Shown: positions 1-40,082 of the stretch, piece by piece
Position numbering within the stretch: the first letter of the stretch is position 1
Layout: each line of letters starts with the position of its first letter
Assembly (NCBI GenBank): GCA_027858225.1
Contig: JAQIDB010000005.1
Location: 1-40,082 of the forward strand
DNA from: Candidatus Delongbacteria bacterium
GTDB taxonomy: Bacteria > UBA4055
Reading direction: 5' to 3'
DNA: 40,082 nucleotides
Position numbers and translations under genes: made by a program
The notes under the pieces: model-generated
What the model saw: the letters and a program-made list of their open reading frames with translations, nothing else
Database searches by the model: none
Told to the model about the DNA's origin: nothing

Positions 1-152
1 TACTAAACTTTTTGATCATAATAAATTCCTTAATTCTATTTATCTATACCAGTTTAATAAAAAAATTGCAAACATACACCCCCTTTTTTTATCTGTCCAG
101 TTTATAGGGTACAATATAGCAATAACGCCCCTACTTTCAATTATCATTGTTT

Positions 153-569
153 TTACATATTTTCTAAGAAAGCAATATCCTCATACAACTCATCTTCGTA
201 AGAAAAATCCTGCTCTTCATCCATAAGATCATAAGAATCTTCAAAACCTTCATTGTACAAACCGTCATAAGCTAAAAGCAATTCATCATCGTTAAATATA
301 TCATATTCTACAACTGTTTCGGTTGGCTGCTTGTATGCAATATTGCTTAACGGATTCATAGGTGATCTTACAGTCAAAACATTTAATAAAATTACTATAG
401 CTAGAACAATAGTAGCAGCCACAGAATATATTATTAATCTGGTCTTGAAGAAATTAACTTTTTTCACTTTTAATTTGGATAATATCTGCTGATCAAGTCC
501 TTCCGGAACTTTAATATATTCTTCTTTCAGCATTGAAAATATTTTTTCATCTGTTAATTTGACTTTCAT
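153..569 (-). CDS. Membrane protein, probable anti-sigma factor partner of the upstream ECF sigma factor
   Basis: A 138-residue protein encoded 3 nt downstream of the ECF sigma gene on the same strand, so almost certainly co-translated with it. A cytoplasmic N-terminus (about 1-44), with a short segment around VPEGLDQQIL like the start of many anti-sigma or sigma-associated membrane proteins, is followed by one hydrophobic transmembrane segment at about 45-67. The external part (about 88-136) is strikingly acidic, rich in Asp, Glu and Tyr. I see no zinc-binding ZAS motif (HxxxCxxC). Position and topology suggest it holds the sigma factor at the membrane until a signal arrives; this is inference from context, not from a recognised domain. 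It could also be an unrelated small membrane protein of the operon. Confidence 0.6.
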   Translation of the reverse strand: MKVKLTDEKIFSMLKEEYIKVPEGLDQQILSKLKVKKVNFFKTRLIIYSVAATIVLAIVILLNVLTVRSPMNPLSNIAYKQPTETVVEYDIFNDDELLLAYDGLYNEGFEDSYDLMDEEQDFSYEDELYEDIAFLENM

Positions 570-572
570 AAT

Positions 573-1154
573 TTATACCTTCATCATCTTTTTTATTTTA
601 TCAATCCCGTACCTATAGCGACTAAGTAAACTACTAATGGAAACGTTTGTCATTTCTGCAATTTCCTTGAAGGAGAAACCTTCGGCTCTGAGCAAAACAA
701 CCTCTCTTTGCTTTTCAGGAAGTTCCCTTATTGCATCATTGACAAATTCTTTACTTTCAATTTCAATGTTTTCCTCTTCCGGATTAAGAACATCTGATCT
801 CAAGGATTCAATTTGATCGTTCTTTCCATCTTTATCAGCAGAGACAGGTTTGAAATACAAATTTTCATTGTCTTTTCTTATTTTTCTAAAATGATCATAA
901 CTTGCATTAGTTGCGACAAAGAACAGATAATTCGAAAATTTACCTTCATCCTTATATTTTGGAAGACTGTTGGCGATTTTCAACCAAGTATTCTGATATA
1001 TATCCTTTGCGTTTTCCATATTACCAACCTTTCTTATGATGTAATTGAAAAGCTTATCGTTGTACCGACTCATTAATTCTCCGAAGAAAATATCCCTTCC
1101 AGTCGAATTAAATTTTAAAATCAACTCCCCGTCTTTAAACTTCTCTAATCCCAT
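573..1154 (-). CDS. RNA polymerase sigma factor, ECF (sigma-70) family
   Basis: A 193-residue ECF sigma factor of usual length. Region 2 (about residues 25-95) carries the typical FNYIIRKVGN...AKDIYQNTWLKI core-binding and -10-recognition stretch and the YLFFVATNASYDHFRK helix. Region 4 (about 135-190) has LPEKQREVVLLRAEGFSFKEIAEM followed by the recognition helix around SISSLLSRYRYGIDKIKK. Between them is a longer, charged linker (about 100-135). It directs RNA polymerase to a small regulon, probably under control of the membrane protein encoded immediately downstream. It ends 3 nt before that gene. I cannot name the stimulus or the regulon. Confidence 0.93.
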   Translation of the reverse strand: MGLEKFKDGELILKFNSTGRDIFFGELMSRYNDKLFNYIIRKVGNMENAKDIYQNTWLKIANSLPKYKDEGKFSNYLFFVATNASYDHFRKIRKDNENLYFKPVSADKDGKNDQIESLRSDVLNPEEENIEIESKEFVNDAIRELPEKQREVVLLRAEGFSFKEIAEMTNVSISSLLSRYRYGIDKIKKMMKV

Positions 1155-1277
1155 TTGCTCATGTTTCCATAGTCTTTACATCTAAGTAAACGCAGATTCT
1201 CTTCGTTTATTTTAATCTACAACATTTATTTTCTAATGACAATAATTCATTCCATGTTTTTTAGTAAAAATATCCTT

Positions 1278-1305
1278 TTGCATAAAGCGACCTTATTATT
1301 ATATT
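1278..1305 (+). promoter_or_regulatory. Putative sigma-70-type promoter of the PGK-TIM gene
   Basis: TTGCAT (1278-1283) is followed, after 16 nt, by TATATT (1300-1305), about 43 nt before the GTG start. Spacing and position fit a housekeeping promoter, but both boxes are imperfect in a very AT-rich region. Confidence 0.4.
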
Positions 1306-1348
1306 TGAGGTCTAACAGTAATGTAAATCAAATATAAGAGGTTTAATT

Positions 1349-3325
1349 GTGGGTAAACTTTCGATAGACCAAATAGATGTTAATGGTAAAAGAGTAATTG
1401 TAAGATCTGATTTCAATGTTCCTCTTAATGAAAAAGGAGAGATAGTTGACGACAAGCGAATAAAAGATGCTCTTCCAACTTTATGGCGAATAATTGTTGA
1501 GCATGGAAAATTAATACTTGTGTCACACATGGGAAGACCGAAGGGAAAGATCGTTCCTTCCTTAAGCTTAAAACCTGTTGCCGAAAGATTGTCCGAACTT
1601 TTAAATACTGACGTTATCCTTGCTCCTGACTGTATTGGAGAAGATGTAGAAAAAATCATCGACGAAATGGAGGAAGGTGATGTTGTTCTTTTGGAAAATA
1701 CTCGTTTTCATAAAGAAGATACAACTGGTGATAAAGAGTTTGCAAAGAAGATCGCTAAACTCGGAGATGTTTTTGTTAACAATGCTTTCGGAATAGCTCA
1801 CAGAGCCCATGCTTCAGTTTCAGTTCTCGCTAATGAATTCGATCAGGTAGCAGCAGGATATTTGATGATGAAAGAAATGAAATATATCGGGGAAACCATG
1901 AAAAAACCGAAACGTCCCTTTGCTGCTATACTTGCCGGCGTAAAAGTTGATGGTAAAATCGATGTAATAAATAAATTTTTGGAAAAGGCCGATAAAATTT
2001 TCGTGGCAGGTGGTATCGCCAATACAATGCTTTTGGCAAAAGGTTATGAAGTAGGAAATTCCATAGTGGAAAAAGATAAAATTGAAGTTGCGAATGACAT
2101 CTTTAAAAAAGTAAAAGAAAATAATTTGGAATTATTTCTACCTATTGATATGAAATGTGGAAAAAAATTTAAAAATGACACTGAAATAGAATATGTTGAT
2201 GTTGATAAGATTGGAAAAGATCAAATATCAATGGGTATCGGACCAAAAACATTAAATCTGTGGATGAAAGAACTGGAAAAGTGCAAAACTGCGATCTGGA
2301 ATGGTCCCGTATCTGTTTTTGAATTCCCGAATTTTGCAGAAGAAACTTTCATTTTAGCTAAATTTATTGCAGATCAGACAAAAGCAAAGAAACTAATATC
2401 TATAATTGGCGGAGGTGACACTGCTGCCGCTGTCAAACAGGCTGGGGATAGGTTGAGATTCTCACACATTTCTACTGGTGGAGGAGCAGCGCTTGAATAT
2501 ATGAGTGGCAAAAAGCTACCGGGTATTGAAGCTATCAGCGATATTGGTTTTTCAACTGAAAGAAGGTTTGTAATAGCCGGAAATTGGAAAATGAATAAAA
2601 ATGTCTCTGAATCACTTGACTTTGTTCATAAATTAAAAAGTTCCGTTTTAAACGATGATAATATCGATATTATTGTGGCCCCTGCGGCAACTTCTCTTCA
2701 TTCTGTGAATGAAGTCATTAGAAATTCTCATATAGAATTATCGTCTCAGGATATTTTCTACGAATCAGAAGGAGCATATACCGGAGAGATCTCTGCTTCT
2801 ATGCTCTTGTCATGTGGTGTTCGTTATACGATAATAGGACATAGTGAAAGAAGACAGTATTTTGGTGATACTGACGAAATCGTAAACAAAAAAGTAAAAC
2901 AGGCTCTAGCTTATCGCCTTAAACCTATAATCTGCCTCGGAGAAACACTTGAAGAACGTGAAGCAGGAAAAGAAAAACAGGTAATTAAAACTCAATTTAC
3001 CAAAGCTTTAGAAGGAATTGAAGCAAGCACTAATTTTTATATAATTATTGCCTACGAACCAGTATGGGCAATAGGAACAGGTAAAACAGCTACGCCAGAA
3101 CAAGCCGAAGAAATCCATGCTTATATCAGAGAACTGCTTACAGAAAGATATAGCGAAGCTGTCTCAAAACATGTACGAATATTATATGGTGGTTCCGTAA
3201 AACCGGATAATGCCTATGAAATTTTCTCTCAAAAAAATATCGACGGTGGTCTAATAGGAGGAGCGGCTTTAAAAGTTAGGGTTTTCACCGAGATCGCAAG
3301 AATCGCACAAGGTATAAAGAAGTAA
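1349..3325 (+). CDS. pgk-tpiA: Bifunctional phosphoglycerate kinase / triosephosphate isomerase fusion
   Basis: A single 658-residue reading frame holding two glycolytic enzymes. Residues 1 to about 400 are phosphoglycerate kinase: N-terminal RVIVRSDFNVPL, SHMGRPKG, LLENTRF, AIWNGPVSVFE and the nucleotide-binding GGGDTAAA followed by STGGGAALEYMSGKKLPG. From about 405 triosephosphate isomerase begins with FVIAGNWKMN (catalytic Lys414), then IIGHSERR (His498), AYEPVWAIGTGKT (Glu570) and LYGGSVKP near the C-terminus. All catalytic residues of both enzymes are present, and the linker is only a few residues. The GTG start is chosen because AAGAGG at 1336-1341 sits 7 nt upstream. The gene is monocistronic, with its own putative promoter and terminator. 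PGK-TIM fusions are known from Thermotoga and some other bacteria. Confidence 0.97.
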   Translation: MGKLSIDQIDVNGKRVIVRSDFNVPLNEKGEIVDDKRIKDALPTLWRIIVEHGKLILVSHMGRPKGKIVPSLSLKPVAERLSELLNTDVILAPDCIGEDVEKIIDEMEEGDVVLLENTRFHKEDTTGDKEFAKKIAKLGDVFVNNAFGIAHRAHASVSVLANEFDQVAAGYLMMKEMKYIGETMKKPKRPFAAILAGVKVDGKIDVINKFLEKADKIFVAGGIANTMLLAKGYEVGNSIVEKDKIEVANDIFKKVKENNLELFLPIDMKCGKKFKNDTEIEYVDVDKIGKDQISMGIGPKTLNLWMKELEKCKTAIWNGPVSVFEFPNFAEETFILAKFIADQTKAKKLISIIGGGDTAAAVKQAGDRLRFSHISTGGGAALEYMSGKKLPGIEAISDIGFSTERRFVIAGNWKMNKNVSESLDFVHKLKSSVLNDDNIDIIVAPAATSLHSVNEVIRNSHIELSSQDIFYESEGAYTGEISASMLLSCGVRYTIIGHSERRQYFGDTDEIVNKKVKQALAYRLKPIICLGETLEEREAGKEKQVIKTQFTKALEGIEASTNFYIIIAYEPVWAIGTGKTATPEQAEEIHAYIRELLTERYSEAVSKHVRILYGGSVKPDNAYEIFSQKNIDGGLIGGAALKVRVFTEIARIAQGIKK

Positions 3326-3390
3326 TTCCACCAATAGTTGCATTACCATCAGCAATGGAAAAAATTTCTCAGTTCAATAGGTTGTTAATT

Positions 3391-3414
3391 AGGGTGTTTT
3401 GGCACCCTTTTTTT
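3391..3414 (+). terminator. Rho-independent terminator after pgk-tpiA
   Basis: Stem AGGGTG (3391-3396) pairs with CACCCT (3403-3408) around a 6-nt loop and runs into a T tract, about 65 nt past the stop codon. Confidence 0.85.
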
Positions 3415-3487
3415 GTTTATTTCATATTTTGTGTTATATTGATAATATAGTCATTCATTTCAAATTAAAATATTTCGGAGGTGAACA

Positions 3488-4144
3488 ATGAGAAATTTTG
3501 TTGGAATACTTATTCTAGTGTTCGTAGTCATGTTAGTTTTTGAGTTCTATCGCAGGAATAATGAAAAAGGGTTAAACTCTGATATTAAATCTTTAGAATC
3601 AAAGATTACATCTAAAGATAAGAGTATTGACAGTCTGAAAGCTGTGATCCGAAAAGGAAGGACCAGTATTGAAAGAAGCAGAATTGTGGGTAGATCTGCG
3701 AATTCGAATGAAATTTTAAGTGATGTTAAAGAATATCTGAATTCTACTAAATTAGCGAAAGGTTATGAAAATAGAGGTAAGGAAATTACTGCTAACGAAT
3801 ATTATACTAAAGCTGATAAATACAAACTTGAATTGATGAAATTATTTTCAAAGGATAAGGTGATAGATCTTCTTTTGGATACTGAAAATGGATTTACCCA
3901 TGAGTATATGTTTGTTCAGGAAAATTGGAAACTTATAACAAATTATTATAGTAGTATTAATCCTCAAAATAAACCTAAAGGATGGATCACAGACGATAAA
4001 ATATTGAAAATAATTGAGAATCTAGAAAGTGGAAAAAAATACAAAGTTAAGTTCAAAGTACTTGAGACAATTCATATGCCATACAGTGGTTCTGCTTCTT
4101 ACTTTTCACTTCATTTGAAATATCTAGATATTTCAAAATTGTAG
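3488..4144 (+). CDS. Membrane-anchored coiled-coil protein of unknown function
   Basis: A 218-residue protein that I do not recognise. A hydrophobic N-terminal anchor (about residues 3-20) is followed by a charged, heptad-like stretch (about 27-60, SDIKSLESKITSKDKSIDSL) that should form a short coiled coil, then a soluble domain of mixed composition. There is no Cys lipobox, so it is probably held by an uncleaved N-terminal helix. The start is fixed by a strong GGAGGT (3477-3482) 5 nt before ATG. It is a single gene, with a terminator in front of it and a convergent gene 18 nt behind it. No function can be assigned. Confidence 0.75.
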   Translation: MRNFVGILILVFVVMLVFEFYRRNNEKGLNSDIKSLESKITSKDKSIDSLKAVIRKGRTSIERSRIVGRSANSNEILSDVKEYLNSTKLAKGYENRGKEITANEYYTKADKYKLELMKLFSKDKVIDLLLDTENGFTHEYMFVQENWKLITNYYSSINPQNKPKGWITDDKILKIIENLESGKKYKVKFKVLETIHMPYSGSASYFSLHLKYLDISKL

Positions 4145-4162
4145 TACAGAACCCAGCCTGAC

Positions 4163-4927
4163 TTAGATATCCAATTCAAGCACAACAGGGCAATGATCGG
4201 ATCCAAGAACATCATTCAAAATATATGCATCTTTTACTTTATTAAAGAATTCTTCATTTACAAAGTGATAATCAATTCTCCATCCGGCATTGTTCTTTCT
4301 GGCATTGAATCTATAACTCCACCAGGAATACTCTACTTTCTCAGGAAATAATTTTCTAAAAGTATCAACATAACCTGTTTTTACAAATTTATCCATCCAC
4401 TCTCGTTCGATAGGTAGAAATCCAGATCTTTTCTCATTTGCTTTAGGATTTTTCAAGTCAATCGGGAAATGAGCTGTGTTATAGTCGCCACAAATAACAA
4501 GATTAACACCTTTTGATCTTAGATATTCACAGTGTTCCAAGATCGCATCGTAGAATCTTAGTTTATAGTCTAGTCTGGTATCGTTCATTTGTCCATTCGG
4601 GAAGTAAATGTTCAGTAATGTAAATTTATCGTATTCTGCCTGGACAACCCTTCCTTCATTATCAAATTCTTCAATTCCGATACCATGAATAACATTTATC
4701 GGTTTTATATTGGAGTAAATGGCTGTTCCACTGTATCCTTTTTTCACTGCAAAAGAAAAGTATGAATGATAACCTTCTCTGTTTCTAATATCTTCTTCAA
4801 TTTGATCATCCTGGATTTTTGTTTCCTGAAGACATAGAATATCAGGTTTTTCAGTATCAAACCAATCAAAGAGTCCCTTTTTAGTCGCTGCTCTGATACC
4901 ATTTACGTTGAAAGAATAGATTTTCAT
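4163..4927 (-). CDS. xth: Exodeoxyribonuclease III (AP endonuclease, Xth/ExoA family)
   Basis: A 254-residue EEP-fold nuclease of full length. It carries all the family signatures: FNVNGIRAA near the start (Asn7), the metal-binding Glu35 in LCLQETKIQD, GDYNTAH (the Asp-x-Asn pair), a WRIDYHFV motif and the C-terminal SDHCPV with the catalytic His. It cleaves DNA 5' to abasic sites and trims 3' blocks in base-excision repair. The upstream EamA-type transporter gene ends 1 nt before its start codon, so the two are probably co-transcribed although functionally unrelated. Confidence 0.96.
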   Translation of the reverse strand: MKIYSFNVNGIRAATKKGLFDWFDTEKPDILCLQETKIQDDQIEEDIRNREGYHSYFSFAVKKGYSGTAIYSNIKPINVIHGIGIEEFDNEGRVVQAEYDKFTLLNIYFPNGQMNDTRLDYKLRFYDAILEHCEYLRSKGVNLVICGDYNTAHFPIDLKNPKANEKRSGFLPIEREWMDKFVKTGYVDTFRKLFPEKVEYSWWSYRFNARKNNAGWRIDYHFVNEEFFNKVKDAYILNDVLGSDHCPVVLELDI

Positions 4928-4928
4928 A

Positions 4929-5801
4929 TTATAGTTTCTCCGATTTCTTAAAATTTGCCATTAAGATCCCAAGTAATATAAACAATATTCCAAAAAATGT
5001 CTGCCATCCAAATCCTTCACTTAGAAAAATAACCGCAAGAATTACAGTAAAAATAGGTTCCATTAGATAGGCCAGACCTGCAATCGTTGGTTGAATTCTT
5101 TTTTGGACATAAAATTGAAGAGAAAATGGAATAAAAGTAGCAAAAATAGCAAGAAAGACCAAGGTTGATATTACTGTAGGATCAAAGATCATACTAAAAT
5201 CAATGCTCTCTCCGATAACAAGTATTTCGTAGCCAAGATAACCAAATCCCATAACCGCACTAGCCATAAACTGAATTAATATTAAGGAATATATATTTGC
5301 CTCTTTAGTGAAATGACTGATGAACATTATCTGAAATGCGAATATTAGTCCACAAGCAATAGTATAAATATCTCCAATATTGAACTGGAAGCTTCCAAAT
5401 TCACTAACGGAAAGTAAATAAACACCAATAAAAGCTGTAGTTACACTTAAAAGTACAATTTTGCGAATTTTATTCCTCCAGAACAACTTTTCAATAAAAG
5501 GAAGGAACAGTATGTATGTCGCAGTCAAAAATCCGGAGTTTGAAGCAGTTGTATACTGAAGTCCGACCAGTTGGAAAATCATTGCCAATCCGTTTATCGA
5601 GCCAATAATCGAACCTTTAATCATAACACTCTTTGAAAGAGTGATCTTTTTCCAGAAGATAATTCCAACAGTAATTCCGGCAACTAGGAAACGAAATGAA
5701 ATTATAAATGATACCGGAATAGAAAAATCATTTAGTAATATTTTTCCGAAAATAAAGGTCGAAGCCCATAATAAATTGATAATGATGAGTAAAATAAGCA
5801 T
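4929..5801 (-). CDS. EamA/DMT-family transporter (10-TM drug/metabolite transporter)
   Basis: A 290-residue protein made almost entirely of hydrophobic helices, consistent with the 10-TM, two-EamA-repeat layout of the drug/metabolite transporter superfamily. The first repeat opens with LLWASTFIFGKILL and the second ends with LMEPIFTVILAVIFLSEGF, the usual conserved glycine and glutamate region of the family. The substrate cannot be read from sequence; amino acids, nucleosides or other small metabolites are typical. It leads a two-gene transcript with exonuclease III. Its start lies 256 nt from the divergent dnaB gene. Confidence 0.9.
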   Translation of the reverse strand: MLILLIIINLLWASTFIFGKILLNDFSIPVSFIISFRFLVAGITVGIIFWKKITLSKSVMIKGSIIGSINGLAMIFQLVGLQYTTASNSGFLTATYILFLPFIEKLFWRNKIRKIVLLSVTTAFIGVYLLSVSEFGSFQFNIGDIYTIACGLIFAFQIMFISHFTKEANIYSLILIQFMASAVMGFGYLGYEILVIGESIDFSMIFDPTVISTLVFLAIFATFIPFSLQFYVQKRIQPTIAGLAYLMEPIFTVILAVIFLSEGFGWQTFFGILFILLGILMANFKKSEKL

Positions 5802-5887
5802 AAAAGCGGTTTCTCTGTAAGGTTATAAACATATCGTTAAGCGGATAAATTTACTTTATTTGGTCATATAAATCAACATACGATTTC

Positions 5888-5940
5888 TTATCAACATAAT
5901 TCACAGTAATAAAATCAATGATTTTATCAAAATCAATGAA
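5888..5940. repeat. Palindrome and direct repeats in the dnaB upstream region
   Basis: A perfect 8-bp inverted repeat, ATAAAATC / GATTTTAT (5909-5916 and 5920-5927), lies inside a direct repeat of AAAATCAATGA (5911-5921 and 5929-5939, 18 nt apart). TTATCAACA at 5888-5896 resembles a DnaA box with one mismatch. The stretch lies in the divergent gap between the transporter and dnaB, so it may be an operator. The role is unknown. Confidence 0.45.
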
Positions 5941-6063
5941 ATGTTAGGCAGTAAAATAAAAAAAAGCAAAATTTAATGACATAAGCATTGAAGAAATTAG
6001 ATTTTCAAAGTATCTTGAATTTCTACAAAATTTGTAACAAAAATATAATCTTGGAACTTGATA

Positions 6064-7434
6064 ATGAATGATGACCTAAAAAAAGTACCTCCACATGACC
6101 TTGAAATAGAAAGAGCTTTATTGTGTTGCATTATGATAGATGACGATTGGGTTGAAAAATTAGGAGATTCACGACCTGAAGAAGAATATTTTTACTCGAA
6201 ACAGCATAAAAACATATTTGAAGCGATGAGTAAACTTGAATCCGAAAATCACAAAGTTGATCTTCTCAGCTTAAAAAATCACCTTCTACAAAAAGGCAAA
6301 CTGACAGAAGTAGGTGGAACACCGTATTTAGCTGAAGTAATTGATGCAATATCGACAAGTGCGAATATACGTCATTATGCAGAGATAGTTCAGAATAAAT
6401 ACTTGTTAAGATCTTTGATAAATTTGAGTACTAATTCGATAGAATCAGCATACTCTGAACAAGAGGAGGCTAATGAATTACTTGACAAATTTAGTGGAGA
6501 TATCTTCTCTTTAGCAGAAAAAAAACAAAGGAACACACCACAACAGATAGAAAAAACACTTGTGGATGTATATGCTCAAATAGAAGAATGGAGTAAAAAA
6601 GAAGGAGATATTTCCGGTATCACTTCAGGATATGAAGGATTGGATACTCTTACAGCTGGATGGCAGAAAAGTAATTTGATCGTTTTAGCGGCAAGACCGA
6701 GTATGGGTAAAACTCAGTTAGCTTTAAATTTTGCGATAAATGCAGCAAGATCAGAAGAAAAGACCTCTGTTGCGATATTTAGTTTGGAGATGGGAAGAAA
6801 TGAACTTGCGATGAGATTGTTATCAATGGTTGGAAATGTTAGTTTAGGTCATCTAAAGTCAGGAAATTTGCAAGCTGATGAATGGACATCATTGGGTATT
6901 GCAATGGGAGCATTAGCGGAACTTCCGCTTTATATTGATGATTCCACTACACTGAACGTCTTAGACCTTAGAACGAAATGCCGGAGGTTAAAAAAAGATA
7001 AGAATATTGGAATGATCATTGTAGATTATATCGGTTTAATGGAAACAGATTCCAAAATAGATAGGCATGAGGGTATCTCCAGAATATCCAGAGCTTTGAA
7101 AGGTCTTTCGAAAGAGTTAGATATTCCTATCATGGTACTATCTCAGTTAAACAGAGAGGTTGATAAGAGACAGGATAAGAGACCTATTCTATCCGACCTT
7201 AGAGAGTCCGGTGCAATTGAGCAGGATGCTGATATTGTAATGTTTATTTTAAGGCCTGAATTTTATGGTATCAAGGATGCAAATGGAAGGGATCAAGCAG
7301 GTTTGGCTGAAGTTATTATAGGGAAACAAAGAAGTGGTCCAACTGGGCAGGTTAATCTTCATTTTGATAAGAAGTGTCTTAAGTTTGAGGATAATATAGA
7401 TAAGTATGGTGATAATCAATACGGTGGCTCATAA
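6064..7434 (+). CDS. dnaB: Replicative DNA helicase DnaB
   Basis: A 456-residue hexameric helicase of normal length. The N-terminal DnaB domain begins PPHDLEIERALLCCIM. The RecA-like C-terminal domain has Walker A ARPSMGKTQ (Lys at about residue 216), FSLEMG, Walker B IIVDYIGLM and the highly conserved LSQLNREVDKRQDKRP...LRESGAIEQDADIVM stretch. It unwinds DNA at the replication fork. The reading frame could open two codons earlier at a TTG (6058), but GGAA at 6053-6056 is well placed for ATG 6064, which I prefer. There is no intein. The neighbours are not other replication genes. Confidence 0.97.
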   Translation: MNDDLKKVPPHDLEIERALLCCIMIDDDWVEKLGDSRPEEEYFYSKQHKNIFEAMSKLESENHKVDLLSLKNHLLQKGKLTEVGGTPYLAEVIDAISTSANIRHYAEIVQNKYLLRSLINLSTNSIESAYSEQEEANELLDKFSGDIFSLAEKKQRNTPQQIEKTLVDVYAQIEEWSKKEGDISGITSGYEGLDTLTAGWQKSNLIVLAARPSMGKTQLALNFAINAARSEEKTSVAIFSLEMGRNELAMRLLSMVGNVSLGHLKSGNLQADEWTSLGIAMGALAELPLYIDDSTTLNVLDLRTKCRRLKKDKNIGMIIVDYIGLMETDSKIDRHEGISRISRALKGLSKELDIPIMVLSQLNREVDKRQDKRPILSDLRESGAIEQDADIVMFILRPEFYGIKDANGRDQAGLAEVIIGKQRSGPTGQVNLHFDKKCLKFEDNIDKYGDNQYGGS

Positions 7435-7539
7435 AATATAATTCTTGACTTATTTCGCAATTAATTACAAATTATTTCTAATTATAATACAGTTTATAGT
7501 ACAATGTTAAGCTTAGATAACTAACTTAAAGGTTATATT

Positions 7540-8853
7540 TTGACTAAATTTATTAAGAAAGCACAAAAATTTTTAACTCACGATCTTTGGTTTACAGATA
7601 TTGAGGATAGTTTTAGTGGAGCAAAAAGATTTTTTGTTAAAGAATTACAAATGTTGATTCTTGAAATAAAGTTATTACAGAGAAATAGTCTATTTGTTAG
7701 AGCAGCAGCACTTACTTACACAACATTATTATCACTTATACCTGTCCTTGCCATAATGTTTATGTTCTTTAAGGCTTTCGGTGGAAAAATGGTCGAAGAA
7801 AAAATAAAGCCAATGATCTTCGAATTTTTAGCATCCGGTGCAGGAGATACAATTTCTGAATATATTGACTCATTTCTCGGATCAGCTACAGTTGACGCAC
7901 TTGGAAGTATTGGTGCTATCTTTTTGCTTGTAGCTGTGTATTCAATTCTTTCATCAATCGAAAGATCATTCAATCTAGTTTGGCAGATGAAGAAAGACAG
8001 AAGCCCAATTGAACAATTGAAGACATATCTATCGATCGTTTTCATTGCTCCTGTTCTACTGATAGTATCTATTTGGTTGGCAGGAAGATTGGAGTTCATC
8101 ATTCAGGCTGGTGATAATGTCTGGGGTGGTTTTTCAACATTTATAATATTCCAATTGCTACCTTTCTTTCTAAGAATGATTATGTTCATGTTCATTCTTA
8201 TTATCATGCCCAACACAAAAGTAAAGACCAAACATGCGGCTGTTGGAGCATTTATAGGTGCAATACTTTATACGATCCTAAAAGCTTTATTTATCCATTA
8301 TACAAAAATGGCCGGTGCTTATGGTGTGATTTATGGTTCATTGGCAGCTTTACCGTTTTTTATGTTATGGATATATTTCTCATGGATCATAGTTTTACTC
8401 AGTGTTCAGATTACTTTTGTTAGGCAAAATATCCACAACTTAAAACATATGGAAATGAATGTGGAAACCAATAGGGTGGATAAAATAAAGATAGCTCTGA
8501 TGATTACTTTTAAGATCCTGAAGGATTTCATTGATGGTAACGAAAGGTCAAACCTATATGAAATCAGTTCTAAGCTTGATATACCTATGAAGGATGTTAA
8601 TCAGTGTATTTCAAAACTGGAGCAAAGTGGAATTATTATAGAAATTGCGAAGAAACATAATGCATATACGCTTAATATACCTGTTGAACAACTTACGATA
8701 GATAGAATTTTAAAAGCTATTGATAAGATGTATCTTGAAACAAAAAAATATCACAGTGAGAGATCCTTTCCTGAAATAAATAAAATATTGAATACTGAAA
8801 ACGATTTAATAGCAGACAAAAAGGCTTTGTTAAGTACTTTTATGGATAAATAG
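7540..8853 (+). CDS. YihY/BrkB-family inner-membrane protein with C-terminal winged-helix-like region
   Basis: A 437-residue polytopic protein. After a short basic N-terminus it shows the family signature FVRAAALTYTTLLSLIPVLAIMF and about six transmembrane helices, ending with PFFMLWIYFSWIIVLLSVQITFVRQN. This is the YihY/BrkB (UPF0761) family, of unsettled function and once mis-called RNase BN. Residues from about 315 to the end are soluble; NLYEISSKLDIPMKDVNQCISKLEQSGII looks like a small winged helix, a known C-terminal extension in some members. The start is TTG, supported by AAAGG at 7528-7532. The MBL lipoprotein gene begins 2 nt after its stop. Confidence 0.9.
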   Translation: MTKFIKKAQKFLTHDLWFTDIEDSFSGAKRFFVKELQMLILEIKLLQRNSLFVRAAALTYTTLLSLIPVLAIMFMFFKAFGGKMVEEKIKPMIFEFLASGAGDTISEYIDSFLGSATVDALGSIGAIFLLVAVYSILSSIERSFNLVWQMKKDRSPIEQLKTYLSIVFIAPVLLIVSIWLAGRLEFIIQAGDNVWGGFSTFIIFQLLPFFLRMIMFMFILIIMPNTKVKTKHAAVGAFIGAILYTILKALFIHYTKMAGAYGVIYGSLAALPFFMLWIYFSWIIVLLSVQITFVRQNIHNLKHMEMNVETNRVDKIKIALMITFKILKDFIDGNERSNLYEISSKLDIPMKDVNQCISKLEQSGIIIEIAKKHNAYTLNIPVEQLTIDRILKAIDKMYLETKKYHSERSFPEINKILNTENDLIADKKALLSTFMDK

Positions 8854-8855
8854 AA

Positions 8856-9923
8856 ATGATCTCGAATCTATTTAAGATATTTTTTCCTGTTATTTTATTC
8901 TTATTAATTTCATGCGAAGACAGAATATTTCTTGAAAAAGAACCCGAGTTAATTTTAAATAGTGGTGCTTATACTTTAGATAGCGAAGGTTATTCATTTG
9001 ACCATGTTATACTTGAAAAAGACAGCATACTCTATACTGCAATTCCTTGTAATGAGGATGGTATTATAACTTTTTTCGAAATAGAAAATTCAGGTACATA
9101 TTTGATGTCATTAATCTTGAATAGAGATACATTATTTAGAAGATCTATTTATTTAAATGAGATACACAATGATCTTACGGAAATAACTGTTCTAGATGTG
9201 AGTCAGGGAGATTCATTCATTATTTCTCCATTAGACGACAAGTCTTCAGTAATTGATGGAGGTTATGGAACGGTTGGGATATATAATTGGCAGGATGGTA
9301 GAAATCCGACATTATTGAATTATCTGAAAGATAATGAAATTTCAAATTTGAAATATATAATTCAAACCCACGATGATGCAGACCACTATGGTGGTTTGAA
9401 CGATGTCGTCGCAGATGGTAGTATTTTTTACGATAAATATTTTACGAATAATTCGATTGATCTTCCGGCAGTTAAAGATACAATTTTTTTCTCTGATGAT
9501 GTTTTCGGGATAATATTACATTCCGGAGATATCCCTAATGCAGCTGAAACAGAAGAAAATAACAGATCGATCACTCTGAAATTAATTTACAAAGACTTTG
9601 AAATGCTTTTTACTGCAGATATCGAAGCAGAAGTGGAAGATTATTTATTACAACAGAGTTATTTCCAGAATGCTCAAAGCTACGACATACTAAAAGTACC
9701 TCACCATGGGAGTTCTTCAAGTTCAACGGCTCCATTTTTAGAGCTAGTTGATCCTAAGCTATCTGTGATCAGTGTCGGAGAAGGAAATCCTTGGGATCAT
9801 CCAACGGAACCGGTTCAAGAGAGGTTATGGGATAATTCAAATACGATTTTAAGAACAGATCTAAATGGGGATATAAAGATCTTAACGGATGGGATCTCTT
9901 TCCAAACTATTTCTATGAAATAA
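8856..9923 (+). CDS. Lipoprotein with ComEC/Rec2-like metallo-beta-lactamase domain
   Basis: A 355-residue protein with a lipoprotein signal (FLLISC, lipobox Cys about residue 20). From about residue 108 (TEITVLDVSQGDSFIISP) it follows the C-terminal MBL domain of ComEC: HxDxDH motif as THDDADH (His172, Asp174, Asp176, His177), LLFTADIE-like strand (FTADIEAEVE) and the late PHHGSS (His283-His284). Those are the metal ligands of a hydrolase, probably acting on a phosphodiester. In ComEC this domain is fused to a DNA-uptake channel; here it stands alone on a lipid anchor and so works outside the cytoplasm. It starts 2 nt after the YihY gene. Substrate unknown. Confidence 0.85.
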   Translation: MISNLFKIFFPVILFLLISCEDRIFLEKEPELILNSGAYTLDSEGYSFDHVILEKDSILYTAIPCNEDGIITFFEIENSGTYLMSLILNRDTLFRRSIYLNEIHNDLTEITVLDVSQGDSFIISPLDDKSSVIDGGYGTVGIYNWQDGRNPTLLNYLKDNEISNLKYIIQTHDDADHYGGLNDVVADGSIFYDKYFTNNSIDLPAVKDTIFFSDDVFGIILHSGDIPNAAETEENNRSITLKLIYKDFEMLFTADIEAEVEDYLLQQSYFQNAQSYDILKVPHHGSSSSSTAPFLELVDPKLSVISVGEGNPWDHPTEPVQERLWDNSNTILRTDLNGDIKILTDGISFQTISMK

Positions 9924-9949
9924 AAAAGCCCCTTACAGCGGGGCTTTTT
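9923..9949 (+). terminator. Rho-independent terminator after the MBL lipoprotein gene
   Basis: AAAAAGCCCC (9923-9932) pairs perfectly with GGGGCTTTTT (9940-9949) around a 7-nt loop. The A and T runs make it able to work in both directions, which fits the convergent mrp operon. Confidence 0.93.
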
Positions 9950-9966
9950 ATATATTCATTTTTCTT

Positions 9967-10014
9967 GAGGAGGAAGTTAAATGAATGTAATGTTAATTAC
10001 AATTCTTTAACTTC
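9967..10014. repeat. Long hairpin preceded by a strong Shine-Dalgarno and enclosing a 9-codon ORF
   Basis: An 18-bp stem (5' arm 9973-9991, 3' arm 9996-10014, 4-nt loop GTTA) with only two single-base bulges (T9982, A10001). On the plus strand GAGGAGG (9967-9973) lies 7 nt before ATG 9981, which opens a reading frame of nine codons (MNVMLITIL) ending with TAA at 10010. No T run follows on either strand, so it is not an ordinary terminator. It sits in the convergent gap between the MBL lipoprotein and the mrp-rapZ operon. Role unknown. Confidence 0.6.
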
Positions 10015-10046
10015 AACAATTTTACAAAAGTTCAAAAAAAATCAAA

Positions 10047-10454
10047 TTATATCTCTGTATGGAAGATTTTGATCTGGTATCCTTTAGCTGATAGTTTTTT
10101 TGCAGCTTTTTCAGCACAATAGACCGATCGATGTTTTCCACCAGTACACCCAAACGATACTTGGATATTGCTGTAATTTTTTTGAATGTAAGCTTTGGTA
10201 GATAGTTCCACCATTGCAATACAGTCTTCGATAAATAGGTCCACTGGATGATAATCAGAAAAGAACTCCTTAATCGGTTTCTCTTTCCCTGTAAATTCTC
10301 TCAGTTTAGGATCATGATGAGGATTAGGTAAGAATCTGCAATCAAAAATATATCCTCCACCATCCCCATGTTCATTTACTGGGATACCGTTCTTCTGATA
10401 ACCGAAGGAATAAATTGAGATCATAAGAGTATTTTTATCTAGTCTTTCCATCAT
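10047..10454 (-). CDS. Stand-alone RapZ C-terminal-domain protein
   Basis: A 135-residue protein matching the C-terminal domain of RapZ (YvcJ): FDCRFLPNPHHDPKLREFTG at about 38-57 and the strongly conserved GCTGGKHRSV at about 102-111, ending IKIFHTEI. The N-terminal P-loop NTPase domain of full RapZ (about 150 residues) is absent; upstream is an intact mrp gene, not its remnant. In E. coli the C-terminal domain binds small RNA (GlmY/GlmZ) and glucosamine-6-phosphate. Here a ligand- or RNA-binding role is inferred from that family. It lies 12 nt downstream of mrp on the same strand, so it is probably in one operon. Start could be either of two adjacent ATGs (10454 or 10451). Confidence 0.85.
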   Translation of the reverse strand: MMERLDKNTLMISIYSFGYQKNGIPVNEHGDGGGYIFDCRFLPNPHHDPKLREFTGKEKPIKEFFSDYHPVDLFIEDCIAMVELSTKAYIQKNYSNIQVSFGCTGGKHRSVYCAEKAAKKLSAKGYQIKIFHTEI

Positions 10455-10466
10455 TAATTCTCACAT

Positions 10467-11318
10467 CTATTTAGAGTTCATCTTCTTAACCATATTAGAA
10501 GCGATAGTCTCATAAATATTATCTATATCATCAATAGCGTACGGTATACTAGTCTCACCGGAATTCATTATCTGATCAATTATTGGAACTTGACCAAGAA
10601 GCTCAAAATTCTTTTGTTCCGCATATTTTTTTGCTCCACTATCACCGAAAATATAATGCTTTTTATCGCAGTTATCACATACAAAGTATGACATGTTTTC
10701 CACGATTCCAAGAACATTTACATTTACTTTTTGGAACATATCAATTGCTTTCCTAACATCGATAAGTGACATTTCCTGAGGTGTCGATACTGCAACTACC
10801 CAATCAACTTTAAGTGATTGTACGATAGAAAGTTGAATGTCACCGGTACCAGGAGGAAGGTCAAGGATGAAGTAGTCGATATCGCCCCAATTAACATCTG
10901 AAATCATTTGCGTTACAGCTGAATGAACCAATGGGCCTCTCCAAATTGTAGCTCTTTCAGGATCAACAAGATTACCAATAGACATTGTTTTTACACCATG
11001 CGCTTCAAGTGGATTCATTTTTTTATCTGTGACAGTAACGTCACCCATCTTTGTTCCAAACATTTTTGCTATAGAAGGACCGAATACATCAGCATCCAAT
11101 AGTCCAACTTTGTATCCAAGTTTCGTTAATGCTACAGCAACATTTGCAGCCACAGTGGATTTACCAACTCCACCTTTACCACTGGCAATACCTATGATAT
11201 TCTTTGCTGAAGGTAGTAAGTTTTTGTATTCAACCTGTGAAGTTTTAGGTTTACTTTGAGTGGGTGTTTCACTTGATGAACAAGATGAACATCCTTCTGT
11301 TGAGCATCCGTCTGACAT
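10467..11318 (-). CDS. mrp: Mrp/ApbC (NBP35)-family iron-sulfur cluster carrier ATPase
   Basis: A 283-residue P-loop ATPase that carries and hands on [4Fe-4S] clusters. The deviant Walker A is GKGGVGKST (residues 47-55), followed by LLDADVFGPS, LDLPPGTGD and ENMSYFVCDNCDKKHYIFG with the CxxC that binds the bridging cluster. Instead of the N-terminal DUF59/MIP18 domain of many bacterial Mrp proteins, it begins with a short Cys- and Ser-rich segment (Cys5, Cys10, Cys13), recalling the N-terminal cluster of eukaryotic and archaeal NBP35. It leads an operon with the RapZ-domain protein and is divergent from the gene at 11578. Confidence 0.95.
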   Translation of the reverse strand: MSDGCSTEGCSSCSSSETPTQSKPKTSQVEYKNLLPSAKNIIGIASGKGGVGKSTVAANVAVALTKLGYKVGLLDADVFGPSIAKMFGTKMGDVTVTDKKMNPLEAHGVKTMSIGNLVDPERATIWRGPLVHSAVTQMISDVNWGDIDYFILDLPPGTGDIQLSIVQSLKVDWVVAVSTPQEMSLIDVRKAIDMFQKVNVNVLGIVENMSYFVCDNCDKKHYIFGDSGAKKYAEQKNFELLGQVPIIDQIMNSGETSIPYAIDDIDNIYETIASNMVKKMNSK

Positions 11319-11514
11319 TTTTGTTTCCTCTGTTTTTATTTTAAATTCGTAGTAAATCTAACCAATTTCTCAACTTTATTTTATGACAAATGGTATTATT
11401 TAGCGATTAAACTAAGTTTTGCCTTAAGTTGTTACTATTTCAAGATGAATGTAAAAGGATTATTAGATAAAATCAAACTATTTGATTGAATTCTTAAATT
11501 CGAATTTTATACTA

Positions 11515-11543
11515 TTGACATGGGGATTAAAATTAAATACTTT
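11515..11543 (+). promoter_or_regulatory. Putative sigma-70-type promoter of the lysine-rich secreted protein
   Basis: A consensus TTGACA (11515-11520) and TACTTT (11538-11543) are separated by 17 nt. The -10 box lies 34 nt before ATG 11578, with GGAGGA between, which supports the downstream start codon. Confidence 0.6.
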
Positions 11544-11577
11544 GTTCTTAACAGGAAATTTTAATTTGGAGGAAACA

Positions 11578-12117
11578 ATGAAGAAATTATTAATGCTAGT
11601 GCTAATGGTAAGTCTTACAATGGTTTTTGCGATTCCGAAACCGACAAAAGTTGTATTCAAAGCAAATACAGGTGACAAAGAATTAGATTTTACGTTGACT
11701 CAGTTTAATGTCGAAGCTAATTTGAATGTTAAGAGTTTCAATGCAGAAATGACAACCAATTATAAAGTGACAGAAAAAAAACTTGAAATGTTAAGAGTAA
11801 AGAACAAGATGCAACCTTCTGATATCTACATGGCTTTAGAGGTGTCAAAAGTATCAGGAAAAGCGATGGAAGATGTTCTTTCATCGTATAAAAAAAACAA
11901 CAAGAAAGGTTGGGGTGTAATTGCCAAGAAAATGGGTATTAAACCAGGTTCAAAGGAATTCAAAGCATTGAAAAAACGGATCAGAAAAAAGGAAATGATC
12001 AAGAAAGAGAAAAAACTACAAAAAAAAGAACAGAAGCAAATAAAGAACAAACAAAAGAAGCCGAAGAAAAATAATATGAAGAGTTCAAAGCAGTCCAAAG
12101 GAAAAGAGAAAAAATAA
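11578..12117 (+). CDS. Secreted lysine-rich protein of unknown function
   Basis: A 179-residue protein. The start is set at ATG 11578 by a near-perfect GGAGGA (11568-11573) and an upstream promoter; a longer frame from 11482 runs through that promoter and is rejected. A signal peptide (KKLLMLVLMVSLTMVFA) is followed by a small acidic-to-neutral domain and then a segment around KKGWGVIAKKMGIKPGSKEF (about residues 118-138), a motif recurring at the end of small exported proteins in many bacteria. The last 40 or so residues are almost all Lys, Gln, Glu and Asn. The strongly basic tail could bind a polyanion such as LPS, nucleic acid or a cell-wall polymer, but this is inference. Monocistronic, with its own promoter and terminator. 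Confidence 0.8.
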   Translation: MKKLLMLVLMVSLTMVFAIPKPTKVVFKANTGDKELDFTLTQFNVEANLNVKSFNAEMTTNYKVTEKKLEMLRVKNKMQPSDIYMALEVSKVSGKAMEDVLSSYKKNNKKGWGVIAKKMGIKPGSKEFKALKKRIRKKEMIKKEKKLQKKEQKQIKNKQKKPKKNNMKSSKQSKGKEKK

Positions 12118-12160
12118 AGATGGACGCATACATGCGTTACGTGCTGGATACCGATTTATA

Positions 12161-12187
12161 GGGATGTATGAATGCATCCCTTTTTTA
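12161..12187 (+). terminator. Rho-independent terminator after the lysine-rich protein
   Basis: GGGATG (12161-12166) pairs with CATCCC (12175-12180), extended inward by a G-T and an A-T pair to a 4-nt loop, then TTTTTTATTT. A second small hairpin, ACGCA/TGCGT, lies upstream at 12124-12137. Confidence 0.85.
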
Positions 12188-12295
12188 TTTTCTAAAAAAA
12201 AGGATTTTATTTTTAAGCTATTTATAGTATTTTACAAGATACAGTTAAAAGTATAATAGATTAATTTATTATTAATAATGCGGAGGTAGGATATA

Positions 12296-13063
12296 ATGTT
12301 GAATATATCACCTAAGAAAGAAATAGCAAAGATTATAGAATGGATGCAAAAGACCTTTGCAAAAACTAAGCAGAACAAAGTTGTTGTAGGTCTATCAGGA
12401 GGCCTTGATTCTGCGATAGTTGCATATCTTGCGGAAAGAGCCTTTGGTCCAAAAAATGTTATTTGTGTAAAATTGCCTTATAAAACCAGTTGTGGTTCAT
12501 CAATCATAGACGCTGATAAAGTCATTAAATTGCTGGGTGTTGAATCCAAGGAAGTTGATATTACTTACATGGCGGATTCATTTGTTGATAAAGATGACTA
12601 TATTGATCCAACAAGATTTGGTAATATTTTAGCCAGAATAAGAATGATAATACTTTTTGATATTGCAGCTCAAAATAGTGGAATCGTATTGGGAACAAGC
12701 AATAAAAGTGAGCTTCTTTTAGGATACGGTACAATGCATGGAGATCTTGCATCAATAATGAATCCTATAGCAAAGTTCTACAAATCACAAATAAGAATAT
12801 TGGCAGAACACTTAGATGTTCCAAGTGAGATAATAGAAAAAGCTCCTTCTGCAGATCTATTTGCAGGTCAAACAGATGAAAAAGATCTCGGATTTACATA
12901 TAAGCAGGCTGATGAAATTATGTATTCGATCTTTGATGAGAAGAATAGTAAGATAAAAACTACCAATCTTGGCTATGATATGGATGATATAAATGAAGTA
13001 TTGCTAAGAGTAGAATCTAATAAATTCAAAGGCGAAGTTCCTTACAAATATAATTCGAAATAG
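12296..13063 (+). CDS. nadE: Ammonia-dependent NAD+ synthetase
   Basis: A 255-residue enzyme that amidates deamido-NAD to NAD. It shows the PP-loop SGGLDS (residues 34-39), KLPYKTSC, a GTSNKSELLLGYGTMHGD loop, and the KAPSADLFAGQTDEKDLGF stretch that binds substrate. There is no N-terminal glutaminase (nitrilase) domain, so it uses free ammonia or a separate source. GGAGGT at 12282-12287 serves ATG 12296. It is followed after 30 nt by gmhB and may be co-transcribed with it. Confidence 0.95.
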   Translation: MLNISPKKEIAKIIEWMQKTFAKTKQNKVVVGLSGGLDSAIVAYLAERAFGPKNVICVKLPYKTSCGSSIIDADKVIKLLGVESKEVDITYMADSFVDKDDYIDPTRFGNILARIRMIILFDIAAQNSGIVLGTSNKSELLLGYGTMHGDLASIMNPIAKFYKSQIRILAEHLDVPSEIIEKAPSADLFAGQTDEKDLGFTYKQADEIMYSIFDEKNSKIKTTNLGYDMDDINEVLLRVESNKFKGEVPYKYNSK

Positions 13064-13093
13064 AGATATTTTTATTCACTCATACGGAAGAAA

Positions 13094-13642
13094 ATGAAAC
13101 ATAAAGCACTTTTTCTAGATCGAGATGGTACAATTAATGTCGATACAGATTACTTATATAAAATTGAAGATTTTCAATTTGAGAAAAATGTACCTGAAAC
13201 TTTAAAATATTTTTTTGATCAGGGTTATAAGCTAATTGTTATTACAAATCAGTCAGGTATAGCAAGGGGTTATTACACTGAAGATGATCTGAAAAAATTA
13301 CACGATCACATACAGGAAGAAGCAAAAAAGTTTGGATTTTATTTCACAGATTTTTATTATTGTCCTCATCACAAGGATGGAACTGTAGAAAAGTATGCAA
13401 TTGACTGTGAATGTAGAAAACCAAAAACATTTTTATTGAAAAAAGCAGCAAAAGGTCACTATTTGACACTGTTAGGGTCTTACTTTATTGGTGATAAGCC
13501 TGCGGATATGAAATTAGGTCGCAAAATGGGTCTTACAACAATACTCGTTAGTTCGGGTTACGGAAAAGAAACCGTAAAGACTTGCAAAGAGCACGATCAT
13601 TATATCCGAGACTTTTCCGAATTAAAGGAAATAATAAAGTAA
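13094..13642 (+). CDS. gmhB: D-glycero-D-manno-heptose 1,7-bisphosphate 7-phosphatase
   Basis: A 182-residue HAD-superfamily phosphatase of the GmhB / histidinol-phosphatase type. Motif I is FLDRDGTIN (Asp9, Asp11), motif II is ITNQSGIARGYY, the zinc loop is YYCPHHKDG...DCECRKPK (Cys90, His92, Cys105, Cys107) and motif IV is GDKPADMKLG. It removes the 7-phosphate in ADP-heptose synthesis for the LPS inner core. Histidinol phosphatase is the main alternative, but the lptD gene two positions downstream favours LPS. Its stop codon precedes the next gene's AAGGAG, so the two are translated in series. Confidence 0.88.
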   Translation: MKHKALFLDRDGTINVDTDYLYKIEDFQFEKNVPETLKYFFDQGYKLIVITNQSGIARGYYTEDDLKKLHDHIQEEAKKFGFYFTDFYYCPHHKDGTVEKYAIDCECRKPKTFLLKKAAKGHYLTLLGSYFIGDKPADMKLGRKMGLTTILVSSGYGKETVKTCKEHDHYIRDFSELKEIIK

Positions 13643-13653
13643 GGAGTAAAATC

Positions 13654-14649
13654 ATGGCAGAGATCACAAGAAACTCAAAAGAGAACTATTTGGAAATCTA
13701 TGAAGGTTTTCACAAAAGTAAGTTCAAAGATGAAATGGAATACATTCCGGTTAAAAATTCGGATTACGATCTTATCAAGGACAAGAAAAAGATCACAGGC
13801 ATCAAGTTGAATAACTTTTTCGAAACGATCGAATTAGCTTCGTATCATGCTGAAAATGAGATGAAAAAAATCCTCGAAAGAAGACAGTACAAAAGTCTTT
13901 ACACCGGGAGTTTCTTGCAAATAAGTGAACAGAGACAGGGATTCCATCTGAACATTGGAAATTCAAGACCTGACTTCCTGGTAAAAATACCTTCGATCGG
14001 TAAAATATTCATTGATGTGAAATGCAGAAAAAAGTTCGAAATTGAACTCAAAGAAGAAGAAAAATTCAACTTCTTCAGCTTAAATAGGGATGAAATACTT
14101 GAATTGAATAATATTCAGAAGGATATTGATATACCGGTATGGATAGCGATCAAGGATTTTACAAACTACAAAAAAGATAAAAATACTTTCCCTGATAATA
14201 AATTTTACATTGCACCGGTAAGCCTAATCTATAAATTTATCAAAAGATTAAATTCAAAAGTTGGGAAAAGAAGTGGGTTATTCTATTCTTATAAAATACC
14301 TGTGGAATTATTTACTTGTACTAACACACTATCTTCTTTGGATTTTGACAAAAAACTTGATAAAGACCAATTAAAGATGTCAACAGACTTAATGTTAAGA
14401 TCTTTGGATGAGATAAAATCAGTGATTACCGAGGTTCTTTCAAAAGAAAAAACCTATAAAACATACTTGCCATACATCTTAAGTGGATATTATTCGGAAA
14501 ATTCTAAAATATCTAAATACATTGGGGCATTATCTTACTTGACACCTCAGGATATAAATTCAGTTCTTTGGACTATGATAGCTGATAAAGAGATCATATA
14601 CACTAAAGGAAAACCTTTGGAATTATCTAAGGAAAATATAAAAAAGTAG
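13654..14649 (+). CDS. Uncharacterised protein with a PD-(D/E)XK nuclease-like core
   Basis: A 331-residue soluble protein that I do not recognise by family. Residues 105-125 read RPDFLVKIPSIGKIFIDVKCR, matching the layout of a PD-(D/E)XK active site (Pro106-Asp107, then Asp121-Val122-Lys123 after a beta hairpin); a possible motif I acidic residue lies in the helix around ETIELASYHAENEM (about 57-70). The rest is helical and charged. The start is ATG 13654, served by AAGGAG (13641-13646); a frame open further upstream overlaps gmhB and is less likely. Neighbours are gmhB (11 nt before) and lptD (11 nt after). It could be a nuclease, or a catalytically dead relative with a structural job. Confidence 0.7.
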   Translation: MAEITRNSKENYLEIYEGFHKSKFKDEMEYIPVKNSDYDLIKDKKKITGIKLNNFFETIELASYHAENEMKKILERRQYKSLYTGSFLQISEQRQGFHLNIGNSRPDFLVKIPSIGKIFIDVKCRKKFEIELKEEEKFNFFSLNRDEILELNNIQKDIDIPVWIAIKDFTNYKKDKNTFPDNKFYIAPVSLIYKFIKRLNSKVGKRSGLFYSYKIPVELFTCTNTLSSLDFDKKLDKDQLKMSTDLMLRSLDEIKSVITEVLSKEKTYKTYLPYILSGYYSENSKISKYIGALSYLTPQDINSVLWTMIADKEIIYTKGKPLELSKENIKK

Positions 14650-14660
14650 CTCGGAGATAA

Positions 14661-17261
14661 ATGTTCTTAAGAGGATACATATTCTGGATCTTGATAATAT
14701 CATTTTCTATGTTGGTTGGACAAAGTAAAACTATACAGGGTTCTTCGTATTCAAATCCTGATACAACTATATTTTATTACGCTGAATATGTTGACTTTGA
14801 TAATCTAAACCAGAAAATATATTTAACGGAGAATGCAAAGTTAGAATATAAAAACGTTTCCTTTTCAGCATATCAGATAATTCTCGACATGAAAGAAAAT
14901 ACTGTTTCAGCAATTCAAAAAGAAGATACAGTGTTTTCTAAAATTGAACCAGGTAAGATCGACTCGATCCTCATTAAAGGTAAACCTGCGATCACTGAGA
15001 ATAAAGAGACTATCGAAGGTACATACATGTTATACGACCTTAATACTAAGCAAGGGATCGTTCATAATACCAGAACGGTGATGAATAGTGCCAAGCTGGA
15101 AGATAATACTTTTTTTCATACCGAGAGTATGATAAAGCTGGATAATGATGATATCCACGGTACAAATGCTATTATTTCAAGCTGTAATCTGGATCATCCA
15201 CATTACTATTTTAAAGCAGACAGTGTTATAGTCACAAAAGATAACTGGGTCTATGCCAAACCAATATCCTTATATTTTGCCAGTGTTCCTGTAGCCTGGT
15301 TTCCATATATTTTATACAAGAAAAACAAAGGCCGTAACTCGGGTTTTATTTTGCCCTCATACTATTACAGTAGCACAAAGGGTAATAGTTTTAAGCATCT
15401 GGGATATTTCTGGGATATGTCAGATTATACAGATTATACAGTAATGGCTGATTTTTATGATAATTACGGGTATTTGATAAATCAAACATTCAGATATAAG
15501 AATAGGTACACTATTAAAGGTCACATTAATGCAGATCTTACAAATGACTATGAGAGTATGGATTTTAGGCTTAGGGGAACGCATCATCATCAAATTACCC
15601 CGACAATGTCACTGAATGGAGTAGCTGACTATATCACTAAAACATCTCTCATCAGAGATCTCGGAGAGACAAGCTATGATCGAATGCAAAATAAGCTTAC
15701 ATCGAGTGGACAGTTCAACAAAAGATGGAGAAATACTGGAGATAATTTATCAATAATGTCATCCTATACCCAGTATGTAGATACGGCAATTGTAAAATAT
15801 CAATTCCCATCTCTAAATTTCAGTTTAAGCGGAAGAAAACCCTTCTCCGATTTCGATGCCCCATCGATGATAAAAAAATTCCAGATAAGTGGAAATTTAA
15901 AATCGGCTAGGAGTGTAGACATATATGATGATATGAATGTTTTTACAGATAATACAAATTCTAGCATAGGATTGACAGAGACTACGAGTCTTGGGGATTT
16001 CAAAGTTGGATCAAATCAGAGTTTCGTTGCGAAAAATTATAAAGATGTTCATTATTATGAATACGAAGTTGGTGATGAGGTCAATTACCAAAATACTGAT
16101 TCAATCTATGAAGATTATGGTTTTAAGACAGCATCGTATTTGCAGTATAATCATACATTATTTCGTCATATAAGTATTCGTGAATCGTTTAATTATAGGC
16201 ATGATGTTGCCTTTAAATATTACGATTCAGATTTAAATGTAATAAATGGCAACCTGTCAAGGTCAACTTATAGTACAAGTATTTCTGCGAATACAAGTAT
16301 CTACGGGATTTTTCAACCTGAGATATTTGCTCTAAAAAAAATAAGGCATACAATTTCCCCAGCGATATCAATGTCATATAATCCTGATTTCTCAAAGGAT
16401 AAGTACGGTTACTTTTTAACAGATAGTGCAGGAACGAAAACAGATATATTTTCTCCTTCAATGATCGGAAGTACTCCTAGTAATGAATCTGCGACATTAA
16501 ATTATTCTTTGAAAAATATCATGGATGCTAAGATACTATATGGAGAAAATGAGATTTCAAAAAAATTATTCAATGTTGATATGAGTGGATCTTATAATTT
16601 TGTAGCTGATAGTAATAAAATGTCAGTTATAAATACCAGATTCTATTCGACGTTATATAATGGTAATTTGTTCGTGGATAATTTCCGGTTAACTGTAAAT
16701 GTTAATGCTTCAGCTGTAACTACTCCTTATGATGGAGATGGTCGCACAGGAGATTATATTAATCCAAATTTTGATTTTTGGAATAAAAATCCTTTCAGGA
16801 CAGAAAGCTGGAGCGCGAATTATTCAGCAGGAGTACCTATCAACTTCAAAGGAATATTCTCAAAGGATATAAATCTATTCCAAGAAAGTGAACCGGAGTT
16901 AGATATTATCCCTCTTAGTAATAATAATTTCACAAGTATGTCGTACGATATTTCAGGTAATCTGAGTTTTTCAGAGAATTACAATTCAGAAGATTACTAC
17001 TCTAAAAATTTTTATATGAACCTTTCTGGTAAGATTAAGCCAACAAAAAACTGGCTTATAGAATATACCTCAACAATAAATTTCTTGACTCCAAGAAAAT
17101 TAACTTCAACCAGGATCAAGATAAGAAGAGAGATGCATTGCTGGCAGGGAGAATTTGAGTGGGATATGTTCTCGAAGGGATTTAAATTATTGATAAACAC
17201 GAAAAGCAGCATCTTTTCGGATATTAAATTTGATAAGGATACGAGAGTACGTAAGTGGTAA
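14661..17261 (+). CDS. lptD: LptD-family LPS-assembly outer-membrane protein
   Basis: An 866-residue exported protein. A signal peptide (about 1-21, ending SMLVGQ) is followed by an OstA/LptA-like periplasmic jellyroll domain (about 35-190; ENAKLEYKNVSFSAYQIILDMKENTVSA and DTKQGIVHNTRT-like strands) with the classic pair of strands that receives LPS from the periplasmic bridge. The rest (about 200-866) is rich in aromatic residues and alternating strands, as in the 26-strand LptD barrel, including VPVAWFPYILYKKNKGRNSG. It inserts LPS into the outer leaflet, normally plugged by LptE, which is not seen here. GGAG (14653-14656) serves the ATG. Similarity is by layout and motifs, as LptD sequences diverge strongly. 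Confidence 0.88.
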   Translation: MFLRGYIFWILIISFSMLVGQSKTIQGSSYSNPDTTIFYYAEYVDFDNLNQKIYLTENAKLEYKNVSFSAYQIILDMKENTVSAIQKEDTVFSKIEPGKIDSILIKGKPAITENKETIEGTYMLYDLNTKQGIVHNTRTVMNSAKLEDNTFFHTESMIKLDNDDIHGTNAIISSCNLDHPHYYFKADSVIVTKDNWVYAKPISLYFASVPVAWFPYILYKKNKGRNSGFILPSYYYSSTKGNSFKHLGYFWDMSDYTDYTVMADFYDNYGYLINQTFRYKNRYTIKGHINADLTNDYESMDFRLRGTHHHQITPTMSLNGVADYITKTSLIRDLGETSYDRMQNKLTSSGQFNKRWRNTGDNLSIMSSYTQYVDTAIVKYQFPSLNFSLSGRKPFSDFDAPSMIKKFQISGNLKSARSVDIYDDMNVFTDNTNSSIGLTETTSLGDFKVGSNQSFVAKNYKDVHYYEYEVGDEVNYQNTDSIYEDYGFKTASYLQYNHTLFRHISIRESFNYRHDVAFKYYDSDLNVINGNLSRSTYSTSISANTSIYGIFQPEIFALKKIRHTISPAISMSYNPDFSKDKYGYFLTDSAGTKTDIFSPSMIGSTPSNESATLNYSLKNIMDAKILYGENEISKKLFNVDMSGSYNFVADSNKMSVINTRFYSTLYNGNLFVDNFRLTVNVNASAVTTPYDGDGRTGDYINPNFDFWNKNPFRTESWSANYSAGVPINFKGIFSKDINLFQESEPELDIIPLSNNNFTSMSYDISGNLSFSENYNSEDYYSKNFYMNLSGKIKPTKNWLIEYTSTINFLTPRKLTSTRIKIRREMHCWQGEFEWDMFSKGFKLLINTKSSIFSDIKFDKDTRVRKW

Positions 17262-17264
17262 CCT

Positions 17265-17290
17265 GTAGGGGACGGTTTCTAACCGTACCT
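17265..17290 (+). repeat. REP-like palindrome beginning with GTAG (copy 1)
   Basis: GTAG (17265-17268) is followed by an imperfect palindrome with core ACGGTT (17272-17277) / AACCGT (17281-17286), loop TCT, and an outer GG/CC pair (17269-17270 with 17288-17289). REP sequences mobilised by RAYT (REP-associated tyrosine transposases) typically start with GTAG or GGAG and fold like this. It lies between lptD and the HTH-TPR gene, 10 nt before the ATG. Confidence 0.6.
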
Positions 17291-17300
17291 CTTTAAAATT

Positions 17301-19091
17301 ATGGAAGAAAAACAGTTAAAATACCCACCTGAATTTAAGATGGAAGTAGCAGGGCTGGCATTAAAATCCGGAGTGACTTCCGCTTCTGTCAAACACGACT
17401 TGCACAGAAGCACAGTGAACAATTGGTTGAGCAGATATAGAAAAAACGGTTTCAACGGATTTACGGTTACTAGAAATGATACTCAAGCAGTAAAACTAGA
17501 TAGAACTACAATAGATAAAATTTATAATTTTAAGAAATCAAATCCCAAAGCAACTTTAAATGATATAAAAAATCATTTTGGACTTGATTGTCATATATCA
17601 TTGGTAGGAAGGAAGTTGAATAAGTTCGATGGTAAGAATAGTTCAAGAGTTGCGAATGATCATAGTTTACTGATTCCTGTATTGAATAAGGCTAATAGAA
17701 AGTTTTTACATGAGAGCTTAAATGAGATTAAGAATTCAGGTGATGTTAGTTTTAATTTACATGATTATAGCAGTGCGTTGGCAGAATACAAAAAAGTTTA
17801 CAAAGTATTATCTAGCACAGAATATTTTTCAGATAAATTGATGATAGATGTTTTGTATTCAAAATCTAAGGTCTATTTCATGAAAGGTGATGATCAGACG
17901 GCTTTATTATTGTTAAGAGATGCCCTTAAGAACTCAGTGAATGAATATAATTATCTGGAAAAAGCGAAATGTCGCATGCTTCTCGGTAGTATCTTTGTTA
18001 AATTTCATGATATTAATAAAGTAGAAAAAAATTATTCAGCAGTTAAAAAAATATTAAAAGGTAAAAGTGATGTTCTCTCACTTTATTTCTATTATAGAGC
18101 TGAATATACATTGAAAATTTTAACAAAGGATTATGATCAAGCTTCTGAAGTAAGTATACTCTATATTTACTACGCATATAAGACCAAAGATTATGAAATT
18201 ATTGGAAATATGCTTGGTGGAGCTTTTATACATTTGTATTACACTGGCAGATATGAAGAATATGCTAAAACTTTGTATAAATCTAAGCACTATAATTTAA
18301 AAAATAACAGCTCTTATAATGTGTCTATGAATATCTTAGATCTGTTAAATGTTCATGGGTATGGTATTATATGGAATGAAAGTGAAATTTGGGATTTAAG
18401 GAAAGAGTTATTAAAATATTCTACGAAATTAAAATGCTCTTCACTTGTACCAAAAAGTGATTATAGTATAGGTATAAAATATTATAGAAAAGGTAAATAT
18501 GAAGAAGCGCTTAAATTCTTTGAAAAATCGTATAATTATATAAAATATTGTGGAAGTATAGAGCTTTTCCTTTCCTGCTTGTATTATTATGGTATTGCTC
18601 TTTTAAAGATTGGAGAGTTATCGAAAAGCCTGAGAAAAGTAAATTTACTTCACAGAGAGTCATTAAAAGTAAAAAATGATGAATATATATATTTATCAAT
18701 TCAATCTTTAACAGTCATATACTTAAGAAAATGTAATTTAAAGCAAGCTGTCAGATTTTGTAAGAAAACCATACAAACTGCTTATCAAAGAAAAGATTTT
18801 TATATTTTGGGTAAATTTTATTATTACCTTGGTGTTCTTAAGCAAAAACAATCAAATACACCAAAAACTGATTATTATTTTTCAGAATCGATAAAATTTT
18901 ATCAATTATTCAAAGAAAAAACAGGAAAAGATGTTTCAAGAGATATTGAAGTAGTTAATGTTAGTAAGAGTAGTGGAATTGATGAGTATAACGATATATG
19001 TAAAATTTTAACACATAATATTGTACAAAATAAGTATATAAATACACATACCCGTTTCTTTTTTTATTTTTTGCTCTTAGATTTATTATAG
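17301..19091 (+). CDS. Transposase-type HTH fused to TPR-like helical repeats
   Basis: A 596-residue protein. Residues 1-55 resemble the DNA-binding part of IS3/IS630-type transposases (PPEFKMEVAGLALKSGVTSASVKHDLHR..TVNNWLSRYRKNG). Residues about 68-110 look like a second HTH (IDKIYNFKKSNPKATLNDIKNHFG). There is no DDE catalytic domain. From about 140 onward are helical repeats in TPR style, clearest at about 395-430 (YSIGIKYYRKGKYEEALKFFEKSY). The last residues (FFFYFLLLDLL) are hydrophobic. A domesticated transposase HTH joined to a protein-binding or signal-sensing scaffold would suit a regulator; this is inference. No clear ribosome-binding site is visible, and a REP-like palindrome lies just upstream. 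It precedes the surface-protein cluster. Confidence 0.8.
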   Translation: MEEKQLKYPPEFKMEVAGLALKSGVTSASVKHDLHRSTVNNWLSRYRKNGFNGFTVTRNDTQAVKLDRTTIDKIYNFKKSNPKATLNDIKNHFGLDCHISLVGRKLNKFDGKNSSRVANDHSLLIPVLNKANRKFLHESLNEIKNSGDVSFNLHDYSSALAEYKKVYKVLSSTEYFSDKLMIDVLYSKSKVYFMKGDDQTALLLLRDALKNSVNEYNYLEKAKCRMLLGSIFVKFHDINKVEKNYSAVKKILKGKSDVLSLYFYYRAEYTLKILTKDYDQASEVSILYIYYAYKTKDYEIIGNMLGGAFIHLYYTGRYEEYAKTLYKSKHYNLKNNSSYNVSMNILDLLNVHGYGIIWNESEIWDLRKELLKYSTKLKCSSLVPKSDYSIGIKYYRKGKYEEALKFFEKSYNYIKYCGSIELFLSCLYYYGIALLKIGELSKSLRKVNLLHRESLKVKNDEYIYLSIQSLTVIYLRKCNLKQAVRFCKKTIQTAYQRKDFYILGKFYYYLGVLKQKQSNTPKTDYYFSESIKFYQLFKEKTGKDVSRDIEVVNVSKSSGIDEYNDICKILTHNIVQNKYINTHTRFFFYFLLLDLL

Positions 19092-19123
19092 AGAATAAAA
19101 ACGTAAATATTGGAGAAAAGGGC

Positions 19124-21244
19124 ATGAAGAAGTTTACAATGTGGCTGATTTTAGCATTAGTGTTAAGTTTGTTTGGTCAAACAGCAGAGGGAATAAGTAA
19201 TGAAGAAGAAAGCAAAGACGAGAAAAAGAGAGCAATTAGTTACCAAAGCCTTATTAAAAATAATGAAGGACAATTGATTGAAGATGGAAAGTATAATATC
19301 AATTTCAATCTTTATTCTGCTGAAAACGATGAAGAACCTGTTTGGTTTGAAAATCAGAATGTTGTAATCAAAGATGGTGTTCTGAATGCGTTAGTTGGCA
19401 GTAATAAAAAATTACAACCTGAGCTTTTCAAAGATCAACTATGGCTTACAATTGAATTAAACGAAGAAGAATCAGAAATGCAATATATTGCAGCTACTTC
19501 TTATAGTATGTATGCAAATAGACTTGACCCTGATGCTCTTGTTGCAGGTGACAGAGTTGCTTTAGAAGAATTACCAAATGGAAAGATAAGAATAGATATT
19601 GACGGACCACCAAATAATCCGGTGATGTACATTAGCAGTCTTATTTTTTATGGTGAAGATACTGATGGTAAATATAAATACTTAACAATGAATAGTGATT
19701 CTGATACTCCAATTGGTTCTTTTATGCACAACACCGGTGATCTTTTGTATCAGGGTGGAGATGACTTTGAGGATTTTGTTGTTTGTGCAAATGATGGAAG
19801 AGATTTAGTATTAAAATCAGATCCGAATTCTTTAGGAGTAACAGGAAAAGTATATGTTGGTACAAAAGCAAAGACTAACGACTTAAGCATTAGTGGAAAA
19901 CTAATAGCAAATAATATTACTTCAGTTTTAGGGGGTAATATTTATATTGAGTCAATAGTTACAAATACAATCCCCATTGACGATGTAGAATCCGTTACTA
20001 GATCTGGTGGTAATGTATATGTAGGTACTACTGAAAACACGAATAATTTGATAGTTAATGGATCAATTTATGCGAGCAAAATTAATGCAGATGTCAAACT
20101 TGACAATCTTGTTTTAGGAACCATTGCTGATGAATATGAGTATTTATCAGTTAATAATATTTATAGTCAATCCATCGGATCATTTTTGTGGAATAAAAGC
20201 TCCCCTTCATACAAAGTTGGTGATGATTTTGAAGATTTTGTTATAAGTGCTAAAGATGGTCGTGATCTTGTATTAATGGCAGAAGAAGGTGAATTTGGAT
20301 TAGATAGAAAAGTATCAATTGGAACTGAGACTTTACCTAATGATTTATATGTTACAGGGGATCTTGCTGTAACTGCAACGACTTCTAAGTTTCTGAAATT
20401 AGGATTACATGATGAAGGAGTTAACGGCACATATGATATAATGAAAATTCGAAACAATGCGGACGAAGAAATTGGTGCTTTTATGTATAACGAATCTCTG
20501 GAAAATTTTCAAGGTGGTTTAGATGGAAATGATTTTGTTGTTTATGCAAGGGATGGAAGAGATTTAGTTTTAAAATCAGTAGGCGGTAGTGTTTTTGTAG
20601 GTGGAAAAACTGAATCTAACGATTTATTTGTAACAGGCAATTTAACTGTTGATGGAGTAACCAATATTGGTGCAACTAATTTAACAGATATTGAAGTAGA
20701 TGATATTAAATTTGGTCATATTGATGATGAGGGTTATGAATATACAAGAATGATCAATCAGGATGATGAATATATTGGTGGTTTTATGTATAATACTGAC
20801 ATACATAATGATACAAATCCAGATGATCAAATTGATGGTTTCGAAGTTTATTCACAGGTAGGTAAAGATTTAGTATTAAGAGCAGCAAATGATGGATATA
20901 CACGAAGTAATGTGTTTGTAGGTAGTAGAAACAATAAAAATGATTTGTATGTTTGTGGTACTTTAACAGCCGAAGAAATTAATGTTAAGGCTTACGCATG
21001 GGCTGATTATGTTTTCAGAGATGATTATGATTTACTTTCCCTTTCTGAAGTTGAAGATCATATAAATTCATATGGCTATTTACCAGGTATGCCATCTGAG
21101 AAAGAAGTTGTTGAGAATGGTTTAAATATCAATGATATGCAATTGAAGCTTGCAGAGAAAATTGAGGAATTAACTTTACATATGATCCGTCTTGAAAAAG
21201 AGAATAAAGAGTTAAGAAACAAGATTGATTCTGTTATCCAATAA
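19124..21244 (+). CDS. Exported repeat protein with coiled-coil tail (FCB-type surface adhesin or fibre-like)
   Basis: A 706-residue exported protein. A signal peptide (about 1-21) leads to a domain typical of this phylum group (about 34-130, beginning AISYQSLIKNNEGQLIEDG). Then come four repeats of about 90-100 residues, each with IG.F, an acidic DDFEDF-like turn and DGRDLVL (residues 224, 378, 477 and a degenerate VGKDLVL at 579), ending VYVGT...NDL.V.G.L. A fifth copy around residues 300-320 keeps only the tail part. The C-terminus (about 620-706) has WADYVFRDDYDLLSLSEVE...YLPGMPS and a coiled coil, a module often found at the end of Bacteroidota surface proteins. Probably a trimeric or fibrous surface protein; ligand unknown. 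GGAG sits 12 nt upstream of the ATG. Confidence 0.82.
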   Translation: MKKFTMWLILALVLSLFGQTAEGISNEEESKDEKKRAISYQSLIKNNEGQLIEDGKYNINFNLYSAENDEEPVWFENQNVVIKDGVLNALVGSNKKLQPELFKDQLWLTIELNEEESEMQYIAATSYSMYANRLDPDALVAGDRVALEELPNGKIRIDIDGPPNNPVMYISSLIFYGEDTDGKYKYLTMNSDSDTPIGSFMHNTGDLLYQGGDDFEDFVVCANDGRDLVLKSDPNSLGVTGKVYVGTKAKTNDLSISGKLIANNITSVLGGNIYIESIVTNTIPIDDVESVTRSGGNVYVGTTENTNNLIVNGSIYASKINADVKLDNLVLGTIADEYEYLSVNNIYSQSIGSFLWNKSSPSYKVGDDFEDFVISAKDGRDLVLMAEEGEFGLDRKVSIGTETLPNDLYVTGDLAVTATTSKFLKLGLHDEGVNGTYDIMKIRNNADEEIGAFMYNESLENFQGGLDGNDFVVYARDGRDLVLKSVGGSVFVGGKTESNDLFVTGNLTVDGVTNIGATNLTDIEVDDIKFGHIDDEGYEYTRMINQDDEYIGGFMYNTDIHNDTNPDDQIDGFEVYSQVGKDLVLRAANDGYTRSNVFVGSRNNKNDLYVCGTLTAEEINVKAYAWADYVFRDDYDLLSLSEVEDHINSYGYLPGMPSEKEVVENGLNINDMQLKLAEKIEELTLHMIRLEKENKELRNKIDSVIQ

Positions 21245-21265
21245 ACTTAAACGAGGATTTTAAAT

Positions 21266-21724
21266 ATGAAGAAAATTTATATATTAGTTTTCATTATGAG
21301 TATTTTTTCTCTGAATTGTTATGGGTTTACATTCAGATCATCAATTGGGCAATCTGTAATAGGAGAAACTTCACTTGGAGAAGATACAGTCAAATCGGGT
21401 GTTATTTATTTAGATAACAGCGAATCAAAATCAAAGAATGGTGTTACTGAGAATATTCCTTATGAATTTGGGCTTGAGCAAAATTACCCGAATCCTTTTA
21501 ATCCTACTACGACAATTCAATTTTCTTTACCTGAAGACCAGTTCGTATCTTTGAAAGTATACAATGTTCTAGGTGCAGAAGTTGTTGAGCTTGCAGGTAA
21601 GGATTTTACTAAAGGAGTTCATAAAGTGAATTTTAATGCAAATAAATGTGTTTCCGGGTTGTATTTTTATAGAATGCAGACTAAAGGATTCAGTAATATA
21701 AAAAAAATGATGATAGTTAAATAG
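21266..21724 (+). CDS. Small secreted protein with type IX secretion C-terminal sorting domain
   Basis: A 152-residue protein: signal peptide (about 1-20), a short domain of the SIGQSVIGETSLGEDTVKSG kind (about 25-50) seen before sorting domains in related bacteria, then a type A T9SS CTD (about 66-152) with LEQNYPNPFNPTT and the closing KVYNVLGAEVVEL...VSGLYFYRMQTKG..NIKKMMIVK. The CTD targets passenger proteins through the type IX secretion system, after which they are cleaved and fixed to the surface or released. Almost no passenger remains, so it may be a short surface peptide or a remnant of a longer one. It starts 21 nt after the repeat protein and is probably in its operon. Confidence 0.9.
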   Translation: MKKIYILVFIMSIFSLNCYGFTFRSSIGQSVIGETSLGEDTVKSGVIYLDNSESKSKNGVTENIPYEFGLEQNYPNPFNPTTTIQFSLPEDQFVSLKVYNVLGAEVVELAGKDFTKGVHKVNFNANKCVSGLYFYRMQTKGFSNIKKMMIVK

Positions 21725-21733
21725 GGGGTGTAT

Positions 21734-24106
21734 ATGAAAAAAAACATTTTGATAAGTATAGCCTTTTTTGTTCTGTTATCACAGACAGTATTTTCTAGGG
21801 ATTGGGAAGAAATAGAACCAACATTAATAAATGATAACTTGGTTTTTAATTTCGATTTGTCTACAGATGATTACAATGCAAAAGCAATTGATGATGTGGG
21901 CGATTATATAGCTAGAGATATTACAATAAATTATACTTGTGAAATAAAAAACTTAAGATTTACTTCTCCTCATCCACACAGTGAAGTAAATACATATCCT
22001 AGGGTCTGGATTCGTTTTTACTATGATCATGAATCAGGGGAATCTATACCAATATATTCACATAGCTTTTCTTCGGGTGATGATGATGTGAATTTAAGTG
22101 GAACAATAATTATACCTCATTCAATAGAAACAGGTAGCCGAGAATATTTTGGAGCAAATAGGTTTTGTTTGGAAATGGTAAGGAGTTACTGCGATTATGA
22201 AGGTTGCGTGTTAAATCAACAGATTAATTCAAAAAAATTCGACTACTACTTGCTTAATGATACTGCAGATAAATTTTATGCAGACAATCTAGATCAATCA
22301 ATCCAATTAGTAGATCAGCTTAAGCAATCCAACATATTAGCTAAGTGGGCACAGACAACTGGCTATAATACAATTACCACTGGAATGGTGATGGTAGAAG
22401 GATTTGACCCACAAAACAACAACTTCCCTGCATGGTATTATAACGCTGGTAAAGACCTTCTAGATGAATGTCGAAGTAGAAACAGAGATGTATATATTTT
22501 AGACTTTGCAGAAGGGGGAAACACAATTGCAACTTCGAAAAACACTATCGATGATTGTGCATATATAATTTCTGCAGGTGAATACGAAGATATTGTTGAA
22601 TACGGTAATGCTAGTGTTGTACAAGATGCAACAAGATTCATTTCAAGCACGTTACATTCTAGGAGAAGCGTTGTTTTAGCTGGAACAAGCATGGGAGGAG
22701 TAGTTAGCCGATATGCTCTTGCAGCAGCTGAACAAGTTGGCCAGACACTGCCAGTATCACATTTTCTATCAATAGATTCCCCTCAGCAATATGCAACTAT
22801 TGATTACCAGCTAATGGATTTTGTTTATACACAGCCCAAAAAGGATATTGTACTTGAAAATAGTTATGATTATAACGATTTACCATATGGAGAGAGACCT
22901 TCAATACTTTCATATCGTGCGACACTCGAATTGCTCTGGAATAATCCTGCAAGCCATTATTATGTTGGTGGAGAATATAAGACAGAGTCAATATCAAGAC
23001 CTTCGAAAGAACATTTAATTTTTTACAAACAATTAAATGAATTAAATGGTGAACATAAAGGATACCCTAGTAATTGCAGAAATTTAGGCGTAGCTTTCAG
23101 TAAGTTCCATGGTTTTAATGAAGTATCTCAGGGGTATACTTGGTTAGAGTTAAATATTGCAGCAGCAGGTAAGTTTGAATTTGATTATACTTTTGGTTCA
23201 TTTTCAGAAGACTTTTCCTTCAATCAATCAACTGCCATAGGTGGTACTGCTTTGAACAAACGTACTCTCTTTACAGGCAGTAAATTACCATTATCATATA
23301 CAAATACTGACGTGTTTTCTAGTAATGATAATTTAAATTCTTCTATGCTGTGTAATATGCTTTCGTTTGATGCTGATTATGTTATAGCTATAACTACTCA
23401 GACATTAGATCAACCAACATTTATTCCTTTTGCAAGTGCATTGGATCTTTATAATCAAGATTCAGGTCTCTTATATCCTTTTTCGAAGTATCTAGTAGAT
23501 GGTTTTTATCTAGATGATACTGATAATAGTTTTTATTTTTCATTCATGGATGAAAATTATTTTACTGATGTAGGTGCAGGTACTATCCCGTACAATGAAT
23601 ACAAAAAAGTTCGTTCACGGTTTGATCAAATAGCTTTCCTAAATCGTAATGGGAACCATGATGAATTTCCTGAAGAAATTACTAATCCAGTTCTTGATTT
23701 CATTGAAGATAAAGTTACTGAGGATATATCTACATGGAATAATACTTGGAAAAATCGTGCTGTACTAACTAAGGATATAAATATCGAAAGTGGAAATACA
23801 TTGTACATAGAAAACGGGATCAATAATTCTATTAAGATTGAAAATGATCATGGTATGTTTGAGATCGTAACTACTATTTTAGTGAAGGAAGGAGCAGAAG
23901 TAGTCATTGAAGATGATACAACTTTATATCTCACTGATAGTGCTTACTTTGTTTTCGAACAAGGTTCAACATTAACCTTGGGGGATAATTGCGTCATCAA
24001 TTTAGGAAATATGAGCCACTTTGTAATTAATGAAGGTGTAACATTTAATAAAGGAGAATCATATAAAATTGAAAGTGGACCAAGTGCATTGTTTAATTGG
24101 AAATAA
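21734..24106 (+). CDS. Secreted alpha/beta-hydrolase (lipase/esterase-like) with beta-helical C-terminus
   Basis: A 790-residue exported protein. The signal peptide is KKNILISIAFFVLLSQTVFS. The middle part is an alpha/beta-hydrolase: VVLAGTSMGGVVSRYALAAA carries the G-x-S-x-G nucleophile elbow (Ser319), with the PVSHFLSIDSPQQYA strand that usually follows. Lipases and esterases of the PGAP1-like or GPI-inositol-deacylase type show this pattern. From about residue 650 the protein becomes repetitive beta (DINIESGNTLYIENG..., GAEVVIEDDTTLYL), like a beta-helix cap. The start is ATG 21734, with GGGGG at 21724-21728; a GTG two codons earlier is possible. No T9SS domain of its own. The gene lies 9 nt after the sorting-domain protein. 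Confidence 0.78.
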   Translation: MKKNILISIAFFVLLSQTVFSRDWEEIEPTLINDNLVFNFDLSTDDYNAKAIDDVGDYIARDITINYTCEIKNLRFTSPHPHSEVNTYPRVWIRFYYDHESGESIPIYSHSFSSGDDDVNLSGTIIIPHSIETGSREYFGANRFCLEMVRSYCDYEGCVLNQQINSKKFDYYLLNDTADKFYADNLDQSIQLVDQLKQSNILAKWAQTTGYNTITTGMVMVEGFDPQNNNFPAWYYNAGKDLLDECRSRNRDVYILDFAEGGNTIATSKNTIDDCAYIISAGEYEDIVEYGNASVVQDATRFISSTLHSRRSVVLAGTSMGGVVSRYALAAAEQVGQTLPVSHFLSIDSPQQYATIDYQLMDFVYTQPKKDIVLENSYDYNDLPYGERPSILSYRATLELLWNNPASHYYVGGEYKTESISRPSKEHLIFYKQLNELNGEHKGYPSNCRNLGVAFSKFHGFNEVSQGYTWLELNIAAAGKFEFDYTFGSFSEDFSFNQSTAIGGTALNKRTLFTGSKLPLSYTNTDVFSSNDNLNSSMLCNMLSFDADYVIAITTQTLDQPTFIPFASALDLYNQDSGLLYPFSKYLVDGFYLDDTDNSFYFSFMDENYFTDVGAGTIPYNEYKKVRSRFDQIAFLNRNGNHDEFPEEITNPVLDFIEDKVTEDISTWNNTWKNRAVLTKDINIESGNTLYIENGINNSIKIENDHGMFEIVTTILVKEGAEVVIEDDTTLYLTDSAYFVFEQGSTLTLGDNCVINLGNMSHFVINEGVTFNKGESYKIESGPSALFNWK

Positions 24107-24135
24107 TTGACATTTGTACCATTAAATACGATATT
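24107..24135 (+). promoter_or_regulatory. Putative sigma-70-type promoter ahead of the beta-barrel gene
   Basis: TTGACA (24107-24112) and GATATT (24130-24135) are separated by 17 nt. The first base follows directly on the stop codon of the lipase gene. This suggests that the downstream genes can be transcribed separately. Confidence 0.5.
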
Positions 24136-24180
24136 GAAGCAATTAGACATGAAAAAAATAAAAAAACTAATAATTGCTTC
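24136..24180. repeat. Perfect 10-bp inverted repeat downstream of the promoter
   Basis: GAAGCAATTA (24136-24145) and TAATTGCTTC (24171-24180) are exact reverse complements separated by 25 nt. The repeat starts right after the -10 box. There is no T tract after it, so a terminator is unlikely; an operator or a 5'-leader hairpin are the alternatives. Confidence 0.6.
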
Positions 24181-24232
24181 ATTATACGTAGTTAAGTATC
24201 TTGTAAAAATAGAATAATACGGAAAAAGTTTA

Positions 24233-25015
24233 ATGAAATATTCCTACACGAAATCGAGAGTGAGCAAGTATATAATTGTTCTTATTTTTATATGTATAAA
24301 CTTTTTGTATTCTGACGAGAATGTCCCTTATCAATCTAAAGTTATAGCTGGAATTAAAGGCGGATTGAATTATGCAAATTTCACTGGGGATGATGCTGAT
24401 GTTTACAACCCAGAGTCTATCAAAGGGATGACTTTAGGTGGATTTCTAGATTTCAGTCTTAATAAATATTTATCAGTGCAAATTGAAGCGAACTACCTTG
24501 AAAAAGGTTCTGAAGGTTTTGAAGATTTTTATGAATCCTATGAATCTGAATCTTATTGGCATCCGGGATATTATTTCAAAGAAAAAGTGATATTTTCTTA
24601 CAAATTGAAATATATTGAGCTACCTATTTTAATTAAATATCATACAATGGAATTTTATAAAATAAGTCCGAACTTATATTGTGGTTTGTCTGCTGCTGTA
24701 AACATTGAAGCAAAAATGAATGTGCAAGATGGTGGAATCTCTGAGTTCCTAGATGTAGTTGAAGAGGAACAGGAAATAAATGATTTGATTAGAGATGTAG
24801 AATATAATGCTATTTTTGGATTGGGTTTCAATTATGTGATTAATAAATTTAAAATTTTTCTTGATCTCAGATATAATATAGGATTAGTAGAGATCTACGA
24901 AGAAAATGAATCAGATTTTAAAAACTCTGCATTCACCACTATTGTAGGATTTGGCTATATATTAAATCCTGTGAAAAGATCTTCTAGCAGAATTCCAAAA
25001 AGAGGTTATAAATAA
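24233..25015 (+). CDS. Outer-membrane beta-barrel protein (porin-family, PorT/OmpW-like)
   Basis: A 260-residue exported protein. After a signal peptide (cleavage around residue 28) it begins with AGIKGGLNYANFTGDD and then GMTLGGFLDFSLNKYLSVQIEANYLEKG, a signature of small outer-membrane barrels common in Bacteroidota (OMP_b-brl families). It has alternating strands ending in SAFTTIVGFGYIL. An acidic stretch around 175-195 (VVEEEQEINDLIRDVE) probably forms a loop. The first beta-helix lipoprotein gene follows after 31 nt. Function as pore or adhesin is not decidable from sequence. Confidence 0.85.
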   Translation: MKYSYTKSRVSKYIIVLIFICINFLYSDENVPYQSKVIAGIKGGLNYANFTGDDADVYNPESIKGMTLGGFLDFSLNKYLSVQIEANYLEKGSEGFEDFYESYESESYWHPGYYFKEKVIFSYKLKYIELPILIKYHTMEFYKISPNLYCGLSAAVNIEAKMNVQDGGISEFLDVVEEEQEINDLIRDVEYNAIFGLGFNYVINKFKIFLDLRYNIGLVEIYEENESDFKNSAFTTIVGFGYILNPVKRSSSRIPKRGYK

Positions 25016-25046
25016 ATTGTTACATTTTTCGAAAGGATTAAATTTA

Positions 25047-26564
25047 ATGAAAATAGAAAAAACAGTGTATAAAGCGATTTTACTTTTATTAATGGTGTTA
25101 TTGTTTAATTGTGAAAAGAATAATATAACTGAACCGACAATTTATGAGGAGATCATTTGGAAAAAAAGTGACTCTCCAATACTAATCGATAGTTGTTTTG
25201 TTGTTCCTGAAAATACAGTTTTAAAAATTGAGAGTGGTGTTGAAGTTAAATTTAAAGCTTCCAGCCGAGGTACTGATTCTCCTGATTATGATTATAATAA
25301 TTTAAATGTAGGTATGATCAAAGTAGATGGAAGGATCGAAGCGATTGGTGCTGAAAATGACTCAATAATTTTTACAAGGCAAGGTATTTTAGGCAGCTGG
25401 GGTGTGATATTTATTAACAAAACATCTATTGATGAAAATATATTCAAATACTGTAAGATAGAATATGGAAATCAGATAAAAAATTTCATTTATGAATCTG
25501 AAGGTTATTCACGAGGTGCTATTTCATGTTTTTATTCAAATGCTGATATAGACAGTTGTAATATTACGAAGAATGAGTCAAACGGCATTTTATGTTATTC
25601 AGGAAATGCTGATATAAGAAATAGCAGCATTGAGGGTAATACAAAGAATGGAATTCTTTTGGTTTTTTCAAATAGTATAATAGAGAATAACAGTATCATT
25701 TACAATGGTGAAGATTACAATTATTATGTGAAATATAGTGGTGTTTACTGTAATGAATCTGATCCTGAAATTATAAATAATGTATTTGAAAACAATTTTA
25801 CTTTCACTGTTTATCCCAGCCATGATGTTTATAAATCAGGTCACGGAATCGGAATAGTATGTGAGTTCTCAAATCCGATAATCGAAGATAATATCTTTAA
25901 TAACAATGAATACGGGATTGAATGTATAAGCAATTCAAATGCGGGTATTACAAATAATATCTTCAATCGTAGTTTTATTAGTATTATAAGTGAAATTAAC
26001 TCAGATATGAAAATTAAAAATAATATTATTTCCGATAGTTATGTAGGCATTAACTTGGAAACAAATTCAAGGTTAGTAAATAATTTGATTGTAAATTGTG
26101 AATATGGAATAACCTGTAGTAATGGTCGTGAATTTAATACATATCCGGAATTTATTAATAATACAATTCTAAATTGTAATTTATATGGTATTGAGATGTA
26201 TGGGCGTAATTATTCCAGTTCAGAAATAGATTATTACCCAAGCCCTAAAATAATAAATAGTATCATTTATGGTTCGGAATTCAAGGACCTTCAAATCTCT
26301 ATTAATGACAGTACATATTCTGGACCTAAAATATCCTATTCATTGATAGGGGATGACTCACTCCACTTTCAGATTCAGGATTTAGGGAGTAACATTATTA
26401 ATAAAGATCCATTACTGGATGAGAATTTTAAACCGCTGTCAAATTCACCTTGTATTGATGTAGGTAATATTAATGTTCAAAATTTACCAGAGACTGATTT
26501 AGATGGAAATAATAGAGTTAACGGTATGACAATTGATATCGGAGCTTATGAATTTGGGAATTGA
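25047..26564 (+). CDS. Right-handed parallel beta-helix lipoprotein (paralogue 1)
   Basis: A 505-residue lipoprotein (lipobox LLFNC, Cys about residue 22). Start taken at ATG 25047, with AAAGGA (25032-25037) upstream. After an N-terminal module (EIIWKKSDSPILIDSCFVVPENTVLKIESGVEVKFKA) it consists of short repeating beta-helix coils with many Asn residues (NGILCYSGNADIRNSSIEGN..., IINNVFENN, ...NIFNNNEYGIECISNSNAGI), as in carbohydrate-active and adhesin beta-helices. The end, SPCIDVGN..LPETDLDGNNRVNG..IDIGAYEFG, is the conserved cap. It is a close paralogue of the following gene, in tandem. The stop is TGA, and the downstream gene follows after 17 nt. Possible polysaccharide-binding or lyase activity; no catalytic residues recognised. 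Confidence 0.85.
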   Translation: MKIEKTVYKAILLLLMVLLFNCEKNNITEPTIYEEIIWKKSDSPILIDSCFVVPENTVLKIESGVEVKFKASSRGTDSPDYDYNNLNVGMIKVDGRIEAIGAENDSIIFTRQGILGSWGVIFINKTSIDENIFKYCKIEYGNQIKNFIYESEGYSRGAISCFYSNADIDSCNITKNESNGILCYSGNADIRNSSIEGNTKNGILLVFSNSIIENNSIIYNGEDYNYYVKYSGVYCNESDPEIINNVFENNFTFTVYPSHDVYKSGHGIGIVCEFSNPIIEDNIFNNNEYGIECISNSNAGITNNIFNRSFISIISEINSDMKIKNNIISDSYVGINLETNSRLVNNLIVNCEYGITCSNGREFNTYPEFINNTILNCNLYGIEMYGRNYSSSEIDYYPSPKIINSIIYGSEFKDLQISINDSTYSGPKISYSLIGDDSLHFQIQDLGSNIINKDPLLDENFKPLSNSPCIDVGNINVQNLPETDLDGNNRVNGMTIDIGAYEFGN

Positions 26565-26581
26565 AAAGAGGAATTAAAAAA

Positions 26582-27919
26582 ATGAAATATATTGTTTCAA
26601 TATTATTATTAAGTTTCAGTATTTTAATAGTATTAAGTTGCTCAGCTGATAGCCCGACAGAAGATGAGTCAAAAGAAATCTACTGGTATAAAAGTGATTC
26701 ACCCATTCTTATTGAAGGTTGTTATATAGTTCCTGAAAACACAACTTTAACAATTGAAGCAGGTACAGAGATCCGATTTAAATCAAAATCTAAGAAAGAC
26801 TTTGATTATACAGAAATAAAAACTGGTATGTTGGTTATACAGGGAATGATCATTGCAGAAGGTACAGAACAAGATTCTATCATTTTTACAAAAGATGACT
26901 CTGTAGAAAACTGGGGTGCGATTGTATTTGAAGAATCCGCTGATCCAAATAGTATTTTAAAATATTGTAAAATTCAGTATTGCAGCGAAGTTGAAGATTA
27001 TCAGTACACGATACTAGGTGCAATCACATTTTTGGCATTTTCAAAAGCAAATGTTGAAAATTGTAATATTACTGACAGCTATTATGGGATCCAATGTAAT
27101 GGTTATGCTGAACCTAATATAATTGGATGTGCAATAAGTAATTGTGTAAACGGTATTTACAGTTACTTATGTCGTTCTAATATCAGGAATTGTACAATAA
27201 AAAATAACGGGGCTAATGGGATTTATGGCTATATGAGCTATTTGTCCCTTAAAAATAGCATTATCAGTAATAATGGCCGTGATGGTATTGCTATAGAGAA
27301 CGGTTCTTATCCGGATATAATAAATAATGTTATTGAATATAATGGATATGCCGGGATAGACTGTTACGAAGAATGCGCCCCGAATATAGAAAATAATCTT
27401 ATCATGAATAATTTAGAAACAGGTATGCTATTTAATTATTACTGCTTACCTAATATTGTTAATAATTTAATTGCTGGTAGTATCAAGGGGATCCATTTGG
27501 CAAATTGGTCAGATGCGAATATAATAAACAATACTGTTACTGGTAATGATTTTGCTTTTAGATTATATGGTGACTGTACTCCGCAAATAATCAATACGAT
27601 TGTTTGGGATAATATAGAAGTAATTGATCCTCTTGAAGATCATTACTATTACTATAACAGTAACCCTATATTATTTTCCTCTCTTATCCAGGGCGATTCA
27701 CTTCATTATTCAATCACAGATCAGGGTGATAATATTATTGGTATTGATCCGTTGTTTATTGACGATAGTCTTGATTTTAACTTACAAAGCAGCTCACCAT
27801 GTATAGAGTCAGGATTTAACGACATTGTAGAACTGCCAGAATTTGATTTATTAGGCAATCCGAGAATTGTTGGTGGGTTAATCGACATTGGAGCTTATGA
27901 ATATCAAGGTAGTAGATAA
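26582..27919 (+). CDS. Right-handed parallel beta-helix lipoprotein (paralogue 2)
   Basis: A 445-residue lipoprotein (lipobox IVLSC) with the same architecture as its upstream neighbour: first module EIYWYKSDSPILIEGCYIVPENTTLTIEAG, central beta-helix coils rich in Asn (NCTIKNNGANGIYGYMS..., NNVIEYNGYAGIDCYEECAPNIENNLIMN) and the same SPCIESGFND..LPEFDLLGNPRIVGG.IDIGAYEY cap. Start taken at ATG 26582 with AGAGGA at 26567-26572; an earlier TTG (26561) overlaps the previous stop. Gene duplication is clear from the shared start and end modules. It closes the cluster, with a strong terminator just behind. Confidence 0.85.
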   Translation: MKYIVSILLLSFSILIVLSCSADSPTEDESKEIYWYKSDSPILIEGCYIVPENTTLTIEAGTEIRFKSKSKKDFDYTEIKTGMLVIQGMIIAEGTEQDSIIFTKDDSVENWGAIVFEESADPNSILKYCKIQYCSEVEDYQYTILGAITFLAFSKANVENCNITDSYYGIQCNGYAEPNIIGCAISNCVNGIYSYLCRSNIRNCTIKNNGANGIYGYMSYLSLKNSIISNNGRDGIAIENGSYPDIINNVIEYNGYAGIDCYEECAPNIENNLIMNNLETGMLFNYYCLPNIVNNLIAGSIKGIHLANWSDANIINNTVTGNDFAFRLYGDCTPQIINTIVWDNIEVIDPLEDHYYYYNSNPILFSSLIQGDSLHYSITDQGDNIIGIDPLFIDDSLDFNLQSSSPCIESGFNDIVELPEFDLLGNPRIVGGLIDIGAYEYQGSR

Positions 27920-27942
27920 AAAAGAATATGAATTCTCCTTTA

Positions 27943-27970
27943 AAAGTCGCTTTCAAGCGACTTTTTTTAT
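27943..27970 (+). terminator. Rho-independent terminator closing the surface-protein cluster
   Basis: AAAGTCGCT (27943-27951) pairs exactly with AGCGACTTT (27956-27964) around loop TTCA, followed by a T run to about 27968. It ends the transcript of the two beta-helix lipoprotein genes. Confidence 0.93.
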
Positions 27971-28022
27971 TTCGTTTACTATTTTAGTTATATTTTTTAT
28001 CTTATCAAAGGTGAAAAGACAG

Positions 28023-28049
28023 ATCCTGTCCCGAATTATCGGGAAGGAT
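28023..28049. repeat. Bulged inverted repeat next to REP-like copy 2
   Basis: TCCCGA (28029-28034) pairs with TCGGGA (28039-28044) around ATTA, extended outward by ATCC (28023-28026) / GGAT (28046-28049) across a small bulge. It directly precedes the GTAG element, as if the two belong to one unit. Confidence 0.55.
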
Positions 28050-28055
28050 GACACC

Positions 28056-28081
28056 GTAGGGTCAAACCCAAGTGTTCGACC
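28056..28081 (+). repeat. REP-like palindrome beginning with GTAG (copy 2)
   Basis: GTAG (28056-28059) is followed by GGTCAAAC (28060-28067), a 6-nt loop and GTTCGACC (28074-28081); the arms pair over 8 positions with one mismatch. The same GTAG-plus-foldback layout as copy 1 at 17265, but with a different stem sequence. It lies 23 nt before the SelB start codon. Confidence 0.6.
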
Positions 28082-28104
28082 GGAAGGGAAATAAAGGAAA
28101 ACAA

Positions 28105-30000
28105 ATGTCACATTTTATTATAGGAACAGCAGGTCATATTGATCACGGTAAAACATCGCTTGTTAAAGCTTTGACAGGTATGGATACTGATGTTTTAAAG
28201 GAAGAGAAAGAGAGAAATATTACTATTGATATTGGATTTGCATTTCTCGGAGATGATATTACTATTATTGACGTTCCCGGTCATGAAAAATTCATTAAGA
28301 ATATGGTAGCGGGTGTTTCAACGATAGATTTTGTTCTCTTTGTAATAGCTGCTGATGATGGAGTTATGCCTCAGACCAGAGAACATTTAGATATACTTAA
28401 CATTCTTCAGATTAAAGATGGAATGGTTGTAGTCACAAAGTCTGATATGGTTGAGGAAGAATGGTTAGAATTGGTCACTGAGGAGATTAAAGACTATTTG
28501 CAAGGAACTTTCCTTGAAGGTGCTCCGATAGTAACAGTGGATTCTCTGAGCAGAAAGGGTATTGATACTGTTCTTGAAATCGTCAATGAAAAGAAGCAGA
28601 GTAAAGTAGAAAGAGTTGACAAAGGGATATTTAAGTTACCTATCGACAGAGTATTTACAATGAAAGGCTTTGGTACTATCATAACGGGTACTATTCTTTC
28701 AGGAGATGTGAAAGAGGGTGAAACATTATCACTCCAGCCGAAAGGGATAAATGTACGCGTTAAAGGCCTTCAATGTCATGGACAGAAGCAATTAGCTTTA
28801 ACCAGTGGAGATAGAGCTGCAATAAATCTTCACGGAGTAAGTGTAGATGATATTGCCAGAGGTGATATCTTGGTATCTACAGGTTATCTTGAGCCAACAT
28901 ATATTTTTAATGGTAAACTTTATCTATTGAGTACAGCAAAAGAGCTTAAGAATAGGGCAAGGGTCCGTATTCATGCTGGTACGAATGAGATATTCGGTAG
29001 AGTTGTTCTCTTGGACAAAGAAAAATTAGAGCCCGGCACAGAATCTTTCGTTGAGATCAGGCTGGAAGAAGAGATGAATTTATCTCCGGGTGAAAGATTT
29101 GTAATTCGCTCATACTCTCCTCAAATGACTATTGGTGGCGGCCAGATACTCACGACTGTTAAAAAGAAAAGTAAAAGATTTGATAAAGAAAAGCTGGCTC
29201 TGTTGAAAGAGCTTGAGAAAGGTGATCCTCATGAGTTAGTAGAAGAAATCCTTCTCAGTTCCAAGTACGAACCATTTGTCCCAAGTGATATTTCCAAAAA
29301 GCTTGCAAAGACCGATGATGAAACTTTAAAAATGCTGGCAAATCTTATTTCTCAGGATAAAATCGTTGTTATCGGAAAGGGAAATAAGAAAGTATATTTC
29401 CATAATAGGAACATAGAAACTACAATATCTAAAATAAATACTGCATTGGATGAATTTCACTTAAAGAATCCATTTAGACAGGGAATTTCTAAGGAAGATC
29501 TGAGGACGAAGATATCCCAAGCTTTCAATCAAGCGGTATTCGATTTCATACTAAAGAAAGCTGAAGCTGATGAAATAATTCAAATTTCTCAGAATGTTAT
29601 AAGTAAGAAAGATTTCGTGATTAAGCTAAATGACGAAATGCAGAAAAAGCTGGATACGTTTCTTGAAGTTCTGGATGAAAATAGATTTAAACCTCCGGTT
29701 ATCAAGACTATTGCAGATCAAATTCCTATGTTGGAAAGGGATGCAAGAGAACTAGCGGGTATGTTGATGTTTATGGGTAAGATCGTTAAATTACCTGAAG
29801 GCCTTTTGATCTCAAAGGTTATTCTTGAAGAAGGGAAAAAACTTATTTCAGATAGGATCAAAGGTTCAGGTCCTATGAAATTGGGTGAAATCTCAGAATT
29901 ATTAGGAAGTTCGAGAAAGTATGTGGTTCCTTTGATGGAGTATTTAGATAAGATCGGATTTACAGAAAGAGATGGGGATTACAGGAATATAAAAGGATAG
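28105..30000 (+). CDS. selB: Selenocysteine-specific translation elongation factor SelB
   Basis: A 631-residue GTPase of full SelB length. G1 is GHIDHGKT (10-17), switch region [14 protein letters not shown]3 DVPGHEKF (56-63), G4 TKSD (111-114). After the EF-Tu-like domains 2 and 3 (to about 350) the C-terminal half (about 380-631) holds winged-helix domains, ending with [35 protein letters not shown], the fold that binds the SECIS hairpin. It brings selenocysteyl-tRNA to in-frame UGA codons. Start at ATG 28105, with AAAGGAAA (28093-28100); an upstream in-frame start at 28072 lies inside the REP-like element. selA, selD and selC are not in the window. Confidence 0.95.
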
Positions 30001-30003
30001 ATA

Positions 30004-30354
30004 ATGGGAGCAAAGAGTTCGAGTTGTTTCAGCAGAAAAGGGAAATCTCTCACAGAGTATTACACGGAGTTAGAGGCCATTGATAGCGCTGATTTTATAA
30101 GACAAGCACATAATAATGACATGATTCCGTATCGTTGTGATAAATGTGGGTTATGGCACCTGGCTCCGAAAAACAGGCAGACACCAAGTCGTAAATGCTT
30201 AAGTTGTACAGATGCTCAAGGTAAACCAAAGGAACTTTATTTCTCAAGAGATGATGCTCAAAGAAGAGCTGAAATAATATTAAGAGAGCAGGGAGTCAGC
30301 TTGTCAGTTTACGAATGTCCTGAGAATTCCGGCTTTCATTTGACAAAACACTAA
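30004..30354 (+). CDS. Small zinc-ribbon-like protein of unknown function
   Basis: A 116-residue soluble protein. The first half contains CDKCGLWHLAPKNRQTPSRKCLSC: two CxxC pairs that would bind one zinc ion. The second half, SLSVYECPENSGFHLTK, repeats the Y-x-C-...-G-x-HL pattern of the first pair, as if a duplicated half-finger. Small proteins with a YxCxxCGxWHL motif are found in many bacteria without assigned role. It starts 3 nt after selB, so it is probably translated with it; its 3' end overlaps the rpsO promoter. Confidence 0.72.
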   Translation: MGAKSSSCFSRKGKSLTEYYTELEAIDSADFIRQAHNNDMIPYRCDKCGLWHLAPKNRQTPSRKCLSCTDAQGKPKELYFSRDDAQRRAEIILREQGVSLSVYECPENSGFHLTKH

Positions 30355-30368
30355 ATAATTGTTATATT
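30340..30368 (+). promoter_or_regulatory. Strong sigma-70-type promoter of rpsO
   Basis: TTGACA (30340-30345) and TATATT (30363-30368) are separated by 17 nt. Its -35 box lies inside the last codons of the upstream gene. Transcription would start about 70 nt before the S15 start codon. Confidence 0.7.
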
Positions 30369-30443
30369 GGGCATTCAATTAATGTTGAACTCGGTTTGGA
30401 TGGAATATTCTTGCTGGGCAACGATTAAAACAAGGAGATACAC

Positions 30444-30716
30444 ATGTTAGGAAAAGAAGGAAAACTAGAGATCGTAAAAAAGTACGGTGGTACTGAGCAA
30501 GATACCGGAAGAGCTGAAGTACAGATCGTTATCATGACAACTAGAGTAAAAGAGTTGACTGAGCACTTGAAGATCAACAAGAAAGACAATCACTCAAGAA
30601 GAGGCATGAGATTGTTACTTGGTAAAAGAGGTAGATTGTTAAAGTTTTTAAAGAAGAAAGATATTGCAAGATATAGAACTTTGATTGCGGATCTTGTAAT
30701 TAAAGATCGTTACTAA
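30444..30716 (+). CDS. rpsO: 30S ribosomal protein S15
   Basis: A 90-residue S15 of normal length. Characteristic stretches are TGRAEVQIVIMTTRVKELTEHLKINKKDNHSRRGMRLLLGKRGRLLKFLKKKD and a C-terminal YRTLIADLVIKDRY. It binds the 16S rRNA three-way junction early in small-subunit assembly. It has its own promoter and terminator; the leader of about 70 nt, with a small TTGC/GCAA hairpin near 30411-30422, could be the site of S15 autoregulation known for other bacteria. ACAAGGAG (30431-30438) serves the ATG. Confidence 0.97.
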   Translation: MLGKEGKLEIVKKYGGTEQDTGRAEVQIVIMTTRVKELTEHLKINKKDNHSRRGMRLLLGKRGRLLKFLKKKDIARYRTLIADLVIKDRY

Positions 30717-30735
30717 GCTGAGTTATGTAAAATGT

Positions 30736-30762
30736 AAAAGCCCGAATATTCGGGCTTTTTTT
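30736..30762. terminator. Bidirectional terminator between rpsO and the convergent lipoprotein gene
   Basis: AAAAGCCCG (30736-30744) pairs with CGGGCTTTT (30751-30759) around AATATT, with T runs on the plus strand and A runs on the other side, so it can terminate both convergent transcripts. Confidence 0.93.
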
Positions 30763-30765
30763 ATT

Positions 30766-31308
30766 TCATCGATAAAGATTTATCATATCATCTTTCCAGC
30801 TACGGTAGGTTTTATACCACTGCCCATTGCTAATACTATCAATGTAGGTAGAATCAGCAGATAAGGTTAATGTAAAACTCTCAATATCAGGATAAGTGAT
30901 AGAATTATAGGTTATAATAGTGTCTAAAGTTGCATTCCTAAGATCTTTCACAAAGACCAAAGTGTCATCATACATGATATGAATCTTTTTATTAAGGTTA
31001 TCCCATTTCGCGACATACAAATTCGAATCATTATCCAAATTTCCAAGCCACAGCCAATTAGGTGAATCAAAAGTTTTCATAAATAAAGTATTTGCAGAAT
31101 ATGAAGTATCACCTAAAGAAACACCATTCCTGTAAGGGAATGAAGAATATCTGGTTTTGACTAGGGCAACTATAGTGTCAGAGTCGAATTTTGCATAAAC
31201 GGAATTATTCTCAGAGTAGATTGAAAGCGTATCCTCATCTACTTCTGGAGTACATGACCATAGAAGCAATAATGAGAATGCCGTGAGAATTAGAATCTTT
31301 ATTTTCAT
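30766..31308 (-). CDS. Lipoprotein of unknown function
   Basis: A 180-residue lipoprotein with a clear signal (KIKILILTAFSLLLLWSC, lipobox Cys about residue 19). The rest is rich in beta-forming and polar residues (Asp, Ser, Thr, Asn, Tyr) with no motif that I recognise. It lies 9 nt downstream of the M16C peptidase gene and is probably co-transcribed with it. It may be an envelope companion, but nothing in sequence indicates a role. Confidence 0.75.
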   Translation of the reverse strand: MKIKILILTAFSLLLLWSCTPEVDEDTLSIYSENNSVYAKFDSDTIVALVKTRYSSFPYRNGVSLGDTSYSANTLFMKTFDSPNWLWLGNLDNDSNLYVAKWDNLNKKIHIMYDDTLVFVKDLRNATLDTIITYNSITYPDIESFTLTLSADSTYIDSISNGQWYKTYRSWKDDMINLYR

Positions 31309-31317
31309 AGTATGTTC

Positions 31318-34242
31318 CTATTTTATTTCAATTAGTTCAGAGAATAAATCAGCATCTTTTTTAATCAATTCCGCACTTCCGATAATACTTTTTATAGAGT
31401 TATCATTGAATTTCTTTAACTGATCGGCTGTATCTCTAATATCCTGCTGAGTTGTTTCCAGTATTTCGTCAATGATCTTCTCGACTCTCTCTTTTTTCTC
31501 ACCAGATAAATAATCATTTCTTGCTTTCATTCCTTTTCCGTTAGGACTTTGAAGAGGATCAAATGCAGAGTAAGCACCAATTTTAATATTATCAAATGTA
31601 TCATTGTCTATTTGAAACTTACTGATATGTTCTGAAATTCCTTCATAAGCTTCATAAGTCTTTTTAACATTTGGATCACGGTAGCTTGTCATAGTCATAA
31701 TTCCACTTATAGAGTTAAGAGATACCCAAGCTCCATACGCTCCTCCTTGTATTCTTATCATGTTAAAAAGATAATCAGAGGAGAGATAATTTTTAAGAAC
31801 TTCCACTTTGCCAGTGTATTTAAAATTATCATCTAAGAATTTTCCACCTTCAGACGCAAAAACTACGTCAGAGGAAGTTAAAAATGCCTCACCCGGTTTA
31901 AATTCATCAAATTCTATATCAATCTTTTTAACTGGTGTTGTATCAAATACATTCAAGATGTCTTGAGCATCTTTTTTTACAATTTCAATTCCTTCTTTAT
32001 CGGAAGTAATATTGATGATCAAATTATCTTTTCTGAACATTAAGTTTTTGATAAGTTTCATCTTCTCAATGAGCTCATCGAATAATGAATCGAAATTATC
32101 ATTTACTTCTTTATACTTAAAATATGAAGTCAAACCTTTAACATGTTCAATATATTTCCCCTGTTTGTTCAAATTTGCACTTATTCTATTTAACGCATAT
32201 TGGTAACCTTCAGATTTTAAATTTGTATCTCTGTGATGAAGTCTACTTTTAATGATCTCTTCAATCCTATCTTTATCGTCAAAAGAAATATTTTGAATAA
32301 TATCAATCAAGATATCTTTGACTTTTGGAAAATATTCTTTTAAAGTTTTGATTTCGGCCCACATCATAGGAGTGAATTCGTCAGAATCATCAACCGAAGT
32401 AACAGTATTAAAAACACAGTTAAATCCACCGAAATTGGCAGCAATCTCTTTCGTTAAAGTTTCATAGTCTTTATTTGTGGTTCCGATCTCTTTAAAAAGG
32501 TCAGTGAAGATATTTAGGTAAGGCAGTAGTTCTACCGGAATAGAATCAATCTTCATTCCAAGGCTTAAATAGATTATGTCATTTGTATAATGTTCGTTGG
32601 TTAAGACCTTAACACCGGAAACTTCTGATACTTCAGGAGTTCTAAATATCGACTTTCTTTCGATATCCGATAAGCTTAACTTAGGTACTTTCTGCATATC
32701 TTCTTCTGAAACGGGTGTTTCCTGGGCTACTTTGAATTTCTCAGTAAAATCTACCAGTTCATTGACCTGTTCTGCAGTAAGGCTATTTTTATAATCGTCT
32801 ACCCTTTTACTTTCTTTAGCCAACTTTACAGCATTAAGTTCCTTATCTGGTACTAAAGTAACAACTGCTGACAGATCCCTATTCAGAAGGTATTTTTCTA
32901 TCAAATTTTCAAACAGGTTATCCTCTAAAGCTTCTTTTTTTATCTCCGCAAGTATATTACGGATCTTGAGAGCTTTAATTGCATCAGTTTCATACAACAT
33001 TGAATTCAGAACTGAGAACATATAGCTGATACCACGCTGAGCATTTGCTGTCTTCTCCTTTAATTTAAATTCTATGTTATTTATTTCTGCTTTTACAAGA
33101 TCAGGATCAAGCTTACTTTTAACAAGTTCCTTAAGACTGCTGTAATAAATCTCCAAGAATTGATCTCTTTTCTCAGGATCACTACCTGAAATAAATGTAA
33201 CCATTGATGTGTAATAAGCATTATCATCATAATACCCTGTAAGATCATTGGCTATACCCGATTTCATTATATTTTTCTTCAAAATAGATGCATCTGAGTT
33301 GAAAAGGATATTTGTGATAATATTGAAAGCAATATTTTCTTTAATATTGTCAGGTGTGGATATTTTAGTTCCAAGGACAATATAAGATCTATTTTCATTT
33401 GATTCAGAAGGATTGATCGGATATTTAAATTCTGCGAACTGTTGAGAGCTGATAAGATCTCCAGCATCAATACTCGAATCGACCTCGAGATAGTCAAAGC
33501 TGTCTAAATAGTTATCATTTATAAATTTCAATTCTTCATTAAGATCAGCATTACCATAAAGATATATCTTACTGTTTGATGGATGATAGAAAGTTTTGTG
33601 AAATGCTACGAATTGTTCATAGCTCAAGTCAGGAATAGATTCAGGGTCCCCACCGGAGTTTACTGAATATGTGGATCCTGGATATAAAGTCTGAGCAAGC
33701 TTATCCATTAAAACACTAACAGGGTTAGACATTGCTCCTTTCATCTCATTGAATACGATTCCCTGGATCTTTGCAGGCTCATCCGCTTTATCAAGTTCGT
33801 AATGCCATCCTTCTTGATAAAATGTATGTTTTGTTAGCAATGGTCTCAAAGTAGTATCCAGATACACACTCATAAAATTAAAATATTCTTTACTATTTCT
33901 TGTAGAATATGGATAATAAGTTGCATCTGAGCCTGTAAAAGCATTTATAAAAGTTGATAAACCACCTTTAACAAGTTCTGCAAATACATCCTTTAATGGA
34001 TATTTCTCAGAACCAGAAAGAACACAATGCTCAAGAATATGAGGAACACCTGTTGAATCTGTTGGAATCGTCTTAAAACTTATGGCGAATGTTTTATTAT
34101 CATCATCATTCTTCAAAGCCGTTAATTTGGCTTTGTTTTTAGTGTGTTCAAAAGATAGTACATTAGAACTAATCTCATCAATATACTCTTTATGAGTAAG
34201 CTTAAATCCCTGATATATTTCCCCTACTACAAATTCTTTCAT
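31318..34242 (-). CDS. PreP-type M16C metallopeptidase (insulinase family)
   Basis: A 974-residue zinc peptidase of the M16C presequence-protease type. The inverted zinc motif is HILEH (His68, Glu71, His72) with the third ligand Glu166 in GIVFNEMKGA. PHILEHCVLSGSEKYPLKDVFAELVKGGLSTFINAFTG..ATYYP is highly family-specific. The second catalytic-domain pair and the hinge, which form the closed chamber, fill the rest. It degrades peptides (signal peptides or other short chains) and has no signal peptide, so it is probably cytoplasmic. First gene of a two-gene operon. Confidence 0.95.
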   Translation of the reverse strand: MKEFVVGEIYQGFKLTHKEYIDEISSNVLSFEHTKNKAKLTALKNDDDNKTFAISFKTIPTDSTGVPHILEHCVLSGSEKYPLKDVFAELVKGGLSTFINAFTGSDATYYPYSTRNSKEYFNFMSVYLDTTLRPLLTKHTFYQEGWHYELDKADEPAKIQGIVFNEMKGAMSNPVSVLMDKLAQTLYPGSTYSVNSGGDPESIPDLSYEQFVAFHKTFYHPSNSKIYLYGNADLNEELKFINDNYLDSFDYLEVDSSIDAGDLISSQQFAEFKYPINPSESNENRSYIVLGTKISTPDNIKENIAFNIITNILFNSDASILKKNIMKSGIANDLTGYYDDNAYYTSMVTFISGSDPEKRDQFLEIYYSSLKELVKSKLDPDLVKAEINNIEFKLKEKTANAQRGISYMFSVLNSMLYETDAIKALKIRNILAEIKKEALEDNLFENLIEKYLLNRDLSAVVTLVPDKELNAVKLAKESKRVDDYKNSLTAEQVNELVDFTEKFKVAQETPVSEEDMQKVPKLSLSDIERKSIFRTPEVSEVSGVKVLTNEHYTNDIIYLSLGMKIDSIPVELLPYLNIFTDLFKEIGTTNKDYETLTKEIAANFGGFNCVFNTVTSVDDSDEFTPMMWAEIKTLKEYFPKVKDILIDIIQNISFDDKDRIEEIIKSRLHHRDTNLKSEGYQYALNRISANLNKQGKYIEHVKGLTSYFKYKEVNDNFDSLFDELIEKMKLIKNLMFRKDNLIINITSDKEGIEIVKKDAQDILNVFDTTPVKKIDIEFDEFKPGEAFLTSSDVVFASEGGKFLDDNFKYTGKVEVLKNYLSSDYLFNMIRIQGGAYGAWVSLNSISGIMTMTSYRDPNVKKTYEAYEGISEHISKFQIDNDTFDNIKIGAYSAFDPLQSPNGKGMKARNDYLSGEKKERVEKIIDEILETTQQDIRDTADQLKKFNDNSIKSIIGSAELIKKDADLFSELIEIK

Positions 34243-34394
34243 TTAGTTATTCCTGTTTAATTTCTTGTCTATTGAAATGAATGAAATATTAATGAATAGG
34301 GCAAGAAGATTAATGATATTTAATATTCACAAATTTGTCAATAGGATTGATAATTTTAGGTCAATAATATAATAAGAACACATTTGTTATTTTC

Positions 34395-34423
34395 TTGACT
34401 ATTTATCGGTCACTTCATAATTT
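34395..34423 (+). promoter_or_regulatory. Putative sigma-70-type promoter of the chalcone-isomerase-like gene
   Basis: TTGACT (34395-34400) and TAATTT (34418-34423) are separated by 17 nt. The -10 box lies 21 nt before ATG 34445, giving a short leader with TTGGAGAAAG. Confidence 0.55.
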
Positions 34424-34444
34424 AATTAAAAAATTGGAGAAAGC

Positions 34445-35011
34445 ATGAGAAAGATAACATTATTACTAACATTAATCACATTGATATCATTGAGTTCAAT
34501 AATTCAAGCGAAGCAGATCGGTGGTATTGAAATGCCCAATAAGCTTAAAGCTGCAAATACAAATTTGATATTAAATGGAGCTGGTTTAAGAGAGAAGTTT
34601 TTTTTAGATCTATATGTTGGTGGATTATACTTAACAAAGAAAATGAAGAATGCGGTACTAATAATGAACTCAAAAGAAGATATGGCTATAAGACTTCACA
34701 TTGTTTCAACTTTGATAACAAGTAAAAAAATGAAAAATGCAACAATGGAAGGTTTTGAAAATGCTACCAAGGATAATATTATTCCGATTAAGAAAGAAAT
34801 TAATAAATTTATTGCTGTTTTTAAAGAAGAGATCAAAGAAAATGATGTTTTTGAAATGGTTTATACTGATTCTATCGGTACCACAATATTAAAAAATGGT
34901 AAATCCTCAGCTATAATTAAAGGTTTGAAATTCAAAAAAGCACTTTTTGGAATATGGTTATGTGATGACCCAGCTCAAGATAGTTTAAAAGAAGATATGC
35001 TTGGAGAGTAA
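34445..35011 (+). CDS. Exported chalcone-isomerase-like protein
   Basis: A 188-residue protein with a signal peptide (about 1-22, ending IIQA). The mature part starts with IGGIEMPNKLKAANTNLILNGAGLREKFFLDLYVGGLYL, typical of the bacterial chalcone-isomerase-like family (chalcone_3), and continues with RLHIVSTLITSKKMKNATMEGFENA and a C-terminal IIKGLKFKKALFGIWLCDDPAQ. These proteins share the fold of plant chalcone isomerase without its chemistry; their role in the periplasm is unsettled, perhaps binding lipids or aromatics. Single gene with its own promoter; the convergent MBL gene ends 3 nt behind. Confidence 0.9.
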   Translation: MRKITLLLTLITLISLSSIIQAKQIGGIEMPNKLKAANTNLILNGAGLREKFFLDLYVGGLYLTKKMKNAVLIMNSKEDMAIRLHIVSTLITSKKMKNATMEGFENATKDNIIPIKKEINKFIAVFKEEIKENDVFEMVYTDSIGTTILKNGKSSAIIKGLKFKKALFGIWLCDDPAQDSLKEDMLGE

Positions 35012-35014
35012 TTT

Positions 35015-35800
35015 TTACTTAATCCTCTGGAATCCGTAGCGGTTTTCTTTTCTTGTCAATTTCCCTATCAATGGTTTTGTGGAATGTTGAAAAATCATAA
35101 AAGCGTCATTTTTAATACAATTTTCGATAATTTTGTTTTTAGCGACACCTAAAGCTTCAGGGGCATGATCAAGATAAACGATATTGTCATTATTCAAATG
35201 CCAAAGGGTTGGTATAATATCTCCCGGAAAAATATAATTCTGGTCATTCAATTGGAATTCTATATACTGGAATCCTGTTGTATGTCCCGGAGATAGAATT
35301 AATTCAATTGAATTTTCAATAGCAAAATTTCCTTCGATAGTTCTAAGTAAATTATTTTTTTCTAAAACGTTCTCAAAAACAGTCCAATATTTATAAAATT
35401 CTGGATTCTCCATAGCATTTTCTACTTCACTTGCTTGAATATAATGAATTGCATTTGAGAACACAGGTTCCTCATTTTCATTCATACAACCTCCACAATG
35501 GTCAAAATGAAAATGAGTAAGCACAACTATATCAATATCAGAAGGTGCAATATTGATACCTTTAAGACCGCTTAAAAGCAGTCTGGGATAGTCCATCTTA
35601 TATTTATTCTTGTCTGGATTGAACAGACCAGTCCCTGTATCTACTAAAATGTTTTTTTCATTCATTTGAATAAGCAGACAATTTGATCCGAGTTTCATTG
35701 TTTGAGAATTATTGTCAAACAAAACGGGAGACGAATTTTGTCTCCCGGCACTATATCTAACCTCGAAATTTCCATCAGGTATTATATGTAAACTATCCAT
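35015..35800 (-). CDS. MBL-fold metallo-hydrolase (AHL-lactonase-like)
   Basis: A 261-residue cytoplasmic metallo-beta-lactamase-fold hydrolase. Motif HxHxDH is THFHFDHCGG (His96, His98, Asp100, His101); LSPGHTTG and FPGDIIP supply the further ligands. Overall layout (NCLLIQMNEKNILVDTGTG near the start, YIFPGDIIPT late) is that of the N-acyl-homoserine-lactonase / AttM-type group, but substrate cannot be read from sequence. It begins 1 nt after recJ, so it is the second gene of a recJ transcript. Confidence 0.88.
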   Translation of the reverse strand: MDSLHIIPDGNFEVRYSAGRQNSSPVLFDNNSQTMKLGSNCLLIQMNEKNILVDTGTGLFNPDKNKYKMDYPRLLLSGLKGINIAPSDIDIVVLTHFHFDHCGGCMNENEEPVFSNAIHYIQASEVENAMENPEFYKYWTVFENVLEKNNLLRTIEGNFAIENSIELILSPGHTTGFQYIEFQLNDQNYIFPGDIIPTLWHLNNDNIVYLDHAPEALGVAKNKIIENCIKNDAFMIFQHSTKPLIGKLTRKENRYGFQRIK

Positions 35801-35801
35801 T

Positions 35802-37562
35802 TTAAGCTAAAATATCCTTTATCTTCAATTGAATATATGAAGATCCATTCCAATTATTTTCTTCTATCAAATAAGCAAATTTTAAATTTGATCTAAGATC
35901 ATTAACTAAGTCGAATTTGTTTGCTAGGTTGAATCCAATAGCATCAAAAACTATTCCATTCTGCCTAAGTTTCATTCTTAAATGATTGCCTTTAGCCTTC
36001 ATTTTTCTATTATTTTCGTCTACTTTTGAACCAACGATTCTAACATCCCCAACGATATCAACATTTTCAGTAGCGAACACAGGTTGATCGTTATATGGCC
36101 CAAAAGGCTCAAACAGATATAGATTGTCCATCATTTCTTGATCTATGTCATTAAAATCTATTTTTAAGTCTATTTTTAAGAATGGCTTAAAATCTTTATC
36201 CGGAGTTGTTCTGGAGATGATTTCATTGAATTTCTTTTTGAATTCAGGAATCTTTGCACTATCAATTTCAAATCCAGCAGCATAATTATGTCCACCAAAA
36301 TTTTCTTGCTCTAAAAGATTAAGTTCATAACATTCCCTAAGAACTTCGTAGATATTGATCCCAGAAATACTTCTGCAAGAACCTTTGCCAATCCCATCGT
36401 TGATAGATATTACAACACTTGGTCTATAGTATTTTTCTACCAACCTGGATGCAACGATACCAATAACACCCACATGCCAATTTTCACAAGCAACTACAAT
36501 AGCTTTGTCTGTTTTGGGGTTAAAGTTATCAACACCTTCAAGAATATTTATTGCTTCACTTAAGGTTTCAGCATCATGCTCTCTTCTTCGTTTGTTTTCC
36601 CTTTCCAGTTCTTCAACAATATCATTGGCATCGTGTGTATCGTTGGTTATTAAAAGATTTACCGCTCTTCCGGCATCTCCCATTCTTCCAACAGCATTAA
36701 TTCTAGGTGCTAAACCGAATAGAATATGGTTTACTTTGACCTTATTTCCATAGAAATTAAGTTTTTTTAGAAGTGTACTTAATCCTATATTGGGACAATT
36801 CCCTAAAGTCTCCAACCCTTCATAAACAATTTTCCGGTTTTCACCTGTCATTGGAACAATATCTGCTGCAGTACCAATAGCAGTAATATTTATGAATTTA
36901 TCAGATATTTTTTGGGGCATATCGTTACTTGCAAGAATACCTTGAATTAACTTAAAAGCTACACCGACACCAGCTAAATGCTTGTAAGGGTAGTTACAAT
37001 CAGTTCTTTTTGGATCTATAATTGCGTATGCATCGGGTAATTCATTATCCGGTTCATGATGATCGGTTATAATGACATCAATGCCCAGTGTTTTTGCATA
37101 TGCTACTTCTTGTACTGAAGTAATTCCACAATCAACTGTAATAATAAGGTCTACGCCATCTTTAGACGCTTGCAAAATACCTTCTTTGCTTAAACCGTAT
37201 CCTTCAGATTCCCTATTGGGTATTGCATAATCGACTTTTAATCCGAGTCTTCTAAGAAAAAATAAGTATAGAATAGAAGTTGAAGTAATTCCGTCAACAT
37301 CGTAATCTCCCCAGATCAAAATGTTTTCTCTATCTACTAATGCATCAGTTATTCTTTCAACGGCTTTGTCCATATCCTTCATTAAAAAAGGATCATGGTA
37401 TTCGACATTTTCAGGATGCAAGAATGTTTCAATATCTTCCGGTTTTGTGTAACCTCTTGAAACTAGTAGCTTGAGAATAGGTAACGAAAACCCTGTTTGG
37501 CTTATTAATTCATCAATTATATTGGGTTCTGGATCATCTTTGAATTCCCATCTTTTTTCCAC
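35802..37562 (-). CDS. recJ: Single-stranded-DNA-specific exonuclease RecJ
   Basis: A 586-residue DHH-family exonuclease of normal length. DHH motifs: IWGDYDVDGITS (85-94), ITVDCG (about 141-146), ITDHHEPD (165-172), followed by DPKRTDCNYPYKHLAGVGVAFKL. DHHA1: ENWHVGVIGIVASRLVEKYYRP, GKGSCRSI and FGGHNYAAGFE, with an OB-fold end. It degrades 5'-ended single strands in recombination and repair. The MBL gene follows 1 nt later. Confidence 0.96.
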   Translation of the reverse strand: MEKRWEFKDDPEPNIIDELISQTGFSLPILKLLVSRGYTKPEDIETFLHPENVEYHDPFLMKDMDKAVERITDALVDRENILIWGDYDVDGITSTSILYLFFLRRLGLKVDYAIPNRESEGYGLSKEGILQASKDGVDLIITVDCGITSVQEVAYAKTLGIDVIITDHHEPDNELPDAYAIIDPKRTDCNYPYKHLAGVGVAFKLIQGILASNDMPQKISDKFINITAIGTAADIVPMTGENRKIVYEGLETLGNCPNIGLSTLLKKLNFYGNKVKVNHILFGLAPRINAVGRMGDAGRAVNLLITNDTHDANDIVEELERENKRRREHDAETLSEAINILEGVDNFNPKTDKAIVVACENWHVGVIGIVASRLVEKYYRPSVVISINDGIGKGSCRSISGINIYEVLRECYELNLLEQENFGGHNYAAGFEIDSAKIPEFKKKFNEIISRTTPDKDFKPFLKIDLKIDFNDIDQEMMDNLYLFEPFGPYNDQPVFATENVDIVGDVRIVGSKVDENNRKMKAKGNHLRMKLRQNGIVFDAIGFNLANKFDLVNDLRSNLKFAYLIEENNWNGSSYIQLKIKDILA

Positions 37563-37652
37563 TTTTGGCCTAATTTATATTATATTAATAAAATCATTAC
37601 TGTTGGTTAGTCTAAGTAACCTTTTACTTCATTTGGTATAGTAGTTTTTATA

Positions 37653-38432
37653 CTAACCTTTTACTTTTTTAACTTTGAACTTAGAAAGAGTATCTTCAAA
37701 CACATCTTTCTCAAGCGGTACGTTTACGTCCAACTTTGTAATTTCATAAATTGTTTTAACATCTACTGTTGTTTCGTATTTTCTCAGAAACATTTGAGTT
37801 TCAGCATCCATATCCACCCAAATCCATTCAGTATATTTTATTGCCTTTTTTTCAAGAGCACCTAACGCAGCTTGTATTTCTACATTTTTATCCTCTTCAG
37901 GCATATCGCTGTTTTTTATCTCATTTACATAAGCATTTGTTTCATCCTGATCAGTTGGATCATAAAATTTATATGCGTAAATATGAGCCTTTCTCTTTAT
38001 TCTGTCACCAGTGGTGATCTTAACTTTTTTAACTAATTTCGCTGGGTAAAATTCGTAATTTGGGACAGCAGTTGTGTAATTATCAAAGATCTTTTCTCCT
38101 TCAACACCAGTTCCATCCCAAGCAAAATTCAAACCATAATCTAAAGTATAATCTCTACCTTCGAATTTTAATTTACCATTTTTTTCAATTATATTATTAC
38201 CTTCGGCAGGTTCTTCGATCATCAAATATGAATTATTTTCAACATCAACCCATATTTTCTGATTGGAAACAAAAAGATCAAGCTTGTCGATATTTTTTTT
38301 ATGATTATTTAAAAATTCAGGGTCGCCTTCATATCTTTCTTTCCTTATTTCAATATAAAGAGTCTTGAAAGGCACTTTGGGAAAAATGCTAACGAGAGTT
38401 AGTAATATCACCGTAGGTATTAGTATTCTCAT
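37653..38432 (-). CDS. Exported protein of unknown function (beta-rich, envelope)
   Basis: A 259-residue protein with an N-terminal hydrophobic signal (about 1-20, IPTVILLTLVSIFPKVPF). The rest alternates charged beta strands in the way of LolA/LppX or DUF-type outer-membrane lipoprotein carriers (KIWVDVENNSYLMIEEPAEGNNIIEKNGKLKFEGRDYTLDYG), but I cannot confirm a family. It lies directly downstream of rnpB on the same strand (29 nt), with no visible terminator between. A 13-bp direct repeat (37617-37629 and 37654-37666) spans its stop codon. Confidence 0.68.
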   Translation of the reverse strand: MRILIPTVILLTLVSIFPKVPFKTLYIEIRKERYEGDPEFLNNHKKNIDKLDLFVSNQKIWVDVENNSYLMIEEPAEGNNIIEKNGKLKFEGRDYTLDYGLNFAWDGTGVEGEKIFDNYTTAVPNYEFYPAKLVKKVKITTGDRIKRKAHIYAYKFYDPTDQDETNAYVNEIKNSDMPEEDKNVEIQAALGALEKKAIKYTEWIWVDMDAETQMFLRKYETTVDVKTIYEITKLDVNVPLEKDVFEDTLSKFKVKKVKG

Positions 38433-38461
38433 ATCTATATCTAACTTTTTAATTACAATTT

Positions 38462-38825
38462 AAAGTTGGTCTGTAAGCCGAATTCTGTAATTCCCCAAGG
38501 AATTGATGGTCATTTATCTGCGTAGCTATCTACTTAGCGACCGACCCTTCTTCCAGCTAAGCTCGAACGAGCAGTTCGAAATGGAAGATTTACTTGGTCT
38601 TGCACCGGATGGGGTTTACCATGCCGAACGATCTTACGATCTTCCGCGGTGCGCTCTTACCGCACCTTTTCACCCTTACTTTTAACTTACGCTAAAAGCG
38701 GTTTGTTCTCTGTTGCACTTTCCGTTGCATCTCTACACCCTGCTTTCACAGGCATCCTACTCTTTGGTGTCCGGACTTTCCTTATCCCAATGTATGTTAT
38801 GGGACACGACCATCCAACCAACTTT
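38462..38825 (-). ncRNA. rnpB: RNase P RNA, class A (M1 RNA)
   Basis: The catalytic RNA of RNase P, which trims the 5' ends of pre-tRNAs. About 364 nt. The P1 helix closes exactly: AAAGTTGGT at the 5' end pairs with ACCAACTTT at the 3' end (38817-38825 and 38462-38470). Conserved parts, read on the minus strand, are AAGGAAAGTCCGGAC near the 5' end, GTAAGAGCGCACCGCGG, GGTAAACCCCATCCGG of the L15 tRNA-binding loop and AGATAAATGACCATC...ACAGAATTCGGCTTACAG at the 3' end. The P1 5' arm overlaps the last bases (stop codon) of the zinc-ribbon gene. Confidence 0.97.
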
Positions 38826-39543
38826 ATTTACCTTCATCTTCGAAAGAATATATCAAAATCCTACTACATGTATCACACTGAACGATTGAGTCCCTTCGCT
38901 TCAATTCTGAAAGTTTTTGGGATGGAAGTATAGTAAAGCAACCTCCACAATGCCCTTCATCAGCAGGTACAACAGCAATTAGATTCTTAGACCTATATAT
39001 TCTATCATATAGATTATATAACTGTTTGTCAATTTTTGCAACAAGTTTATTTCTTTTTTCAGCTAACTTATTTTCTTCATCTGCAGTCTCAGATAATTTT
39101 GCATCTAGCTGTTGTTGTTTTTCAGCCAAACTTGCTATTTTTTCTTCTAATATAGTTTTTTTCTCATCAACAAGTTCTTTTTTATTTTCAAGTAAAATAT
39201 TCGATTCTGATATCTTTAAAGTTAACTCCTCGACAAGATTTTCTCGATATGCCATTTCGTTAACTAATGCTTCATATTCTTTATTATTCGTTACCATACC
39301 TCTTTGATCTTTGTATTTACCTAATAAAGTGTTGGATTCATCAATAGTTGTTTTAGAGTCATTAAGATCTTTTTTAGTTTCATCAAAATCATTTTTTAGA
39401 ACTTCTAACTCACTAGTTAATTCTTCGATTTCTTTAGAAAACTCATTAACAAGGTAAGGAAGATTTCCTTTAGCTTTTTCAATTGAAGATAACTTTGTAT
39501 CCAGGGCTTGAAGATTTGTAAGTAGTTGTAGTTTTTTTTGCAT
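38824..39543 (-). CDS. C4-type zinc-ribbon coiled-coil protein (CT398/HP0958-like)
   Basis: A 239-residue protein. Residues about 1-185 are a long helical hairpin or coiled coil (many E, K, L heptads, including VTNNKEYEALVNEM, the most conserved stretch of the family). The C-terminus is a C4 zinc ribbon, CGGC (Cys199, Cys202) and CDTC (Cys223, Cys226), joined by the conserved LPSQ. In Helicobacter the homologue HP0958 (FlgZ) binds RpoN and flaA mRNA; in most bacteria the role is unknown. Its common partner is a Nif3-like gene, as here (32 nt upstream). Its stop codon overlaps the start of rnpB. Confidence 0.92.
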   Translation of the reverse strand: MQKKLQLLTNLQALDTKLSSIEKAKGNLPYLVNEFSKEIEELTSELEVLKNDFDETKKDLNDSKTTIDESNTLLGKYKDQRGMVTNNKEYEALVNEMAYRENLVEELTLKISESNILLENKKELVDEKKTILEEKIASLAEKQQQLDAKLSETADEENKLAEKRNKLVAKIDKQLYNLYDRIYRSKNLIAVVPADEGHCGGCFTILPSQKLSELKRRDSIVQCDTCSRILIYSFEDEGK

Positions 39544-39575
39544 TTATTACCCCTTTTTAGGAATATGATTTATGA

Positions 39576-40082
39576 TTATAGTTCATTTACGCTTCTGACA
39601 GGATCTGTATCCATTTGCGAAATAAGAATATTACAATTTTTTATTTCTGTATTAAGATAATCAAACAATCCTTTTGACGCAACAATTTCCGTAGCGTGAT
39701 GGGTAGCGTCAATAATATGTAGATAACTTGATGCCTCCTGGTAAAGATGATGACCAAATTCCGAAGTTAAGAATAGGTCCGCTTCTAAGTTTAAAGCATG
39801 TCGCCAAAACCCGGATCCACTACCACCGCATACAGCTACTTTTTTGATTTTCTTTGAAGATGTTGAGGCGATTCTAAGTGTTCTAGTGTTTAGAGTCTTT
39901 TCAGCATTTTTAGCAAATTCTTTCAAACTTATTTCATTTTCAAGTTCGCCAATTACTCCAAGTCCAAAATTTCCTGATAAATTCTCAAGTTTATATATAT
40001 CAATAACTGCTTCTTCATAGGGGTGAACCGACCGAACAACTTCAATGATATTGTTTAACTTCCACGATGGTACAACAGTTTC
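39576..40082 (-). CDS. Nif3-like dinuclear metal-centre protein (partial, 5' end beyond the window)
   Basis: The reading frame is open to the window edge; 168 C-terminal residues are visible, starting ETVVPSWKLNNIIEVVRSVHPYEEAV. HPYEEA belongs to the inserted PII-like domain of NIF3/YqfO proteins, and VAVCGGSGSGFWRHALNLEADLFLTSEFGHHLYQEAS...IIDATHHATE contains the metal-ligand region of the C-terminal half. Members form hexamers around a two-metal centre; reported activities include GTP cyclohydrolase-like function, but the main role is unclear. It heads the visible run (Nif3, zinc ribbon, rnpB) on the minus strand. Confidence 0.94.
   Translation of the reverse strand, partial: ETVVPSWKLNNIIEVVRSVHPYEEAVIDIYKLENLSGNFGLGVIGELENEISLKEFAKNAEKTLNTRTLRIASTSSKKIKKVAVCGGSGSGFWRHALNLEADLFLTSEFGHHLYQEASSYLHIIDATHHATEIVASKGLFDYLNTEIKNCNILISQMDTDPVRSVNEL

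What the first reader, a model, noticed from the sequence alone, without database searches (positions are those of the whole stretch)
17301..19091. Domesticated transposase-like HTH fused to TPR repeats, without a catalytic domain
The first 110 residues look like two DNA-binding HTH units of an IS element transposase, but no DDE domain follows; instead there are about 450 residues of TPR-like helices. This is either a repurposed transposase head acting as a regulator or an unusual anti-element protein. The close REP-like palindrome could be its binding site.
Basis: partly seen in the sequence, partly recalled or inferred. Interest (0 to 1): 0.55.

Follow-up and report, generated by a model that had tools for sequence, protein, structure and literature searches.

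The report
Transposase-derived regulator fused to TPR repeats
This gene is a cut-down member of a protein family, so far seen only in one little-known bacterial phylum, in which the DNA-gripping head of a jumping-gene enzyme is joined to a peptide-binding type of repeat domain; most of its sister genes are followed by a gene for a small exported peptide, which hints at a peptide-controlled switch, although the usual peptide importers are missing.

Summary
ORF 17301-19091 (596 aa) has two HTH units like the head of IS481 transposases, then about 410 residues of TPR superhelix, and no DDE domain. It is not a lone oddity: all 13 held genomes of its phylum (Candidatus Delongbacteria) have relatives, none of 85 others does. 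Most relatives keep a domain between HTH and TPR with integrase-like order of strands and helices but without the catalytic aspartates; the window copy lost it. New here: relatives with that domain are followed by a 53-61 aa ORF with a Sec-like signal, a Shine-Dalgarno site and a W.W..W.Y.G..PPPP tail: 17 copies in 10 of 13 genomes, 0 of 373 outside; 16 lie behind a family gene, one is untestable. The TPR fold matches LGN and also the peptide receptors NprR and Rap. The family so resembles a receptor-propeptide pair with a transposase-derived head. Against that: Opp, PTR2 and OPT importers are absent from all peptide-bearing genomes, and the receptors exceed the RRNPP size range. The window gene itself has no peptide: best read as an orphan, reduced regulator in a 10.8-kb insertion between lptD and selB. 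The REP palindrome is a dispersed repeat, not its private site.

The parts
17301..19091 (+). HTH-TPR gene (596 aa), IS481-head-derived TPR regulator without the middle domain
17328..17459 (+). HTH unit 1 (residues 10-53, three helices)
   Evidence: Pfam HTH_23/28 residues 24-53; helices H10-23, H25-32, H36-53
17502..17627 (+). HTH unit 2 (residues 68-109, three helices)
   Evidence: IS481 model residues 14-101/105; helices H68-80, H86-93, H99-109
17628..17687 (+). junction where relatives carry the ~175-aa integrase-like middle domain; low-confidence linker here
   Evidence: alignment gap; pLDDT < 50 at residues 109-131
17688..18923 (+). TPR superhelix (residues 130-541)
   Evidence: TPR_12, TPR_2 above cut-off; LGN Z about 25, NprR Z 21.6, Rap Z 17-19
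18981..19088 (+). C-terminal tail (residues 561-596) with hydrophobic end, weakly similar to the tail of L044, the other relative without the middle domain
   Evidence: 8 of 2000 shuffles reach the score; pLDDT < 50 at 560-596
17268..17289 (.). REP-like palindrome at the lptD 3' end; dispersed repeat of the genus
17290..28104 (.). ~10.8-kb stretch between lptD and selB, absent at this site in G001, G002 and several other relatives; holds the HTH-TPR gene and secreted-protein genes
   Evidence: synteny; left junction inside the REP arm; third-position G+C 0.19-0.24 against 0.30 in the two flanking genes
19124..21244 (+). secreted surface-type protein 32 nt downstream; a homologue also follows a family gene and its peptide in G010:C122

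Best explanation
The gene encodes a cytoplasmic regulator built from the bipartite HTH head of an IS481-type transposase and a peptide-binding type of TPR superhelix. It belongs to a family restricted, as far as searched, to Candidatus Delongbacteria. The typical member is HTH - integrase-like domain without catalytic aspartates - TPR, and its gene is followed by a small gene for a Sec-exported peptide; the TPR groove most likely binds that peptide (or its precursor), and binding changes what the head does on DNA. The window copy is a derived, reduced member: it lost the middle domain, has no peptide gene beside it, and stands in a 10.8-kb insertion with genes for secreted surface proteins. 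It most likely acts as an orphan DNA-binding TPR regulator, perhaps of its own island, perhaps answering to the peptide made at another locus of the same genome (G000:C60). Shown by sequence: the domains, the phylum-wide family, the loss, the peptide pairing in relatives, the insertion. Inferred: DNA binding, peptide binding, regulation, targets.
For: Head is IS481-like: NCBIfam IS481 8.6e-6 in the window protein, up to 1.2e-17 in relatives; tblastn of a relative's head finds named IS481 transposases on plasmids; profile-profile of HTH+middle against four IS481-type transposases 98.1%, E 8e-14, running into the first strands of the DDE domain. Middle domain of relatives: predicted order b-b-b-a-b-a-b; D at the first catalytic position in 2 of 35 rows with a residue there, at the second in 0 of 37. 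Family in 13 of 13 genomes of the phylum, 0 of 85 outside. Window copy nested, sister to the middle-bearing L038, support 100/98: a loss. Peptide: 17 copies in 10 of 13 genomes, 0 of 373 outside; 16 of 17 behind a family gene, one cut by a contig end; Shine-Dalgarno-like site before all 14 first found; purifying selection in the one close pair (dN 0.034, dS 0.32). TPR fold: LGN Z 25, NprR Z 21.6, RapI Z 21.1.
Against: The window gene itself has no peptide gene: none behind it, and none among 733 open frames of 25 or more codons in the window by the peptide profile. The three peptide-importer families tested (SBP_bac_5, PTR2, OPT) are missing from all 10 peptide-bearing genomes; SBP_bac_5 occurs only in G004 and G007, which lack the peptide. 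TPR superhelices of this kind bind many partners; LGN, not Rap or NprR, is the best structural match. The middle domain alone matches no transposase model or profile significantly, so its descent rests on register and order of elements. There is no DNA-binding or expression evidence. Without a close orthologue, selection on the window gene could not be measured; it could be decaying.
Confidence: 0.55

Rival explanations
1. Peptide and TPR protein are a secretion monitor, not cell-cell signalling: the cytoplasmic TPR domain binds the un-exported propeptide, so the regulator reads how busy or blocked the export route is, and controls secreted-protein genes. No import is needed.
For: Peptide importers of three families are absent from peptide-bearing genomes. 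Secreted proteins lie near several family genes: L036, L044, L095 and the window. Receptors have no signal-like start; peptides do.
Against: No direct evidence for binding of the precursor; not every family gene has secreted-protein neighbours; other importer families were not tested.
Confidence: 0.2
2. The window ORF is a decaying, non-functional remnant of a full-length receptor after deletion of the middle domain and loss of the peptide gene.
For: Nested among full-length members with an end branch of 1.06; no Shine-Dalgarno site; peptide gene missing.
Against: The frame is open over 596 codons and folds with moderate to good confidence; weak or missing Shine-Dalgarno sites are common in the family (17 starts listed; at most L039, L046 and L047 show a short AAGG); a second reduced member, L044, is open too.
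Confidence: 0.2
3. The peptide is a regulated product, not a ligand: a secreted bacteriocin-like or surface peptide whose gene is simply the nearest target of the HTH protein.
For: The peptide lies downstream on the same strand in all 16 testable cases with good ribosome sites.
Against: Three HTH-less receptors (L094, L095, L097), and L155, a C-terminal fragment like L097, keep the peptide gene although the first three have no DNA-binding head.
Confidence: 0.2
4. Part of a still mobile IS481-type element.
For: IS481-like head.
Against: No catalytic domain; no terminal inverted repeats bracketing the gene; three partial matches elsewhere in its own genome, all divergent paralogues.
Confidence: 0.03

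Closest known systems
IS481 family transposases
   Same: Two HTH units at the N-terminus in the same register; in relatives the first strands of the integrase domain align in order
   Different: Catalytic aspartates lost in relatives, whole domain lost in the window copy; TPR body added; no terminal inverted repeats
RRNPP peptide receptors (NprR, PlcR, Rap)
   Same: Cytoplasmic protein with or without HTH head plus TPR superhelix and, in relatives, an adjacent small exported-peptide gene
   Different: Head is IS481-like, extra middle domain, receptors 616-742 aa, diderm phylum, Opp-type importer missing, peptide of 53-61 aa with Trp motif and Pro-rich tail; window copy has no peptide
LGN/Pins-type TPR superhelix
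   Same: Closest solved fold of the TPR part, Z about 25
   Different: Eukaryotic cell-polarity scaffold, no DNA-binding head

Membership tests
RRNPP quorum-sensing pair (signature of PMC10075063) | propeptide of 10-100 aa | tested here: not met
   Window gene: no peptide within 900 nt downstream, none in the window by profile. Family relatives: met, 53-61 aa
RRNPP quorum-sensing pair (signature of PMC10075063) | propeptide exported by Sec | tested here: inconclusive
   Relatives only: basic start, hydrophobic stretch and small residues at -3/-1 read by eye in 14 of 14; SignalP not available
RRNPP quorum-sensing pair (signature of PMC10075063) | receptor of about 250-500 aa | tested here: not met
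   596 aa in the window; complete peptide-bearing relatives about 616-742 aa
RRNPP quorum-sensing pair (signature of PMC10075063) | receptor carries TPRs | tested here: met
RRNPP quorum-sensing pair (signature of PMC10075063) | receptor and propeptide genes are direct neighbours (-60 to 400 bp) | tested here: not met
   Window: no peptide. Relatives: met, peptide ORF begins +29 to +217 after the receptor stop
RRNPP quorum-sensing pair (signature of PMC10075063) | re-import of the peptide (Opp as usual route: recalled) | tested here: not met
   SBP_bac_5 in 0 of 10 peptide-bearing genomes, PTR2 0 of 13, OPT 0 of 13; other importers not tested
IS481 transposase | bipartite HTH head | tested here: met
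IS481 transposase | DDE catalytic domain | tested here: not met
   absent in the window protein; first two aspartates lost in relatives
IS481 transposase | terminal inverted repeats around the gene | tested here: not met
   none of the 7 inverted repeats of 14 nt or more in 17200-19200 brackets the gene
TPR protein | tandem antiparallel helix pairs matching TPR models | tested here: met
Known anti-phage defence protein | match to PADLOC models | tested here: inconclusive
   no hit for the window protein; absence from a library is not disproof

The most novel reading that the evidence does not exclude
Delongbacteria run a phylum-specific peptide signalling family in which a tamed IS481 transposase became the receptor: its HTH head binds DNA, its dead integrase domain acts as hinge or dimer part, and an added TPR groove reads a small Trp/Pro-rich exported peptide encoded next door. 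It arose independently of the Firmicutes RRNPP heads, exists in HTH-bearing and HTH-less forms as NprR and Rap do, and works without the Opp importer. The window gene is an orphan receptor of this network that has shed the integrase domain.
Probability: 0.35. Interest if true: 0.85.

Novelty: new variant of a known kind. Interest (0 to 1): 0.6.

Why it matters
If the pairing is functional, it is a peptide-sensing system in an uncultured diderm phylum, with a DNA-binding head taken from a transposase rather than from the usual XRE-type regulators. It would show a second origin of receptor-propeptide pairs built on the same TPR fold, give a clear case of a bacterial transposase turned into a family of regulators with stepwise loss of the catalytic domain, and raise a testable question: how does a cytoplasmic TPR receptor meet an exported peptide in cells that lack the known oligopeptide importers?

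Tried and rejected
REP palindrome as the gene's own operator: rejected, a dispersed repeat already present at lptD in G002. tRNA-linked insertion: suspected from translated upstream DNA; ARAGORN on 26 sources found one tRNA only, a tRNA-Glu in L048 downstream of its family gene. Anti-phage system: no PADLOC hit for the window protein. Homology of the middle domain alone to DDE transposases: not significant against five DDE transposases of the same genomes or four IS481-type ones (P 0.18), nor in NCBIfam or Pfam; no integrase appeared in the fold rows, which test residues 335-718 only. Single origin of the two reduced members (window and L044): marginally rejected, p-AU 0.038 with a long branch in play, while their tails are weakly alike, so undecided. 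Receptor-peptide distance correlation is significant (r 0.44, p 1.5e-4; TPR against mature part r 0.33, p 0.003), but shared descent alone gives this, so it is not counted as proof of binding. Viral contigs: no relative found. Genome-contig scans: none with the window protein; five loci with A4, of which L115 (39% over 47 residues, Brevibacterium) I take as a bare HTH match.

Rows left out of counts: peptide presence was judged on receptors with enough downstream DNA; nine core contigs end too soon (L034, L035, L038, L041, L043, L045, L047, L058, L099; L099 not scanned further). Middle-bearing core receptors without a peptide: L046 and L098; L096 keeps only a peptide tail beside a run of N. 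L149 repeats L037 and was counted once. A weak 18th peptide match (E 0.009, G001:C41) inside a 920-codon frame was dropped.

Literature: of 3 papers holding Delongbacteria and quorum sensing, none is about such a system by title and abstract start; IS481 with tetratricopeptide, 3 listings, none on a fusion by title and abstract start; RRNPP listings; domesticated transposase; Delongbacteria genomes, 5 listings. I read passages of PMC10075063 only; all others were seen as search listings.

Full report
What is there. The ORF at 17301-19091 encodes 596 residues. Its first 110 residues match HTH models and the N-terminus of the IS481 transposase model, each below the curated cut-off. TPR models pass their cut-offs further on. 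AlphaFold with a five-row alignment gives two three-helix units at 10-53 and 68-109 and a TPR superhelix at 130-541, mean pLDDT 75.6.

The family. The window is the whole contig C47 of a 2.42-Mb, 79%-complete genome. Of 98 genomes searched with the protein, 13 match: all 13 of its own family, 0 of 85 others. With an alignment of 15 members, 13 of 13 genomes of the phylum match. Named records of relatives' contigs place the phylum as Candidatus Delongbacteria. Most relatives are about 667-890 aa and carry about 145-240 residues between HTH and TPR. A second group lacks the HTH (L094, L095, L096, L097). A third, the window protein and L044, lacks the middle domain. In a tree of 28 members the window protein is sister to L038, a middle-bearing member (100/98), so the loss is derived.

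The middle domain. AlphaFold of a full-length relative gives strands 121-130, 141-148, 153-159, helix 164-181, strand 189-192, helix 199-210, strand 213-216 (block pLDDT about 44-79 in this part), the order of integrase-type domains (recalled). Profile comparison of HTH plus middle (32 rows) with four IS481-type transposases gives 98.1% and runs from the head through the first three strands and helix. The middle alone is not significant. In the resulting register the first catalytic position is D in 2 of 35 rows with a residue there, the second in 0 of 37; the third was not assigned. I read it as an inactivated integrase domain: likely, not proven.

The peptide. Directly downstream of 14 family genes lies an ORF of 53-61 aa with a signal-peptide-like start, a Shine-Dalgarno-like site and a tail W.W..(G)W.Y.G..P-rich. 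A profile of these 14 finds 17 strong matches (E 1.8e-16 or better) in 10 of 13 genomes and none in 373 genomes of other families (386 searched). Of the three not used for the profile, two lie behind a family gene and one lies 210 nt from a contig end; so 16 of 17 are behind a family gene and one is untestable. Among middle-bearing core receptors with enough downstream DNA, 16 have the peptide, one has a remnant beside a run of N (L096), and two lack it (L046, L098). The two without middle domain lack it (0 of 2), as do the distant members listed and all of G004 and G007. One close pair shows dN 0.034 and dS 0.32. Receptor starts mostly lack Shine-Dalgarno sites (17 listed); peptide starts have them (14 of 14).

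The TPR fold. Best solved matches are LGN/Pins (Z about 25), then, among many TPR proteins, NprR (Z 21.6 for both models), RapI (Z 21.1) and Rap-pheromone complexes (Z 17-19). By sequence profile Rap3T matches at 5e-11 and NprR at 4e-7, LGN at about 1e-12. This fits peptide binding and does not prove it.

Against the signalling reading. The oligopeptide-binding protein family SBP_bac_5 is present only in G004 and G007, which have relatives but no peptide; G012 has neither. PTR2 and OPT importers are absent from all 13. Missing genome parts are unlikely to explain ten absences (inference). So if the peptide acts from outside it uses another importer; or it acts before export.

The locus. In G001, G002, G006 and G008 lptD and selB are neighbours, in G005 and G011 one small ORF lies between; in G010 other secreted-protein genes follow lptD and selB is not in the stretch held, and in G007 the order differs. 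In the window 10.8 kb lies between them. The left junction is inside the REP-like palindrome, shared with G002 up to AACCGT. The insert carries the HTH-TPR gene, a surface-type protein (19124-21244), a protein with a type IX sorting tail, an outer-membrane barrel and beta-helix proteins. Homologues of the surface gene and its neighbours also occur without an HTH-TPR gene in G011:C124, G003:C25 and G007:C222, and the surface gene follows a full-length receptor plus peptide in G010:C122.

How it most likely works. Shown: domains, loss, family, pairing, insertion. Inferred: the head binds DNA; the TPR groove binds a peptide, in most relatives the one encoded next door; binding alters DNA binding; the window copy is an orphan reduced regulator, perhaps of the secreted-protein genes behind it. 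I put 0.55 on this and 0.35 on the bolder claim of a phylum-specific peptide signalling network.

Membership. It is not an IS481 transposase (catalytic domain and terminal repeats not met) and is not filed as RRNPP (size, adjacent peptide for this copy, and importer not met), though relatives meet four of the five published layout criteria if the signal peptides are accepted (passages of PMC10075063). It works, at most, like an RRNPP receptor.

Noticed in passing
L032:7463-7645 (G000:C60:21468-21644 by profile): The window's own genome holds one full receptor-peptide pair, on another contig.
   Followed up: yes
G004 and G007 against the ten peptide-bearing genomes: SBP_bac_5 peptide-binding proteins (3 and 11 matches) occur only in the two genomes that have distant relatives but no peptide.
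   Followed up: partly
downstream of receptors in L094, L095, L096, L097, L098, L032, L046: A ~110-aa protein family (GAVAV...NPG.F.K) follows the receptor/peptide genes; two members scanned have no Pfam match.
   Followed up: partly
L097, L099: HTH-less receptor directly behind what look like pstB and phoU (names recalled from the sequences), in G005 and G009.
   Followed up: no
L032:8401-8865, L046, L050: CheY-like response regulators (PF00072 in L032; the others by eye) lie downstream of family genes.
   Followed up: no
window 17268-17289 and dispersed sites in G000, G001, G002: REP-like palindrome family GGGGACGGTTNNNAACCGTCCC at 8, 13 and 20 forward places in three genomes of the genus; mobilising enzyme not sought.
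   Followed up: partly
L033:2157-3696: Small HTH gene followed by HipA-like frames (names recalled) next to a divergent family member.
   Followed up: no
L098 against L096 (both G010): Two closely similar HTH-less receptors in one genome, one of which has no peptide gene.
   Followed up: partly
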